From a virus, in IMG/VR virus record IMGVR_UViG_3300036770_006954, positions 1-64,000 of that record: DNA of 64,000 bases; one strand, 5' to 3'. The notes beneath the pieces are model-generated. The model did not search any database, was not told the DNA's origin, and worked only from the letters and a program-made list of their open reading frames with translations. This document shows, one piece after another, positions 1 to 64,000 of the stretch. Position numbers and translations under genes: made by a program. The stretch's first letter is position 1, and the number at the start of each line of letters is the position of its first letter.

Positions 1-450
1 TGGTACCCGATGAACCACTTGAACCTGATGTTCCGCTCGTTCCTGAACTTCCTGATGAACCACTTTCTCCCGAAGTTCCCGATGAACCTGAAGTTCCCGA
101 AGTTCCATCTTGTCCTGAAGTTCCCGAAGTACCATCTTGACCTGATGTTCCTGATGAACCTGAAGTTCCGCTCTCACCAGAAGTTCCGCTTGTTCCTGAT
201 GAACCCGAACTACCCGATGAACCACTTGAACCTGAAGTTCCATCCGTACCATCAACACCACTTAATCCTGAAGTTCCTGAAGTACCAGAAGAACCACTTT
301 GTCCTGAGGTTCCTGAAGTACCTGAACTTCCCGAAGTTCCTGATGAACCACTGGTTCCACTTTCTCCTGAAGTTCCTGAGGTACCCGATGAACCACTTGA
401 ACCTGATGTTCCGCTAGTTCCTGATGAACCACTTGTTCCAGAGGTACCAC
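1..450 (-). repeat. Tandem 9-bp-type repeats encoding Gly-X-Y triplets
   Basis: Degenerate 9-nt units (on the plus strand variants of gaacctgatgttcc, ccacttgaacct and gaagttccc) repeat without spacers. They encode GTS/GSS/GES triplets on the minus strand. The units stay in frame with one another, so this is a coding repeat that can expand or contract by recombination without frameshift. Confidence 0.85.
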
Positions 451-1300
451 CCGTTATTGTAATTGTTATTGCCCCATTTCCATCGTCAGTTACTTGAGCA
501 CCACTAAACGTTATACCTGAAACCGAACTTACAGTTGTTATTCCGTCACCAACTGTTAACGGATTACTACTAGTAAAACCTGTTACTTGAAAACTTTCAC
601 CAAGAGAATTTGTAAGAGTTAAAGTTTCCGTACCGTTCTCGAAAGTTCCTCCAGTTATTGGAGCAGTAAAACCTGTTATTGTGATTGTTCCGCCAGTACT
701 ATTAAATAATTCTAATTCACTGGTCCCCGAAAAATATGTTCCACCTGTAATTTGAATGTCTGTTCCCCAAAAAATTCTCCACCGTGCATTTTCTCTTGTA
801 ACGCCACTTTGTCCCTCGATTGTTGAGCCAGTCCACGCAGTAATAAAAGCTAATCCAGCATCAGAACGGTTGTTTACTGTGGTTGAATATTCCGATTGTG
901 TGATTGCAGAATTTCCTGTTAATCCCGTGAGTGCCGCCCAAAGATTATCATAATCAGGTATATGATATTGATAAACGGTATCTGTTTCATGAACATAAAC
1001 CTGCATTCCCAATCTTCTTCTTCCAGAAGATATGTTGTCGGAATTTAGCGATAACGTGTCTCTAGAAAAAGCGTTATTTAAACCTTTGGAAAATTCAATT
1101 GGTATTGTGTTTGCGGATAATTGTACCGCCCCTTGGGTAACATTACCAAAGGACCAAATTAAATCTTGAAGGTAGTAAACCTCCATATAACCTCCCGTTT
1201 GTAATACCGAAAAATTGGTACCGAAGGTGGAATTTCTTGAAACAGATTCAGCACCACTGATTTGTGACGCTGTTATGGGGTTTTTGTAGGGAAAAGACAT
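1..1300 (-). CDS. Collagen-like (Gly-X-Y) tail fibre protein, C-terminus outside window
   Basis: This is an open frame from an ATG at 1300 running off the left edge (at least 433 codons). The N-terminal ~280 residues look like a globular, Gly/Thr/Ser-rich beta structure that opens with MSFPYKNPIT. From about position 450 down to 1 the protein is an almost pure Gly-X-Y array of GTS, GSS, GES, GQS and GQD triplets. Collagen-like triplets in phage proteins usually form trimeric fibre shafts, so a tail-fibre or adhesin role is inferred. It is the last visible gene of the fibre module and has a late-type box 13 nt before the ATG. The receptor-binding tip, if present, lies outside the window. The fold call is secure; the role is inferred from position. 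Confidence 0.7.
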   Translation of the reverse strand, partial: MSFPYKNPITASQISGAESVSRNSTFGTNFSVLQTGGYMEVYYLQDLIWSFGNVTQGAVQLSANTIPIEFSKGLNNAFSRDTLSLNSDNISSGRRRLGMQVYVHETDTVYQYHIPDYDNLWAALTGLTGNSAITQSEYSTTVNNRSDAGLAFITAWTGSTIEGQSGVTRENARWRIFWGTDIQITGGTYFSGTSELELFNSTGGTITITGFTAPITGGTFENGTETLTLTNSLGESFQVTGFTSSNPLTVGDGITTVSSVSGITFSGAQVTDDGNGAITITITGGTSGTSGSSGTSGTSGSSGSSGTSGTSGESGTSGSSGTSGSSGTSGTSGQSGSSGTSGTSGLSGVDGTDGTSGSSGSSGSSGSSGTSGTSGESGTSGSSGTSGQDGTSGTSGQDGTSGTSGSSGTSGESGSSGSSGTSGTSGSSGSSGT

Positions 1301-1313
1301 TTTTTGTTTTTTT

Positions 1314-1321
1314 TATAAATA
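1314..1321 (-). promoter_or_regulatory. Late-type box TATTTATA before collagen-like fibre gene
   Basis: The coding strand reads GCGGTATTTATA 13 nt upstream of the ATG at 1300. The same 12-mer precedes the gp13-like gene at 57148. No -35 element is seen. Confidence 0.5.
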
Positions 1322-1353
1322 CCGCAGATTAAATGGTTTATTTAAATTTTATG

Positions 1354-3726
1354 TTAAGATTTCGTGTCACCTTTAAAATACAAAGCTGCTGTTAAAGGTG
1401 GTGATGATGGTTGTACGGCAAAAGACCCAAGCCACAATACACGATAAGTTCCCGCAGGAATTGCTCCACCTGATGTTACAGTGACATTTGTACCCGCTAA
1501 AGTTGAATCTGGAATTCCATCGCTAAGGAGGTTTGTTGCACAAGCCGCTCCCGACCCAATATCAATAGTCATATTTGTCATTGTTCCACCCACTCCCGCA
1601 AGTGGTATCCAAATTGAGTAGAAATATTGTTGTCCAACATTTACATCTAATGTTGAAACCTCAATTGTACCGAAGGTGTATTGATTTTGACTACACCCAA
1701 ATGAATCAGTACCCGAACCTATACTTTGTCTAATCGGACCCGTAAAAGATGTTACAGGGGTAATAAACCCATCAACAGGAGTCGACCATCCAGAGAAGTG
1801 AACATAAATGTCCAAATTATTTGAATAATTTGATAAACCAGGAGTTAAACTATTAAAATATCCGTACCAATCTGCTGAATTTTCAAACATATAATTTCCT
1901 AAATTATTTCCTGATGTTGCGTCTTGTGGTTCTGGGAATAGATATGCCACAAATCCTGCCTCAGTAGGAGATGGGGTGGGGGTTGCTGTCGGTGTACCTG
2001 TGTTCGTTGGAGTGTTTGTTTGAGTTGGTGTGTTTGTCGGTGTTGAACTTGGTGTATTGGTTGGTGTTTCACTCGGAGTATTGGTTGGTGTTTCTGTTGG
2101 GGTATTGGTCGGAGTTTCTGTTGGAGTGTTAGTTGGTGTTTCTGTTGGAGTGTTAGTTGGTGTCTCTGTATTTGTCGGAGTTGGTGTATTTGTTGAAGTT
2201 TCCGTAGGAGTTACAGTTGGAGTTGGTGTAGGAGTCGAAGTTTCAGTATTTGTAGGTGTATTGGTTGGAGTTTCACTTGGTGTGTTGGTCGGAGTTTCAG
2301 TCGGAGTGTTAGTTGGAGTCTCTGTAGGAGTTTCACTTGGTGTGTTGGTAGGAGTTTCTGTCGGAGTGTTAGTTGGAGTCTCTGTAGGAGTTTCCGTAGG
2401 AGTTACAGTTGGAGTTGGTGTAGGAGTCGAAGTTTCAGTATTTGTAGGTGTATTGGTTGGAGTTTCACTTGGTGTATTGGTTGGAGTTTCTGTCGGAGTG
2501 CTCGTTGGAGTCTCAGTTGGAGTATTTGTTGGGGTCTCGGTTGGTGTACCTGTAGGGGTTTCTGTCGGGGTATTAGTTGGAGTCTCTGTAGGAGTATTCG
2601 TTGGAGTCTCAGTGTTTGTTGGAGTTGGGGTGTTTGTTGGCGTCTCGGTTGGAGTACCCGTTGGGGTGTTAGTTGGAGTCTCAGTATTTGTTGGTGTTGG
2701 CGTGTTTGTTGGAGTTTCGGTTGGGGTACCTGTTGGTGTTGGCGTGTTTGAAGCCGTTATTGAAGGGGTGGGGGTATTACTAGCAGTAGCCGTTGGGGTT
2801 AGTCCAATAGTTGCTGAAGGAGTCGGAGTTTGAGTCGGAGTTCCACTAGGTGTGTTTGTTGGAGTTTCAGTTGGAGTTCCTGTTGGGGTAGATGTCGTAG
2901 TTTCAGTTGGAGTATTTGTTGGTGTTTCTGTTGGAGTATTTGTCGGTGTTTCTGTATTAGTTGGAGTTGGAGTTGGAGTTGGAGTTTCAGCCGCAGTGGT
3001 CGATGGTGTAGGGGTTGGAGTTTCTGTTGCTGTTGGGGTTAATCCTGTCGTGACAGAAGGGGTTGGAGTGTTAGTCGCTGTTGGAGTAAGAGTGACTGTT
3101 GATGTTGGGGTCGGGGTTGCAAATACTGCTGTTGGTTGGATTAAAATTGTATCTCCAGTAAACGAGAAACTTGAATCCCTGTTGAGAGCGTCAAAATTGG
3201 CACTCGCTAAAAACGCAGTTGTAGAACCCGTTAAATTACCTGGACTGATGGCAATGGCAGATAATGCATTATAACTTCCACCACTTGTAATACCCAAAAT
3301 TTGTTCAATTTGAATATCTATACTAAATTCGAGAGCACGATTTAATGTGGCCTCGTATTCAATATCGATAGAACCAGGATTAACAAATGAAATTAACTCA
3401 AGTACAGGAATTGTTGGTGTCGGTGTCGGTGTACTTGTAGAAGTTGGTGTTGGACTTGGAGGGGTGGGAGTTGGTGTCGGCGTCGGAGTCGCTGTCGGTG
3501 TACCCAAACATAAAACAACACCGTTTATTAACTCATTTCTTGTTACAGAAACATAATATGGGGTCGAACCAGTAGAATTGATGTAAATATCAAAGGGTCC
3601 AATAGCATTAGAACTACTCGGTAATCTTACAATAAAACATTCAGAACCTGTAACAGTAACCTGCTGTTCTACCGAGGTATCACACCCCGGTGCGGTATTA
3701 ACAACGATGATAGTTTCTAACGACAT
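1354..3726 (-). CDS. Thr/Pro-repeat virion protein (fibre-like)
   Basis: This 790-aa protein starts at the ATG at 3726, 11 nt after a late-type box. Residues 1-75 form a small domain and 76-106 a Thr-Pro linker. Residues 107-201 form a second domain, and about 203-592 are an extended low-complexity array of TPTNTPTET-type units. A C-terminal beta-rich domain of about 195 residues with aromatic patches follows. The architecture resembles a stalk carrying a terminal binding domain. Thr-Pro arrays of this kind are extended and, in other systems, often glycosylated; neither property can be read from DNA. It sits between other fibre-like genes, and the same PTPTPT linker occurs in the SprB-repeat protein next door. 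No specific family was recognised. Function as a surface fibre or decoration is inferred. Confidence 0.65.
1950..3117 (-). repeat. Thr-Pro coding repeat with long internal duplication
   Basis: Short units of 6-12 nt (plus-strand GGAGTTTCTGTTGGAGT-like) are repeated across more than 1 kb. Within them, an exact copy of about 87 bp occurs at 2197-2283 and again at 2389-2475, 192 bp (64 codons) apart. This points to recent in-frame segmental duplication of the stalk. Confidence 0.85.
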
Positions 3727-3737
3727 GATTTTTCTAT

Positions 3738-3745
3738 TATAAATA
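3738..3745 (-). promoter_or_regulatory. Late-type box TATTTATA before Thr/Pro-repeat gene
   Basis: The coding strand reads TTGTATTTATAATAG, with the box ending 11 nt upstream of the ATG at 3726. Confidence 0.5.
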
Positions 3746-3790
3746 CAATTGATTTAATCTTTTATTGAAATTCCACACATTTTTTATACA

Positions 3791-4159
3791 TTACAAAATC
3801 AATTCGCAAGTGGGTATACCTTCACAAAGTGTTTGATTTACTGTTGTGGTAAAATCACAACTTGACTCAGTAACCGTCATAGTTACTGTACAGTCGGCAA
3901 GTTCAACAGAAATAGTAAATCCACAACCAAATGTGCAATCCAATATTCTGAATTTTTCACACCCGTTATTATCAACGAGTGTAAGCATAATCTGTGGTGC
4001 AGAATTAAAAAGGGCAGGTGGATAAAAATATGCATCAGGAGGAATTACACCTGTATTAGTGATTGTACCTAATAAAGTTTGATTATTTCCGTATATGTCA
4101 GAAATAAAAACATTAATGGGTACAGCTCCAGATACTGCTGATATTCTTATCTGTGTCAT
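3791..4159 (-). CDS. Small hypothetical protein of the fibre module
   Basis: This 122-aa protein begins MTQIRISAVSG. The ATG at 4159 overlaps the TGA of the upstream SprB-repeat gene (ATGA), so it is chosen over a TTG nine bases earlier; the overlap suggests translational coupling. The sequence is beta-rich with six cysteines in the last 60 residues (for example CTFGCGF and CEGIPTCEL), which is unusual for a small structural protein. No family is recognised. It could be an accessory or chaperone of the large adhesin encoded just upstream. Confidence 0.6.
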   Translation of the reverse strand: MTQIRISAVSGAVPINVFISDIYGNNQTLLGTITNTGVIPPDAYFYPPALFNSAPQIMLTLVDNNGCEKFRILDCTFGCGFTISVELADCTVTMTVTESSCDFTTTVNQTLCEGIPTCELIL

Positions 4160-7100
4160 GTCAAGCAAATGATGTCATATACTATAATTAGTTTGACACT
4201 CAGTTCTTGACCGATAATTGGGCTATTTGGATTAGCCGAAATTGAAATTTGATTTGTTAATGGGTCTATGACTACTGAAGATACCCCATTAACGCTTTGT
4301 AATAGATTTGTTATAACAGAAAACCAAGTATTATCACTTGGCACATCAACCAAAGTTGTTCCTGTATAGAAAGTATTATTAAGAATTGTATTTTGTGGTT
4401 GAATTTCTACCTGTGCAGTATAAATTGCAGATAATAAATTACAATTGGTATTACCCGAGGTCAAGTCGTTAAACCCTTCAACCAAAATTTGATTAATTCC
4501 GTGTTTGGTTGGAGAAAGAATATTAAATATTTCAGAACCCATAGTATAGGTCTGATAAGTCACACACTTAGTGTTACATTCAATACTTGTTTGTCTGGCA
4601 AGTGAACAACCATTAACATCTTGAACAATCAAAGTATATGTCCCCCCCGTTAATCCTGTAACCGTTATATTTTGTGGGTTACCTTGGATATTATTACTCC
4701 AAGTAAAATTAAAAGGTGCTACCCCTTGTGTTATGAACGCGGTAATGCTACCTTCACTTCCTGAACCACAAGAGGAAGAATAGAGTGAAAACTCAACATT
4801 TGGTGTAGAAGATACCGTAAATGGTGTGGAAATCTGACATCCATCGGAATCGACCACAGTCAACAGGTGTTGACCAACAGATACGTTTGAAAAAGAAACT
4901 GTCGTAAGGTTTGTGCCCACGATGTTGTTTGTTCCATCAATTGAATATGTAAGAGGTAGGGTAGCTCCTGAAGTGACTGAGGCATTTACGATACCACCAG
5001 TGTTTCCACAAGTTGTACCTGTGATTTGTAATGAAATATCGAATTTGTTTTCAGAAATCAACGTAACTTCTTGTGAATAGACACAACCTGTAGTATCTTC
5101 CACAAATATTGTGTAGGTTCCCGTGGCAAGATTAGAAAAAATCTCAGTTGTTTGATTACTTGTTACAACATCAGTATTTGCGTTGGGGTCGATGATTGTG
5201 TAAGTGTATGGTGAAATACCCCCAATTACTTGTACTGTTATTTGTCCGTTATTGGCTGAACATTGTGAATTTATTGTGGAAACATTTACAGATGAAATTC
5301 CCCCAGGACTCGTTATCGATGTTGTTGCATTTAAACTACAAAGAGCGGCATCGGTTACTTGAAAAGAATAATTACCACTTGATAATCCTGATAGGGTTAA
5401 ACTTGTGGAGTAGCTTATTTCAACATATCCTGTACTTGCAGAATAATAATAAGGTGCCGTCCCACCTGTAACAACAATTGTTACACTTCCATTTGCCTCG
5501 AAACAAGTGGGGGGGACGGAAGTAAAGGTTCCAAGACCAATTGGGTCAACTTCTTCAACCAAAGCATTTTGAGTTAGTTGACAACCGTAAAAATCAGTCA
5601 CCTGAACAGAATAAACCCCTTGTGTTAATCCTGTTATACTACTTGTTGTTTCCCCATTGTTCCATAGATAAGAAAATGGTGGAGTTCCAGTAATCCCAGT
5701 CACATAAATTTTTCCCAATGGACTGGTATCACACGATGCATCAGGAACAATATACAATCCGTAGTTAAGGGGTGAGGATTGTTGTACAATAAAGTTTTGG
5801 CTGTAACCCGTCGCGCCACCTAAATCAAAACCGTACAGGTAGTAAGTACCCGCCGATAAACTTGTGAATTCGACAGTGCCTGTGTTAGTGACCGCTGAGG
5901 TAACATACACATCATCACCAGTGTATAGATAGTAGTTTGTTGTTGCAAAAACAGAAGAAGATGTCCCTGTAACTGAACCGTTGTTTAATCCACAAGTGGT
6001 TGAATTTACATTCAAAACAGAAACACACAAACAATCCGATACAATGATGTTGATAAAAAATTCATTATTTACTGGAAGTTGCGAATCGTTGGCTCTAACA
6101 AAATAAGTTCCCGCTGGTAGGTTATCCTTGAATGCCCCGAGACCCAATTCAGGATTATACCAATCAAAAGTGTACGGACCAACCCCACCTGAAGGTTCAA
6201 TAAGTACAGCACCAAAACCTGTCTCACAGGCACCCGTTACATTTAATGTGTAATCAAATACTAACCCGTTACCAAATCCTGGTGAACTTGACGATGGTGT
6301 GGGGGTTACAGTCGCTGGTGTTGTAGTTGGGGTAGGAGTGGGGAAAGGTGTGATTGTTGGAGTTGGAGTCAAAGAAATTCCACAAGGGTCATCTGAACAT
6401 GTTGAAATGAATGTTGCATTAACTTCTCCATTTGGTGGTCCGATAAATAATGGGTCAAATGGATAAGTGTTTCCCGAATATAAATTACCACTTACGGTTA
6501 TCGAACTTGTTATAGATTGCCCCGATAATGAACAAATGTTGAAAACTAAATTGGATGATGAACCCGTCACTTGTGTTGGTGTCCCATCACAAGCCGTATA
6601 ATCAACATAAATTTTTCCATCGTCCGCCAAAATCGGAAGAGCCAAACCGATTTCCATTTCGGTACATTCACAACATGGAAAGTTCAAAAGACATGGGGCA
6701 CAACCATCATATGTTATAAAAACTTGTGGTCCACCAGACCCCCCTAATGAAGTCACGGTATAACATGTCTCATTATAAACCGTAACAGTACCAATTGTAA
6801 CACTTACCGAACCTACCACCGCTTCTAAGGTATCGCTAGGGTCACAACAATTTGTTAATATCACATTAGTAGAACCGGTTACTATAAGACAACCCCCACC
6901 ATAATCTAATGTACATTGGTCACAGTCTGCACTTCCGTTTGTAATTGTTGCAAAACCTGGTGGAGTATAGTCTAACAATTGACCAACTTGGGAGGTTGTT
7001 GCCGACCAACAAATAGTACCTTGGATTGTATCTCCTGTTGACACATAACTTAATCCATTGACAAATGAACCAACCGACCCATCGATTATAGGGTTACATG

Positions 7101-7170
7101 GTTGAATTGAATTTAAAAAAATTCCCTCTCCGTAACAACAAGTTAGATATAATGAATTCGAACAAGACAT
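4156..7170 (-). CDS. Giant SprB-repeat adhesin-like virion protein
   Basis: This 1004-aa protein starts at the ATG at 7170 (MSCSNSLYL); a TTG nine bases upstream is less likely. The first ~265 residues are Cys-rich and a Thr/Pro linker spans about 265-300. Residues ~310-880 consist of seven or so modules of ~75-85 residues. These carry the pattern C-x-x-x-N/D-G-x-(I/V)-x-(V/A)-x-V-x-G-G-x-x-P-(Y/F)-x-(Y/F)-x-W followed by L-x-x-G-x-Y-x-(V/I)-x-V-x-D-x-x-G-C. That pattern matches SprB repeats, best known from the gliding adhesin SprB and other Bacteroidota surface proteins. The last ~110 residues form a separate domain. The gene lies in the fibre module one base after the upstream gene stops. 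A host-adhesion role is inferred; the repeat assignment is fairly secure. Confidence 0.75.
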   Translation of the reverse strand: MSCSNSLYLTCCYGEGIFLNSIQPCNPIIDGSVGSFVNGLSYVSTGDTIQGTICWSATTSQVGQLLDYTPPGFATITNGSADCDQCTLDYGGGCLIVTGSTNVILTNCCDPSDTLEAVVGSVSVTIGTVTVYNETCYTVTSLGGSGGPQVFITYDGCAPCLLNFPCCECTEMEIGLALPILADDGKIYVDYTACDGTPTQVTGSSSNLVFNICSLSGQSITSSITVSGNLYSGNTYPFDPLFIGPPNGEVNATFISTCSDDPCGISLTPTPTITPFPTPTPTTTPATVTPTPSSSSPGFGNGLVFDYTLNVTGACETGFGAVLIEPSGGVGPYTFDWYNPELGLGAFKDNLPAGTYFVRANDSQLPVNNEFFINIIVSDCLCVSVLNVNSTTCGLNNGSVTGTSSSVFATTNYYLYTGDDVYVTSAVTNTGTVEFTSLSAGTYYLYGFDLGGATGYSQNFIVQQSSPLNYGLYIVPDASCDTSPLGKIYVTGITGTPPFSYLWNNGETTSSITGLTQGVYSVQVTDFYGCQLTQNALVEEVDPIGLGTFTSVPPTCFEANGSVTIVVTGGTAPYYYSASTGYVEISYSTSLTLSGLSSGNYSFQVTDAALCSLNATTSITSPGGISSVNVSTINSQCSANNGQITVQVIGGISPYTYTIIDPNANTDVVTSNQTTEIFSNLATGTYTIFVEDTTGCVYSQEVTLISENKFDISLQITGTTCGNTGGIVNASVTSGATLPLTYSIDGTNNIVGTNLTTVSFSNVSVGQHLLTVVDSDGCQISTPFTVSSTPNVEFSLYSSSCGSGSEGSITAFITQGVAPFNFTWSNNIQGNPQNITVTGLTGGTYTLIVQDVNGCSLARQTSIECNTKCVTYQTYTMGSEIFNILSPTKHGINQILVEGFNDLTSGNTNCNLLSAIYTAQVEIQPQNTILNNTFYTGTTLVDVPSDNTWFSVITNLLQSVNGVSSVVIDPLTNQISISANPNSPIIGQELSVKLIIVYDIICLT

Positions 7171-7171
7171 A

Positions 7172-10100
7172 TTATGCAACCACTAATTCTTCCTCCAATT
7201 GACTCTGAACCACCTCAGGACAATCAAGACTAATATTTATTCCCACATTAAGTGAAACTTCTTGAAGAGAGTTTTCTAAAACACAATTAAGATTAGTAAT
7301 TGTCAAGAAGTTTCCGTTTAAAGTATAGGTGTAACCGTATTGATATAAATTGTTAAGATTATCAATAAGTGTTTGTCTCCACAAAAAGGCTGATGGGGTA
7401 TCATTAATTCCATACCCCTGATAGAATGGTACATTAATTATGACCTGATTTCCGATTGTAAGATTCAAAAACCATTCTGATGAAATAGAATTTGGATTGT
7501 ATAATCCTTGGTTTGAACCAACAGAGGTAAGATAGTTATTTACTCGATTTGTAAGAATTGATTGAAAGTCCGATACTGTCGTATCACCATTCAACCATGG
7601 ATAAATAAAGAAATCCACATATTCAGTGTTACAATCGTAATCAAATATGTTGGAAATAATGAAACACGGTTGAGATTCAACAGGAATCAACTGACAACCC
7701 CTTTGTCTACGATAAACAAACTTTTGTTTGTGGAAGATGGAGTTTTCCAATCTTGTTCCCGCATTCCAAAGAGTGGTGGCAGCAATCATCTGTTCAATTA
7801 ACTTGGGCCAAAATGGACCCATTGCATCAACATACTCAATCAATTTTTGGTATGTGTATTTGTTGTTTGGTAAACCGACAGTTTGCTCAGATTGAATGTA
7901 CTTCCAAAATATAGATTGAAGAGTTGGGTAACCCCCCGTTTTGCCGTCAGTAATGTAAAGACGGTTACGAGTGTTAATCATATTCTGCCAGAATGTCTGA
8001 TAAAACTCAAAGAATGTTTTCTTTTGTGGCTCTGGGTCGATGAAGGTATCATCAATCCCACCTGGTGAGGGGAAGTTAGCAGTGAAACCTGACTCAGGAA
8101 TTGGGTAGTTATACAACCTCGATTGATTCCAAACATCATAAGCCAATCCCTGACCGACATTCATAAATAAATCTATGTTCTTAACATTAAGAACAAGTTT
8201 TTCATCATCGGTAAAATAGTATGCCTCGAATCCTGATTGAACGTCAACTCTTAATCTATTATCAGTTTGTAACCAAGACTTTTTATTGTCAGGAATTTTT
8301 CTGAGTTTAAACGAATCAGACATATAAGGGAACTGTTCGTACCTTTGAAGGTATATTCCACCATATGTGAAGGGTTGAAGTTGGGTCTGAACATCAACAT
8401 TCTGTCCCGTAAAGACATCACCTGTTACGGTAACTTGGTTAGGACTTCTGTGGTCGGGGGTTTGTTCGTACCAACCCGCACCTTCTTGGAAGAACACACC
8501 ATTGGTTCCTGTGGGGTTAGGTGATTGAGGGAAACCAAGTTCATCAACAGGATAGTCGTTTCTTCGGATATTAACACTTTGGAAAGTGGTAGAAGTTGTG
8601 TAGGCAGTGAATAGTTGACCTCTAATTGAAAATGTGTTACCTGGGGAAAGTGCTGGTTGTTCATTAATATATGTTCCACCCGATAACTGAGCAAACTGAG
8701 AGTTAAAGTTTTCCATATTTACTCTTTGGTCCGCCAAATAGATGTACTCATTAAAATCAATAAGTGCGTCAGGTGCTCCGATTAAACGAAGTAAAAATTC
8801 AATTGACCTTCTTGTCCCTTTTGATTTGAAAAGGTAAGCCGAGTTCAACACAAGGTTTCTGTAGAATTGGTAATTCAATTCAGTCGGAGTCTGAGCTCTT
8901 GAAAAACCTGGATATTCAATCTGTGAGGTGTTACCAAAAACACTTGAAAGAAAATCTTCATTTGTAATTGGTGAGAAATTGTTACTCCACCCTAAAGTTT
9001 GGGATAAGTTGAATAACAACTGGGAGGGGATGTCGTTTTGTGGGACATAATGAACTGAGTTCATGTTCGCCAACGCGTCGATATACTGTTTGATTTGGTC
9101 GAAACTTCTTCCATAAATCTGAAGTATCTTTTCAACCTTTTGACCTAAGGTATCAAATTCTTTAATTGAAGCTGTCACTAAAAATCTTGAAATCAGATTG
9201 GTCTTGTATGTATCCAAATCTTCCGCAACATCAGCAAGTTTTGTAAGATAGTTGTCAAATCTAAATGAACTAATATCTAAGTTCCAGTTACCATCTTTAG
9301 GGAATGTTACTTGAACATAAGATGTGTAGAACTGACCCCCTTGGTTTTGTGCAGGTACTTGGAAATTGGCAGTGTATTCAGGACGGATAAGACGGTTCAT
9401 TAAGAACTGTTCTACTTCGTCGTAGTTTTCTTGGAAGACCTTATCGACAATGTAGTTGCTCGGTCTAATCAAAAAGTCTTCAGTGGTACTTGTAATTCCC
9501 GAGGCAAAAGGAGAACCCGAAACAACAAACTCCAAGTTTCCTGAAATCTGTGTGGCAGGTGCAACATAATCTACAACAGGATATGTCTGTCCTTGGTAAT
9601 CTAAAACATAATTTAAAAAACTACGGGTTAAATTTCTGTATTGTGACGTTTCAATCTCCCTAACCATCATGTTGGTGGTCGCACTCTGTGAAAACTCAAT
9701 CTGAAATGGATTGTACACACTACCAACAGGAATTAAGAAAGTCGTTTCATCTTCAACAGGGTCATAAGAAATGTTGGTTGCAGTCTGACCGGTTGTGAAT
9801 TCGGGCATCACCTTACGGATGTCTAAAGCTGCAGGGAAGAAATTAATAATATGAGTTACCGAAACTTGTAATCTCTTGGCTAATGAACCATATAGAGAAA
9901 AGTTAAGAACTTGTGAAACATCATAATTTGGATAAACTCTAAATTGTGACTGTATAATTCTTCTACTCTCCTCCATTGAATTCACATCCAAATTCTCAAG
10001 AGAAATCGGATTAGAGAATGTACCAATTGAGAAAGTCCTGTTTACCTTTTCGGTTACCGAGGTGGTAAAATCAAAAACCGATGAAGTAAGTCCTCCCCCT

Positions 10101-10192
10101 TCGACAAGCTGAAAACCAACTATGTCGTCAAAAGCGCCTACTCCATTTCCAGGTGCCGGAGGATAAAAAAACTTCGTCGTGTTTACCGCCAT
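7172..10192 (-). CDS. Large baseplate/tail protein (gpI-like segment)
   Basis: This is a 1006-aa protein. Residues ~350-490 resemble phage tail protein I-type baseplate proteins. They include a helical stretch (KVEKILQIYGRSFDQIKQYI), a segment with LSQTLGW, and then KGTRRSIEFLLRLIGAP. Such proteins connect baseplate wedge proteins to fibres. The ATG overlaps the stop of the preceding gene (TAATG). The flanking regions are unassigned and beta-rich. The protein is far longer than typical gpI proteins (about 200 aa), so it is probably a multi-domain baseplate periphery component. The family call is moderate. Confidence 0.55.
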   Translation of the reverse strand: MAVNTTKFFYPPAPGNGVGAFDDIVGFQLVEGGGLTSSVFDFTTSVTEKVNRTFSIGTFSNPISLENLDVNSMEESRRIIQSQFRVYPNYDVSQVLNFSLYGSLAKRLQVSVTHIINFFPAALDIRKVMPEFTTGQTATNISYDPVEDETTFLIPVGSVYNPFQIEFSQSATTNMMVREIETSQYRNLTRSFLNYVLDYQGQTYPVVDYVAPATQISGNLEFVVSGSPFASGITSTTEDFLIRPSNYIVDKVFQENYDEVEQFLMNRLIRPEYTANFQVPAQNQGGQFYTSYVQVTFPKDGNWNLDISSFRFDNYLTKLADVAEDLDTYKTNLISRFLVTASIKEFDTLGQKVEKILQIYGRSFDQIKQYIDALANMNSVHYVPQNDIPSQLLFNLSQTLGWSNNFSPITNEDFLSSVFGNTSQIEYPGFSRAQTPTELNYQFYRNLVLNSAYLFKSKGTRRSIEFLLRLIGAPDALIDFNEYIYLADQRVNMENFNSQFAQLSGGTYINEQPALSPGNTFSIRGQLFTAYTTSTTFQSVNIRRNDYPVDELGFPQSPNPTGTNGVFFQEGAGWYEQTPDHRSPNQVTVTGDVFTGQNVDVQTQLQPFTYGGIYLQRYEQFPYMSDSFKLRKIPDNKKSWLQTDNRLRVDVQSGFEAYYFTDDEKLVLNVKNIDLFMNVGQGLAYDVWNQSRLYNYPIPESGFTANFPSPGGIDDTFIDPEPQKKTFFEFYQTFWQNMINTRNRLYITDGKTGGYPTLQSIFWKYIQSEQTVGLPNNKYTYQKLIEYVDAMGPFWPKLIEQMIAATTLWNAGTRLENSIFHKQKFVYRRQRGCQLIPVESQPCFIISNIFDYDCNTEYVDFFIYPWLNGDTTVSDFQSILTNRVNNYLTSVGSNQGLYNPNSISSEWFLNLTIGNQVIINVPFYQGYGINDTPSAFLWRQTLIDNLNNLYQYGYTYTLNGNFLTITNLNCVLENSLQEVSLNVGINISLDCPEVVQSQLEEELVVA

Positions 10193-11100
10193 TATCCAAC
10201 TATTGTTGTGAAGTTTTTAGTAAAGTCGATATTCGCCCCTCTATCTTGACGAACCTCGTATAGAAGAGCATTAAACTGGTCACGGATTTCAAACAAGTTG
10301 TATTGTTTGTAGATGTTATTATCACTGTCATAGATAGTGTAAATTCCATCTTCAATACTCTTGGTCTGATTTCCGTAAAGGGCGATAGCAAGAGATGAAA
10401 TATCGTATTCAACCATGTCAACCTCAATAGTCACTGGATTAAAGAAAGTATTTGAAATAATAATGTTTTGAGCGGGTTGACCGATAAATGGTGTGGCGTT
10501 CGGTTTATTGGTAGGTGATGACGATGGTGAAACAGTACAGAACATAAGATTTGTTACCCCATCAACATAACGGTAACGAATTGCCTTCTGAGTAGTATTG
10601 ATTTGATTTACAACTACGGGTTCACAAAAGAAATTAGATGTTATAATCCTAAAGAAGTTCGGAATCTTCGACCCATCAGAGTTCAAGTATTCTACTCTGA
10701 AACCAATCAACCCTTGGGGGGTAAACTTATTTCTGAATTGGCTTGGTACATTGGTGAGGTCAATAATAATACCTTTCACATTAGGAAGTGCCGACAATAC
10801 TCCACAATCAGTAATTGATGTTCTGATTTGTGCCGGTCTCAACATCATAGTGTAAATCCCCACCTGATTGAAGACATCAGCTGGTAGGGTAAGGTTGTAT
10901 AACCCACCCAATACTTCCACATTAGCATTACCACCTGTAGTTGCATTGTTGAAGTAAGGTCTGAGAACTGAAGGTGCATCCAATGATGTCAACACAAAGT
11001 CTGCAGTCTCATCTCTTGAGGGTGTATAATTCAAGATGATTTCCACATCTTCAGGAGATACATCCGCCGTCCTAATAGTTCCGTATGTTCCGATTGCCAT
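10192..11100 (-). CDS. Hypothetical structural protein of the baseplate/fibre module
   Basis: This 302-aa protein starts at the ATG at 11100, preceded by a late-type box in the 29-nt gap to the upstream gene. It is predominantly beta, with no cysteine cluster, signal peptide or membrane segment. A short Ser/Pro/Asn linker (PSSSPTNKPNAT) lies near residue 195. Its stop overlaps the next start, suggesting coupled expression with the gpI-like protein. No family is recognised. Confidence 0.6.
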   Translation of the reverse strand: MAIGTYGTIRTADVSPEDVEIILNYTPSRDETADFVLTSLDAPSVLRPYFNNATTGGNANVEVLGGLYNLTLPADVFNQVGIYTMMLRPAQIRTSITDCGVLSALPNVKGIIIDLTNVPSQFRNKFTPQGLIGFRVEYLNSDGSKIPNFFRIITSNFFCEPVVVNQINTTQKAIRYRYVDGVTNLMFCTVSPSSSPTNKPNATPFIGQPAQNIIISNTFFNPVTIEVDMVEYDISSLAIALYGNQTKSIEDGIYTIYDSDNNIYKQYNLFEIRDQFNALLYEVRQDRGANIDFTKNFTTIVG

Positions 11101-11119
11101 ATGAAAAGTTTCTTATTTT

Positions 11120-11127
11120 TATAAATA
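11120..11127 (-). promoter_or_regulatory. Late-type box TATTTATA
   Basis: The coding strand reads AACTATTTATAAAAATAAG, 19 nt upstream of the ATG at 11100, inside a 29-nt intergenic gap. Confidence 0.5.
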
Positions 11128-11129
11128 GT

Positions 11130-12200
11130 TTATCCCTTATTTTCTATGGTGTAATATCCATAACCATAGTTTATTAACCCTGAAAGGGTAGAGACCTCAC
11201 CCAATCTTTGAATTTGTTGGTAAACAGTGTTCTTACCTCTCTCTATGAACACAGTGGTAACAATTTGAGGTTGGTCTTGAATTTTAATTAATAACTCGTC
11301 TTTTGTTATTGGAACGGCAGTTAGCATCTCACTTGTAAATCCACTACTATTTTGGAAGTAGATGCTCGTACCATCAGAATAATCATAGTAATTCGTATCT
11401 TGAATTGTATATGCTGTAAACACCGAGTTCATATCGGTAATCACCCCGTAGGGTTGGCTATTTTGGAATACTGGAACACCAACTTGGTACTCAACAGGTC
11501 CATACAATGCAAGTTCGGATACCCTTGATGATGTCAATCCCGAAACAACAAATGGTACTTGAGTGTAACCTGAAGAAATCTCACTCTCCACAGTGTTCAC
11601 GGCATCTCCTGAAAAAATGTAGTCATAACTCACGGGTGTGTTCGCCCAACTTCCACCCAAAGGAGTAAAGAACGCCCTCCCCAACGGATTGTAGATAACC
11701 GCATTGGTAAATGGTACTTGGACTACCTTAGAAACCGTATTTACTCCAAACGGAGTTGTTTGTCTCATGGTAATTGTATACCCCGAGGTTGTGTTCGGAT
11801 AAACATGAGATAAAGTATCACCAGTGAAAATCTCGTCAGGGGTGTTATCCCCCCAGTTTATCGTATACGCAGCAAGTCCCAAGTAGGTTGCCGCTTTGTC
11901 CGAAGAGTTATAAACAGTATAAACATACGGAGAAGTCGTAGCTGCGGTAAAAATAAAATTCGTCACCACATCTTTCTGTTCCGCAGCCCCATCAAACGGA
12001 GAGTAGTACCCCAAATCAATTGTGGTCTCAGTGAGCATAATACACAGACTCAAACCAGTCATTATAGAACTTCCATTTGTTCCCCCACTTAAAATTTGAG
12101 ACATACCTGAGTATACCCCGATGGTCTCACCACTTATATCAACATAAGATAAATCCGATGTGATATTTGCCGGTCCAACAACAAAACGATAATCAGCCAT
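11130..12200 (-). CDS. Structural protein with PKD-like domain
   Basis: This is a 356-aa protein. Residues ~85-165 contain INWGDNTPDE followed by LSHVYPNTTSGYTITMR, the WGDG...H-x-Y-x-x-x-G-x-Y-x-V pattern of PKD/Ig-like domains. Such domains are common on phage fibres and on Bacteroidota surface proteins, where they mediate weak surface or polysaccharide contacts. The start overlaps the stop of the upstream gene, suggesting coupling. The rest of the protein is unassigned. Confidence 0.6.
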   Translation of the reverse strand: MADYRFVVGPANITSDLSYVDISGETIGVYSGMSQILSGGTNGSSIMTGLSLCIMLTETTIDLGYYSPFDGAAEQKDVVTNFIFTAATTSPYVYTVYNSSDKAATYLGLAAYTINWGDNTPDEIFTGDTLSHVYPNTTSGYTITMRQTTPFGVNTVSKVVQVPFTNAVIYNPLGRAFFTPLGGSWANTPVSYDYIFSGDAVNTVESEISSGYTQVPFVVSGLTSSRVSELALYGPVEYQVGVPVFQNSQPYGVITDMNSVFTAYTIQDTNYYDYSDGTSIYFQNSSGFTSEMLTAVPITKDELLIKIQDQPQIVTTVFIERGKNTVYQQIQRLGEVSTLSGLINYGYGYYTIENKG

Positions 12201-13032
12201 TTGGTCCTACATATTCATACCATTTTATGGGAGTTGTTGTACCTACTCTATCAAAGGTTATTATGTCATACACAACATATTTTTGGCTCGGATAATCCAA
12301 CTTATACAAGTAGTAAAAATTAAACGTGTTATCTACCCCATAGGAGTTGATGGTCTGTAAACTCTGTGGACGATTAATCATCCTAACAAATTGACCCGTC
12401 TTTGCGTTGTAAAACTTACACGACACATAAAATTCATCTAAATTGATGTACTCCCTAGATTTTAACCAATACAAGAAAAACCCATCAGTATCTCCAACAA
12501 AATCTAAAGAAAACTCAGGTTTATTAATTAAAACATTTTGTCCCTGCATTACCACCGGCATCTGTTCTCCTTGAGTAGTGGGAATAATAATTGTTAGATA
12601 ATTGGTCTGACCAACCTGACTTGGTGAATTGTAAAAGTCCAACTTGAAGAAACTCTTACTAAACGCATTTGAATAGTAATAAATCTCATTGTAGGTAAAC
12701 CCTTCCGCATTGTAATCAGAGACCCAATTTTGAGTTGACCCAGTTCCATTTATTGTCCCTCCCGAAAAGAAATTAAACTCGTAATTAATACTCGTTCTAA
12801 TTGTTGGTGTAGGTTGAATGATATTTGTAGTGGGGGGTGTGAAACTATATCCCGAGTGAGAAAATCTTGTTGTTTCAAAATCAATTCCCAAACCAGCAAC
12901 ATCCTGATTGATTTGAGCCTCTAATTTATTAATTTCATTTTCAGTATCCAACAACTCCCAATCAAGCATAACAGGAATCTGAAGAACTTTATCTTCATTG
13001 GTTACCCCCAATTTAATCTGATACTTATTCAC
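12193..13032 (-). CDS. Hypothetical structural protein
   Basis: This 279-aa protein uses a GTG start at 13032 that lies just upstream of the previous stop (13025), so translation is probably coupled; no ATG is available before residue 22. The sequence is aromatic-rich and beta-rich, typical of baseplate or fibre-connector subunits. No family is recognised. Confidence 0.55.
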   Translation of the reverse strand: MNKYQIKLGVTNEDKVLQIPVMLDWELLDTENEINKLEAQINQDVAGLGIDFETTRFSHSGYSFTPPTTNIIQPTPTIRTSINYEFNFFSGGTINGTGSTQNWVSDYNAEGFTYNEIYYYSNAFSKSFFKLDFYNSPSQVGQTNYLTIIIPTTQGEQMPVVMQGQNVLINKPEFSLDFVGDTDGFFLYWLKSREYINLDEFYVSCKFYNAKTGQFVRMINRPQSLQTINSYGVDNTFNFYYLYKLDYPSQKYVVYDIITFDRVGTTTPIKWYEYVGPNG

Positions 13033-14719
13033 AATCGTCTATTATTGGTTGGACAGCAATGTTGAATCCACTCAACAGATTTTGGAAGTTTCCACCCTCA
13101 GGAATCAACCTGAATATCTGATTTGAGAAAGGATAATGTGCTCGGTTTAGGTAGGGGAAGTCAACTCCTCGGTCAAATTCATCAAACTCCCCATATAAAT
13201 AAGGTTCTCTCCATCTGAAAGTTTGGTCTTGAGATGAGAAAAACGCATAGTTGGGTATGTTTTCCACCCCTTGAACCGGTGCTGTTTCAATATAATCCGA
13301 AAATACTCTAACAACCATCGGATTATGAGGGAGGTAATAGTATCCTTGAGAGTTAGTTGTTGGGACACTTTCTGTTGTGAAAATGTCTTGATTGAAATTA
13401 ATCTTTTGAACATATCTTGATACCACCAATTCCGCTTGGGTGTAGTCGTTCCACTCACAATAATCCCCGTCAATTAAATCTCCCTCATTCAGTACTCTAT
13501 TGTAGTAAAATGTTTCGGTTGTTCCATTGGTTAAGGTGTACGAATCCACAGGGATATTTGTGTAACAATCTTGATTGGTATCAGACCACCAACTATCAGA
13601 AATATTTTGAATGTTAAATACCCATCCTTGTTTCAATCCGACCCCATTATTTGGTTTGTTGAAATATCCACTAAAGCCTTTATTAACCAATGTAAGAAAT
13701 AATTCACCGACGGGTCTATTTTGATTGTCAGTGATTCCGGTCAAAACAACATCTTGAGCTACTGTGACTGTGTAAGTTAATGAATTTGTTTTTTGTGAAA
13801 TTCTTGTTATGTCATTGGGAGTTATTGAACTGTATTCTAATTTCCTTTCATTAGGAAAAGCATTAAGTTCGAAACCTGTTTTAGTAACAATAACATTATT
13901 TTCATTCAATAATATTCTGTTTTTTCTCACATAATATTTTGACCGAGTCTCAGTAAGATTGTTTGGGTCTAAAACCCTTTTAAAGGTTCCTGTTGTTCCA
14001 TCCGCAAATGTGTTTCCTGTGTATCCAATATCCAAGATATTAAACACAAAATTTGAACTATCATAATTTGAATTACCAAATGAAAACACTTCAAACACGG
14101 TCTGTTGGTCATAATCAAATGAAAGTTCTACAAAATTACCTTCAATTAAATTATGTGGCATGAAACATTGGAAAGAAATAATATTTGCGCCACCTTGGGT
14201 TGAGGCCGACACTATAAACGGAATACCATCTCCTGAAGCCCAATTGATTGTTATATTTTCGTATGTGGCCTCCATCGGCCTATTGTAGTCATTTTGAGCA
14301 GCATAGGTTATGTAATAAGTCCAATTGTAGGTATAGGCACTCGATGCTTGATAGTCAAAATGACCATCACTTACATTAGGACGAAATAAATCAAACTCAT
14401 AAAACTGCGGAAAACCCTTCCAAATTCCACTAAGTTTGGACTGCGCGGGCTCAACGTAATACAGATTGTTTTTGAATGGATTGTATTCAGTAGTACCTGT
14501 ATAAGTGTTGTCATACAGGTATTGAATCTTGAATGTTGGTCTGAATCTTTGAGATGCTTGTCTCTCATCTTGGTATAACTGAGTGAGAGAAATTGCATTA
14601 TTTCTCACATATTGAGTCAACTCCTTTTGGGTTTGATTCAAATCAATTGTAAGTTTTTGGTCAACAATTGGTGCCGATTTGAACTGTAATTGTGAGGGGA
14701 TTAATTCAAACCTATTCAT
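13025..14719 (-). CDS. Hypothetical structural protein
   Basis: This 564-aa protein begins MNRFELIPSQ. The ATG at 14719 overlaps the stop of the 1738-aa gene (ATGAATAG). It has Asn/Tyr/Phe-rich beta-type composition with no motifs I can name. It lies in a run of five genes with overlapping ends, which suggests one co-translated baseplate-periphery complex. Confidence 0.55.
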   Translation of the reverse strand: MNRFELIPSQLQFKSAPIVDQKLTIDLNQTQKELTQYVRNNAISLTQLYQDERQASQRFRPTFKIQYLYDNTYTGTTEYNPFKNNLYYVEPAQSKLSGIWKGFPQFYEFDLFRPNVSDGHFDYQASSAYTYNWTYYITYAAQNDYNRPMEATYENITINWASGDGIPFIVSASTQGGANIISFQCFMPHNLIEGNFVELSFDYDQQTVFEVFSFGNSNYDSSNFVFNILDIGYTGNTFADGTTGTFKRVLDPNNLTETRSKYYVRKNRILLNENNVIVTKTGFELNAFPNERKLEYSSITPNDITRISQKTNSLTYTVTVAQDVVLTGITDNQNRPVGELFLTLVNKGFSGYFNKPNNGVGLKQGWVFNIQNISDSWWSDTNQDCYTNIPVDSYTLTNGTTETFYYNRVLNEGDLIDGDYCEWNDYTQAELVVSRYVQKINFNQDIFTTESVPTTNSQGYYYLPHNPMVVRVFSDYIETAPVQGVENIPNYAFFSSQDQTFRWREPYLYGEFDEFDRGVDFPYLNRAHYPFSNQIFRLIPEGGNFQNLLSGFNIAVQPIIDDCE

Positions 14720-17700
14720 CAGCTAAATATTTTGATTTGAATCTATCTAAGGCACTAGCGCCGTTAATTAATCCGAAGTAAAAATGGTTCGGTGCTCCGA
14801 CTGCGAAAACACTTGGATAATTGCCGGCGGTTGCAGAATTGTTCCCGTTGGAATCCACATTGAAGATATAACCACGAGCATAGATGTCGTTTAGTTGAGA
14901 GTTTGAACCCAAGAAATATGATGGTTGTGAAGGGTCTGTACGGTCCAAAGATTGGTAATTTTTACTAAAAATGTTAGAGTTGTCTGTAGCCCAATTGTTA
15001 CTCTGTGTTCCGAAAATTCCCACCGAATTACCCAAGTTAACTGCGGTTCCGATATCGTTTACCCATTTTGCAACATCATCTCTCTCCCAACGATAAAATG
15101 GGACCCTTTGTGATTTCAAATTATAATAATATGGAAACGCGTTTGCGTTTGGTGTGGGTCTGAAATTAATTCTACCTGGTGAGAGAAAATCTTTGTATTG
15201 TAAATCTTCAGTTGTCGAGGAGTAAAAAATTCCCATAACAGAAAACCCATTTGGGTTCCTCGAGATAAATATGGGGTTATTGGGACTGTTTAAATCTTCT
15301 TGATAGTTTTGAGAATTAAATTTCAGAACACCGAATTCGGAATTTATTGACAACATTTGTGTAACATCACCATCTAATCTTCTTTCGGGACGAGAAAACA
15401 ATGTGTTTATTGCCAGATTGGTTCCACCAATTCCAGGAAAAAAATTAACAATGAATTTCAAGAAAAAAGAATTCGTTAAACGGGTGATAACAAATAAATT
15501 TAATAAATCACTTGTGTCACCATAACTTGTAGGATTTAAAACATTCATAACAAATCCGTCATCAGAAGGGTTTAAAGTAATTTCTTTGAATATCTCAGTT
15601 TTGGGACCAAGATTCATAATTGTCACAGGCATCTGCAAATTGTAATCATTAATTGAACCTGTAAGCACACTGTTAAACTTACCAATAAATTCGTCTGATG
15701 TTGGACTGTATGGACTACTACGATAATAAAAATTGTTACTATCGTCATTAAAATAAATTAAATCCTTACAAAAAACTCTTCTCGAGATTTGGTTATTACC
15801 CCCATATAAAGTTCTAACGGCAAACGGGAAAGCATACAAAGACCCATTTACCCAGTTATTCGAAAACGTTTGAGAAACAACTCCTTGACACAGAGCATAG
15901 AAAAAACGATATCTTAGACCCCACTCGTTGAAAGCTCTTATATCTATTAGTAAATCTAATAAAGGTCTTCTGACAAACACATAACATCCTCGGTCTACCC
16001 AATCAGTGTCAGAGCAATTTGGTTCAATAGTGACTGTATTACCAGAATTACTATAACACTCAAGACTAACCATGTTTGCACAAGAAAAACTGTCCAACAC
16101 ATTTAAAGAATCCGGTAAATCTTCAATATCATTTCCAACTATAGTCGCCCCCGCACCATATGTCGTTGTTATTAAATTTTGACCACCAGCATCAATAATG
16201 TACATAGTAAACCCTCTATTCATTTGAAGGACAGGGACGATAGAATTCCAATCCTCACCATCCAAAAAGTCTGATGAGGGAAGTCTGTCAGTTCTTAAAA
16301 CATTCCTCGACTTATTGGACATGTTTATTTGGTTATTTGTTGCAGTGACAGTTGGTAAAAGAGAAAAACTATAGTAAACACTACTACACTGATTTGGGTT
16401 GTTTGGTGGTTTGTTTCCACCACCCAACTCCGTATAATAAAAGTCAGCTCCCGACAAATCCTCAGCCGAATCATATTTAGCAGGATTTGGAGTAGAACTG
16501 AAAGATTTATTTGACCCATTACTCACAACGATTTCAACCGAGTTTAAATTTGGGGTGTTCAAATAATTAGATACAAATCCAAAAGTACCCGAACCATTTG
16601 GGTATATTGAATAATTCCGATTACCATCAATAGCACTATAATATCCAACATTACTTGTGGTGAAAGCCGAGTATCCATTTCCACCCTCGAAAAAATACGA
16701 AGAGTAAAAAATGTTATTTTGTGATGTATGTTGTTGGACAGAAATACCATTTGCCGGTAAGGCTTGAATAGGAATATTCAATCTGGTTTGTGCCGTAAAT
16801 GTTAAAGAATCCGTATTCGGTAGACCTAATATACTACCAATACCATAGCGATTTACATATGAGGGAGAATAAGGGTCAACCCCTCTCTGTAAAATTAAAA
16901 TGTATTGATTATCAAAACCAGCAAAAAAGTCCCTTGTTTTTATATTCAAAGCATTTTGAGAATCCCAACCACTTAGGTCTCTTCTTGACCAATTTATTTG
17001 GGTAGATGAGTTCAATATTTTTAAAAGACCACCAAAAGGGTTTGGAGGATTACACGGTCCTAAAGGAGTAATGCTTCCATTACCCTGTATAATTTGAGGA
17101 ACTGTGGAAGAACAAACATTACCAAACCCTTGTATAAATCCAAGTGAGGGGTCAAAAGGAGTGGTTACAGTTGTTTGTTGATTGTTTCCTGAGCAATCCA
17201 CATATGTGACTGTTACAGTTTCCGCAACATTTGGATTACCTATTGCAGTTTCGATTGAATAAGAATTACAAACAACCGTCCCACCCCCTGTTGCTAAAGC
17301 AAACGCATCACTTACGGTGATTGCTGTCAAAACTTGATAGTATTCTAAATCAGCGGGGAATTTGTAATTTGTTATTGTTGAACCAGTACTTAAGAAATAT
17401 GTTTCAGTTGAATTTGTTGTCTGAGTTGTGGCATAGTTAACGGTAATTGGTGCCGGACCAGACTGTAAAGTAACACCAGAAATACCGTTAAAATCTGAAT
17501 TTCCCGAAAACTTAAAGTTTACATCTGTTGTATTTTCAATACCCACAAAAGTTAATAATGTTCCTGATTCTAAAAAACTTTGAGATAGAATACTTAAGGT
17601 GTTATCATAGTGTTTTCGTGTTGTATTTGAAGGATAATCAAAACTGACACTTATTTTATTTTCATTATCAAAATATTTTTTTCTTGTATTGAACACATTG

Positions 17701-19928
17701 ATTCTTTGTGCCATTGGAATATCCGAAGAAATTGCAAAAACCTTTTTGGGTGCACCAAATGAATTCGTTGTATCAGGTAACCTTAGGGTTTGAGATTGGG
17801 TTGACCTATTTTGTAAAATCTTATCAATAGGTCCTGTTCTTGTACCCATCGCCTCTGAAAATATCAAAGATAAAACTGAAACATTTGCACTACTTGGCTC
17901 CAAGTCATCACCAATTTTTTCCGGTGGTAATCCTGAATAATCTTCAATAGATTCAAAGTACAATCCGCTTGTGGTTAAAGGTGTAAGTAACGATGTGGGA
18001 GTAGAATCTCCAACACCATTCAATCCCGAGGTATTACATTCACAATTCGAACACTCAGGATATGTAATCATTGGTAACTTTAACGGTTTTAACTTTAAAA
18101 ACTCCGCAAACCTTTGAAGGGTTAATGAAAGTCTTGCCCCTCCCGCAACCAAAATTGCACCAATACCAATAAGAGGAATTCCCGCACCACCAAGAATTGC
18201 CAAAACCGACCCTACAACAATTAAAGCATTACCAACTATGTTTTGAAATCTTACTATGAAATTAAGTACAAAGACAATAACATTGAGTATTGCACTTAAA
18301 AGGTGATATACAAATAAGATTGGGGGAAAAAGAAGTTGGATAAACTGCATTAAAATTGCAAACAAGAAAAATGATAAACTAAAATTTTTCACACCATCAT
18401 TAACAGGAAACTTATTTACTGTGGTTGCACAATCATTATTGCCGATTTCTTTAACACCAATAAAACGTCCTCTGTTAAATCCTCTTTTGTATTGGTCAAT
18501 TAAACCTGATGGAGTATAAACCTTATTATACTCCATTTCATAAAAAGTATCCTCACAGTTAATTGCCGCTTGTAATTTTTGATTAATCACGGTTGCCGAT
18601 TCCGCATCTGTATATCCCGTCCAATCAAGTCCAAAATAATAGGAACTTGCCAGTTCACGACTGGTAGTAAAAGTGTTTGAATAATTGGGGTCGATACCAG
18701 GTGTTCTCCAACCCCATTCTCTGACATTAGGTAATAAGAAGTATCCTCTTTTGATTGGGTCTGTATCTGTGGGTGACTGTTGCCATTTAACTTTGAATCT
18801 GTATTTTCCTTTGGTTGGAATACCCACTCTTGGGTCTCTTGAGAAAACTCTTTGACCATCCTCATTTGTAGTCACATAATCGAGGTTCATTGGAACCTCT
18901 ACCATCCAAGTACCGTTTTCGTCTATGACATTACCCGAATTTTCCAATCGATATTCCTCCAAAATAGGTCTTCCTTGATTGTCTTGAACTATAGTTTGTC
19001 GAACTGATAACAATTGTCCCGGTCCCGTAGTTAAATCACAAAGATTACCCATGTTATCTTTTGGTTTACAACCACCTGTTAACAAAGAAGGGGGAAAATC
19101 ACCGAATCCTAATGGTGCTGGAATTTTAAATTCATCTGTGGTGGAAAACAACGAACCAATAAAAACTGCCGTAGGTTGTATATCAATATTTGCATCATCC
19201 CTGAGGTCAAAGTCGATACGGCTAATTGAAGATTGACAAATTTCTGGCTCACCCCAAAAGGGGGCAACCTCGAAAACTTTTGTAATATTAACAATTTGAG
19301 GTAGAGTGTCTAAATCTGATGAAGTTCTAAAAGTGTTTCCCGCGACTTGTGCTTCTGTAGCACGACCAATTCTAATTAAATCTTGGGGTGTAAGAGAAAA
19401 TTCTCCGATGTCACTAAGGTCTAAATCCATTACGATGGTTTGTTGACCTACAGGAACTCCCAATATCATGAAGTCACCACTTTCATTTGTCTTAACAGTA
19501 AATCTGTAGTACTTGTCGTAGATATCCACAACAACAGGGTCCTCTAAGACATCCGCTCTTGAAGGAAATGTTCCTGTGGCAGCGTGAGTGGAATACGATT
19601 GTAAATAAGGGAGAAGATTAAATCTATAACCATCAACATTTTTATCATTAGGTTGAGTATACGGATATAGTTCAACTATTCTGTCATTAAGAGCATCAAC
19701 TTCAGTAATAGGGATAAAAATGGAAACCTTTGTGTTGGGAATTCCAAATCCACTATTTGCAACAACTCTACCTACGACAACACCAAAATCCGCACAATCC
19801 CTAGGATAAACATCATTCTGTGAAATCTGTAATGACAGAATTTCAAGGAACTCAAAATCTTGGTCTAATTGAAATGTAAGGTTTCTATCTACACCAACTT
19901 GTGTGTTTATTCTAAATGATTGTCCCAT
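14712..19928 (-). CDS. Very large virion protein with central hydrophobic segment
   Basis: This is a 1738-aa protein. Residues ~40-170 look like a carboxypeptidase-regulatory/SpaA-type beta sandwich (GDFMILGVPVGQQTIVMDLD). A strongly hydrophobic stretch spans ~515-600, long enough for three or four membrane-spanning helices, and is followed by a Cys cluster (CSNCEC) near residue 626. The remainder is beta-rich. It ends on TAG, one of few amber stops here. It has its own late-type box and opens the unit after gp6. A role as a baseplate or fibre protein is inferred from position. The membrane-like segment could insert into host membrane on infection or be buried inside the virion. Confidence 0.55.
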   Translation of the reverse strand: MGQSFRINTQVGVDRNLTFQLDQDFEFLEILSLQISQNDVYPRDCADFGVVVGRVVANSGFGIPNTKVSIFIPITEVDALNDRIVELYPYTQPNDKNVDGYRFNLLPYLQSYSTHAATGTFPSRADVLEDPVVVDIYDKYYRFTVKTNESGDFMILGVPVGQQTIVMDLDLSDIGEFSLTPQDLIRIGRATEAQVAGNTFRTSSDLDTLPQIVNITKVFEVAPFWGEPEICQSSISRIDFDLRDDANIDIQPTAVFIGSLFSTTDEFKIPAPLGFGDFPPSLLTGGCKPKDNMGNLCDLTTGPGQLLSVRQTIVQDNQGRPILEEYRLENSGNVIDENGTWMVEVPMNLDYVTTNEDGQRVFSRDPRVGIPTKGKYRFKVKWQQSPTDTDPIKRGYFLLPNVREWGWRTPGIDPNYSNTFTTSRELASSYYFGLDWTGYTDAESATVINQKLQAAINCEDTFYEMEYNKVYTPSGLIDQYKRGFNRGRFIGVKEIGNNDCATTVNKFPVNDGVKNFSLSFFLFAILMQFIQLLFPPILFVYHLLSAILNVIVFVLNFIVRFQNIVGNALIVVGSVLAILGGAGIPLIGIGAILVAGGARLSLTLQRFAEFLKLKPLKLPMITYPECSNCECNTSGLNGVGDSTPTSLLTPLTTSGLYFESIEDYSGLPPEKIGDDLEPSSANVSVLSLIFSEAMGTRTGPIDKILQNRSTQSQTLRLPDTTNSFGAPKKVFAISSDIPMAQRINVFNTRKKYFDNENKISVSFDYPSNTTRKHYDNTLSILSQSFLESGTLLTFVGIENTTDVNFKFSGNSDFNGISGVTLQSGPAPITVNYATTQTTNSTETYFLSTGSTITNYKFPADLEYYQVLTAITVSDAFALATGGGTVVCNSYSIETAIGNPNVAETVTVTYVDCSGNNQQTTVTTPFDPSLGFIQGFGNVCSSTVPQIIQGNGSITPLGPCNPPNPFGGLLKILNSSTQINWSRRDLSGWDSQNALNIKTRDFFAGFDNQYILILQRGVDPYSPSYVNRYGIGSILGLPNTDSLTFTAQTRLNIPIQALPANGISVQQHTSQNNIFYSSYFFEGGNGYSAFTTSNVGYYSAIDGNRNYSIYPNGSGTFGFVSNYLNTPNLNSVEIVVSNGSNKSFSSTPNPAKYDSAEDLSGADFYYTELGGGNKPPNNPNQCSSVYYSFSLLPTVTATNNQINMSNKSRNVLRTDRLPSSDFLDGEDWNSIVPVLQMNRGFTMYIIDAGGQNLITTTYGAGATIVGNDIEDLPDSLNVLDSFSCANMVSLECYSNSGNTVTIEPNCSDTDWVDRGCYVFVRRPLLDLLIDIRAFNEWGLRYRFFYALCQGVVSQTFSNNWVNGSLYAFPFAVRTLYGGNNQISRRVFCKDLIYFNDDSNNFYYRSSPYSPTSDEFIGKFNSVLTGSINDYNLQMPVTIMNLGPKTEIFKEITLNPSDDGFVMNVLNPTSYGDTSDLLNLFVITRLTNSFFLKFIVNFFPGIGGTNLAINTLFSRPERRLDGDVTQMLSINSEFGVLKFNSQNYQEDLNSPNNPIFISRNPNGFSVMGIFYSSTTEDLQYKDFLSPGRINFRPTPNANAFPYYYNLKSQRVPFYRWERDDVAKWVNDIGTAVNLGNSVGIFGTQSNNWATDNSNIFSKNYQSLDRTDPSQPSYFLGSNSQLNDIYARGYIFNVDSNGNNSATAGNYPSVFAVGAPNHFYFGLINGASALDRFKSKYLADE

Positions 19929-19941
19929 TCAAGGTTTTAAT

Positions 19942-19949
19942 GATAAATA
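19942..19949 (-). promoter_or_regulatory. Late-type box TATTTATC
   Basis: The box lies 13 nt upstream of the ATG at 19928, within the 96-nt gap after gp6. The same gap holds an A/T-rich inverted repeat (19954-19973) that could weakly terminate gp6 transcripts; nothing else is seen in it. Confidence 0.45.
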
Positions 19950-20024
19950 TTTATGGTGTTTTTTTTTGAAAAACACAGTTTTACTTAAACAAAATATACC
20001 CCGATTGGAAATTAAATAAAGGTG

Positions 20025-21863
20025 TTAAGAAAAAGAAACATTTTGTAAGTTTTTAACCCTCACAACAATATCTTTTTGAGGATATCTAACTTGATATATC
20101 TGATTTGGCTCAGCAAAAATTGTATCATCAACGGGTTGTATAATTCGTAACTCGGGGTCCGAATAAGCCATTGATGTTTCTGACGAAGAATATTGTCCAC
20201 CAACTTTATTTTCGATTGTAATATCCGCAACTGTAATAACACCTGTAGTATTTTGCACAATGCTTCTGAGTTGAGATAGGTATACATTTTCACCTAATTC
20301 TCTACTGAGTGGGTTAAAGTAATCTGAGATTCTATTTACCACTTCTGAAATAATTTGTCCTGAGTTTTGTGTTGCATCAAGAACCACTGAAACATCAACA
20401 CCTAAATCAATTACATCCGCAGTTGTTACCTGAATGTAATCATTTATCATACGATAATTTGACAAGTAATTAGCAACATTCTGTCTAAGTGTATTAGAAA
20501 CTATGTTAGTCAATTTACCTGAAGTGTCATATGACAAAAGATTAATTAGAATCTTATTATTGTTTTCAGTGATAGAAACTTTAGCAGGAGCACCAAATTG
20601 ACTTGGCATATTTCTTAATAAGGATTCGTAATCATTAACCGTAACCGCTCTTTTTTGTGCTGAGAAGTTAAATGAAACATAGTTTCTCACCTCTTCCGTT
20701 GTTGGCACATTTGAACCACCAATTGCGGCGGTTGGGTTGTTACATCTTAATGAGTTAATTACCGAACTATTAATTGTTTGTGATGGTCCGTTTACAAAGA
20801 ATGAAACAGTCCCAATTTGGTTAATCACATTTGTCCCAATATTAGTTGACAAACCACCACCAATTCGGTATTGTACAAATAAAGTTGAGTTGGGCACCAA
20901 AGTTGAACCAAGTGAGAAGTTATTACTCAATGATTGAAAATTTACTGGTGTTCCTAAATTGGTAAATGCATTTAATTGGTCTTGAGCGGAAGTAGTTCCA
21001 CCCCCAAAAGTCATCTTTAAAAATCCTTCAGGTGTGTATTCAGTAATAAATCTATTATTAGTTTGAATGTATCTACCAACTTTTAGACCTGGTTGGTCAG
21101 CAACTTTAGTTGGGTCTTCAATAAAAACTCTATCTTCAGCAAGGGCATCAACTTCTAACCATCTATTTGTTAAACCTAAAAATTCAGATGCTGTGGGTAC
21201 ATTTGTATAGTTAGTTCCCGACTTTAACAAAACACTTGTGATTCCCAAGACATTCTTTTCAGGTAAAAACAATTCAAAAAATGGTCTAACATCACTGGCG
21301 TTAATAACTCTTTTAAAAACCTTAGTAATTCCATTAACCACCAATTCTCTCTTTGTAATTGTGTAGTTAATAAGATTCCCGTTAGCATCGAAATTTGGAA
21401 TTTTTGTTCTATTTGGAAATCCTGAACTATTATATGGTGAGGCGAAATCAACATCATTTTGATTTTCAAACGCAATACCCGCTCCGAAAACCTGAGACCC
21501 TCTTGTCAATATACCAAGGTATCTTTCATCTTCTTTATCACCAAAAGCCGGTACCGTGATTGAATAATCAACTAAAGCGACAGATGGTCTCTGTCCCGGT
21601 ATTTTTAGACCATATGTTCTGGCAATATTATAAATTGATGACCTTTGTTGTGCAAATTGAAGTACGGTTTCCTGAATACTTCTATCAATGTTATAATGTA
21701 GGTTGTCGGCAACTGCAGCATTCAAATCCAAAAATACTGAAAATACTGACGCATCATTGAAATCTTGGATTAGTTCAGGGTAATAAGACCTGACATAATT
21801 TTGTAATTCAACTCTAATACTCTCGTAATCTCTAGCAGTATAGGAAATTCTGTTGTTAGCCAT
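20025..21863 (-). CDS. Baseplate wedge protein, T4 gp6 / baseplate J-like
   Basis: This 612-aa protein is close in length to T4 gp6 (about 660 aa). The N-terminus (YTARDYESIRVELQNYVRSYYPE and following) has the pattern of gp6/J wedge proteins: a Y-x-x-I segment, DFND, and a helical region with DNLHYNID. The C-terminal half has the baseplate J pattern, with NDYESLLRNMPSQFGAPAKV and a regular beta/alpha sequence. gp6 forms the ring that holds the wedges together and controls sheath triggering. It lies 6 nt after gp25, the same partner as in other contractile machines. Confidence 0.85.
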   Translation of the reverse strand: MANNRISYTARDYESIRVELQNYVRSYYPELIQDFNDASVFSVFLDLNAAVADNLHYNIDRSIQETVLQFAQQRSSIYNIARTYGLKIPGQRPSVALVDYSITVPAFGDKEDERYLGILTRGSQVFGAGIAFENQNDVDFASPYNSSGFPNRTKIPNFDANGNLINYTITKRELVVNGITKVFKRVINASDVRPFFELFLPEKNVLGITSVLLKSGTNYTNVPTASEFLGLTNRWLEVDALAEDRVFIEDPTKVADQPGLKVGRYIQTNNRFITEYTPEGFLKMTFGGGTTSAQDQLNAFTNLGTPVNFQSLSNNFSLGSTLVPNSTLFVQYRIGGGLSTNIGTNVINQIGTVSFFVNGPSQTINSSVINSLRCNNPTAAIGGSNVPTTEEVRNYVSFNFSAQKRAVTVNDYESLLRNMPSQFGAPAKVSITENNNKILINLLSYDTSGKLTNIVSNTLRQNVANYLSNYRMINDYIQVTTADVIDLGVDVSVVLDATQNSGQIISEVVNRISDYFNPLSRELGENVYLSQLRSIVQNTTGVITVADITIENKVGGQYSSSETSMAYSDPELRIIQPVDDTIFAEPNQIYQVRYPQKDIVVRVKNLQNVSFS

Positions 21864-21869
21864 ATAATG

Positions 21870-22340
21870 TTAAATATTCAATATGATAAAATCACTTTGA
21901 GCAAAAGTGTTGTTATCCACAGCATAATCAATTCTAACCTTTGCAGTATATTCTGAAGTTCCTTTGCCAGGAACTTTAAAAATATTATCACGATTTTGAC
22001 CAGGTAATGGTTCACCTTTAGCCAAGGGAACTTCTTCAGAAGGGTCAGCAGGTTCAATCGTAATATTATTAATTAATAAATTTGGCATAAATTGTTCAAC
22101 GGAATCCCGAATGTCAGCTTCAATTGCATCAAAGGTTAAACCATCAAAAGGTTCAAATAGAAATTCATATAATCTTGTACCAAAAGTTGGTAGATAATAC
22201 CTTGAACCTTTTTTTGTTAATAATAAATGGATTAAATCACTTCTAATTTGAGCAAATTGTGTTTCAGTTAATAACAAAAAGTCTCCTTTAGGTGAGTCCT
22301 CAAAGGGGAATGCCAATCCATATGTAACACCTTCTGCCAT
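21870..22340 (-). CDS. Baseplate wedge protein gp25 (GPW/gp25 family)
   Basis: This is a 156-aa protein (T4 gp25 is 132 aa). The start is taken as the ATG at 22340 (MAEGVTYGLAFPFED), because the longer frame to 22412 runs through a transcription terminator. The core LLTKKGSRYYLPTFGTRL followed by LFEPFDGLT is the family signature (K-G-x-R-x-x-x-P-x-F-G). gp25 is the sheath-initiating wedge subunit that binds gp6, and gp6 is the next gene. Pro/Glu-rich residues ~105-120 form an insertion. Confidence 0.85.
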   Translation of the reverse strand: MAEGVTYGLAFPFEDSPKGDFLLLTETQFAQIRSDLIHLLLTKKGSRYYLPTFGTRLYEFLFEPFDGLTFDAIEADIRDSVEQFMPNLLINNITIEPADPSEEVPLAKGEPLPGQNRDNIFKVPGKGTSEYTAKVRIDYAVDNNTFAQSDFIILNI

Positions 22341-22344
22341 ATGA

Positions 22345-22352
22345 GATAAATA
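22345..22352 (-). promoter_or_regulatory. Late-type box TATTTATC before gp25
   Basis: The coding strand reads GGTATATTTATCTCATATG. The box ends only 4 nt before the start codon, so if it is a -10 element the transcript would be nearly leaderless. It lies directly downstream of the nrdA terminator. Confidence 0.45.
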
Positions 22353-22378
22353 TACCTTTGTTTTTTTTATAAGAAATG

Positions 22379-22409
22379 AAAAAACCCGACACCTTAGTGA
22401 CGGGTTTTT
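22379..22409 (-). terminator. Intrinsic terminator after nrdA
   Basis: The minus strand reads AAAACCCG-t-CAC-taag-GTG-t-CGGGTTTT followed by T residues. The stem is about 11 bp with one mismatch, and its symmetric A/T flanks may let it act both ways. It closes the replication/nucleotide operon just before the gp25 late box. Confidence 0.8.
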
Positions 22410-22434
22410 CATTAATTACGAAAATTTCCTTTTA

Positions 22435-24147
22435 TTACGCCTCACAAGCCACACAATGAAGGTCATTCAAGTTCAATTTCTTTCTAGCAAAAGCTTGAGC
22501 TGAATTCATTGAATGTTGGTAATAAAGTGTCTTCACACCTAATTGCCATGCGTCAATCAGAAGTTTATTCACATCTTTAGTTGGCATATCAGGTGATATC
22601 ATCAAGTTCAAAGATTGTGATTGGTCAATGTAATCTTGTCTGATAGCCGCTTGGTTAATGATTGTGGATTGATTGATTTCAGCAAAAGTTCGGAAGACCT
22701 CCTTTTGTTCATCTGTCAAAAATTCAAGGTGTTGAACTGAACCATCATGTTTTTTGATACTTTCCCATGTAGTTTTGTTATCCTTACCTAAATCAGCTAA
22801 CAGTGTTTTTAAAACAGGGTTTTTGATAGTTACCTTTAGTTTTGCGACATCTTTCACATAACAATTTGACCAAATTGGTTCAATCGATTGTGACACTTGT
22901 CCCAAGATAAATGCTGAAGATGTTGTGGGTGCAATCGCATTTAAAGTGACATTCCTCCTACCATATCCTTTTAATGTTTCAGGTTCACCAAAAATTTGAG
23001 CTAATTCTTCCGACGCTTTATATGATTTGTCTTTGATTAGTTTAAAAACTTCAACATTCAATCGTGCTGTGTCTCTACTATCAAAGGGTAGATTTTTAGA
23101 TTGAAGTAATGAATGCCAACCTAATACTCCCAATCCAAGTGCTCTTTGTCTTTTAGCGAAGTTATAAGCCTTTTCAAGATAGAAGAATGCTCTTTGTCCT
23201 TCAATAGTACCATTGTTTCTAATGTTATCAATTTTATTAATAAACTCTGAAACAACAGCGTCTAAGAAATATACCATCATTTCAACTGCATCGGTATCTT
23301 TCCACTCTTCGTAGTGTAAAAGATTCATAGACGATAGTACACAAACAAAAGATTCTTCCTCAGAATTATGAAGAGCGATTTCAGAGCAAAGATTTGAATT
23401 GTAAATCTTCATGTCTTTGTCTCTGTAAACTTCAGGAGCCTTGTTATTCATAGTATCGGTGAACATAATATATGGATAACCAATTTCACCTCTTCTTTGA
23501 ATCACTTTAGCCCAAATTGCTCTCTTTTGTTTGTCTCCCGCAATCATCTCTTGCATAAATTCATCAGTCACAGTGACTGCATGAGTTAGGTCTTGGATTG
23601 GAAACCCTTCAGTACCAATTTCTAAAAACTCTTTGATGTCAGGGTGTTCAATTGGTAGGTACGGTGAGAAACGACCTCTACGAGTTGAACCCTGAGAGAT
23701 ATTGTCCACAACACTTTGGAACAAATTCATAAAGTGAACCGCCCCTGGCGCGTGTCCATTATCAGTAATTTCCGCACCTCTTCCACGAATATTACCAAAA
23801 TAACCAGATGTACCACCCCCCATTTTACTCATTTCACCGACTTCCGCTTGAGTGTACAAAATAGATTCAATGTTGTCTCCAACATTAGAACCGAAGCAAC
23901 TGACGGGGAGACCTCTTTTTTTACCAAAATTTGCCCAAACAGGGGAAGATAGAGAATACCAACCTTTACCCATATACTCATAGAATTTATCTGCAAATCC
24001 GTCAATACCAAGCAAGGTTTCTGCATGGTCACAAATTATTCTAATTCTTTCAAGGGGTTCTTCTCCTTCACTCAAGTATCCACGACGAAGAAAAGTAATG
24101 GACTCCTCGTTAATCCAATCGAAAGGTTTTCTATCTTCCATTTTCAT
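22435..24147 (-). CDS. nrdA: Ribonucleotide reductase, class I large subunit
   Basis: This 570-aa catalytic subunit reduces ribonucleotides to deoxyribonucleotides for phage DNA synthesis. The redox pair is C84 (LPVSCFG) and C269 (FVCVLSSMNL). The radical-site motif is N252-L-C254-S-E256, and the C-terminal thiol shuttle is C565-V-A-C568. The protein lacks the N-terminal ATP-cone found in most NrdA proteins, which explains its short length compared with about 760 aa in E. coli. The cone is instead on the adjacent NrdB. It follows nrdB by 12 nt and is the last gene before the terminator. Confidence 0.93.
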   Translation of the reverse strand: MKMEDRKPFDWINEESITFLRRGYLSEGEEPLERIRIICDHAETLLGIDGFADKFYEYMGKGWYSLSSPVWANFGKKRGLPVSCFGSNVGDNIESILYTQAEVGEMSKMGGGTSGYFGNIRGRGAEITDNGHAPGAVHFMNLFQSVVDNISQGSTRRGRFSPYLPIEHPDIKEFLEIGTEGFPIQDLTHAVTVTDEFMQEMIAGDKQKRAIWAKVIQRRGEIGYPYIMFTDTMNNKAPEVYRDKDMKIYNSNLCSEIALHNSEEESFVCVLSSMNLLHYEEWKDTDAVEMMVYFLDAVVSEFINKIDNIRNNGTIEGQRAFFYLEKAYNFAKRQRALGLGVLGWHSLLQSKNLPFDSRDTARLNVEVFKLIKDKSYKASEELAQIFGEPETLKGYGRRNVTLNAIAPTTSSAFILGQVSQSIEPIWSNCYVKDVAKLKVTIKNPVLKTLLADLGKDNKTTWESIKKHDGSVQHLEFLTDEQKEVFRTFAEINQSTIINQAAIRQDYIDQSQSLNLMISPDMPTKDVNKLLIDAWQLGVKTLYYQHSMNSAQAFARKKLNLNDLHCVACEA

Positions 24148-24159
24148 TAGTTATTATTA

Positions 24160-25437
24160 TTAAAATAAATCATTTAAAGTTATTGATTTTGATTTTTTAC
24201 TATAGTTAATACTTCTTTTGTTGAAGAAATCTGTATGTTTTGTTGTTAAAATTTCATCATCAAACCATTCGGTAGTTTCCAATATTTTTTCATCAACTGA
24301 AAAGACATTATCAATACCAATAGCATTTAATGATACATTAAATCTGTGTTTAATAAACTCAATTGTTTGCTCTTTGGTTAAGAAATCTAAGTCACCTTCC
24401 TCGAAAATCCAATTAACAATTTCCTCCTCAGCTTCAAAAGCTTCTTTAGTCGCGTCAATTAGGTCAGATATTAAATCTTGTGTCCACCAAGAAGGGTTTT
24501 CCTTTTTTATCAGGTTTACCAAATCGAATCCAAATTCAGCATGAATATTCTCTTCTTTAGAAGTCGCTTCCACAGCATTACTCATACCCTTTAAAACATT
24601 TTTATGTTTATTGAAAGACATAATAACTAAGAACTGTGAGAACAATGAAACATTCTCTACGAACATTGAGAAGAGAACCACAGACTCAAAATAATCTCGA
24701 TTATCAACTGACTTGGAGTTCGCAATAGACTTCTCCAAATACTTAATTCTTTTGCGGATTGCAGGTACCTCAAGTAAGTTTTCAAACTCACTATTCAAAC
24801 CTAAAACTTGAATCAAATTTGAATATGCATCTGCATGTCTAACTTCGGATTCCGCGAAGGTTGCTCCAACATTTCCGATTTCCGGTTTTGGTAATCTTTT
24901 AGAGATGTCACCCCAAAAAGTTTTGACAGCTATTTCAATTTGTGAAATCGCTAACATAGCCCTTTGTACTGAAGTTTTTTCTTTGTCATTTAAGTGTACC
25001 TTAAAATCCTGAATGTCAGAAGTAAAATTAAACTCCGTATGAACCCAATAGGAATGACGAATCGCATCAACATATTCAACAAGGTTAGGATATTCATAGG
25101 GTTTTAAATTTACTCTTTTAGTAAAGATGTTGGGTTGGTGTTTTGAGCGATAAATAATATACTCCTTAGCAACATCATTCAGACCATTATCCATAAGTTT
25201 GTTTTCCACCATGTCGTGAATTTCATCAACATGAGGAACATGAAATTTGTTTCCACGGAAAATCCCTTTGGTTGTTAGTCTAGCAACCTTATCTGCCATT
25301 TCCTCGTCGATTTTGCCGACGGATTCCATAGCTTTTAAAATTGCCCTTTTGATTTTTTCGGGTTCGAAAGTAACTTTTTCACCACTTCTTTTGATTACCT
25401 GACGAGTATCTATTTTTAATTCAAAATGATTGTTCAT
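24160..25437 (-). CDS. nrdB: Ribonucleotide reductase, class I small subunit with N-terminal ATP-cone
   Basis: This is a 425-aa protein. Residues ~10-95 form an ATP-cone (VIKRSGEKVTFEPEKIKRAI), the allosteric on/off domain normally found on NrdA. The ferritin-like body follows. Candidate dimetal ligands are E168, E198, H201 (EVRH), E261, E296 and H299 (ENIH), and Y205 occupies the radical-tyrosine position (HADAY). ATP-cone-bearing NrdB proteins have been described from Bacteroidota, so the gene probably came from or co-evolved with such a host. The start is the ATG at 25437. About 36 nt of A/T-rich sequence separates it from the sulfotransferase reading frame. Confidence 0.92.
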   Translation of the reverse strand: MNNHFELKIDTRQVIKRSGEKVTFEPEKIKRAILKAMESVGKIDEEMADKVARLTTKGIFRGNKFHVPHVDEIHDMVENKLMDNGLNDVAKEYIIYRSKHQPNIFTKRVNLKPYEYPNLVEYVDAIRHSYWVHTEFNFTSDIQDFKVHLNDKEKTSVQRAMLAISQIEIAVKTFWGDISKRLPKPEIGNVGATFAESEVRHADAYSNLIQVLGLNSEFENLLEVPAIRKRIKYLEKSIANSKSVDNRDYFESVVLFSMFVENVSLFSQFLVIMSFNKHKNVLKGMSNAVEATSKEENIHAEFGFDLVNLIKKENPSWWTQDLISDLIDATKEAFEAEEEIVNWIFEEGDLDFLTKEQTIEFIKHRFNVSLNAIGIDNVFSVDEKILETTEWFDDEILTTKHTDFFNKRSINYSKKSKSITLNDLF

Positions 25438-25473
25438 ATTTTTTGGGGTTTTTATTTGTGTTTAAATTGGCAA

Positions 25474-26085
25474 TTATTGATGTGAATAATTAAATATTTC
25501 AAAGTCAACGTGATAATGGTCACGAATAATTTCTAAACTTTCAGGTTCATAAATTTCCTACCACTTAGTTTTAATTTGACTACAATTTTCATGAGGTAAA
25601 AACAAATTCATTTTGTAAGGTAAAGACCGTCTTTGGTTCCATTCTATTTGGAAATTTTTCCATTCGGAAACCAAAGTTTCGTAACGTAATACTTTATCTA
25701 CAACAATTCTTTTGTTAAGTGTAACAAATTTATATTGTGGCCAATAGTGTTGATGACCTAAATCAACACTCGGTTTTCCTGGTGTTCCGATTTTCTTTAC
25801 AAAATCATTAAAGGCCTTTTTGTATGTATCAACACTGATTGGTCCGGGATGTGGATGATTGAATTTCCAAGCAGAATAAAACCTATCATACGGATTTCTC
25901 ACAACACACATACTATCATAATGAAGTAAAACTTCTTCATCATGTTTTTGGTATTCATCGAAAATTGTATCATGACAATGTCCTTCATTAGGATAGTCGG
26001 TTTTATTTATCAAAGATAGATGAATACTTGTAGAAGCGTTTTTTGGTATCGCAATGAAAATTAATTTCCACTTATGGTATATCAT
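25474..26085 (-). pseudogene. Sulfotransferase-family gene with one in-frame amber codon
   Basis: The reading frame from the ATG at 26085 (MIYHKWKLIFIAIPKNAS) shows a Sulfotransfer_2-type enzyme that would transfer sulfate from PAPS. The 5'-phosphosulfate loop is IPKNASTS (13-20) and the 3'-phosphate motif is VRNPYDRF (62-69). A TAG at 25560-25558 stops it after 175 residues. The same frame continues for 27 codons to TAA at 25474 and reads EIYEPESLEIIRDHYHVDF, then EIFNYSHQ. This is the usual C-terminal helix of the family (Y-x-P-x-x-x-x-x-I-x-x-x-Y-x-x-D-F-x-x-F-x-Y). The gene is therefore either a recent nonsense mutant, a sequencing error, or read through. An upstream start at 26178 is rejected because it overlaps the helicase gene. 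Targets could be host or viral glycans. Confidence 0.75.
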
Positions 26086-26098
26086 AAAATTTAAATTA

Positions 26099-27502
26099 TT
26101 AAAACGGATTATTATTTTGTTCCTGTCGTGCTTTTCTCTTCTCCAATAACTCTTTGATTCTTTCTTGTTTTTTCTCAACCTGTTGTTCTTCGAAACCTAA
26201 GAAGGTTACTGAAGACTCAGTATCTATAATTAATAATTCGTTATCAAATTTACAGTTCTCAAAAACAACACCATCTTGCCCCAAACGAGATTTAGTAATT
26301 GCCATTGTTGCCAATTTCATCTCTTTTTGTTGAAGGGTCTTTGCAACTGAAATAATTACATGACCTACTTGAGCCTTTTTGATTGAACCACCCATTTGGT
26401 CAGTAGTGACAACTTCAGAAGAAATTGATGAACGATTACCTTGGGTTGCAGTCCAACCTGCCAAATTAAGTTCGTGACACATCGCCTCAAAATGTCTCAT
26501 GACTGAACCCTCAGCTTTCCACTCATCGTTTTTGAGATTATCAGGTACGACACAATCAATGTAATCCAAAGTAATCATGTCAATCTTAATTCCATCAGCA
26601 ATCATTTTTCTTACCTGATTTTTGATTTGATTCATTGTCATCGTATCAGAGGGTAGTTTTTTGAGTATAAGTCGATTTGGCATTGAGTTCTGAACCTCAA
26701 GTACTTTTTCCATCACATCTTCTTTCATCAAGGCGAGGTTATCTGGTTCTATACCTGTCCATAGAGTGATATGTTTTCTCTGAATTATTTTAACATTATC
26801 CTCAAAGAATATTTGAAGAACATTGTAACCAAGGTTGTATGCTGAGTTTGCAATTTTTGTCATCAGGGTAGTTTTTCCCACACCAGTTGGTGCGAGAATA
26901 ACTCCAATTTCACCTTTTGCCAAACCCCCTTTTAAGAGTCTATCAATACCTGCAATACCCATTGGGATAGGATGTCTATAATCATCATTTAAAACATCAT
27001 CTAACCCACTGAAAACATCTAATACACCTGTTTCTCTTTCTCCTACTTGAAGTGCTTCACGAACCATACTCTCCACTTGGTCGTATGATTCGAAGTCTCC
27101 TTGGGTGATAATTTTCTGCGCTTTGTCCATAGCCTTTTGAAGTTCTTGTTGTTTACAAAACTTCAACGCCTTTTCTTGAACAAAGACGCTACCATCAAAT
27201 GGAGCGTCCTTGATTTGTTTTAGAGTGTCTAAAACAATCTTCAATGCAAGTTCTTGAGAAATCTCTGCTTTAGCAATTTGTTCTAAAGTATCGAAAGTGG
27301 GTGTTGATTGATATTTTCCATAATATTCGCGAATCATTTGAACAACAATTTTGAAGTATTTGTTGTCAAAATACGAGGATTCTAATACATCTACAATAGA
27401 CTGTGCAAATTCTTTATCTACGATAATTTGGTTTAAAAGTTGGATTTGAAATGTGTTACCGAGATAGTCAAAATTCTTAGTCATATAATTGTGTGTATTC
27501 AT
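26099..27502 (-). CDS. Replicative DNA helicase, T4 gp41/DnaB-like
   Basis: This is a 467-aa protein. An N-terminal helical domain (to ~150) has the gp41/DnaB-type layout and is followed by a RecA-fold motor. The Walker A motif APTGVGKT is at 204-211. The Walker B-type segment is MITLDYID and a DnaB motif-4-like stretch is GSIKKAQVGHVI. The enzyme would unwind the replication fork as a hexamer and recruit a primase. The neighbours RNase H, UvsX and SSB support a T4-like replisome. No gp61-type primase or gp59 loader was recognised in the window. Confidence 0.88.
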   Translation of the reverse strand: MNTHNYMTKNFDYLGNTFQIQLLNQIIVDKEFAQSIVDVLESSYFDNKYFKIVVQMIREYYGKYQSTPTFDTLEQIAKAEISQELALKIVLDTLKQIKDAPFDGSVFVQEKALKFCKQQELQKAMDKAQKIITQGDFESYDQVESMVREALQVGERETGVLDVFSGLDDVLNDDYRHPIPMGIAGIDRLLKGGLAKGEIGVILAPTGVGKTTLMTKIANSAYNLGYNVLQIFFEDNVKIIQRKHITLWTGIEPDNLALMKEDVMEKVLEVQNSMPNRLILKKLPSDTMTMNQIKNQVRKMIADGIKIDMITLDYIDCVVPDNLKNDEWKAEGSVMRHFEAMCHELNLAGWTATQGNRSSISSEVVTTDQMGGSIKKAQVGHVIISVAKTLQQKEMKLATMAITKSRLGQDGVVFENCKFDNELLIIDTESSVTFLGFEEQQVEKKQERIKELLEKRKARQEQNNNPF

Positions 27503-27508
27503 TAAATA

Positions 27509-27961
27509 TTACTTAGACAAGTCGTATTCCATGTAGTTGTGAGAGAAAATCTCACCTGAAAAAATGTCAGTCAAGCCTTTCAAAATATTTTTTAGGCTGG
27601 GACGTACATCAACCGTATATCTGACTTTTGGGGGAAACAATTTACCGTCAAAAATTCTGTGAAAAATTTTTTCTTCGCCCAATTTGACATACATATGAAA
27701 GTTCTCAGGACCATCAGTATTTGATGTGTTAAGAACCTCGGGGTCCAAGTAAATGGATTCTTGATTGTCCATCATGTACATGACAGTCTTCATCTTTAAA
27801 TCTTGGACTAGGTCATCTTCAACTTGTCTCATAAAGTCGACAAGCTCCACCGAGCGACCCGCGTTTGGATTGTAGTTCCTTACATTGTAGAATCTTTGAA
27901 CTACGATATTCTCATTCAGAGTTAGAAGGAACTCCATTTTGATAATTGATTCTTCTTTCAT
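27509..27961 (-). CDS. Hypothetical protein in replication operon
   Basis: This 150-aa acidic protein has its start codon overlapping the stop of the RNase H-like gene (ATGA). It is predicted mixed alpha/beta, with a conserved-looking core around ENFHMYVKLGEEKIFHRIF. Placement between the 5'-nuclease and the helicase suggests a replication accessory role, but no family is recognised. Confidence 0.6.
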   Translation of the reverse strand: MKEESIIKMEFLLTLNENIVVQRFYNVRNYNPNAGRSVELVDFMRQVEDDLVQDLKMKTVMYMMDNQESIYLDPEVLNTSNTDGPENFHMYVKLGEEKIFHRIFDGKLFPPKVRYTVDVRPSLKNILKGLTDIFSGEIFSHNYMEYDLSK

Positions 27962-28974
27962 AATTGATTTTGATTAGATTGATTAAATTTTCTTTTTTCT
28001 TTTCTTGTTAATTTTAAAAATGGTTTTAAGAACTCAACGAATGCTTCGTCGCTCTTGGGAAGATACTTGAAGAATCCATCTTCCATCATCATTGATATAA
28101 TATTCTTCCTGTCTCGACCTTCAGGGTCCAAACTCTCTGAGTAATATAATGTAACAATTTCTTGACCTTCTTCAGTTATCATAGGACTACCTAAGTCCAT
28201 AATCCTTTGATTAATTATGTAGAATTCATTCCCTAATTCACCATCTTTTGTTCGACCATTTACGATATTTTTCAAAACATTGAGCTTGTTATTTTCTTCA
28301 ATCAATCTCTTTGTTCTTGTTAAAATATCATCAACATTAAGTGTTGTTTCAAGTACCTCAGGAAAAAATTTTACAAAAGTTTTTTCTCCGAGTCTTTCAA
28401 TACCTTGGATGTTATCACTTTTATCTCCCATCAAAATTTTGACTGTTAAAATGTTTTGATGTGGAATATAATAGTCCCCGAACTTAACCTTATCACCCAT
28501 ACGGTAAGTGTATCGTTGGAGTGGTGAATAAACGCTTGTCGTCTCGTTAATTAATTGCAACAAATCTTTATCCGAGGAAAAAATAACCTTGGTTTCCTCG
28601 GTTGCCATTTGACAATAAAATGCAATCAAGTCATCTGATTCGTTTTCCTCAACTTCAATTTGTCGCACGAAACACTCTTCAAGATATTGTTTCACTCTAT
28701 CTTTTTGCGTATGATATGACTCGAGTTTTTCCTCGGTCATATCATTTTTACGATTTAATTTGTAGTTAGGATATATTTCGCGTCTAAACTTGGAGTTCTG
28801 CTTTCCATCCCAAAATACGATGACTTTATCGTACTCGTTGTCGACCAATTGTCGACGGAGGGTATTGAGGAAGTGAAAGACTCCCCCAATATGATTCCCC
28901 TCGACAAATAATTCTCGGACTCCGTGGAATCCGATTTTAAATAAATTATCTCCATCTACTAAAAGAGTTTTCAC
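27958..28974 (-). CDS. 5'-3' exonuclease / RNase H (FEN-like, T4 Rnh type)
   Basis: This 338-aa protein matches the size of T4 RNase H (305 aa). The PIN/FEN metal site is visible: D7 in LLVDGDN, D56 in VFWDGK, D114/D115 in NESDDLIAF, D135/D137 in SSDKDLLQL, and D184/D187 in MGDKSDNIQGI, which begins the helix-hairpin-helix region. It removes RNA primers and flaps from lagging strands. It begins with GTG at 28974, since there is no nearby ATG and the DGDN motif must be included. Confidence 0.88.
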   Translation of the reverse strand: MKTLLVDGDNLFKIGFHGVRELFVEGNHIGGVFHFLNTLRRQLVDNEYDKVIVFWDGKQNSKFRREIYPNYKLNRKNDMTEEKLESYHTQKDRVKQYLEECFVRQIEVEENESDDLIAFYCQMATEETKVIFSSDKDLLQLINETTSVYSPLQRYTYRMGDKVKFGDYYIPHQNILTVKILMGDKSDNIQGIERLGEKTFVKFFPEVLETTLNVDDILTRTKRLIEENNKLNVLKNIVNGRTKDGELGNEFYIINQRIMDLGSPMITEEGQEIVTLYYSESLDPEGRDRKNIISMMMEDGFFKYLPKSDEAFVEFLKPFLKLTRKEKRKFNQSNQNQL

Positions 28975-28984
28975 AAAGAAGATA

Positions 28985-29992
28985 TTAAAGTTCTTCCTTT
29001 TCGTCCGTCAATGTAAAATCTCCTTCAGTTCCGATTACTTCTTTCCAATAATCAGAATGTTGTTTTTTGTAAGCCTCAATCGAAGACTTTTCTTCAGCAG
29101 TATCTTTACCAGCCAAGAAACCATGTGGTGTTACGATGATTCTACCATCTTCATAACCCAATCCATTTATGTGATTTTTCATCACAGAGACTTTTGTTCG
29201 AGTTGCGAATTTGACAGTACGCTTGTCCTTAGTTGCGGTAATTTTTGTAGTACCAGCCCCTTTTTGGTTTCCAAACAAGAATACCAATGAAGAATTCAGC
29301 CACACCGATTCACCACCTTTGGCCTTAATCTTAGGTTGTCCGAATGGATTATCAGGAAGTTCAACCCAAGGTTGATTTACAATAACAAGTGTGTTTTCGA
29401 ACTTAGAATCTGCCTTTCTTGAACCTGAAATTCTTTGGTTAATTCCCATCCCGATTTTATCTGAAAGAGTTGCCGCATTGTGTTGCTTGCCACCCTTACC
29501 ATCATAAGTCATTTTAGAAGGAATAGAACCTACAGAATCCCACAGGAAACATAAACTATAATCTAATTCACCCTTCTCTTGAGCATCCAATAGTTCGTTG
29601 ATGTAATCGGTAATTTGTTCGATGTAGTCGAAATTATTGTTGAATATAAAAAATCCGTCCCAATCAATTTCACCAGTTTCTTCGTCAACAACTTCTTGAC
29701 ATTCAAAACCCATAAGTTTGGCGTGTTCAAAACTCCACTTCTGTTCAGTGATAATAAAGACAGGAAGAATTTCCTTCTTTTGTGCGTCAACCGCAGCCTT
29801 CACCAACGCAGTTGTCTTTCCTGTATCTGAGTGTCCCAAGAACATATTGATATGCCCAATTGCAGGACCAGGAAGACCAACCGCATCCAAAAAGTCAGGA
29901 CCCAAGTCAAAAAATCTTTGGGGTTTATACTTTGCAGAAGTTGAGTATTTCTTCTTAAATGAAGAAAAATCAGTTGTTTTCTTGATTGCCAT
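28985..29992 (-). CDS. uvsX: RecA-like recombinase, UvsX type
   Basis: This is a 335-aa protein. The Walker A motif GHSDTGKT is at 53-60, a Walker B-like stretch is CFLWDSVGSIP, and the later segment has NQPWVELPDNP and KGGESVWLNSSLVFLF in the loop positions of UvsX/RecA. The N-terminal (FKKKYSTSAKYKPQRFFDLGP) segment is typical of phage UvsX proteins. It drives strand exchange in recombination-dependent replication. Its start overlaps the preceding small gene by 23 nt. Confidence 0.88.
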   Translation of the reverse strand: MAIKKTTDFSSFKKKYSTSAKYKPQRFFDLGPDFLDAVGLPGPAIGHINMFLGHSDTGKTTALVKAAVDAQKKEILPVFIITEQKWSFEHAKLMGFECQEVVDEETGEIDWDGFFIFNNNFDYIEQITDYINELLDAQEKGELDYSLCFLWDSVGSIPSKMTYDGKGGKQHNAATLSDKIGMGINQRISGSRKADSKFENTLVIVNQPWVELPDNPFGQPKIKAKGGESVWLNSSLVFLFGNQKGAGTTKITATKDKRTVKFATRTKVSVMKNHINGLGYEDGRIIVTPHGFLAGKDTAEEKSSIEAYKKQHSDYWKEVIGTEGDFTLTDEKEEL

Positions 29993-30206
29993 TATATTTC
30001 CAAAATTCTGTTAACACTTGAAGTTTGTCACTTGCATTTGCCAACTTTTCCACCATGTTGTCCATTTCCTCCAACATTTGTGGGTGTTCACCAATACCAG
30101 CAGCGTTTTCAAGATAAATCATTAGAGTCGCTTCCGCCTCCAAGATTTGAGCCTCATACTTTTTTTTGAGACTATCGATTGTTCTTTGTCTTGTTTCTTT
30201 TGTCAT
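29970..30206 (-). CDS. Small helical protein between ssb and uvsX
   Basis: This 78-aa protein starts at the ATG at 30206 (MTKETRQRTID). A longer frame to 30245 is rejected because it would cross the SSB terminator hairpin. The sequence is almost entirely helical and coiled-coil-like, rich in Glu, Lys and Leu. In T4 a mediator protein (UvsY) loads UvsX on gp32-coated DNA, and a small helical protein between the SSB and UvsX genes could serve that role. This is inference from position only. Confidence 0.55.
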   Translation of the reverse strand: MTKETRQRTIDSLKKKYEAQILEAEATLMIYLENAAGIGEHPQMLEEMDNMVEKLANASDKLQVLTEFWKYNGNQENN

Positions 30207-30220
30207 GTTTTTAAGAATTA

Positions 30221-30243
30221 AAAGGGTGGGGTTTCCCCCACCC
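30221..30243 (-). terminator. Intrinsic terminator after ssb
   Basis: The minus strand reads GGGTGGGG-gaaa-CCCCACCC followed by TTTTAATT, a GC-rich 8-bp stem. It lies between ssb and the next gene of the same operon and would give excess SSB mRNA over downstream messages. Confidence 0.85.
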
Positions 30244-30255
30244 AACTAACTTAAA

Positions 30256-31110
30256 TTAAAATGGAAGGTCCTCGTCAGGTGTTGCGTTAGCTTGTGGGTC
30301 TGTGTAGTTTGAATCACTACTTGATGAACCACCGAAAGATTCGGTCGCTTCGTCATCAGAACCATAAACATAACCACCCTTTTCAGAATCCCAACGGGGG
30401 ACTTCACCACGAGCGATTGCCTCCAAGTATTCTACTGGTTTCTTAGAATACACATCCATCCAAGTCAACTCATCGTTAACCCAAGAATCCATGGTTGCCT
30501 TGTCTTCGTGGATAGCCTGTGGGTCATCATACATAATAGTTGAAACTGTTGTGTATGCAGCACCCTTTGGAGTTTTTTGTTTGGTAAGTTCAATAATGAG
30601 GTCACGACCTTTTTCAGGGTCAGTGATATCACCCTTATTACGCCAAATAGGAATAATCTTATCGAGAATACCTTCATTTTTGTAATTGTGCTTGAATCTC
30701 CAAAACTTCACACCATCTTCTTCGTGGTCACGGTCGATAACTTTTACAATGTAAAACTTCCGTGACTTGTACTGTTTAGCCAACTCTTTATCAGAGTCTC
30801 GTCCTGTTGACATGAGTTCTTCGTAAACCTCATTCAAAGGTGAACGCTCATTGTCATTTTTACCTGGGTCGTAAAATTTTTGCCATTTACCACCCACTTG
30901 AATCTCGTGGTACCACGCCTCTTTGAAAGGAGAGCTACCATCTTGTGTTGGAAGAATTCGAACACGGCGTGTTCCTGAATTCGACTTATCGTCCAAAATA
31001 AGAGCGAAGTATTTCTTCATTCTCTCGTCTTGAGACATTTTTCCCTGACCCCCCATACTGTTTTGTTGGGCCTTCTCATATTGTGCAAGTACTGCGTCTA
31101 ATGAACTCAT
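30256..31110 (-). CDS. gp32-like single-stranded DNA-binding protein with DEDLPF tail
   Basis: This is a 284-aa protein (T4 gp32 is 301 aa). The core (TRRVRILPTQDG, KEAWYHEIQVGGKWQKFYDP, RKFYIVKVIDRDHEEDGVKFWRF) follows the gp32 pattern of a long OB-fold with an N-terminal basic cooperativity segment. It contains no cysteine, so the zinc site of T4 gp32 is absent. After a Ser/Asp-rich linker the protein ends DEDLPF, the type of acidic tip (DDDIPF) that bacterial SSBs use to dock partner proteins. It is the first gene of the replication operon, with a sigma70-like promoter upstream and a terminator downstream. Confidence 0.83.
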   Translation of the reverse strand: MSSLDAVLAQYEKAQQNSMGGQGKMSQDERMKKYFALILDDKSNSGTRRVRILPTQDGSSPFKEAWYHEIQVGGKWQKFYDPGKNDNERSPLNEVYEELMSTGRDSDKELAKQYKSRKFYIVKVIDRDHEEDGVKFWRFKHNYKNEGILDKIIPIWRNKGDITDPEKGRDLIIELTKQKTPKGAAYTTVSTIMYDDPQAIHEDKATMDSWVNDELTWMDVYSKKPVEYLEAIARGEVPRWDSEKGGYVYGSDDEATESFGGSSSSDSNYTDPQANATPDEDLPF

Positions 31111-31137
31111 AAAAAATTAATTTAAGTTAGTGTTAGA

Positions 31138-31166
31138 AAGATAAAAAATCATAGTTTAATAGTCAA
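31138..31166 (-). promoter_or_regulatory. Sigma70-like promoter for the ssb/replication operon
   Basis: The minus strand has TTGACT (31166-31161), a 17-nt spacer and TATCTT (31143-31138), placing the start about 20 nt before the ATG at 31110. It has no late-type box. Early or middle expression is inferred. Confidence 0.55.
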
Positions 31167-31173
31167 ATAAAAT

Positions 31174-31199
31174 AAAAAAGGTTGTGTTTCCACAACCTT
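31174..31199 (-). terminator. Intrinsic terminator before the replication operon
   Basis: The minus strand reads AAGGTTGTG-gaaa-CACAACCTT, a perfect 9-bp stem followed by six T residues. It stops transcripts coming from the tail-module genes just before the ssb promoter. Confidence 0.85.
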
Positions 31200-31224
31200 A
31201 ATAATAGTAATCTTTTTCAGAAAA

Positions 31225-31860
31225 TCAAAAGTTATATGGTAATTGGTCTTTTTGGTTTAAACCAAATGTCTTCTTAATTTCAGCAGGACTAATGTCCTCA
31301 ACTTCATCACTTGTTAAAATATATTCGTGTTTACCTGATTTTTCCCAATCTTCTTTTTTATCATCAAAAAAATCTGATAGTTTTTTGTTAAATGGTCCTG
31401 AATCAATAGTTCTAAGTTCTAATTTCTCCTCTGCAGATTTTGGTCTAAATTTTTCAAGTTTTGCCTCAATGTCATTTAACTTGTTAACCAAGTTATCCAT
31501 GTCTGATAGTTTTGTTTCCAAATTTTGTAGATATCCAAATAAATTGTCAAAATATTCTTCTTGTTTGTTTTCAATATTTTTTTGTGCCGATACCAATTCG
31601 GTTACATCTAATTCTTCAGTTCCCGTTTCTTCGGTGGTAGAACCTTCATCACCAACTTTTTCTACTTCAGTATCTGTAGCTAAGTCAATCTTTTCAGGTG
31701 TTCCTGTGGGTGCTGCAGCTGGTGTAGCCTCAATATCTGCTTCTGGTTCTGCAGGTCCTTCTAAACCTGGTACAATATTCCCCGCAGCTTGTTCAGTGAT
31801 ATAGGTATTGATTCTATGATGTCTCTGAATTTCTTTTAATATCTTCTTATCGATATTCAT
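31225..31860 (-). CDS. Hypothetical acidic coiled-coil protein
   Basis: This is a 211-aa protein. A basic N-terminal helix (MNIDKKILKEIQRHHRIN) is followed by an Ala/Pro/Thr/Glu-rich linker (30-85). A predicted coiled coil (~88-140) and a charged C-terminal domain follow. It lies 4 nt after the small gene that carries a late-type box, so late expression and a structural or assembly role are inferred. No family is recognised. Confidence 0.55.
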   Translation of the reverse strand: MNIDKKILKEIQRHHRINTYITEQAAGNIVPGLEGPAEPEADIEATPAAAPTGTPEKIDLATDTEVEKVGDEGSTTEETGTEELDVTELVSAQKNIENKQEEYFDNLFGYLQNLETKLSDMDNLVNKLNDIEAKLEKFRPKSAEEKLELRTIDSGPFNKKLSDFFDDKKEDWEKSGKHEYILTSDEVEDISPAEIKKTFGLNQKDQLPYNF

Positions 31861-31864
31861 TGTA

Positions 31865-32089
31865 TTAACCGTTTAATAAATGTTTTATTCCGTTTGGTGT
31901 TTCCACACGAACTCTACGATTTAGAGTCACATCGTGACCGGCTCTTTCAATAAGACCATCTCTTTCTCGGATGGTATAGCAATCTCCAGTGTCCAAGTCA
32001 CAAACTTGTTTAGTACCATCACCATTATCCGTTTGTGAGATTCTGGTTTGCTTACCCAAATACTGGTTCAACATTGAATTAATATTCAT
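31865..32089 (-). CDS. Small hypothetical protein
   Basis: This 74-aa protein starts at the ATG at 32089 (MNINSMLNQYLGKQ). An upstream TTG at 32119 is rejected because it would overlap the late-type box. The sequence has VCDLDTGDCYTIRERDGLIER, with a possible Cys pair, and a basic C-terminal half. The function is unknown. Confidence 0.55.
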   Translation of the reverse strand: MNINSMLNQYLGKQTRISQTDNGDGTKQVCDLDTGDCYTIRERDGLIERAGHDVTLNRRVRVETPNGIKHLLNG

Positions 32090-32102
32090 AATTCTTTTTC
32101 TT

Positions 32103-32110
32103 AATAAATA
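32103..32110 (-). promoter_or_regulatory. Late-type box TATTTATT
   Basis: The box lies 13 nt upstream of the ATG at 32089, in the short gap after the 2189-aa gene. It has a single-base variant at the last position. Confidence 0.4.
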
Positions 32111-32135
32111 TACAACCAAAAAGAATAATCACTTT

Positions 32136-35100
32136 TTAGGTACAAGTGGGGGTAACCGTGTTAATTACATTTATATTGTTTGGTGCAGGTGTTGGTGTTA
32201 TAGTCGGTGTAAATACCTGAATCGTAGTTGTCAGCCCAAGTTGTCTCGCTAAATTGACTGCAGTAATCAAATTGAGTTGAAGTGTGGTATTTTGAGTTTG
32301 TGATGTCCCCCTTGGATATGGCCAATTCTGTAAGAAGTATGCCTCAATACTCTTTTGTCTTATTTCACCCAATGAGTTTGTTACCCTATCTCTCACGAAA
32401 TTAATGTAACCAAGAGCAGAATCAAACACTGCGAACGGCATTGAAACTTCGGTGGTATTCTCTGTCTTCATTCTTCTACAAGTATAGGTTCTTAAGAAGT
32501 ATCTATCAGCAGTTGCTCCGTAATCGTAGTTCAGAGTAATCTTACCATAGTTGTTATTTGAAGATACAAACTTACTATCAACACCTGTTGAAGCATAGGA
32601 CAAAACGAATATCACAAATTTAATATCCTCATCGTCGGTTGATTGATTCAATAATGAAACAAACCCTGCGGTGTTCAGTGAGGTATTTACACCCGCAACT
32701 GATTCATAACCCAAAGTATTCAAGTATGGTTCCTCAAGAACTTTAGACATACAAGAGTTTTGAGTATCACCACTTGTACGAGTGTCAGTTGATAAGTTTG
32801 CATTGTTACCTTGAGTTGTGGTTGTCGTTGTTCCTCTTGAGACATCTTTTTGTTGTTTAACACTCTTAAGAAGTTTCGTAACCAAATTTTTGTTAATACT
32901 CTGCAGATATCCGTCAAGGACCGGCAATGTAAAAATACTTTGTCTAACACCATTAAACTTTGTTTGGAATGTACCAGGAGCTATGGTGTGTTGGACATCG
33001 GTTATCATATAAGAACCATTGAACAATGGGACATGTCTTAGGTTAAAGTACATGGTCGGTTGAATAAGCGCATTACCAAAAGAGATAACTTCACACTCAT
33101 AACTCATATTCTTGTATATGTTATACAACGATACATTTTGAGTTGCCGTGGTTCTACCCGCAGCACTTGCCGACATTAAATTAATTTGTTGGATTGATTC
33201 AGAAGTCGCTTTACCACCATTTTGAGAAATACTGAATGAATAAAATACATTTTGATTTCTTGTACCAATATCAACATTGAATCCCACAACTCTGTTAGAT
33301 AATGCCCAGTCAGTTTTGTTTGTTTGGTCCTCAATCAATGGATTCAACTGAGATTCTCTTAAGTCAAATGCATCACTTCGGAACATGTAGTTTTTGTTCT
33401 CACTTTGCATGTCCAAGTAAGTTGAAGGTCTTTCCGTATAAAAACAAACCAATTTTGGTCCCGAGTTTCTGTAATCCACGTTCAAGAAAGTACCCCACAT
33501 ACTATTGGCGAAATCACGACCTGGTTCTATGTTTGGTTGTGCCGCAGCTGAAACATCTTGTACGTTGTAAAAATTAACATAAGCAGGCATTGGCATAACC
33601 GAAAAATGGTTTTCAGTGAGTATACCACTAATAAACACAAAGACACTCATGTTGTAGTTCAAGTTGTCTGCGTTTACTAATTTTTGTAAATTGAAAATAT
33701 CCAAGATAATCTTATCCCCCACATTTCGTGATGCTCTGTCTAAGAATAAAATGTCCTCGAACAAAGTTTGATTTGTATAATCTGAACCCGCAATCCATTT
33801 ATCATTGAGGGCTTTGAATGTCTCGTACAATTCGACCTTACTTTGTTTTGAATCAAACTTAGATTGAATTGTTCTTTCAGGAAGTTCAGTAATATTTGGT
33901 AATTCTCTTCTAATGAGAGTTAGGGTATTATTCAGAGCGGTATTTTGAAAATTCAAATTGACCGATAAATAATTTTGAACTGATTGAGCAAAACTTATAC
34001 TGGTGATTGTGGGGTCATCAAGTTTTTGTGTTGCATACATCTTAATAAGAGGAGCCAAGAACTCAACATTTTGTTGAGTAAATGCAATGTCGTTATCCAC
34101 AAAGAAGTCGGTAATGAACGACCCCCCATTAGTATATTGTAACTCAGGAATTTGTGAGAATCCAACATTTTCCCTCAAAGCTAACCATGCTGCTGGGTTA
34201 TCAATCTGTGACTGAATTAATGTAGTTGTACCCCCTGCAGTGGGTAAAGACCCGTCAACATAAGGTTCAAACGGAATTGGGTCAACGACAATGTTATTTC
34301 CCGTAATATAAGTTAAGTAAGAATCGGTTTCCCTTCTTTTGTATTGTGTCGGGTTACCAAGTCTAAGTGCCACATCATACTCCATAAGGTTTTGAATCTC
34401 ACTCATAGACTTAGAGAACTGGTCGTCGATGACTTGTTTGAACAAATCTTCCTGAGACGCAAATGTCGCAGGTAAAGGAACACTCATCAATTCTCTGTAG
34501 AGAAGTTGGAAGTTTCTGTAGGACTCGTTTGTTGAGTTTCCTTGAGGACTTATCCCTCTTGTTGATGCGGTTGTTTCATCAATAATAAAATCCCCATCAC
34601 CCACCTGTGGGTCAAAGTTAAGAACTGACTGAGAGAATTTAAGATATTCTCTTTCAAACAAGTCAAGTACTTGTTTCTCAAATGTTCCAAGTAAGTCATC
34701 TACTTTTGAGTAGTTGTCCGTAACTAACGTACTTGTTGTGTTATTGATTAACCTAAACGGAGCAACATCACCTATTTGTGGAATGAGGTTCATATACGCA
34801 TCGTAGTCAGGTCTTTGGATATCTGTTAGGTCAAGATATCCGTAGTTTGGCATCTTCCAAAAGGTTCGTACCGAACCATTATAAAGAGAAGGATTGTTAA
34901 TTAAGTCTTCAGTTAATACCCCAGCTTGGTTAAATGCAACCTCACGGAATTGGTTTTGATTGGTACCAAATGAAGGAAGGACATAATAATTCGTTCTCGG
35001 AGTAGACGGGGGGGTATTACAAACTAACTGAGTTGGGTTAGAAGGTTCTACCGTATCGGGGATAATTGAACTGTAGGTGTTTAGATTTACAACCCTATCT

Positions 35101-38100
35101 AATCCTGTTGTATCTACTGTTGAAACAAATATATTTGACTCAGATAGATTCTGAACTTTGAATCCTTGAGCTAATGATTGGTTAATTTCACTATCAGTGT
35201 AGTTGGTCCAAAGGTCTACTCCGTTTAAGAAGTAGTTAAAGTCGTTGATAGTTTTTGGGTAGAAACCGATTTGAAGTTCATCATACTGTGTCGTTCCATC
35301 AAAATCAGTCTCTTGAAGGGTAATTGTACCCACTCCGTTAAGGGTGTAACTTGTACCTGTTGAACCACTAACGGGGTCGTAGTTGTTGATGTAATCGAAG
35401 TCAGTCCAAATGGGACTTAATATATCTTGACCTGTTTGAATAAACTCTTTGTATCTGTGCCAAATTGAACCATACTTTAAAATCCACACATATGGAAGTC
35501 GGTGTACTGCACCGAACTTCTTCATACTCGCAAAGATAAAGTCGAGTGGGATTGCCGAATCCAAAGTCTTGTACCTTTCCTTAAGAGTTGCTAATGGCAG
35601 TGAGTTCAAGAAAAGATATGCGGCTTGTTTGTAAGGGGCACTTACATTGTTTTTTTGGTTTTGTACCCCATACTGAATCGCATTGATAAAATATGGTGTG
35701 TTCAACATCGAGGTGGTTGTACGACCAATTGTTCCTAATTGGTTTGGAACAAACCCTTCGGTTGGTAAAAGTTCGGATGCAGTTCTACCCAAGAAAAACT
35801 CCGCCAACCCGTCTCTTAAATCGGGTGATTGAACTTCCAAGTAAGAGAAAGTTGTTACTGGTCTAACAGAAGTCTTGTCCAACGCATCTTCGAAGTTGGT
35901 AATCAAGTTTTTGGGACCATACACCTTATAGGTTCTTGTGGTGTTAAATACACGATTATAGTCACCTGTGAACAAGTAGTTGTTCAGGTAGGTTGCGTTC
36001 CACAGAGCGTCTGTAAATGGGTATGTGTCAGTGATTTGAGGTAGATTGGTGTTTGTAGTTGAAAGAAGTTGTTCTAGATACTGAATCTGTGGTAATGAGA
36101 AGTTCTGAGTTTGAACCGAAGTTGACAAACTATTCATCGACAGAATTGATGAACTATTGTTTATTTCATCCCTCAAGTATCCTGTAATGTAATAATCACG
36201 AACAAAGTTGTTCCAATCTCTACCAGTACCATCATTGGATATGGTGGATAAAAATTCAACATAGTTGTTGGCAGTAAGTGGGAAGTTTTTTAACTTCAAA
36301 ATGATATACGGAGCACTAATTCCCAAACTTGAAACGATATTGTTGGATTCAACTTTTGAAACAAGTTCTGACACACCAGTCTCCAATGGTGTTCCAACCA
36401 CCCTTCCCAATCCTGTATATCTTGGGTATATGAAACTTCTTTCATAAATCTCATAGAAGAATCTCACCTCTTCTTTATTGAGGTACGCCAAGTTCACATA
36501 AGGGAACTCAAGAGCGTTGATATTCAATATTGAGGTTACTTGTCCACTGTTCTCTTGTGTGGGTTGACTTATTGATGGCTGAAATTTTTGAGCCACACCC
36601 TTGAGGTATTCTTCAACAAATTCAACTTCAGGCCATTTGTCATACAGGTACCCTTTTGTAAGATTAACAATCGCAGGGTCACCAGGATAAGCTAATTCGT
36701 ATCTGTTTTTTTGTGGGTCAAAGTTTCCTGTAGTACTTGTGTTGGTGATGTTGTTTTCAATAAAAACTTGTGGCCATGGGTAGACAGGTTCTTCGGAACT
36801 ACGAGCCGCATCCGATGCGTTTGCTGCATACTGAACATTTCTTACCGTATCAGAGTTAGGAACTGTAGTTGAATTATTGAACACCACACTTTTTCTAACT
36901 GGGTCAGTTCTTACATCCCAAGCAGTTCTGTGTACTTCATCCATCAATCGGATAAACGCTTCGGTAGATGCGAACATAACGGCCATAACGTTTCTTACGG
37001 TGGGTACAAAACCAAGTCCACTGGTTGATGCTATAGTTTCAGCCAACTTTGCACTAATTTCAGTTTCCAAATTGGACACCTTTTTGTCCAAATCAGCCTG
37101 CATTGTTCTTATCAAAGTGTCAAATCTACCAGGACCTTCAAAAATAAAAAAAGGTTTTTTGACTTCTTTAATCCCTTGAGGAGTCATCTCAATTGTGACA
37201 TTAAACTGATTTTTGAGAAGTTGTACAAAAAAATCTGCAGTTTGTCCTGAAGTCGGATTGACAATTCCTGTTTGTTGTCTGAGTGTTCTAATTACATCTA
37301 CCTGACTTGGGTCAATAGTTGCTATAAAAGTTTTTTGAGTAATAGAATTGTCAATTTTTAAATTCTTTACCCCCCTTGTTTCCCCAAATGTTCTGTTCTC
37401 ATTTAATCTCAAGTTGAAAGAATCTACCTCAGCTTTTAGCTCCGTTAAGGCCTGTTCTCTTTCTTGCGGACCCAATTCCGTCTTAAATCCAAACACAATT
37501 GTTTCATCTTTAAGAATATATGCGTTTGGATTGATATATTTGGTGAACCAAGAATTTTTATCTCCCCGTACTTTTTTGAAATATTCATCCAAATACTTAC
37601 CATATGATGTGGCATCAGTTAATGGTTGTAAGTCTGCTTTGCCTTTGAATTCATTTAATAAATCTTGTTCAAGATGTTGAAGTTTGTATGCCATTTCAGC
37701 AACGGTAATTTCAGGGAAATCCAAAGGAATTAATCCTTTAGCCTTGTATTCCCCATACATCTCTTTAATTTTTTGAGTTCCCCTCTCTGAGATTGTTTCG
37801 ATACTTGTTTGAGTGCTTGATATTGTTGAATCTCCAACCAAACCACCTTCATATGAATTCTGATTGATAACACTTGTATCCTGAAGACTCACATCACTTT
37901 GAGTTATGTTGAAAGTCTTACTGTACATGTGAGGAGTCGCAATCAAATGTCCTAAGGAAATTTCGTTGAGGATATTGTATTTGTATCCGTAAAACTGACA
38001 GGTGATTTGGTAGTTACCACTAAAGGTGTTGAATCTCGCATCAAACTTGTGAAGATTCAATTGATATCTAATGGCTTGTCCGTACCATCCCTTCATTGTA

Positions 38101-38705
38101 AGGTAAAAGGGGGGATATGGTAAATTGAAAAAGGCGGCATAAGGGGACTGGTCACCTGATTCAAACAATGCTTTACCTTGTACATCCTCAAGTTCAATGG
38201 TTACTTCAGGAATGAATGACATTGTAGTCCTAACTTGAATACTTGTGATACCAAGTAACCCTGGGTCAATTACCCTACCTCTATTGTCTGTCGCGGTAAA
38301 TTGTTTGTAAAATTTTTGACCATTTTGGTCGTTACTAACTACCGTTTCATATCGTTGTAATCTTGCCTTACCTTGATTTGAATTTTGTCCCGTCAGGTCA
38401 TCATAATAACCTGTGTTGAGAAATTCATCATCGTTTGGTTTTAGGAAATTAATCGAAGCAATTGAAATTGTTCTTAAGTTATCCTGAGGGGTTCCTCCAA
38501 TGGCAAGTTTCGTTCTTGGAAGAACTGAAGCTTCCAAGTTTGCATACATAACCAAATTTTCGTGGTCAACAACTCTTTCTTCGATGATGTTTTTTCCACC
38601 GTTACCGATTCTTGAAGTCTTATTCGGGTCTACTAAAATTATGTTATTGTAGTCCGCTTCAACAAAAATGTTTCCCGAGTTGTCACCGAATACATTACCT
38701 GCCAT
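32136..38705 (-). CDS. 2189-aa tail/baseplate structural protein
   Basis: This is the largest protein in the window. The N-terminal ~250 residues include a beta-rich region (TMSFIPEVTIELEDVQG, then PPFYLTMKGWYGQ) that looks like a tail-hub or tube-interacting domain. A helical segment lies near 320-370. The long middle is beta-rich without named motifs. The C-terminus has a Thr/Gln/Asn linker, a ~170-residue helical domain (about 2000-2160) and a short TPTITPTPAP tail ending in Cys. It follows the LysM/gp53-like gene with an 11-nt overlap. A baseplate hub or central-spike role is inferred from gene order. A cell-wall hydrolase domain near the C-terminus is conceivable but not demonstrated. 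Confidence 0.5.
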   Translation of the reverse strand: MAGNVFGDNSGNIFVEADYNNIILVDPNKTSRIGNGGKNIIEERVVDHENLVMYANLEASVLPRTKLAIGGTPQDNLRTISIASINFLKPNDDEFLNTGYYDDLTGQNSNQGKARLQRYETVVSNDQNGQKFYKQFTATDNRGRVIDPGLLGITSIQVRTTMSFIPEVTIELEDVQGKALFESGDQSPYAAFFNLPYPPFYLTMKGWYGQAIRYQLNLHKFDARFNTFSGNYQITCQFYGYKYNILNEISLGHLIATPHMYSKTFNITQSDVSLQDTSVINQNSYEGGLVGDSTISSTQTSIETISERGTQKIKEMYGEYKAKGLIPLDFPEITVAEMAYKLQHLEQDLLNEFKGKADLQPLTDATSYGKYLDEYFKKVRGDKNSWFTKYINPNAYILKDETIVFGFKTELGPQEREQALTELKAEVDSFNLRLNENRTFGETRGVKNLKIDNSITQKTFIATIDPSQVDVIRTLRQQTGIVNPTSGQTADFFVQLLKNQFNVTIEMTPQGIKEVKKPFFIFEGPGRFDTLIRTMQADLDKKVSNLETEISAKLAETIASTSGLGFVPTVRNVMAVMFASTEAFIRLMDEVHRTAWDVRTDPVRKSVVFNNSTTVPNSDTVRNVQYAANASDAARSSEEPVYPWPQVFIENNITNTSTTGNFDPQKNRYELAYPGDPAIVNLTKGYLYDKWPEVEFVEEYLKGVAQKFQPSISQPTQENSGQVTSILNINALEFPYVNLAYLNKEEVRFFYEIYERSFIYPRYTGLGRVVGTPLETGVSELVSKVESNNIVSSLGISAPYIILKLKNFPLTANNYVEFLSTISNDGTGRDWNNFVRDYYITGYLRDEINNSSSILSMNSLSTSVQTQNFSLPQIQYLEQLLSTTNTNLPQITDTYPFTDALWNATYLNNYLFTGDYNRVFNTTRTYKVYGPKNLITNFEDALDKTSVRPVTTFSYLEVQSPDLRDGLAEFFLGRTASELLPTEGFVPNQLGTIGRTTTSMLNTPYFINAIQYGVQNQKNNVSAPYKQAAYLFLNSLPLATLKERYKTLDSAIPLDFIFASMKKFGAVHRLPYVWILKYGSIWHRYKEFIQTGQDILSPIWTDFDYINNYDPVSGSTGTSYTLNGVGTITLQETDFDGTTQYDELQIGFYPKTINDFNYFLNGVDLWTNYTDSEINQSLAQGFKVQNLSESNIFVSTVDTTGLDRVVNLNTYSSIIPDTVEPSNPTQLVCNTPPSTPRTNYYVLPSFGTNQNQFREVAFNQAGVLTEDLINNPSLYNGSVRTFWKMPNYGYLDLTDIQRPDYDAYMNLIPQIGDVAPFRLINNTTSTLVTDNYSKVDDLLGTFEKQVLDLFEREYLKFSQSVLNFDPQVGDGDFIIDETTASTRGISPQGNSTNESYRNFQLLYRELMSVPLPATFASQEDLFKQVIDDQFSKSMSEIQNLMEYDVALRLGNPTQYKRRETDSYLTYITGNNIVVDPIPFEPYVDGSLPTAGGTTTLIQSQIDNPAAWLALRENVGFSQIPELQYTNGGSFITDFFVDNDIAFTQQNVEFLAPLIKMYATQKLDDPTITSISFAQSVQNYLSVNLNFQNTALNNTLTLIRRELPNITELPERTIQSKFDSKQSKVELYETFKALNDKWIAGSDYTNQTLFEDILFLDRASRNVGDKIILDIFNLQKLVNADNLNYNMSVFVFISGILTENHFSVMPMPAYVNFYNVQDVSAAAQPNIEPGRDFANSMWGTFLNVDYRNSGPKLVCFYTERPSTYLDMQSENKNYMFRSDAFDLRESQLNPLIEDQTNKTDWALSNRVVGFNVDIGTRNQNVFYSFSISQNGGKATSESIQQINLMSASAAGRTTATQNVSLYNIYKNMSYECEVISFGNALIQPTMYFNLRHVPLFNGSYMITDVQHTIAPGTFQTKFNGVRQSIFTLPVLDGYLQSINKNLVTKLLKSVKQQKDVSRGTTTTTTQGNNANLSTDTRTSGDTQNSCMSKVLEEPYLNTLGYESVAGVNTSLNTAGFVSLLNQSTDDEDIKFVIFVLSYASTGVDSKFVSSNNNYGKITLNYDYGATADRYFLRTYTCRRMKTENTTEVSMPFAVFDSALGYINFVRDRVTNSLGEIRQKSIEAYFLQNWPYPRGTSQTQNTTLQLNLITAVNLARQLGLTTTIQVFTPTITPTPAPNNINVINTVTPTCT

Positions 38706-39018
38706 AATAATAGAAATAGTTGTCCACCGCTAATTTGTAGTCCTGTAGAGAAGTTATCAAAGGATATGGAATATTCAAGACAGCACCGTCGTAGATGTTA
38801 TTTTCCAATCCACCAAACTCAGGATTAGCCTGAAGAATCAACCAAGAAAAAAATGGTGTTCCATAATATTCTTGAGATACGGTGTCCAATCTACTTCTTC
38901 CTACTTTGTAAACAAAAATTTTGTCTGAAGGTTTTGGGGCAAGTGGAACAAACGGAACAACACTGGTTTGTCCGTTTATTTCAAAAGGGGTGTATCGATT
39001 ATAATAATTAAATGCCAT
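38695..39018 (-). CDS. LysM-like baseplate protein (T4 gp53-like)
   Basis: This 107-aa protein starts at the ATG at 39018 (MAFNYYNRYTPF), which overlaps the stop of the upstream gene (TAATG). Upstream in-frame codons belong to that gene. Residues ~40-90 show a LysM-type fold: YKVGRSRLDTVSQEYYG, then W-x-I-L-x-A-N, then G-x-x-L-N-I-P. T4 gp53 and P2 tail protein X carry such LysM modules and help join wedges to the hub. In the virion it is probably a connector rather than a peptidoglycan binder. Confidence 0.7.
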   Translation of the reverse strand: MAFNYYNRYTPFEINGQTSVVPFVPLAPKPSDKIFVYKVGRSRLDTVSQEYYGTPFFSWLILQANPEFGGLENNIYDGAVLNIPYPLITSLQDYKLAVDNYFYYYGR

Positions 39019-42000
39019 TATAATAATTGTGCCTTTCCGATTATAACATTTGCACCAACCGAAGTGGTCCAAGATGTTGTATTGGAGTCAATGTTATTTT
39101 TGTTACCTAAGTTTTTAATTAATTGTACTTGTTCTGCGGTTGGTTGTAAAATGGTTTCGTAGGTAAAGACTCTTTCTTTGTTTAGGTTGAATGGGTTGAA
39201 ATTCAAATAATCTCTAAGAGCATTTGTTTGAAAATCAGTCAAGAATGTATTTGTCGCTGCGTTTTCTGATAGGTAGGCAGGTCTTGCGACTCCCTTCCAA
39301 TAGTTATCGAATGATTGTTCCACTTGAACAAAAGTGACATTACCCAATACTCCTTGGTTATCTCTTAAATTACCAATAATAGCTTCCTTGAAAGTATTGT
39401 ATCGATTCTCATCCAATATTTGTTGTGACAAAATGAAGTATTGTCTTCTATTTGCCTCACTATCCCAAAAGGTATCATCCGTAAATGGCTCAAAAACTTG
39501 TGATTTAACAGCATCTTGGTCAGGAAGGTCTGTTACGGTATATCCCGAATAAACTTTACCACTCACATTAGCGGTGTACAGACTCTCAATTACATTATTG
39601 AATTCTGTGAGTGCCGAAGCCACCACTCCAATATCTTGAATAAGTTCTTCAAGAGTATTTGTCACACCTGCAGAGGACGCTGATATTGCCGATGTTCCTG
39701 AGATGTTCAACACAACAGCATTACCATTCGTGGTTTGGAATCCATCCATACCTAAGGTCGGGTCACTATCGTAGTACGGAATCACATTTGCCCGAGAAAG
39801 TGTTTGAATATAAGATGTTTGAGTATCAACTAAGTTTTGAAGAATTGTTGTTGCCCCATTTTGGAATTCACCTCTAAAGTTAGCAACATAATCTTTGTAA
39901 TTATTTTTGATAGCTCTTATCGTTTTATTCGAGAATATTCTAACATCATCAACCAAGTATTTTATAAATCCATCTTGGTCGTTAGTAATATCAGTGGTAA
40001 ATGATTGGAAAACACTATTCACATCACTTTCGAATTTTGATGGTTTACCAAACAATGGTACATTGTATCCAACACCAGTTACTAACATTTCACCATCAGT
40101 ATATCTTCTTGAGAAACTAAATTGTTGTCTAACAGCATTGTTGTATTGTAAATTCAAATCCCTAATCTTGTTATTAACTGTTGCAAAATAGTTTTGTGTC
40201 TGACCAACTAAAGAAGCCATAAATTCTTGGTATGCAATCGTACCAATATCCCCATTAGCAGTGTTTGTCGTAGTTAAAACACGACCAATCGTTTCTAAAT
40301 TGCTCTTTGGTTGTGTAGATTGAACTTGATTTAACGTTGGTGGTGGTACCTTAAGATTAAGTTGTTGAATGAATTCTTGGTCGAGTACCTTGTAACTATC
40401 GTCCGTAGCGTCCGCTCTATCGTCATATATTTCAGTATTCGCATAGAAATTGAACGACAATGCATTCTGTAGTTTGTCTACGGACTCTTTCAAACCTTGA
40501 CCCCCAACAAATTGGAATGAAAGTGTTACATTTGCAATCATCGGTTGTACACCAATTCCTTCAGGATTCAAATCCAAATCCTCATATGTAATTGATAGGT
40601 TTTCGGGTATAATCTTGGAGTGGAAGAAGTCACCAACCCTTAATACTAATACTGGTGGAGCACCAAAAGCTGTGTTTACGGCATTGTTATACTGAAGACT
40701 GGTTCCTCCTTGTTTGTCAGTTTTTACAGTTGGAATTGTGTCTCCAGGTCTCATACACTGTTGAAGGAATGTCAATCTTGAATTGAGACCTTCAGGTGTT
40801 ATAGAGTGGAATGCAGGATGAAAGAACTTTAGTTTTTCTTTCAAACTGTCATAGACCATTGGCGTTTGTTCTTTGATTACTTCAAAATAATCACACTCAG
40901 ATAATAAACTACGAAGAACTCTTTTTGTAATATTGTCTCTAAAAACAGTTTCTTCAACTACCTGTGTCACGGGTGGTTTCGGTCTCCTTTGTTCAATGAT
41001 TTGTTCATCATAAAATGGAATTTCTTCAGGAACATCAATGTCAGTAGTAGGTGGAACTTGTTTAAACTCAATGTTTGTAATTGCCGTTCTACGACAAGCC
41101 ATCGCATTGACACTATAAACTTGTGATGTTCTTGAAAGAGAATCTTGGTTCGTACAATCAAATAAACCATAGGCTCTGTTATCAAGTCCAATTGGTATTA
41201 CATTTTTAGCTAATTCTCCCTCTGTAATTTGAGTGATAGTCAATCTTTTAGGGTTACTTTCCATAAACGTTTTTAATTGACCAATACTTTCAATATATTT
41301 AATTGCGGAAACCATTCTTCTTTGTGAAAGAAGTTCGTTGTATGGCACTGTTTGAGGATTAGAGGCACTACTCTCTAAAACTAAATGACATGTTGCAGTC
41401 TCATCGTTTTCTAAATCCTTACTAAGTTGGATTAACATTTCCTCAATTGCACTTTTGTTTCCTTCCACAACTTGAGTAAAAAATTCTGAAACCTGAAATT
41501 GTTCATTTATTTTTGAACTCTCAACTGCATATTTTTGTTTGTTTGCTGGACTTGTGTAAGTATTATAATAAACCTCATAATTCTGTACTTCAACATTCGG
41601 TTTAGGAATGTCATTTTCGAAATACAATCCATAGTTTTGAAGTTTCAAATAATCAAATCCTGATGTGGTGAAACTTGATTGAGAACCTGATGGCGTATAC
41701 CCCCCTCCAGCAGTTCCACCGGCACTAGTATCAAATCCCCCACTTTGAACTGTTCTCACATAGTATTCCACATCCTCACCTGAAACATTTTTTGTTTCCA
41801 ATCTTTGTTGAATTTCAAAAATGTCGTTAGGATTTACCGTGTAATACTTTCTTGCAAGTTCATACAAATCATATTTTCTACAACCAGCGAAGAATGAATC
41901 CAAAATTTCATCAGCTCTTTGACTCAAATTTGTATCATTCAAAACCCTATTAACCAACATATTCATTACAGAGGGGTGGTCAACAACAATTTTCCATTGT

Positions 42001-44075
42001 AGGGAACCAGACCTTGAACTATTTGCATAGGTAAACACTGGCTCGGGTCTCCCAATAAAATCAGTTTGTTTGAAACTTGCTCTTGTTGATTCATTAAAGG
42101 TTAAACCGTAAGGAGGAAACCACATAACTCGTCCACCATTTGGTCCTCTCTCACAAACAGGTAAATCAGAATATGTTAAACCAGGTCTGTTAGATGTTCT
42201 CCAAGCAAGGTTTTCCAATGAGAACATGTACTTTTTAGCATATCCATTAGGTCCACCGATAATATTGGTTGAATCTTGTCCACCTTCTCTTTTGTTTGGT
42301 GCAATGTTTAAGTTGTAGGTCTTATCAAAAATAGAGTAAGAGAATCTTCTACCTTCAGTGGTTATACCATCTTGTTTTTGTAAATCATTGTACTGAAGGT
42401 ACGGAGTATCTTTTTGGAATATTCTACAATATTCTGCACCTACTTCAGCGCCGATAGCACCAATATATCTTTTTACTCTCGAACCTTTTGTAATTTCTTT
42501 ATATCCGTCGTTGAATACTTTGGATACTTGGTCTATGGCATTTCCGGCGTGTTGAAGTCTTCTACCTCCTCTTGGCTGCGAATCAATGATTCTTTGGGTG
42601 TCATCCATAATCGAACCCTGTCTGAATTCAAATTCAGTTGACTCTGTGGGTTGATATGCTGACGGTCTAAAGTCTGGGTCTTCAGCAATTATTTCACCAC
42701 CATTACCAACAAACTTTCCAGCATTTCCCTTGAATTTTGGTGATACCCAAGTAAACCCACCAACAATGTCACCACCACTACTATATGTTGGTCCATTTGC
42801 GCCTAAGTTTAGAGATTGACCTGGTCCCTCATAGAGTTGGGCCAGTTCCTGTGGACCATAAACTGGAGACTGAATTTCTCTACCGAAACGGTCAACAGGA
42901 ATATCACCTGAGGGTGAAAATATTTGAGCAGGTTCAGATTTTACACTACCGATGTAGTATTCACCATTGTTTGTATTTCTACCTTGAAGCGCCCCCGCAA
43001 CTCTATCAAAAATAGGTCTATCATAACCAGGCTTGTAAAGATTGTAATCTAAGTTCTTAAATAATTGTGACCTTTGACCACCACCAGTGTTTTCCAAAAA
43101 TAATTGGGAACCTCTAAGGTTTGATTGAGAATTTAATCTCGCAAAAAATCTTCCAAGACCAGCAGCCGCATTTGCCCCCAAAAACGCACTTGCTAATTGT
43201 TGTCCTGTCGTCGGGATACCACTATTAATTTGAGGGTCAAAATACTGACCCGGTATAACAGAGAACGGTGCATAAGAACCTGAAATTCTATTCAAAAGAC
43301 CTGCCGCCGCACCGGCAACTGTTGACCCCTCAGTGATTGTCCAATTCGGTTCCAATAAAGGAACCCTACCATTAATAAACCCTAAGATATCTTCCCCCCC
43401 GTTTACATTAAGGAAGTTAGCCCTTCCTAAAGTATTCCTTCTTATTTGACGACCAATATTGTATTCTATTTGTCTTCTTAGGTTTGTCGCTGCTAATTTT
43501 GCCAAAAAAGAGTCACTCGAAAGAAGTCCATTAGAACCCTGTGGGTCAGGGTTGAGCATAATCCCTATTGTAGAATATGAGGACGGATTGAAGTTAGGAT
43601 ATGGTTGTGCGTTTGTTGAACGTCCATTGTTTTGAGTCAATATCTCTAATGAACCAAAAAACTGAGCTGAGTCCAATAGTTGGTCCGTACTTGCATAAGC
43701 ATTTAGTGGTTTCCACGCAGGAGCCACTCCAGGGAATCCTATCTGAGCAGCACTGAATCCCTCATCAATAATGTTCGCATCTTGATATCCATATTCACCC
43801 TCATTACTTCGGGTGTTTTGGAGAATGTTGACATCTCTTACTTGTTTGTATCCTCCGTCTGAACCATATTGGTTTAAAGGGTATAGGAGGTTGGCTAATA
43901 CGGGAGTATCAATTAAAGTATCATCAGTATCAACCGGTGATAAATCTCGTTGAATAGTTTCGTAGTTATAGGGGGGGTTAGGAAATTTGGGAGACTTCTG
44001 ATAAGGTTTTAAATTCCTTACCACGAGTTTCTTCCTAAAAACCTCTGAACTTGGAAAATCAAGTGGACTACCCAT
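39018..44075 (-). CDS. 1685-aa tail/baseplate protein with OmpA-like domain
   Basis: This is the first gene after the tape measure and has a late-type box 13 nt upstream. Residues ~870-980 resemble an OmpA C-terminal peptidoglycan-binding domain: CHLVLESSAS, PYNELLSQRRMVSAIKYIESIG and a following basic ITQITEGE. Residues ~1200-1290 (VLRVGDFFHSKIIPENLSI, then IANVTLSFQFVGGQGLK) resemble tube-initiation proteins of the gp48/gp54 or LysM-partner type. The N-terminal 500 residues are rich in Gly/Asn/Gln. The protein probably caps the tail tube within the baseplate and may contact cell wall on penetration. The domain calls are by eye. Confidence 0.5.
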   Translation of the reverse strand: MGSPLDFPSSEVFRKKLVVRNLKPYQKSPKFPNPPYNYETIQRDLSPVDTDDTLIDTPVLANLLYPLNQYGSDGGYKQVRDVNILQNTRSNEGEYGYQDANIIDEGFSAAQIGFPGVAPAWKPLNAYASTDQLLDSAQFFGSLEILTQNNGRSTNAQPYPNFNPSSYSTIGIMLNPDPQGSNGLLSSDSFLAKLAATNLRRQIEYNIGRQIRRNTLGRANFLNVNGGEDILGFINGRVPLLEPNWTITEGSTVAGAAAGLLNRISGSYAPFSVIPGQYFDPQINSGIPTTGQQLASAFLGANAAAGLGRFFARLNSQSNLRGSQLFLENTGGGQRSQLFKNLDYNLYKPGYDRPIFDRVAGALQGRNTNNGEYYIGSVKSEPAQIFSPSGDIPVDRFGREIQSPVYGPQELAQLYEGPGQSLNLGANGPTYSSGGDIVGGFTWVSPKFKGNAGKFVGNGGEIIAEDPDFRPSAYQPTESTEFEFRQGSIMDDTQRIIDSQPRGGRRLQHAGNAIDQVSKVFNDGYKEITKGSRVKRYIGAIGAEVGAEYCRIFQKDTPYLQYNDLQKQDGITTEGRRFSYSIFDKTYNLNIAPNKREGGQDSTNIIGGPNGYAKKYMFSLENLAWRTSNRPGLTYSDLPVCERGPNGGRVMWFPPYGLTFNESTRASFKQTDFIGRPEPVFTYANSSRSGSLQWKIVVDHPSVMNMLVNRVLNDTNLSQRADEILDSFFAGCRKYDLYELARKYYTVNPNDIFEIQQRLETKNVSGEDVEYYVRTVQSGGFDTSAGGTAGGGYTPSGSQSSFTTSGFDYLKLQNYGLYFENDIPKPNVEVQNYEVYYNTYTSPANKQKYAVESSKINEQFQVSEFFTQVVEGNKSAIEEMLIQLSKDLENDETATCHLVLESSASNPQTVPYNELLSQRRMVSAIKYIESIGQLKTFMESNPKRLTITQITEGELAKNVIPIGLDNRAYGLFDCTNQDSLSRTSQVYSVNAMACRRTAITNIEFKQVPPTTDIDVPEEIPFYDEQIIEQRRPKPPVTQVVEETVFRDNITKRVLRSLLSECDYFEVIKEQTPMVYDSLKEKLKFFHPAFHSITPEGLNSRLTFLQQCMRPGDTIPTVKTDKQGGTSLQYNNAVNTAFGAPPVLVLRVGDFFHSKIIPENLSITYEDLDLNPEGIGVQPMIANVTLSFQFVGGQGLKESVDKLQNALSFNFYANTEIYDDRADATDDSYKVLDQEFIQQLNLKVPPPTLNQVQSTQPKSNLETIGRVLTTTNTANGDIGTIAYQEFMASLVGQTQNYFATVNNKIRDLNLQYNNAVRQQFSFSRRYTDGEMLVTGVGYNVPLFGKPSKFESDVNSVFQSFTTDITNDQDGFIKYLVDDVRIFSNKTIRAIKNNYKDYVANFRGEFQNGATTILQNLVDTQTSYIQTLSRANVIPYYDSDPTLGMDGFQTTNGNAVVLNISGTSAISASSAGVTNTLEELIQDIGVVASALTEFNNVIESLYTANVSGKVYSGYTVTDLPDQDAVKSQVFEPFTDDTFWDSEANRRQYFILSQQILDENRYNTFKEAIIGNLRDNQGVLGNVTFVQVEQSFDNYWKGVARPAYLSENAATNTFLTDFQTNALRDYLNFNPFNLNKERVFTYETILQPTAEQVQLIKNLGNKNNIDSNTTSWTTSVGANVIIGKAQLL

Positions 44076-44088
44076 TTACTCTTTTATT

Positions 44089-44096
44089 TATAAATA
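44089..44096 (-). promoter_or_regulatory. Late-type box TATTTATA
   Basis: The coding strand reads CCTATTTATAAATAAAAG, 13 nt upstream of the ATG at 44075. Confidence 0.5.
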
Positions 44097-44105
44097 GGTT
44101 TTTAA

Positions 44106-45836
44106 TTATTTTTTTGTCAATTCTTTAATTGCCGCTTCGGTCTTAACCTTAACAATCTTATAGATATTGTCCCTAACTTCGGGACTATTGAATATATTAA
44201 AGATTTGTTGGTCAGTTAGATTGTTCGGTGCGTTGACATCTATAGTAAAATTACCATCAACATTGACATTTCCAGTAATTGTTTCTGTTGTTGTTGAGGT
44301 TTGTCTTTGGTATTGTTCCCAATTCTGATATCTTGTGTCTGTCTGTTCTCCTATTCTTGAGATATTTTGAGCAGCTTCTCTTTGAGCACTACCTTCACTA
44401 TATCTCGCAAGAAAGGTTTGATATCTTTGAGCTAAGTCCAAACTTATTGTTTGTTCTTCTGCAGCTGTTTTCATTGTCGATAAGACATCTTCTACCGAAC
44501 CCTCACCTTTAAGTAAGTTCATGATTGAGGTTCCAACAATATCTCCGAAGTTTTGAAATTCTCTTCGAAACTCTTCACCAGTTGGTAATGCACCAGGACT
44601 AAACGCAGCATCCGCAATTCTTCCTTCCTCGGTTCTGACATACTCTATGGCTCGTTGTAACCCTTCTTGACCAGCTAATGCATAACTCAATCTCATGGGG
44701 AGTGCCGCGATATCTCGCGCCATAATATCACTTGTTGATAATTGACTTCGAGCAATATCCTCCATTGTCTTAGGTCTATCCTCACCCTGTTTTTTGATAA
44801 GTTCAAACTGAGCTTGTGATAGTTTGTCTAAACTTTCCGTTTGAAGTTTTCCTGTCTCGTCTCTGAATTGAACTTCATACTTTCCACCTTCACCCATTTT
44901 AGCCATGTTGGCAACCAACATTTTATCTTCATCACTACCTCTAATGTCAAAAGATATTTCACCTAATCGTCTATCTAAATCCGCAGCAGCTAATGCAGTC
45001 TTTGAAAATTGTTCAAAGGACATTCCCGCAGTTTCGGCAAGTTCCTTCATCAACCTTACTCCACCAGGATTAATTCTAAAATTACCAGCCTTCTCATCGA
45101 AGTAGGTAAATTGTTTGGTCATCTCAATTAGTGAATCCTGTAAACCTTTTGGGTCATTGATAGATTTATCCATTAAAATGAACGGGTCTACTAAATCACC
45201 TGTCGCAACTCCCAATCTTTGGAAAGCAGCTGCCATTTGTATTGCACCTTCAGGATTTAGAACTTTTTCCGCAAAATCCGATGTGACCTGCATGTCAAAT
45301 CGAAGCATCGAAGCTTGAGCTGCCATTTTGGTAAATCCCACAACACCATCTTGGAAGTTGAATCGATTCATCAAATCAACTTTGGTGAGGACATCTCCCA
45401 TAATTTGAACTGCATTCAAACCTAATGATTGTACATAACCAACAGATTCTTCAACACCCTCAGCAATATTTGAGAGTTCAATACCAACAATACCAAACTG
45501 TTCAACTAAAAATTTTACTTCTTGACCAAGAAATTCCGATGTCGCGAAAATTTCTTGTAGAGATTCTTGAGATGCAACAACATTTCTTCGTGCACCTTCA
45601 CCAATTTCTGCAATAGTTTTACTCAGTTCTGCTGCAGACCCTCCAAGTCTAACAAAATCCGCAACACCATCAGATACCGCAGTTGAAAACTCTAAAAATC
45701 TTTCTCGTGATTCACCGAAAGACCTGTTAATACTGGTGACACCATCTTGTATTCTACCGATATTACCAGCCAAATCAGCAGACTCACCAATTAATGACTT
45801 TAAATTACCCAAAAACCCTAAATCTTCATCTGCCAT
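44106..45836 (-). CDS. Tape measure protein (T4 gp29-like position)
   Basis: This is a 576-aa protein (T4 gp29 is 590 aa). The first ~480 residues are largely helical and rich in Ala, Glu and Ser. The C-terminus (~520-576) has a short beta segment (NVNVDGNFTIDV) and a basic tail (IKELTKK). It follows the tube gene, the gp26-like gene and the out-of-frame ORF, exactly where tape measures lie in long-tailed phages. It would set tail length and fill the tube lumen. The assignment rests on composition, length and order. Confidence 0.65.
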   Translation of the reverse strand: MADEDLGFLGNLKSLIGESADLAGNIGRIQDGVTSINRSFGESRERFLEFSTAVSDGVADFVRLGGSAAELSKTIAEIGEGARRNVVASQESLQEIFATSEFLGQEVKFLVEQFGIVGIELSNIAEGVEESVGYVQSLGLNAVQIMGDVLTKVDLMNRFNFQDGVVGFTKMAAQASMLRFDMQVTSDFAEKVLNPEGAIQMAAAFQRLGVATGDLVDPFILMDKSINDPKGLQDSLIEMTKQFTYFDEKAGNFRINPGGVRLMKELAETAGMSFEQFSKTALAAADLDRRLGEISFDIRGSDEDKMLVANMAKMGEGGKYEVQFRDETGKLQTESLDKLSQAQFELIKKQGEDRPKTMEDIARSQLSTSDIMARDIAALPMRLSYALAGQEGLQRAIEYVRTEEGRIADAAFSPGALPTGEEFRREFQNFGDIVGTSIMNLLKGEGSVEDVLSTMKTAAEEQTISLDLAQRYQTFLARYSEGSAQREAAQNISRIGEQTDTRYQNWEQYQRQTSTTTETITGNVNVDGNFTIDVNAPNNLTDQQIFNIFNSPEVRDNIYKIVKVKTEAAIKELTKK

Positions 45837-45851
45837 TATGGACTTTTATAT

Positions 45852-45859
45852 TATAAATA
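45852..45859 (-). promoter_or_regulatory. Late-type box TATTTATA before tape measure gene
   Basis: The coding strand reads CCCTATTTATAATATAAAAG, 15 nt upstream of the ATG at 45836. Confidence 0.5.
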
Positions 45860-45868
45860 GGGTTTTTG

Positions 45869-46009
45869 TTATTTTTTTTGGTTATCTTCAACCCACTTAT
45901 CCAACAGATACTTCCGTATAAAAATCGGCATACTCATAAAATCTGAGTAGGGTATAGAAAATATTTTAGACAAATAGTAAAACTCGTCTATTTGGTTTTT
46001 TCTATAATC
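45869..46009 (-). CDS. Start-less +1-frame ORF after gp26-like gene; candidate frameshifted tail chaperone extension
   Basis: A 46-codon open frame begins inside the TGA stop of the gp26-like gene, shifted +1, and ends at TAA 45869. It reads DYRKNQIDEFYYLSKIF, then SIPYSDFMSMPIF and IRKYLLDKWVEDNQKK, a plausible helical protein sequence. It has no ATG before the internal MSMP. The same frame stays open ~13 codons further upstream inside the gp26-like gene, across a run CTTTTTTC. A ribosomal shift (+1 or -2) there or at the stop would fuse it to the upstream protein. Many long-tailed phages make their tail assembly chaperone pair this way between tube and tape-measure genes. Alternatives are a non-ATG start or a decayed gene. 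The real start is unknown. Confidence 0.5.
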   Translation of the reverse strand, partial: DYRKNQIDEFYYLSKIFSIPYSDFMSMPIFIRKYLLDKWVEDNQKK

Positions 46010-46751
46010 AGAAGAAAGGACGAAAAAAGTCAACCCCGAAGCCAATGTTCACCATTAGCTTTTCTCCTGACGGGGCAATAATCACCCGATTCATATCTAA
46101 TCGAGGCACGTTTTCATTCATGAATTTTTTTATGTACTTTGAATCCGCAAACGGCATGGATTCCGCAAACTTTTGGATTTCTACTTTGTCTTGAGTACCA
46201 TCAACCTCCACAATTTCTCTTTGTAGTCTCCAAGTTCTAATTGGAGCAACTCTCCCTTGAGGATAGGTTTCAGATAAATTATTAATTTCTGTAACTTCAC
46301 CGAAATTGAGTGGTTTCAACTTAACTGTTTTTTCGGACATCGGTAGTTTTGTTGTAAAACTTCCGTCTTCATTTGGTTCATTACCACTAATGATGTTAAG
46401 TTCGTCAAGTCTTTCATTCGCAACAAACTTTCTGTTTGTTTTGGGGTCAGTTAAATTCAATTCGATATTTGGACCAAATGCAGTGTTTCTTAAAAAAATT
46501 AAAATCGCTTCAATATCACTTTCGAGTAAGTCTTCAGGTCTCACACCTGGCTCATAAATTTTGGCTCGTAGAAGATTTGTGGTCATATCTTTACCACCCG
46601 CAATCAAAATATTTTCATCACTTGCAGTCAAGTAACCAACCTTCAAAGATGATTTTTTATTCTTATAAAACATTCCCTTTGAGGGAAGGGGTACTACATC
46701 GTGTGGTAGTGTAAACTGTTGTTGTCCGTAATTAATCGTTTCTTGGTCCAT
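46008..46751 (-). CDS. T4 gp26-type baseplate hub/assembly protein
   Basis: This is a 247-aa protein. The N-terminal FTLPHDVVPLPSKGMFYKNK fits the T4 baseplate (gp26-like) family pattern of an LPSxGxxY segment, followed by KVGYLTASDENIL. The C-terminus ends VNIGFGVDFFRPFF. In T4 gp26 is needed for hub assembly. Here it lies between tube and tape measure, the place of tail assembly chaperones. It is followed without gap by an out-of-frame ORF. Confidence 0.65.
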   Translation of the reverse strand: MDQETINYGQQQFTLPHDVVPLPSKGMFYKNKKSSLKVGYLTASDENILIAGGKDMTTNLLRAKIYEPGVRPEDLLESDIEAILIFLRNTAFGPNIELNLTDPKTNRKFVANERLDELNIISGNEPNEDGSFTTKLPMSEKTVKLKPLNFGEVTEINNLSETYPQGRVAPIRTWRLQREIVEVDGTQDKVEIQKFAESMPFADSKYIKKFMNENVPRLDMNRVIIAPSGEKLMVNIGFGVDFFRPFF

Positions 46752-46756
46752 ATAAA

Positions 46757-46786
46757 AGAAAAACCGTAGAGTTTAGCTCTACGGTT
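46757..46786 (-). terminator. Intrinsic terminator after tail tube gene
   Basis: The stem AACCGTAGAG/CTCTACGGTT is a perfect 10 bp with a 5-nt loop, followed by T-rich sequence on the minus strand. It lies between the tube gene and the gp26-like gene and starts 6 nt upstream of the gp26-like ATG. It should raise tube mRNA over downstream messages. Confidence 0.85.
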
Positions 46787-46822
46787 AAATATAAAAGTTA
46801 ATAAAAGTAAATAAATACAATA

Positions 46823-47311
46823 TTAGTAAATCAATACACAACGGTCCATCCTCAAAGTGGCACTGATTGTTGCCAATCCATCTTGAGAGTAGTTTAAGGT
46901 ATTAAAGTTCACATCTGTAAGGAATGTACCATAGAGAATCCATTTCTCCACAACAACACCTGTTGGGTCTAACATCTCTAAGTCAATGTCTTTTTTGTAT
47001 CCTGCTGCGTATCCCATACGACCAGTTACTGATTCAGCGTGAAGACGTACCCATTCCATAAGAGCCTGTGCCGCTGAAGGACCAATAGGGTCACGGAATG
47101 TTACGGGAATAGTTTGCCAGTTAAATCTTCCCGCAACGAAGGTTGAGGTATTCAAGAACTGAATTTCTGTTGGGTTAATCGTAATGTGTGGTCGAGCAGT
47201 TGATTCTACAAACCACTCATTAATACCCAAAGATGATGGAAACCTTAATATAAACCTGTTTTGTCTTTTTGGTTCATAAGGAATCGGCATTTTCATTAAT
47301 AAATCCGCCAT
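46823..47311 (-). CDS. Tail tube protein, T4 gp19-like
   Basis: This 162-aa protein is almost the same length as T4 gp19 (163 aa). The sequence PKRQNRFILRFPSSLGINEWFVESTARP, read in part, then TIPVTFRDPIGPSAAQALMEW and DLEMLDPTGVVVEKWILYG, fits the gp19 tube family. It polymerises into the rigid inner tube. It carries a late-type box 33 nt upstream and is followed by a strong terminator, as expected for a high-copy virion protein. Confidence 0.9.
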   Translation of the reverse strand: MADLLMKMPIPYEPKRQNRFILRFPSSLGINEWFVESTARPHITINPTEIQFLNTSTFVAGRFNWQTIPVTFRDPIGPSAAQALMEWVRLHAESVTGRMGYAAGYKKDIDLEMLDPTGVVVEKWILYGTFLTDVNFNTLNYSQDGLATISATLRMDRCVLIY

Positions 47312-47344
47312 GGTAATATCTTAATTTTTACTTTTATCTTTTAT

Positions 47345-47352
47345 TATAAATA
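47345..47352 (-). promoter_or_regulatory. Late-type box TATTTATA before tail tube gene
   Basis: The coding strand reads GGTATATTTATAATAAAAG, 33 nt upstream of the ATG at 47311. It lies in the 109-nt gap after the HAD gene; no other signal was seen there. Confidence 0.5.
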
Positions 47353-47420
47353 TACCAATGGGCATATTTTTTCTATTGACTTTTTTTTGCGGAAATTTAT
47401 TCTCAACTAGAGTTCCAGTA

Positions 47421-48242
47421 CTAGTATTCTTTTTTTATTCCTCCTTTAGTTGAATATGTTTTTACCGGTTCTTTAATTGATTTAAAATAATCTTTAATCT
47501 TTTCTACATTCCTTTCATCATCATCTGAAAATCCTATAGTTGGCTTGCCTGGTACGAATTTATTTGCTATGTCTTTTTTTAGAAATGCTGTTTTATGTAA
47601 CAGCGCTGCCATAGATTTAACATAATTTACAAAATCTGCCATTGCGCGTACTTTAGCTTCTTCAGGAGAAGATGCACCATCTTCATTTCCAAAACTTACA
47701 GGGTTGTAACGATTTAATTCTAAATAAGACTTAATCATTTCTTCATCGGTCATTTTTTCTTCGTCCACAAAGTCCCGATATTTTTTTAGATTTTTTACTA
47801 ATTCTTTTTTGGAAATACCCCCAAAATCTGTATTGATGTAATTAAAAATAGCTTCTTTGATTGTATTTGGATTATGACCTCGAGCGGTTATAATCGCAAA
47901 GATTGAACCATTATTGATTGATTCTTTGAAATCATTCCATGCTGGTCCAACTTTAGCCTGTAAGGTATCTTTCAAAAATTGTTTGTCACCATGAACCCCA
48001 AAAAATCGGAATGGGTCATCCGAGTAATCAACAATTTTATGACCTAAGTAATTAAAAGTTTGTTTCCCGATTTTGTCTCTGTGAGTTGCAAAATCCTCAG
48101 TTGACATTTCCACTTCTTCATCCTTATCATTTAACAGAATGATTTTGGTTGGCATGTGAACAATGTTATCATCCCAATCAAACGCGTAGTACTTGAGGTC
48201 TGGCGTTCCACTTTTGAAAGTGTCCTTAATTTTAGTTTTCAT
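47421..48242 (-). CDS. HAD-family hydrolase between sheath and tube genes
   Basis: This is a 273-aa protein. HAD motif I is FDWDDN (D22, D24), motif II is ITARG (T119), and motif IV is GFSDDDERN (D240-D242). A helical cap of ~100 residues lies between, giving a haloacid-dehalogenase phosphatase. The substrate is unknown; nucleotides, phosphoproteins or sugar phosphates are possible. It ends on TAG. Its start lies 13 nt below the sheath terminator with no visible promoter, so it would be expressed by read-through. Enzymes are unusual at this point of a tail operon. Confidence 0.75.
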   Translation of the reverse strand: MKTKIKDTFKSGTPDLKYYAFDWDDNIVHMPTKIILLNDKDEEVEMSTEDFATHRDKIGKQTFNYLGHKIVDYSDDPFRFFGVHGDKQFLKDTLQAKVGPAWNDFKESINNGSIFAIITARGHNPNTIKEAIFNYINTDFGGISKKELVKNLKKYRDFVDEEKMTDEEMIKSYLELNRYNPVSFGNEDGASSPEEAKVRAMADFVNYVKSMAALLHKTAFLKKDIANKFVPGKPTIGFSDDDERNVEKIKDYFKSIKEPVKTYSTKGGIKKEY

Positions 48243-48254
48243 TTTCGATTAGGC

Positions 48255-48286
48255 AAAAAAAGGGTGGGAATTTGTTTTCCCACCCC
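48255..48286 (-). terminator. Intrinsic terminator after tail sheath gene
   Basis: The stem GGGTGGGAA/TTCCCACCC (9 bp, 6-nt loop) is followed by seven T residues on the minus strand. Confidence 0.87.
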
Positions 48287-48293
48287 AAAGATA

Positions 48294-51200
48294 TTAAATA
48301 TTTTCGAAAGAAGCTCCAGTCGGAGTAATTAAAAACTCAATATCAATAAATTCAAGTGCTTTAGTTGGTTTCAAGTAAATCTTTCCTGTCAAAGTGTTTC
48401 TATCCAAATCTTCAGGTGTAGACGCTACTGTAACTCTAAAGTCGTATAAACCACGGTCTCTTCTGATTGCATCCAAGATTGGGTTTACCGAATCCAAGAA
48501 TTGTTGTCTTACAATTTCATCGTTTTGTTCAAACAACAATCTTACCGCAACCGCAGATATCAATTTACGAGCCTGAAGTAATAAACGTCTTACATTCAAT
48601 CTGTTTAGTGCTGTATCTCTAATTTGTAGAGTTTTGTTACCCCAAATTACTGTACCAACATCGGAGAAAGTTGCAATTGGATTCAACCTTCCTTGATAAA
48701 GGGTGTCCCTATCTTCTTGAGTAAGTTTTAATCTCGCCTTCACTGAGTTCACAAGACCTCTTGTGTAACCTGCGGATGCGAACCAAGGGAATGAAATATT
48801 ATCGGTTAACGCTAAGTTTCTACAAACCTGACCTGTTGGTGGTATGTAAATCTGAGTGTTGTTTACAGTATCTCTTTCCAAAATCCATGGGTAATAAGAT
48901 GCGGTGTATGATGAATCTATACCTGTTTGGTCAAGGTTATCTACAGCTTCTTGTGGGTAAATAATTTCAAATTGTGAAGTACCATCATTTGTATACATAT
49001 TGTAGTCTGGTGTGGTCACAATGTATACCGAGTCAGCTCTCTCATTTTCAATCATACCAATTGCTAATTCACAAAGATTTGAATTATTAACATAATCAAT
49101 CCCAGGAGTTGCAAACACATTTATATTTGTTGATTCAGGATTAGCAAACGATAATTGACCCAACAAATATGCGTAGTAATCAGTGTTTGCAAAATCTTGA
49201 GTGTTGTCACCAACAACTATTCGTTTGAAAGTACCATCACCCGATGCGGTTGGATAACGTTGCGTCGGGGTTGCTCCTTGCAAATATCCTGATGCTCCTA
49301 AAGCAAACCTATCTTGGTTTGTTCTGAATTCTCTGTAGATGTCCCATCCATCGAAACCACCTTGGAATACACAAGTAAACTTTCTTGAATACAAGAAATA
49401 ATATGGATTTTCTTGATTTGTAGGTTCGTCATCAAAAGTTGCAACACCACAAACAAAAGCTGGTGTTCCACTTGTAACTTGGGAATTAGTAATTTGGATA
49501 ATTGTTGCACCAGAGTCCATGTGGAAACCTTTGGTTTGATAATTCCAAGGTTCGGAAGTTGTTGCCAAATCCCAACCTACAATAGGATTTTTCTTACCCT
49601 TGTATTGTAATAAATCGGTATCCACACCAAATTGAGAAGAGATGCCCAAATAAGTTCTCCTTACAATATCACCTGATGAAGAAACAATGTTGCTTCCACC
49701 AGCACTTGTGCCAAATGGTGGGTCAAAAATTGTTTCACCCGGGAAAAAATATTTGTTTTTAATAATTGGGAAAGGTGATGGATTACTTGCACTTTCGTAA
49801 ATTCTTTGTTCTAAACCAAAGAAACCACATGGAAGCGCGTCTATTGGATACTCGTCAGAGAGTTCAACCATTATGTAAGCCGAATTCAAAGGATATTCAC
49901 CATCTAAAGAGCCAATTTTTTTAGCAACAAAACTATTTGAACTTGGGTCCATCGTACAGTTAGTGAATTTTTCATAGACTACAGGATTAGCATCTGTGTC
50001 AAAAAAGTCTCTAACTTGAACGTCAAAAGTTAAATTATTAAACGAAATATTTGCTATAGAAATCTTCACCTCAGTGTTAGCTGTGTTACCATCACTTATA
50101 GTGTGGAACCTAAATAATTCAAAAACTTGGTTACCACGAAGTTCGGAAACGAACCAAGGAGTTTTTGGGGTTTGGTATTGTTCTAAGTTCCAAGCAATAC
50201 TAGTGGTTGAAGATTTGTCACGAGCTTCAGGTAATGCAATCATATCACATTTTACACCACGAACGTATCCTTTGTTATACCCATAATTTAGTAACCCCAA
50301 ATAAGACTCCTCCACAAAGATTGGAACATCTTGTCTTGGTTTAGAAAAATTGGTTATCCCCAAAACTTTGGTGATGTAATTTGCACTTGTTGAATCAAAA
50401 GATGCATCAAAAGCAAAAGTTTTACCCTCGAAAGTAACACCACTTAGTTGGAATGTAGCAAAAGGACTTGAAGAAACACCCGAATAAGCTCCATCACACA
50501 CGAGTTGTAAATCGGTTAAACCTGTAACTTGGTATTGTGGTCCGTGGTCATTAGCATCATAAATAGAAATACCTCTAGAACGAATTGTAGCTAAAATCAA
50601 ATTATTCCAATCTGAATAAGCACTTCCCGAATAAGTAAATAATTGTCCTGTTAAAGTACCTGAGAAAAATCCTGACGCACCCGTCACAAAATTAGTAACA
50701 GTATTGTACCAAGAGTAACCCGTATAAATGTTGCCTGAGGTAACATCAAAAGTTGCATAATACCAAGGGTCGTTACTACCTGAAGTTAAGTCCGCAAAAT
50801 CAACATTAACATTATCTACACCAAAAACGTTATCAAAAAGAGGATACGTCGTGTTAAGACTTGTATATGTGGAATTAGGAATGGACCCATAAACATTTAC
50901 TGTCGAAGCTGAAACAGAGGTGTTAGCGGAAATACTAAGCATAAACTGAAATAAATCGCTCGAGTAATTGGATGTTGACCCATCGATAAGCGAATATTGT
51001 GTATTCAAGTTGTTACTTATCAATGCAGGTAAAGCACTTGTAAATCCTATAGTGGTACCACTTGTATTACCAGTAAAGGTTGCCGAAAATGAAACAGTTG
51101 ATGCAGTTGTATTAATACCAACAGAACAACCTGCCACGTTAGCAATTGCTTGGATATTCCAAGACGGACCCGCATCGTAACCTGACAATCCCAAAATTCT

Positions 51201-51500
51201 AGTAACAAATAATTGATTGGATTGTTGAAGGTAAGCTTTAGCGATATAAGCGGCTTCGTATTTAGGGATTTGTGTGTTGATAAATTTTGTTGGAACAGTT
51301 CCACCAAAAAAAGTTTGGAATTCGTCAAAATTTGTTATAAAAATTGGTTCGAATGCCGGTCCCTTTAGAGTCTCACCTACCAAACCCAAAGTGGTTACAC
51401 CCACACTTTGTGCAACAAATGATAAGTCCGTTTCAGAAGTATAAACTCCTGGTGATACGAAAACTTTTTGATTTGCTTGTGATGTTAATTGAAAAAACAT
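48294..51500 (-). CDS. Tail sheath protein, T4 gp18-like, enlarged
   Basis: This is a 1068-aa protein, against 659 aa for T4 gp18. The N-terminus (KVFVSPGVYTSETDLSF, then VGETLKGPAFEPIFITNFDEFQTFFG) and the C-terminal ~190 residues (LNVRRLLLQARKLI, then FDIRRD-type IRRDRGLYDFRV and GKIYLKPTKALEFIDIEF) are the conserved sheath core that contracts around the tube. The extra ~400 residues lie between them and are Ser/Thr/Tyr/Asn-rich and beta-like, probably surface-exposed decoration domains. A late-type box is 34 nt upstream and a strong terminator follows. Confidence 0.9.
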   Translation of the reverse strand: MFFQLTSQANQKVFVSPGVYTSETDLSFVAQSVGVTTLGLVGETLKGPAFEPIFITNFDEFQTFFGGTVPTKFINTQIPKYEAAYIAKAYLQQSNQLFVTRILGLSGYDAGPSWNIQAIANVAGCSVGINTTASTVSFSATFTGNTSGTTIGFTSALPALISNNLNTQYSLIDGSTSNYSSDLFQFMLSISANTSVSASTVNVYGSIPNSTYTSLNTTYPLFDNVFGVDNVNVDFADLTSGSNDPWYYATFDVTSGNIYTGYSWYNTVTNFVTGASGFFSGTLTGQLFTYSGSAYSDWNNLILATIRSRGISIYDANDHGPQYQVTGLTDLQLVCDGAYSGVSSSPFATFQLSGVTFEGKTFAFDASFDSTSANYITKVLGITNFSKPRQDVPIFVEESYLGLLNYGYNKGYVRGVKCDMIALPEARDKSSTTSIAWNLEQYQTPKTPWFVSELRGNQVFELFRFHTISDGNTANTEVKISIANISFNNLTFDVQVRDFFDTDANPVVYEKFTNCTMDPSSNSFVAKKIGSLDGEYPLNSAYIMVELSDEYPIDALPCGFFGLEQRIYESASNPSPFPIIKNKYFFPGETIFDPPFGTSAGGSNIVSSSGDIVRRTYLGISSQFGVDTDLLQYKGKKNPIVGWDLATTSEPWNYQTKGFHMDSGATIIQITNSQVTSGTPAFVCGVATFDDEPTNQENPYYFLYSRKFTCVFQGGFDGWDIYREFRTNQDRFALGASGYLQGATPTQRYPTASGDGTFKRIVVGDNTQDFANTDYYAYLLGQLSFANPESTNINVFATPGIDYVNNSNLCELAIGMIENERADSVYIVTTPDYNMYTNDGTSQFEIIYPQEAVDNLDQTGIDSSYTASYYPWILERDTVNNTQIYIPPTGQVCRNLALTDNISFPWFASAGYTRGLVNSVKARLKLTQEDRDTLYQGRLNPIATFSDVGTVIWGNKTLQIRDTALNRLNVRRLLLQARKLISAVAVRLLFEQNDEIVRQQFLDSVNPILDAIRRDRGLYDFRVTVASTPEDLDRNTLTGKIYLKPTKALEFIDIEFLITPTGASFENI

Positions 51501-51534
51501 GTTTTAATTTTTCTTATTCGGTTTTATTTTATTA

Positions 51535-51542
51535 GATAAATA
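51535..51542 (-). promoter_or_regulatory. Late-type box TATTTATC before tail sheath gene
   Basis: The box lies 34 nt upstream of the ATG at 51500, the same long spacing as for the tail tube gene. Confidence 0.45.
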
Positions 51543-51621
51543 TTTGATTTGAAACGAAAAAACTTGACTTTTAAATATGTATTATTAAAGGGTATGTTTT
51601 TTTTCTACCTTTTTTCTTCCT

Positions 51622-51786
51622 ATGAAAAAAGAAGTCAAACAAATAAAGAATCTAAAGATTTCTCAAACAACGCATGAAGTTCTAAAAACTTATTGCGATA
51701 AAAATGGTTTTAAGATGTATCGTTTTTTAGAAAAACTTATTTTGGATACCTGTAAAGAACAAAAAGATATCTACGGAGAAAATTAA
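51622..51786 (+). CDS. 54-aa ribbon-helix-helix-like protein, antisense to tail operon
   Basis: This small plus-strand gene begins MKKEVKQIKNLKIS and ends with TAA at 51786. It fits the RHH pattern: a short strand (NLKIS), helix A (QTTHEVLKTYCDKNG) and helix B (KMYRFLEKLILDTCK). RHH proteins of this size are DNA-binding repressors such as Arc and CopG. It sits alone between two minus-strand structural genes and overlaps the stop of the gp15-like gene by 4 nt in convergent orientation. The 79 nt before it contain TTGACT but no well-spaced -10. It could regulate phage transcription; function is inferred from fold only. Confidence 0.55.
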   Translation: MKKEVKQIKNLKISQTTHEVLKTYCDKNGFKMYRFLEKLILDTCKEQKDIYGEN

Positions 51787-52847
51787 ACCAATGTCGATTG
51801 AAACTCGATAAAGGCTTCTTCACTTGCAGTTTGTTTTACAATCTCAACCCTGAATATATCCCCAGTGTTGAGTTGGATTTGGTTTAAATTATCTCCATAA
51901 AAGTCTTCGTTGATAAAAATTGAATAACCAAATACATTTGAACTATTCACAAAAGATAGGTTCACTCGATAGTCCACTTGGTCATCAACTAAAGTACTAT
52001 TCTCCGCGGTGAAAAATAATTTATAAGTAAATTCATCAGGATTGGGGGGGATAATTTGTGTTCTTTTTCCCTTAGGCACTTGAGTATCTACTTCGAAAAG
52101 TTGAACTACACGAGAAATTGCGGGTTTAACCTCAAATTCTTCCTCGTCTATCAAGTAACCCAACATGGTAAAATCGTAACTTTGAATGTAGTAATTTCTT
52201 CTGTCAACATCGATTACTGATTCGTCTGAAATATTATTCATTATTATGGGAACATACTGACCCTTGATAAAAGTGTATGCTTGACGAGAAGAAAAAGTTT
52301 GAAGAACATTTTTGTTGAATGTATTCAATTCCCTCATCCTGTTACAAATAATTTTCACACTGTAATTTATATCTACTGGTACTGGTTGGGGTATAGTATA
52401 AACATCATAACCTTTTTGGTTACCATTCCATGTTGGAACTGTGGCATAATAGAATTGTTTTCTAACAGGAATCGTATATTGAGTCGATGGATTGGTTCCG
52501 TATTTCACCTCAGGTTGTCTTACAAGAGTAATAAAGGGGAGTTGTACGTTAAAATCATTGTCTTTGAAGTTCCAAGTTTCTGTAAACTGTGACCATCTTT
52601 GATTTGTTATAATTTTGTCAATAACATTGATGTCTTTACCGGATACAGTTGTCTTTAATTCATTTTTGACAAATTCTAACATCCCCCCATCCAAATCGGC
52701 ATGAAGAACACTCTGAGGAAGGTAAGTTCCATCTTCATTAATGAATTGTAAAAGTTGTTCTCTTCTGGCTGACAAAGTCTTTGGTGGGACCAAGTCAATA
52801 TCCATTTTAATTTGTTTCTTGAAAATAGGGTTTTTTGGAAGTGCCAT
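51783..52847 (-). CDS. Tail completion/sheath stabiliser, T4 gp15-like (tentative)
   Basis: This is a 354-aa protein (T4 gp15 is 272 aa). The middle region VPVDINYSVKIICNRMREL followed by NTFNKNVLQTFSSRQAY resembles gp15-type tail terminators, in which a strand pairs with a helix carrying an asparagine-arginine motif. It lies between a neck-like gene and the sheath gene, the place of gp15 in T4-like phages. Its start overlaps the preceding stop. The family call is moderate. Confidence 0.5.
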   Translation of the reverse strand: MALPKNPIFKKQIKMDIDLVPPKTLSARREQLLQFINEDGTYLPQSVLHADLDGGMLEFVKNELKTTVSGKDINVIDKIITNQRWSQFTETWNFKDNDFNVQLPFITLVRQPEVKYGTNPSTQYTIPVRKQFYYATVPTWNGNQKGYDVYTIPQPVPVDINYSVKIICNRMRELNTFNKNVLQTFSSRQAYTFIKGQYVPIIMNNISDESVIDVDRRNYYIQSYDFTMLGYLIDEEEFEVKPAISRVVQLFEVDTQVPKGKRTQIIPPNPDEFTYKLFFTAENSTLVDDQVDYRVNLSFVNSSNVFGYSIFINEDFYGDNLNQIQLNTGDIFRVEIVKQTASEEAFIEFQSTLV

Positions 52848-53362
52848 TATGTACCGTAAAATTCATTTTGACTTGTTGGTGTTGCAATGATTGTTCTATA
52901 GAACGGTTTGTAACCACCATAAGTATGTTTATTATCAGACACGACACGACCATCGTCAGATACGGTGTAGTATCTAACTTTATCTTCAGACTCGTAATAT
53001 CCAAGGTAATCACCCATTTGAATATCGACACCCAATTCTTCCAAGTAGGCACGGTAAACAGAGAATCTCATATTACCAGGTTCATTCTGTTCAACACGAG
53101 ATGTACCGAGTCTCTGAGCAGTGGGGGATAAGATTTGAACATAACCCTTTAGTTCAACAGGAGCAAGGAACTGAATTCCACCCTCTGGTGATTCACCATA
53201 AACATCATCAATTCGAGTACGGTATCTATCGATACGATACAATACCACTGTGAAGTTCATATCACCTTCTAACCATTCTTGACCCATGGAAATATCAAGG
53301 CTGTAATCTTCTCCACCGAAGAATTTACCTAAGCGCGTAATTGGAACTAATTTCTCTGCCAT
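52847..53362 (-). CDS. Neck/head-completion protein, T4 gp14-like (tentative)
   Basis: This is a 171-aa protein. The segment IDRYRTRIDDVYGESPEGGIQ recalls the YGE segment of marine T4-like gp14 neck proteins, and the rest is beta-rich. It is the first gene of the leftward tail operon, with a late-type box 12 nt upstream. The gp13-like neck protein is encoded on the opposite strand 4 kb away. The assignment is by position and a short motif. Confidence 0.45.
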   Translation of the reverse strand: MAEKLVPITRLGKFFGGEDYSLDISMGQEWLEGDMNFTVVLYRIDRYRTRIDDVYGESPEGGIQFLAPVELKGYVQILSPTAQRLGTSRVEQNEPGNMRFSVYRAYLEELGVDIQMGDYLGYYESEDKVRYYTVSDDGRVVSDNKHTYGGYKPFYRTIIATPTSQNEFYGT

Positions 53363-53372
53363 AGTAGATATA

Positions 53373-53401
53373 TTGATAAATACCTCTTTTTAATTTATAT
53401 T
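53373..53401 (+). promoter_or_regulatory. Sigma70-like promoter for SET/SNF2 operon
   Basis: TTGATA (53373-53378), a 17-nt spacer and TATATT (53396-53401) predict a start near 53408, about 6 nt before the SET gene ATG. It shares bases with the leftward late-type box. Confidence 0.55.
53375..53382 (-). promoter_or_regulatory. Late-type box TATTTATC before gp14-like gene
   Basis: The box lies 12 nt upstream of the ATG at 53362, within a 51-nt divergent region. It physically overlaps the -35 hexamer of the rightward sigma70-like promoter. Confidence 0.5.
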
Positions 53402-53413
53402 CTAAATAAAAAT

Positions 53414-53809
53414 ATGGAACTCATCTTACCAACTAAGATTTCGGTCAAACCAAGTGATATACATGGATTGGGAGTTTTTGCCACCCAAAAAATTTCAAAA
53501 GGTGAAGTTATTGAAGAAACTGCTCTTTTGGAACTCCCAATTCAAAAAGGAGAAAGAAGTACTCTTCTTATGAATCACCGTTATGTTTGGCCAAAAGGGG
53601 CTGAGTGGTATTGTCATGTGGTTGCCTTAGGTTGTGGTTCGTTATACAATCATTCTAATACACCTAATGCTGATTGGAATAATAATCTTGAAAATAATTC
53701 ATTTTTATTTACCGCGCTTGAAGACATAGAACCTGGTGAAGAAATTTTCGTTTATTATGGAGATGAAACATTTTGGGCAGATGGGAGGTCAAATATTGAA
53801 ATTAAATAA
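53414..53809 (+). CDS. Minimal SET-domain protein (putative lysine methyltransferase)
   Basis: This 131-aa protein is almost only a SET domain. It has HGLGVFATQKISKGEVI (G18-x-G20, the S-adenosylmethionine loop), LYNHSNTPNADW (N79-H80-S81 and P84-N85, the pseudoknot motif) and EDIEPGEEIFVYYGDE (catalytic-tyrosine region Y114/Y115). The length is close to the algal-virus vSET. SET enzymes methylate protein lysines; the target here is unknown, with host or phage DNA-binding proteins as candidates. It is joined to the SNF2-type helicase by a TAATG overlap, so the two are probably co-translated. It is driven by a sigma70-like promoter, suggesting early action. Confidence 0.85.
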   Translation: MELILPTKISVKPSDIHGLGVFATQKISKGEVIEETALLELPIQKGERSTLLMNHRYVWPKGAEWYCHVVALGCGSLYNHSNTPNADWNNNLENNSFLFTALEDIEPGEEIFVYYGDETFWADGRSNIEIK

Positions 53810-55563
53810 TGCCGATTGGAACAACAATAGAATCCAAAGCCATCTCAATTTTAGAGAACTACTCGGGGGCTAACAATTATATCTTGGGATTAAAAGTCAA
53901 ACTTGACAAAAACTCCAAGTTTTATCCTACGCGTAGTCAATCGGAATACATCATTAATAATCACTCCAAGACCCCCCTTGTTGCAAAAAAGTGGGTGGTC
54001 TTGGATTCTTATTTCGCAAATAAAATTGCAGATGAAAGATTTATGATGACAATTCCCGAGAGGATTTGGATTGAAAAATTGTTGGCAGAAAAAGACAAAG
54101 CCTATCACATTTGGGGAAAGTTTTCTGAAGGAGACCAACTTACCGACATGTGGATTCCTAAAGTAGCAATTATAAAAGACAATAAAGTTGAAATCTCTGA
54201 GGTGGATTACTCCAAGTATTCACACCGTCCACCCCTTGAACACCAAAAGGTTGCTATCGAAGAACTTTTAAAAAACAAGAAGTATATTTTGGCGGATGAC
54301 ATGGGATTGGGAAAGACCACCTCAACGATTATCGCCTCATTAGAAACGGGGACAAAAAAGATTTTGATTATTTGTCCAGCATCACTAAAGATTAACTGGC
54401 AAAGAGAATATCAACTTTACTCGGAAAAGACCAGCTTTGTTTGTGAGGGTAAGAATTATTCGGAAGACGCTGAAATTGTGATAATGAATTATGACATAAT
54501 CAAAAATTTCCACGATTCAAAAGACAGAAAGAATTCAATTATTCTGAACTCAAAGTTTGATTTGGTTATTATTGATGAGGCCCACTACATCCAAAATGTT
54601 CAAGCTCAAAGAACCAAATTAATCAATGACTTGGTAAGGGATATCGACCGTTTGTGGTTGTTAACGGGAACACCTATGACCTCTCGTCCTATTAACTACT
54701 TCAATCTTTTGTCGTTGGTGGATTCACCCGTTGCTAAGAATTGGATGGCGTATGTTGTTAGGTACTGTTCAGGTTATCAGTTCAAAGTTGGTCCAAGAAA
54801 AGTTTGGAATGTAATGGGTGCATCCAACTTGGAAGAACTAAGGGACCGAACTTCAACAACAGTTCTTAGAAGATTGAAAGAGGATGTTTTAGATTTACCC
54901 GAAAAAATTATCACTCCTGTCTACCTTCGTCTCCGTTCAAAACTTTATGAAGAGGTAATGGGTGATTATTACAATTGGTATGAAAAAAATCCTGAGGAAA
55001 GTAAAAACCTCTCGATTCAGTTCACTAAACTAACTCAGGTAAGACAAGTGATTGCTGAGGAAAAAACTCAACATACAATCGAACTCGCAGAAAACATTGT
55101 CGAGCAAGGAAAAAAAGTTATCATTTTTTGTAATTTCACTAAATCACTTGAAACCATCGTCAATCACTTTGGTAAAAGTGCTGTGAGGTTAGATGGGTCG
55201 ATGAGTAAAATTCAAAGACAAGATGCGGTTGACAGGTTTCAAGAGGATGATAAAGTAAAAGTATTTGTGGGGAACATCAAAGCTGCGGGTGTCGGGATTA
55301 CCCTAACCGCAGCAGAAGCGGTCATTATGAATGACCTTTCATTCCTTCCTTCAGACCACAGTCAATCTGAAGATAGGGCATACAGATACGGACAAAAAAA
55401 TAATGTTTTGGTGTACTACCCTATTTTCGAAAACACAATCGAGGGTATCATTTACGACATATTAAACACCAAAAAAAGAATAATAGCCACAGTTATGGGT
55501 GATACCCCTGATGAGACAAATATTGTTGAAGAAATTCTAAAGAGTATAAATCAGAGGAGATAA
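53809..55563 (+). CDS. SNF2-family DEAH helicase/translocase
   Basis: This is a 584-aa protein. An N-terminal ~140-residue domain precedes the motor. Walker A is DDMGLGKT (163-170), the DEAH box is at 256-259, motif III is LTGTPM (285-290), and the C-terminal lobe has VRLDGSMSKIQRQDAVDRF and SEDRAYRYGQ, the SNF2 motif VI. The family resembles SMARCAL1-like annealing helicases and phage UvsW-position helicases, so replication-fork remodelling or branch migration is likely. No nuclease domain was seen. It directly follows the SET gene. Confidence 0.88.
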   Translation: MPIGTTIESKAISILENYSGANNYILGLKVKLDKNSKFYPTRSQSEYIINNHSKTPLVAKKWVVLDSYFANKIADERFMMTIPERIWIEKLLAEKDKAYHIWGKFSEGDQLTDMWIPKVAIIKDNKVEISEVDYSKYSHRPPLEHQKVAIEELLKNKKYILADDMGLGKTTSTIIASLETGTKKILIICPASLKINWQREYQLYSEKTSFVCEGKNYSEDAEIVIMNYDIIKNFHDSKDRKNSIILNSKFDLVIIDEAHYIQNVQAQRTKLINDLVRDIDRLWLLTGTPMTSRPINYFNLLSLVDSPVAKNWMAYVVRYCSGYQFKVGPRKVWNVMGASNLEELRDRTSTTVLRRLKEDVLDLPEKIITPVYLRLRSKLYEEVMGDYYNWYEKNPEESKNLSIQFTKLTQVRQVIAEEKTQHTIELAENIVEQGKKVIIFCNFTKSLETIVNHFGKSAVRLDGSMSKIQRQDAVDRFQEDDKVKVFVGNIKAAGVGITLTAAEAVIMNDLSFLPSDHSQSEDRAYRYGQKNNVLVYYPIFENTIEGIIYDILNTKKRIIATVMGDTPDETNIVEEILKSINQRR

Positions 55564-55578
55564 TCAGTAAATGTCTAT

Positions 55579-55586
55579 TATTTATA
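55579..55586 (+). promoter_or_regulatory. Late-type box TATTTATA before SOD-nuclease fusion gene
   Basis: The sequence CTATTATTTATAGAG lies 17 nt upstream of the ATG at 55604, on the plus strand and in the same gene-relative orientation as the leftward boxes. Confidence 0.5.
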
Positions 55587-55603
55587 GAGAAATAATATAG
55601 ACC

Positions 55604-57130
55604 ATGCAACATATACAAGAATCAGTAGAGAAGATAGAAAAACAAATTCTTCACGAACAAAAAAGAGAACAAGCCAAAGAACTTTTACAAGAGGGAAAAA
55701 AAATCGGAATAGAAAAATTACCCTACAGTTACTCAGCGGTAAAAAGATTTATCGACTCCGAAACAATGAATGTCCACTACAACAAACACTACAAAGGTTA
55801 CGTGGATAAACTCAACAACTTGTTATCAAAAAGAAAAGGTGACCATGACCTTGAAAAAATAATCAGAAGTATTTCAAAGTATCCCAAAGGAGTAAGAGAT
55901 AACGCAGGTGGTGCATTTAACCACGCACTTTTTTGGAATATGTTATCTCCCCAACCACAAAGAATTGGTAAGGAGTTACTTACAAAAATCAAAAAAGATT
56001 TCGGAACATTCGAGAAATTTAAAAAACAATTCGAAGAAGTTGCCAAACAAAGATTCGGTTCAGGATGGGTGTGGTTAATCCTCACCAACAAAGGAACCCT
56101 TAAGATTATGTCAACCCCCAATCAAGATAATCCATTGATGAATGTCATTGAAGGCGGCGGATATCCACTTTTAGGCTTAGATTTGTGGGAGCATGCATAC
56201 TACCTCAAATACAAAAACAAAAGAGATGAGTACATTAAGAACTTTTGGACTGTGGTCAATTGGGACTTTGTGGAAGATATGTATACACTCAAAACACAAA
56301 CCAAGTTATTGGAGTCACAAGAAATGGGTAAGATACTAATGGAAACAAAATCAGAATCGTGTACAAGGGGTGAAGTAGAGTTCTACCGAGTGTTATTCAA
56401 CAATAACCTCAGAGCAAGAGATATCTACAAGAACACCATTAATGATGTTCTTAGAAAGTTATTTTCAGAGAAGTACCACAACAAAAGAGAAAATGGTGAA
56501 ATACCTGGCGTTTACGATTTAGAAAAACCTGGTCGAAGTGTCATTAACTATATGAATACAAATTACTCAGTTTTTTGTATAATGGTCAGAGACCTGAACA
56601 GGGTAATTACCAAGTCACTCAAGGAAAAGGCGGTAACTTTTGATGGCAAAACCCCTGCGGAACAAATCTCAGAGATGAAGAGACTTTGTAACTACATTGA
56701 ACAATTTAGTCCGAGAATTTTCGACCCGAACAGTCAGACATTCCATTCAATTATGAATACCCTTAAGGAGAAAGACAATGTCGGTACTCGTAGAGAAAAT
56801 ATGGCACAGGTTCGTTTACAGGAAAGTATTCCCAACGCCAAGGTAATCGTAACTGCAGGTGCTGGTAAAACCAAAGATGCAATCAAAAAAATTGACATGG
56901 AAATTGTTGTTGAAAACTCAAAACTTACGGCACAGGTAAAAGGATACGATGAAATTTTGGAACAAGATGGTCGTTTGGTTGTGACTAAGACTGGTGAGGT
57001 TGCAAAATACAATGTCGATTGGATGGTATTTGTTAAGGGTAAAAAAGTGGTTGTTTTCGAAAACAAAGGTGAAATTGTTATGGGTAACTATGTTTTCGCC
57101 AAAAACCAAATGATATACGATTTGAGATAA
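55604..57130 (+). CDS. Mn-type superoxide dismutase fused to putative PD-(D/E)XK nuclease domain
   Basis: This is a 508-aa protein. Residues ~38-228 are a complete Fe/Mn superoxide dismutase with metal ligands H58 (NVHYNKH), H107 (FNHALFW), D193 and H197 (LDLWEHAYY) and gateway Y66. NNAGG-type residues (DNAGG, 99-103) and Q174 in NQDNPLM match Mn-SOD rather than Fe-SOD. Residues ~250-508 form a second domain. Its core E398 (GTRRE), D431 (KKIDMEIVV) and Q444-V-K446 (TAQVKG) resembles a PD-(D/E)XK nuclease. A basic helical segment (1-35) leads the protein. It would convert superoxide to peroxide and oxygen, and the C-terminal activity is inferred. No signal peptide is present. A late-type box precedes it and the gp13-like gene follows. 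The SOD call is secure; the nuclease call is tentative. Confidence 0.88.
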   Translation: MQHIQESVEKIEKQILHEQKREQAKELLQEGKKIGIEKLPYSYSAVKRFIDSETMNVHYNKHYKGYVDKLNNLLSKRKGDHDLEKIIRSISKYPKGVRDNAGGAFNHALFWNMLSPQPQRIGKELLTKIKKDFGTFEKFKKQFEEVAKQRFGSGWVWLILTNKGTLKIMSTPNQDNPLMNVIEGGGYPLLGLDLWEHAYYLKYKNKRDEYIKNFWTVVNWDFVEDMYTLKTQTKLLESQEMGKILMETKSESCTRGEVEFYRVLFNNNLRARDIYKNTINDVLRKLFSEKYHNKRENGEIPGVYDLEKPGRSVINYMNTNYSVFCIMVRDLNRVITKSLKEKAVTFDGKTPAEQISEMKRLCNYIEQFSPRIFDPNSQTFHSIMNTLKEKDNVGTRRENMAQVRLQESIPNAKVIVTAGAGKTKDAIKKIDMEIVVENSKLTAQVKGYDEILEQDGRLVVTKTGEVAKYNVDWMVFVKGKKVVVFENKGEIVMGNYVFAKNQMIYDLR

Positions 57131-57136
57131 TCGCGG

Positions 57137-57144
57137 TATTTATA
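57137..57144 (+). promoter_or_regulatory. Late-type box TATTTATA before gp13-like gene
   Basis: GCGGTATTTATA ends 3 nt before the ATG at 57148 and is identical to the 12-mer before the collagen-like fibre gene. Confidence 0.45.
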
Positions 57145-57147
57145 GGT

Positions 57148-58266
57148 ATGGCTGTATTACCTGAACCCGAAAGAAGTAGAATCTATACACGACTTCGTCA
57201 CCAACTTGGTGCACCATTAAGAGCTGTAGAACTCGAAGATGAAATGTTGGACTCCTTGATGGAATTATCCATTCAAGACTACGAGCAATACACTTTAGAT
57301 TGGCTTATTGAATCTAACTGGGTTAACTTGGTCAACCTCAATATGAACGAGAAATCCGTTGCAAGAGCTTTAGTCACTCGTACTTTTAATTTAGAAGACC
57401 AATTCACATACGCATATTCTAAGATTGTAGGTTTACAAACAACCGGTCCCTATGTTTTGAAAAAGGATTACTTTGTGTTAAGTGCCAACACACAATCTTA
57501 TGAAATTCCTGCAGGACGAGAAATCAATGAACTTTTGTGGTTTTCAAACCAACCATTTCAAAACCTGGCCCTTTGGGGTACAACTGACTATGGATTCGGT
57601 GGTTTAGGGTTGGGTGCTAACCAAGCGGGATATGCACAAATTGGGACCGCAGGGTCTTACTTTATGTTAAGTGGATTTGATTACCTACTCCGTTATCAAG
57701 AAGCAAACATTCTAAACAGAATCTTGGGTGGCGCATTAACTTATAAAATTACAGGTCTTCCTGATGGTAAACGACTGGTAACTCTTTATAATGCACCGGG
57801 TTCAAACTTCTCATGGAGTAATTACTCGGAGTATACAGGTAAAGCGGTTTGGTATTGGTATTATGATGTCGATGGTGACAGCCGTGCTCAATGTATCAAG
57901 GATAATCCTGATATCATCAAGTTACCTTCAGATGTACCTATTGAAGAACTTTCTTGGGAAGATTTGAATGTACCTGCACAACAATGGGTTAGAAAATGGT
58001 TTACCGCTTACGCCAAAGAAACACTAGCCCGAGTAAGGGGTAAATTCTCAGGGAATTTAAAGACTCCAGACTCAGAGCTCCAAATGGATTACCAATCTTT
58101 ATCTACAGAATCTAAAGATGAAAAATCCAAGTTAGAGGAAGAATTGAAGTTAAGATTGGAAAGACTTCGTCCTGAAAAACAAATGGAAAAAGAAGCATTG
58201 TTGGCAGAAAATCTAAACAAACAGATGAAGTTTAGAGCAATGCCAAGACAAATCTATGTAGTTTAA
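57148..58266 (+). CDS. Neck protein, T4 gp13-like
   Basis: This is a 372-aa protein (T4 gp13 is 309 aa). The pattern WVRKWFTAYAKETLARVRGKF followed by GNLKTPDSELQMDYQSL matches the C-terminal helix region of gp13 head-completion proteins. The N-terminal DEMLDSLMELSIQDYEQYT is also typical. A Gly-rich loop (~150-175) looks like an insertion. It closes the filled head and joins it to the tail. It is encoded on the opposite strand from the rest of the tail genes. Confidence 0.75.
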   Translation: MAVLPEPERSRIYTRLRHQLGAPLRAVELEDEMLDSLMELSIQDYEQYTLDWLIESNWVNLVNLNMNEKSVARALVTRTFNLEDQFTYAYSKIVGLQTTGPYVLKKDYFVLSANTQSYEIPAGREINELLWFSNQPFQNLALWGTTDYGFGGLGLGANQAGYAQIGTAGSYFMLSGFDYLLRYQEANILNRILGGALTYKITGLPDGKRLVTLYNAPGSNFSWSNYSEYTGKAVWYWYYDVDGDSRAQCIKDNPDIIKLPSDVPIEELSWEDLNVPAQQWVRKWFTAYAKETLARVRGKFSGNLKTPDSELQMDYQSLSTESKDEKSKLEEELKLRLERLRPEKQMEKEALLAENLNKQMKFRAMPRQIYVV

Positions 58267-58267
58267 T

Positions 58268-58645
58268 ATGGAACATCAAGAAAGACTGAAATCTATTTTT
58301 GAATTTTACCTCAAAACAATGGAGAAAAATTTTCAAATAGTTAATACTAAATTGAAATTACATCTTGACACCAAAAATAATTTGTCAAGCTACACATTTA
58401 TAATTGAGGTAATACAAGAATTTGATGGTATCGATTTTCAAGAAATGGCGACTAATCTGAATCAAACCGAAGGAAAATTACAAGAAATATTTAGTAGGAA
58501 TATTATAAACAAAAATTTCAAAATTTCGAATCCTGAGAGTTACCCTAATCTTTGGGTAGGGGTACTCCTTTATAAATTATTCGCAAGTCACGAACAATTT
58601 CAAATGGAAAGTGAATGGGAAATTTATGTAGAATTAAATGATTAA
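58268..58645 (+). CDS. Hypothetical protein after gp13-like gene
   Basis: This 125-aa protein starts one base after the previous stop. It is helical at the N-terminus and mixed after that, acidic, without cysteines. No family is recognised. Tight spacing suggests co-translation with the neck protein. Confidence 0.55.
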   Translation: MEHQERLKSIFEFYLKTMEKNFQIVNTKLKLHLDTKNNLSSYTFIIEVIQEFDGIDFQEMATNLNQTEGKLQEIFSRNIINKNFKISNPESYPNLWVGVLLYKLFASHEQFQMESEWEIYVELND

Positions 58646-58652
58646 GTAAGTT

Positions 58653-58988
58653 ATGTCAGTAATTAAAAATACCCCCTCACAAAGAGTTATTAATGGTAAA
58701 ATGATAACCACATCTGAAACCGCTGTAGTTTCTGAGCCGTTTTACGAAACACATGGAGAAGCATGTATTGTTATCCGTGGAGTACCTCAAGCAAAAGTTC
58801 GTTTGGATAGTATATCTACCGACCATACAGTGGTCAAAGCAATGACAAAAGTCCTAATCGTTCCTGATATAGGGAGAATTGACGAGGACTATGATGAAAT
58901 CTTGATTGACAGAGGAGCTTGTGTGGAATTTAGATTCTGTGCCGGTGTTTGGTACATCATATCCTCTGACGGACTCAAGCAGTCATAA
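58653..58988 (+). CDS. Hypothetical small beta-rich protein
   Basis: This 111-aa protein starts 7 nt after the previous gene. The sequence (EACIVIRGVPQAKVRLDS, then KVLIVPDIGRIDEDYDEI) suggests a compact beta sandwich, perhaps a capsid decoration or head-tail accessory protein. It overlaps the convergent HsdS-like gene by 14 nt. No family is recognised. Confidence 0.55.
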   Translation: MSVIKNTPSQRVINGKMITTSETAVVSEPFYETHGEACIVIRGVPQAKVRLDSISTDHTVVKAMTKVLIVPDIGRIDEDYDEILIDRGACVEFRFCAGVWYIISSDGLKQS

Positions 58989-59262
58989 GTTCGAATTCAC
59001 CCAAATTTTTTACATTAATTTGTCGGATGGTCCCATCACCACTCAAAATTGGTGTCAAAGCACCTACTTTGGCTAAGTAATCCATGTAGTAAAACATGAA
59101 ATTTGGTAACACCAAATCAGGTCGAGTAATTGTAACACCGATGTGGTCCGGAGAGAATACACGAGTAGTGGTACCCACAGTTTTAGAGTTACCTTTTCTA
59201 ATAATCCAAAAGTCTGCTTCGGGATTATTTACCTTGAAGTCAAGAAATGTTTTCAGTTTCAT
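58975..59262 (-). CDS. Small HsdS/TRD-like protein
   Basis: This 95-aa protein starts at the ATG at 59262 (MKLKTFLDFKVNNPEADF), overlapping the polymerase stop by 23 nt; an earlier start lies deeper in the polymerase gene. The pattern DFWIIRKGNSKTVGTTTRVF, then HIGVTI and LVLPNFMFYYMDYLAKVGALTP, then GTIRQINVKNLGEFEL resembles half of a type I restriction specificity subunit (target recognition domain). No methylase or restriction subunit is nearby. It might act as an anti-restriction mimic or bind DNA with polymerase. The call is tentative. Confidence 0.5.
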   Translation of the reverse strand: MKLKTFLDFKVNNPEADFWIIRKGNSKTVGTTTRVFSPDHIGVTITRPDLVLPNFMFYYMDYLAKVGALTPILSGDGTIRQINVKNLGEFELMTA

Positions 59263-62041
59263 AGTTGTAAATGTACTGCTCCCAACCCTCTTCAGCCAAA
59301 TCATACATGTAATTTTCTGAAAGACCTCGTTTTTCCCAATATCTTACCTCACCATCAGACAAAGTCATTACCTCATCCAATTCGTCTTGGTCACCTGGAC
59401 CCATCGGATATCCGTTGATTAACTCACATTGTGTGTTGGTGAAAATACCCATCTCTTCGGGGTTATTTACAATCAACCCATTTCTTACCTCATCTTTAAA
59501 ACAAACCAATAGAGGTTCGATTCTCTTGTTAAATGTTGTAACCGCCCGTGCCACATTATAGTCCCCTGTCATCTCAGGATTATTCTCGAGGTCATCAGGA
59601 TTGAGGATGTAACAATTGAGTTTGATGTACGATACAACATCTTGTAGGACTTCACCTGTTTTTTCAAAATGTCGTTTCTTTTGAAGTTCTGAGTATTTCT
59701 TAGCGGGAACTTTCTGAACATCTCCATGTGAAGCTTTCTCACCATTGTTAACATACATAATCATGTCCCCTAAGTTTACATTCATCTTATGGTGAATGGC
59801 GAGTTCCATGTGTGCTTGACGAGACATCAAAGACCCTGCTTTGGTGGTCTGAGTACAACGAACCTTGTAATCCTCAAGGGTCTGTTTCACCTTTGCTTTC
59901 TGAGCAATCTGTGAAAGAGGAATCTGTTGGTTGTAAATCTTTTCCAAGTATTCGTAGTAGTAATCAACGAACTCCTTACCCTTACCCTCCAACAACATCT
60001 TAATACCCTTATCCAAGAATTTTTCGATGTAACCTGGTAGTTTCTTACTCTTAATAGAATTACCTGTGAGTTTAATCTTACCCTTGTAATCCATAACCGC
60101 ATAGTTCTTACGAGCAAGGTTTATACACGATGGCCATACCCCATCAGTATCCAAAGCCATTTCCCCCCTCATAAAGATGTCATTGTATTCGGCAACATCA
60201 GCTTCAGGACCTTCATAGACTTTTCCTAATTTAACTTTCCAGTTCAGTCCACGACCAACATAAGTTCGAGACTTTGCCTCCTCAGGAAGAGAAAAGTTAA
60301 CACCGTCAGTATCCATTACAAGGGGGGTATAACCACGGGACATGAAGAACTTAATCATCTGACGCAGGTACTGACGACCCGTACAGGTAATTTGTTCACC
60401 CATATACATGTCTCCCCATGCAAACACCTGTGGAGCAGAAAGAGCACCGAACATGGAGTTAATAAAGATTTTAATGGGAAGTTGTTTGTTTCCGTATGAC
60501 TCAGATTTCTTTCGGTCAATCTCGTAGTATTCTTCAGCAAGTTGTTTGTATTTGATACGAGTATCACGGAAATACTTCAACATCCCTTTCATTGCACCTG
60601 TGACATCACACTGAGGAAAAACATCGTGTACGAGTTGAATAGAAGGATACAGAGAAGAGAAGTCAAGTTTGAGGACATCCTTTGAGTATCCAACCTTTAG
60701 AAGTCGTGAGAGACCTCCTACGAAGTCTGTCTTACCTTGTTTAGCTGGGATTGCAAGATTGTTTTTGTAACTCCACGCAAGCATCAACATTTTCCACAGA
60801 GTTGCCGTACCCATGGTCGAAACTCTTTCATATGTGGTGGGAATCATCGCAGCAAGAAGAAAAGAACCCTGATTGAATTCCTTATCAACTTTCAAAGTTT
60901 CTTCCAAGTCATCTTGAAGGTATCTTTCTACAATATCAGCACCGTTAGTTAACAAATAGGTGTCAGGGAATTTTTTATCCAAATCCACAAAATCACCCTT
61001 TTTACGATACTCACCATTTTTAAGGTTTAACCAATAGTCTTGTTTTTCGGTATACATTTTACCGATACTATCGTGATTGATATACACTCGGTCAGGCTCC
61101 TTAGCGTTGATAAACTCAGAGATATACTTAAGACCAGCACTCTTAATTGAAGAGTTAATTGCTTGGGCTCGTCTTACAGCATGGATAATGTCAATTACAT
61201 TATACCCCCAAATAGAAGTCTGCATAAAGTCCTCAATCTCGTTCGCCAACTTCAACATATTCTTTTTCTGAGAAATTGAATGTTGAGGGTGAAGGGACTT
61301 ACAAACCTTTCTTATATCAATCCCCAAAATACGAGACCTTTCAAACAACCAATACCAGTCAAAGTTTGCTGAGTTATATCCCCCAATGATACTTGGTTTT
61401 AATTCGTTGATAATATTGAAAAACTCAACAATACCCTTAACCTCATCCTCTTCATTAATACACTCAATAATCTTATTGAATCCTTTATTGGTACGAATAC
61501 CAATCATGAAGATTCTTCCGTCCTTGGGTTCGAGTGAGGTGGTCTCCAAGTCATACACCAAACGAGTTACATCATCATAGTCTTCGTAACCTTTGAAAAG
61601 TCGTTTTTCTTTTGAGATAAAGTATTGCTCAACGGGGGGGAGAATAAGAATTTTATCACGGAACTTATCACTCCATGGGTCAGCACCACCCTCTCGGAAA
61701 AATTGAATGAGATGACGATATCCCTTAAGTGACTTAACCATAAAGGTTAATCCTTTTTCCATACGAGGGTCACCGTGAGTCTGAAGTTTTTCGATAACGA
61801 TACCATGTTTGGTCATCGCTTCCTTCTGTAAACCTTTTGAGTTTTGATAAAAGCCCATATTATGAAGGTCACCAACCCAACAAAATGGGATAAATGTATC
61901 CTTACGAATTTCTTTCCCCTTGCCAGGTATTTCCTTGATTTTATAAATGGAGTCGGATGCGTAGTCAAATTCACACGCTACGATAAATTCTTCAGGGTCA
62001 TTACCCTCCAAGAATGACTTGATAACTTCTTCGTCAATCAT
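59240..62041 (-). CDS. Family B DNA polymerase, T4 gp43-like
   Basis: This is a 933-aa protein (T4 gp43 is 898 aa). The proofreading exonuclease has D164-x-E166 (LVYDLETTSLEPKDG) and an Exo II segment GGYNSANFDWYW. The polymerase motif A is LKLDFSSLYPSIQ (near residue 459), motif B includes KIFINSMFGALSAP, and motif C is VMDTDGVNF (near residue 576). The start is the ATG at 62041, with a consensus sigma70 promoter 70-100 nt upstream. It is the replicative polymerase of the phage. Confidence 0.95.
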   Translation of the reverse strand: MIDEEVIKSFLEGNDPEEFIVACEFDYASDSIYKIKEIPGKGKEIRKDTFIPFCWVGDLHNMGFYQNSKGLQKEAMTKHGIVIEKLQTHGDPRMEKGLTFMVKSLKGYRHLIQFFREGGADPWSDKFRDKILILPPVEQYFISKEKRLFKGYEDYDDVTRLVYDLETTSLEPKDGRIFMIGIRTNKGFNKIIECINEEDEVKGIVEFFNIINELKPSIIGGYNSANFDWYWLFERSRILGIDIRKVCKSLHPQHSISQKKNMLKLANEIEDFMQTSIWGYNVIDIIHAVRRAQAINSSIKSAGLKYISEFINAKEPDRVYINHDSIGKMYTEKQDYWLNLKNGEYRKKGDFVDLDKKFPDTYLLTNGADIVERYLQDDLEETLKVDKEFNQGSFLLAAMIPTTYERVSTMGTATLWKMLMLAWSYKNNLAIPAKQGKTDFVGGLSRLLKVGYSKDVLKLDFSSLYPSIQLVHDVFPQCDVTGAMKGMLKYFRDTRIKYKQLAEEYYEIDRKKSESYGNKQLPIKIFINSMFGALSAPQVFAWGDMYMGEQITCTGRQYLRQMIKFFMSRGYTPLVMDTDGVNFSLPEEAKSRTYVGRGLNWKVKLGKVYEGPEADVAEYNDIFMRGEMALDTDGVWPSCINLARKNYAVMDYKGKIKLTGNSIKSKKLPGYIEKFLDKGIKMLLEGKGKEFVDYYYEYLEKIYNQQIPLSQIAQKAKVKQTLEDYKVRCTQTTKAGSLMSRQAHMELAIHHKMNVNLGDMIMYVNNGEKASHGDVQKVPAKKYSELQKKRHFEKTGEVLQDVVSYIKLNCYILNPDDLENNPEMTGDYNVARAVTTFNKRIEPLLVCFKDEVRNGLIVNNPEEMGIFTNTQCELINGYPMGPGDQDELDEVMTLSDGEVRYWEKRGLSENYMYDLAEEGWEQYIYNYETENIS

Positions 62042-62113
62042 ATTTTAAATTTTTACCGAGTGACACATTATCTTCCACAACTAAGTGGAGTTTGTCTTAC
62101 TCATTCATTGATA

Positions 62114-62142
62114 AATATAAAAGACCCGAAGTGGGTTGTCAA
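62114..62142 (-). promoter_or_regulatory. Consensus sigma70-like promoter for DNA polymerase gene
   Basis: The minus strand has TTGACA (62142-62137), exactly 17 nt of spacer and TATATT (62119-62114), giving a leader of about 65 nt. A TATTTATC sequence overlaps the -10, so the gene may also be read late. Confidence 0.75.
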
Positions 62143-62143
62143 A

Positions 62144-62542
62144 CTAGCAACACGCTTGTTCAGAAATAAAACTATCTTCAATATTGATATAGAGCTCCTC
62201 ACGGATAGGGACAATCAAACTTCCTTGTTGTGTGCCAAGTAGTCCACTGTTCTTAATCAAAAATTGTCCTTGATATCTTCCAGGAGTATCAGTTTGTCTT
62301 GAGGTGAATTGATAATAGATATAATACTCGGTAGGCGCTCCTGGTTCACTTGGTATTAAACTCACAATAGAACATGGGGCACCCACAATTTTTGGAATTC
62401 CTGTTTTTACATCGACCATTGAAAAGAATATGGTGGCGAGTTCTAATAACTCCATTGTATCACCATAAGTGCTTCTACCATCTTGAACAACCTGCATCTT
62501 AAGTACAGGAAGAGTTGCGTTTTTCCTAATAAAGAATTCCAT
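62144..62542 (-). CDS. Small beta-rich structural protein (BppU N-domain-like)
   Basis: This is a 132-aa protein. The order of features (FFIRKNATLPVLKMQVVQDGR, a middle strand set, then TPGRYQGQFLI and VPIREELYINIEDS) resembles the N-terminal domain of baseplate upper proteins that pair with fibres. It ends in two cysteines before a TAG stop. A late-type box lies 5 nt before the ATG. The role is inferred. Confidence 0.55.
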   Translation of the reverse strand: MEFFIRKNATLPVLKMQVVQDGRSTYGDTMELLELATIFFSMVDVKTGIPKIVGAPCSIVSLIPSEPGAPTEYYIYYQFTSRQTDTPGRYQGQFLIKNSGLLGTQQGSLIVPIREELYINIEDSFISEQACC

Positions 62543-62547
62543 ACAAA

Positions 62548-62555
62548 GATAAATA
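62548..62555 (-). promoter_or_regulatory. Late-type box TATTTATC
   Basis: The box lies 5 nt upstream of the ATG at 62542, in the 18-nt gap after the glycosyltransferase gene. Confidence 0.4.
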
Positions 62556-62560
62556 CTTTG

Positions 62561-64000
62561 TTAGGACTCTTTTCTTAACTTCCCATCGTAGAATTCAAAT
62601 CTGTCGTGTTCAGTAGGTGTTGCAAACAACAATGCGGGTTTGATGTTTCCCTTTTTCGTTTCTTGATAGATGTGACTCATCCAAGTTTGTTCGAAAGGTC
62701 TATCCCACTTTGTGGTTAGGAACATTTTTTCATTACCATACTTCGTCACCACTTGTGGCCAGTTACAATAATACACCTCACCAATACCATACGCCAATTT
62801 TTTATATGAACGAACTTCGTTGAATTTGGTTCTTGGGGCGTTAGGGTCCAATCCTTGAACGGGTAAAGTTGGTTTTTCGGGCCAGTACTCTTCTCGGATA
62901 TGTTGAGGAACATTATACCAAGACCATTGTGTCCCATTATCACCATAAAACTCAGTAAAATTAAGTTTCAAGAAGTCCAAAGAATCTTTCTTTGCAATTT
63001 GAATAGATTTGTTGTATAGGTCAGGAATTTTTCTTATAAAACCATTTTTACAAGTTTCGTCTGCACCACCGTAAAAGAACATATCATCTTCAAAAAACCA
63101 ATAAAAGTCAAATTTGTTTTCTTGGGAATGTTCTGCAATCCATTGTCTTCCACCACAAATTCCTAAGTTGTCTTTTTTAATATGTTCGAATCCAAATTCA
63201 TCACACAACTCTCTATATCTTTCAGTTGTAGTTAAATCTGATGAATTATCTAACAAAAACTTTTTTGGTTTATCCAAAAAGTTTCTATCATACATTTCCA
63301 TTGATTTGATGAGGGTCTCAAACTGATTGGGGCTATTGAATGTGATTACATATAGTGCAGAGTTATCAATATTCAAATCAGAATAAACAATTTTACCCTG
63401 TGTATTTTTAACTTTATGTGTGTCGTTTTTGACATCTTCGCAAAATTTACCAATAAGACCATTGGACTCAATTTCATAGTAATCGAAAATATCGGGGTGA
63501 CGGTAAAGAAGAATACTAAATAAAGATTCTTCAGTACCCATCAGACCATCTGATAAAGTTTGATTCATTAGGTTGTAATAAAGTCCATTAACATCAGAAA
63601 TGGTGTCTTTACTACCACCGAAGATTCCACCACGACAAACCAATTTCACATGATTTCCCGCGTAATTGTTAATTTTAGGGTAAGTAAAACCATGAATTTC
63701 TCTTTCAGCGGCGTAAGGAAATGCAATGAAACCGAACTTAGAAAAAAGGTTATGAAACTTGTGGTGAATTTTATCGTGAGTAAAATAACCAGGATGAACC
63801 GTATTGGTTATGCCAGCATCAATCCAAAACATATGTGTCGATTCAAAAGAGTCAAAAATTCTCGCATCGTTAAGTAAAAACATTTTGGACATAACCAAAG
63901 GGTTATACATCTCCAAACGAGCCTGAGTTGATTCAGGTAACCAACCCGATTGATTAAACCATTCAGGATTTGTTCTAATTTTTTGAATCTTGTCGTGAAA
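62561..64000 (-). CDS. Two-domain glycosyltransferase (HtrL/YibB-like plus GT-A-like), N-terminus outside window
   Basis: The frame is open to the right edge (at least 479 residues); the first ATG at 63916 is probably internal because upstream codons read NPEWFNQSGWLPESTQARLE. The N-terminal half has MSKMFLLNDARIFDSF, then FWIDAGITNTV and GGIFGGSK, resembling HtrL/YibB/WlaTC proteins. The C-terminal half has a Rossmann-like start (LYVITFNSPNQFETLIKSM) and a DxD-type metal motif (YWFFEDDMFFYGG), as in GT-A glycosyltransferases. It may glycosylate virion proteins, host surface glycans or phage DNA. The Thr-rich fibres in this genome are one possible substrate, which is speculation. Confidence 0.75.
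   Translation of the reverse strand, partial: FHDKIQKIRTNPEWFNQSGWLPESTQARLEMYNPLVMSKMFLLNDARIFDSFESTHMFWIDAGITNTVHPGYFTHDKIHHKFHNLFSKFGFIAFPYAAEREIHGFTYPKINNYAGNHVKLVCRGGIFGGSKDTISDVNGLYYNLMNQTLSDGLMGTEESLFSILLYRHPDIFDYYEIESNGLIGKFCEDVKNDTHKVKNTQGKIVYSDLNIDNSALYVITFNSPNQFETLIKSMEMYDRNFLDKPKKFLLDNSSDLTTTERYRELCDEFGFEHIKKDNLGICGGRQWIAEHSQENKFDFYWFFEDDMFFYGGADETCKNGFIRKIPDLYNKSIQIAKKDSLDFLKLNFTEFYGDNGTQWSWYNVPQHIREEYWPEKPTLPVQGLDPNAPRTKFNEVRSYKKLAYGIGEVYYCNWPQVVTKYGNEKMFLTTKWDRPFEQTWMSHIYQETKKGNIKPALLFATPTEHDRFEFYDGKLRKES

What the first reader, a model, noticed from the sequence alone, without database searches (positions are those of the whole stretch)
55604..57130. Phage Mn-type superoxide dismutase fused to a putative PD-(D/E)XK nuclease domain
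One uninterrupted frame holds a full SOD with all four metal ligands and Mn-type residues (G102/G103, Q174), followed by ~260 residues with an E398...D431...QVK core like a restriction-type nuclease. SOD is rare in phages and I know of no described SOD-nuclease fusion. A late-type box and the position next to gp13 suggest late expression, so the protein could be packaged, could protect DNA from oxidative damage during packaging, or could couple redox state to DNA cleavage.
Basis: partly seen in the sequence, partly recalled or inferred. Interest (0 to 1): 0.85.

Follow-up and report, generated by a model that had tools for sequence, protein, structure and literature searches.

The report
Phage superoxide dismutase fused to nuclease
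Many T4-like phages found in environmental sequence data make one late protein that joins a complete, active-looking manganese superoxide dismutase to a nuclease of the restriction-enzyme fold; it is almost always encoded beside a DNA helicase and a head-tail gene, which suggests that it processes phage DNA around the time of packaging.

Summary
ORF 55604-57130 encodes 508 aa: a short N-terminal helix, a full Mn-type SOD (residues 36-228) and a ~280-residue C-terminal region ending in a predicted PD-(D/E)XK nuclease core. The fusion recurs as one frame in 104 distinct proteins from IMG/VR contigs. All four SOD metal ligands, second-sphere residues and nuclease E398/D431/Q444/K446 are invariant. 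AlphaFold2 plus Foldseek puts the C-terminal domain next to the PD-(D/E)XK homing endonuclease I-Ssp6803I. A late box (TATTTATA, 31-fold enriched before ORFs) precedes the gene and is conserved in 93/112 relatives. The nuclease also exists without SOD: a nested clade has lost the SOD but kept the N-terminal helix, nuclease and locus, and a 735-kb megaphage has a stand-alone copy. The nuclease gene follows an SNF2 helicase in 114/115 distinct loci and precedes a gp13-like gene in 106/107. So the conserved unit is helicase + nuclease; the SOD is an ancient, dispensable but strongly selected addition. Best guess: late DNA processing before packaging, with the SOD removing superoxide on site or acting as a dimeriser. 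The fusion is in UniProt as 'superoxide dismutase'; I found no description of it. Activity and mechanism are untested.

The parts
55604..57130 (+). SOD-nuclease fusion, 508 aa
   Evidence: open frame; homologous full-length fusions
55607..55699 (+). N-terminal coiled-coil-like helix (residues 2-32), retained in the main clade that lost SOD
   Evidence: AlphaFold2 secondary structure, low confidence; alignment of N-termini
55709..56287 (+). Mn-type Fe/Mn superoxide dismutase, residues 36-228; ligands H58 (55775), H107 (55922), D193 (56180), H197 (56192)
   Evidence: Pfam PF00081 and PF02777, PDB matches, residue invariance 104/104
56288..56734 (+). linker (about 229-250, low confidence) and helical region of the C-terminal domain (about 250-377)
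   Evidence: AlphaFold2 models
56735..57127 (+). predicted PD-(D/E)XK nuclease core, residues 378-508; E398 (56795), D431 (56894), Q444 (56933), K446 (56939)
   Evidence: invariance 119/119; Foldseek match to I-Ssp6803I and to viral PD-(D/E)XK and Holliday-junction-resolvase models
55579..55586 (+). late-promoter-type box TATTTATA before the fusion gene
53809..55563 (+). SNF2-family helicase, 584 aa, directly upstream; the only SF2 helicase found in the 171.6-kb genome
   Evidence: Pfam SNF2-rel_dom E 1.6e-26 and Helicase_C, PHROG 62 DNA helicase, single Helicase_C match, adjacency
57148..58266 (+). gp13-like head-tail adaptor, directly downstream, with its own TATTTATA box at 57137-57144
   Evidence: PHROG 211 E 6e-11; boxes
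53414..53809 (+). SET-domain protein upstream of the helicase; optional member of the locus
   Evidence: Pfam SET E 1.5e-14; present in only some relatives

Best explanation
The gene makes a late bifunctional protein: an N-terminal oligomerising helix, an active Mn superoxide dismutase, and a PD-(D/E)XK-fold nuclease. The nuclease is the core function. It works with the SNF2 helicase encoded immediately upstream as a late DNA-processing pair that clears or trims branched, recombining or damaged phage DNA before or during packaging, in the place that UvsW plus endonuclease VII fill in T4. The SOD was fused once, early in this phage group. It removes superoxide where the protein sits on DNA, and through the natural SOD dimer it may also pair two nuclease domains. 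It can be dispensed with, since at least two lineages appear to have lost it and kept the nuclease. Shown by computation: the fusion, its conservation, intact SOD and nuclease motifs, the predicted nuclease fold, the late box, the helicase-nuclease-gp13 synteny, and nuclease-only relatives. Inferred: enzymatic activity, the DNA substrate, cooperation with the helicase, and the reason for fusing SOD. Identity as SOD plus PD-(D/E)XK domain: about 0.9; the mechanism as stated: the confidence given below.
For: SOD domain. Strong purifying selection: dN/dS 0.03-0.07 for SOD and 0.03-0.25 for the nuclease core where dS is measurable. Nuclease fold: model pLDDT 86.5, best PDB match I-Ssp6803I at probability 1.00, RecU and BstEII weakly; viral matches include PD(D/E)XK proteins and Holliday junction resolvases. 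Helicase upstream in 114/115 distinct loci and gp13 downstream in 106/107, the one exception being the megaphage. The SNF2 gene is the only SF2 helicase found in the genome, and no RuvC or RusA was found. A published comparison proposes that phage SNF2 helicases can take the place of UvsW (PMC7824862). Late box. SOD absence with retention of the N-terminal helix.
Against: No enzyme activity is known. The megaphage homologue has no SNF2 helicase found in its record, so the pairing is not obligatory. Synteny alone does not show joint function. The absence of other resolvases is weak evidence: the endonuclease VII search rang in no control genome, an unassigned HNH protein exists, and the 171.6-kb record may be incomplete. 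The PDB match is partial (98 columns, E 3e-3). The relative placement of the SOD and nuclease domains is not predicted with confidence (full-length pTM 0.52).
Confidence: 0.42

Rival explanations
1. The SOD is a protective metabolic gene that detoxifies superoxide in the infected host, and its fusion to a nuclease only secures late co-expression; the two activities are unrelated.
For: Free-standing SOD genes exist in unrelated jumbo phages (Vibrio phage 2.275.O; PA5oct-like Callisto), and a paper on Microcystis viruses reads a viral Fe/Mn SOD as buffering reactive oxygen (PMC12542629). SOD is absent in some lineages while the nuclease stayed.
Against: No separate SOD was found beside the nuclease or anywhere in the stand-alone records searched, and the fusion has been kept in one frame across very divergent phages, which favours a benefit from physical linkage.
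Confidence: 0.22
2. It is a head-internal protein that is packaged and injected with the DNA: the SOD protects incoming DNA and the nuclease attacks host or competitor DNA at the start of infection.
For: Late box, position beside head-tail genes, a T4-type prohead protease in the genome, and a conserved N-terminal helix. One stand-alone homologue (L240) begins MKILVSQKQY, like a recurrent N-terminal tag (MKILISESQY...) of other proteins in these phages.
Against: The main N-terminal helix does not match that tag, and the motif test gave only 9 found against 3.5 expected. No virion proteomics was available.
Confidence: 0.2
3. The SOD fold serves only as a dimerisation scaffold for the nuclease.
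For: Fe/Mn SODs are dimers (established knowledge), and the residues that in E. coli Mn-SOD bridge the dimer (E170, H30, Y174; equivalents E196, H62, Y200) are invariant.
Against: A scaffold would not need all four metal ligands, the gateway Tyr (Y66) and the Mn-type Gln (Q174) to be invariant in 104/104 sequences.
Confidence: 0.08
4. The C-terminal domain is a domesticated homing endonuclease related to I-Ssp6803I, still acting or recently acting as a selfish element.
For: Best solved structural match is I-Ssp6803I, and the locus is visited by mobile elements: an intein in the SNF2 gene of relatives and extra ORFs before gp13.
Against: It is fixed at one place in every relative of the group with context and under purifying selection, not sporadic like a homing gene.
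Confidence: 0.07

Closest known systems
Bacterial Mn-type Fe/Mn superoxide dismutase (Pfam PF00081/PF02777)
   Same: Complete domain, all metal ligands, second-sphere and Mn-type residues; about 45-50% identity to bacterial SODs.
   Different: Fused to a nuclease, a 4-residue insertion before the GLDLWEH motif, and a separate phage clade (support 100/99).
PD-(D/E)XK nuclease superfamily, nearest solved structure I-Ssp6803I
   Same: E...D...QxK motif and predicted core fold.
   Different: No significant sequence match to any known family; extra helical region; not a mobile-intron gene.
Jumbo-phage free-standing SOD genes (Vibrio phage 2.275.O, Pseudomonas phage Callisto)
   Same: Phage-encoded Fe/Mn SOD.
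   Different: Single-domain, unrelated gene neighbourhoods, far apart in the SOD tree.
T4 UvsW helicase plus endonuclease VII (gp49)
   Same: Proposed role: SF2 helicase plus junction-cutting nuclease acting on phage DNA before packaging.
   Different: The helicase is of SNF2 type and the nuclease is PD-(D/E)XK, not the His-Me/HNH type of endonuclease VII; there is an SOD domain.
UniProt A0A6J5L953, 'superoxide dismutase' of an uncultured Caudovirales phage, 501 aa
   Same: Structural match over the whole C-terminal domain at 32% identity in a protein annotated as SOD, that is, evidently the same fusion.
   Different: Annotated only as SOD; the nuclease half is not recorded in its name.

Membership tests
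Fe/Mn superoxide dismutase | N- and C-terminal SOD domains above the curated cut-off | tested here: met
   72.8 and 139.3 bits against cut-offs 27 and 20.9
Fe/Mn superoxide dismutase | three His and one Asp metal ligand | tested here: met
   H58, H107, D193, H197 invariant in 104/104
Fe/Mn superoxide dismutase | Mn-type residues (Gly at the SodB Gln69 position, Gln at the SodA Gln146 position) | tested here: met
   G103 and Q174 invariant; position equivalence from the alignment and knowledge of E. coli SodA/SodB
Fe/Mn superoxide dismutase | metal bound and dismutase activity | not testable with these tools
   needs protein
PD-(D/E)XK nuclease superfamily | E (helix) ... D ... (D/E/Q)xK catalytic residues conserved | tested here: met
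   E398, D431, Q444, K446 invariant in 119/119, including the stand-alone megaphage copy
PD-(D/E)XK nuclease superfamily | alpha-beta core fold of the superfamily | tested here: met
   Foldseek best match 2ost, probability 1.00, E 3e-3, partial alignment; viral PD(D/E)XK models. A predicted model, and the active-site geometry could not be inspected
PD-(D/E)XK nuclease superfamily | significant sequence-profile match to a known member family | tested here: not met
   only sub-threshold matches, e.g. DUF6602 E 0.0012 in the best member and EcoO109I E 0.017; families of this superfamily are often too diverged for this, so it is a supporting rather than a necessary feature
PD-(D/E)XK nuclease superfamily | DNA cleavage | not testable with these tools
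   needs protein
Homing endonuclease | sporadic, mobile presence in introns, inteins or intergenic sites | tested here: not met
   same place in 114/115 (helicase side) and 106/107 (gp13 side) distinct loci
T4 endonuclease VII | Endonuclease_7 domain | tested here: not met
   no Pfam match of this protein to Endonuclease_7; a genome-wide search found none either, but no control rang

The most novel reading that the evidence does not exclude
A phage enzyme in which superoxide removal and DNA cleavage are physically coupled: the SOD domain keeps a metal-dependent nuclease and the DNA it processes safe, or makes cleavage depend on redox state, during late DNA maturation with a partner SNF2 helicase.
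Probability: 0.2. Interest if true: 0.85.

Novelty: new variant of a known kind. Interest (0 to 1): 0.62.

Why it matters
Both halves belong to known superfamilies, but I know of no described joint protein and found none in the papers searched. It is conserved across a large, uncultured group of T4-like phages. It points to a helicase-nuclease pair as a core late function of that group, and it gives a directly testable case in which protection from reactive oxygen is tied to a DNA enzyme. It also warns that 'superoxide dismutase' annotations in viromes may hide a nuclease, so such genes should not be counted simply as auxiliary metabolic genes.

Tried and rejected
Assembly or chimera error: rejected (104 distinct fused proteins, all syntenic; only L061 shows a frame break, in a 4.8-kb contig). 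PgaPase_1, PHROG and other weak family matches to the C-terminal half: sub-threshold, ignored. Sequence-profile search of the PDB with the C-terminal alignment: nothing meaningful. Bacterial or archaeal relatives of the C-terminal domain: none found by the pattern scan of 84,980 genomes. Close relatives of the megaphage nuclease in IMG/VR: none. A capsid-targeting reading of the N-terminal helix: motif enrichment too weak. Some phage-record hits to the SOD (Staphylococcus, Salmonella and the like) come from short or unannotated records and look like host DNA, so they were not used. The catalytic residues of I-Ssp6803I could not be checked, as the paper is not held.

Full report
What was checked. 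The frame 55604-57130 is open over 508 codons. Residues 36-228 are an Fe/Mn SOD: Sod_Fe_N 72.8 bits and Sod_Fe_C 139.3 bits, far over the cut-offs; about 45-50% identity to bacterial SODs, with Mn-SODs the best PDB matches. The ligands H58, H107, D193 and H197, the gateway pair H62/Y66, G103, Q174, W155, W157, W195, E196 and Y200 are identical in all 104 distinct fused proteins examined. By alignment with Mn-SODs and knowledge of E. coli SodA, G103 and Q174 are Mn-type.

The fusion is general. A scan of IMG/VR with the whole protein confirmed 175 relatives and kept the best 80; those cover both domains in one frame, apart from contig ends and one frame break in L061. Two further scans with C-terminal alignments brought more divergent members. 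Pooled, 222 ORFs hold both domains and 20 hold the C-terminal domain without SOD, one of them being the broken half of L061. Several loci come from the same contigs, so later counts use distinct sequences: 112 fused and 15 stand-alone nuclease ORFs.

The C-terminal domain. No curated family matches. Twenty of 53 members weakly touch DUF6602 (best E 0.0012). G394, E398, G421, D425, D431, Q444, K446 and Y469 are invariant in 119/119 distinct proteins, including a distant stand-alone copy in the 735-kb megaphage LR756501. AlphaFold2 on 53 family members gives pLDDT 86.5 and pTM 0.81. Foldseek against the PDB gives I-Ssp6803I, a PD-(D/E)XK homing endonuclease, as the only match of probability 1.00 (two chains; best E 3e-3, 98 columns, TM 0.46 on the target); BstEII and RecU follow weakly. 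Among viral models the best is A0A6J5L953, called 'superoxide dismutase' (501 aa, 32% identity over the nuclease domain), evidently the same fusion in UniProt; an 1113-aa marine phage protein, several PD(D/E)XK proteins and Holliday junction resolvases follow. I take the nuclease fold as about 90% likely.

Evolution. In the nuclease tree the main stand-alone clade (8 representatives, support 100) and the separate stand-alone L240 sit inside fused lineages, which reads as at least two losses of SOD; the root rests on the very long megaphage branch, so polarity from the tree alone is not secure. Independent support comes from the proteins. The stand-alone ones begin MKNTENKVNLIIEEIKKNETDRK, the same helix as fused relatives such as L058 (MKNIEEKINLISEEIKKVEKEA), and then run straight into the VLSESKAEKC segment that follows the SOD in fused proteins. 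So the SOD appears cut out from between the two. No SOD was found anywhere in the stand-alone records searched, including a 308-kb contig and the megaphage. The phage SODs form one clade (100/99) apart from the cellular SODs sampled, consistent with a single acquisition; the cellular sample is small, because the scan patterns were narrow.

Selection. Against relatives with measurable dS, dN/dS is about 0.03-0.07 for SOD and 0.03-0.25 for the nuclease core, so both halves are under purifying selection where the fusion persists.

Neighbourhood. An SNF2 helicase lies immediately upstream in the same direction and a gp13-like head-tail adaptor downstream. Over distinct loci with enough sequence, SNF2 is upstream in 114/115 and gp13 downstream in 106/107; the exception in both is the megaphage, in whose record no SNF2 helicase was found. 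SET is optional. The genome (171.6 kb, T4-like: gp23, gp20, prohead protease and T4-type terminase) has one SF2 helicase, this one, sub-threshold RecA-like matches, and no RuvC or RusA match. Endonuclease VII was not found, but the control did not ring.

Expression. An unbiased 8-mer count in the 60 bases before ORFs of 120 aa or more puts TATTTATA first: 22 of 138 regions, 31-fold over background (the overlaps of the fetched stretches were removed only where the upstream sequence was identical). In the window the box precedes several genes of the virion region, the fusion gene (55579) and gp13 (57137). Before the fusion gene it is kept in 93/112 distinct relatives against 3.4% expected. By analogy with the T4 late promoter this is a late box; transcription was not measured.

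Mechanism. The conserved unit is helicase + nuclease at the head-tail locus with a late box. Snf2-type helicases of jumbo phages have been proposed to stand in for UvsW (PMC7824862). I therefore favour late processing of branched or damaged phage DNA before packaging. The SOD is an old, optional addition whose catalytic residues are fully kept, so it is most likely active; why it is tethered is open (local protection of DNA and of the metal site, dimerisation, or simple co-expression). Packaging into the virion is possible but not shown; the N-terminal motif test was weak.

Literature. Searches for phage or viral SOD found poxvirus SOD papers and general mentions of SOD as an auxiliary metabolic gene, but no SOD-nuclease fusion. 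The library holds only open-licence papers, so absence there is not proof of novelty.

Noticed in passing
L015:3097-5958, L025:2626-5547, L201:1937-4957: The SNF2 helicase of some relatives carries an intein-like insertion of roughly 370-390 aa exactly in the Walker A motif (GLGK|C... and ...THN|TT; for L201 GLGK|F...).
   Followed up: partly
L189:5895-6977, L215:5849-7000, L222:5845-6936: Some relatives have an extra ~360-380-aa ORF between the nuclease and gp13; L215 and L222 begin with a tag like MKILISESQ, and L189 and L222 contain a GxxxE-type stretch that could belong to another nuclease.
   Followed up: no
genome 105382, 125705, 126045, 126638 (L290, L291): Several proteins of this phage start with recurrent N-terminal tags (MKKVIRLTESDLTRII..EEQ, MKILISESQYKVLVEQ); possibly capsid-targeting or other sorting signals. 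The stand-alone nuclease L240 bears a similar tag.
   Followed up: partly
window 53414-53809; L161:5302-5739: A SET-domain protein sits near the nuclease here and, in opposite orientation, directly beside it in the 735-kb megaphage, although the helicase is missing there.
   Followed up: no
window 55572-55603: An imperfect A/T-rich inverted repeat (GTCTATTATTT ... AAATAATATAGAC) overlaps the late box just before the fusion gene's start codon.
   Followed up: no
window 48294-51500: The tail sheath protein is unusually long (1068 aa); only its last ~280 residues match sheath families.
   Followed up: no
genome 84000-99000 (L288, L289): A sugar-nucleotide and glycosyltransferase island (GDP-mannose dehydratase, aminotransferases, several glycosyltransferases).
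   Followed up: no
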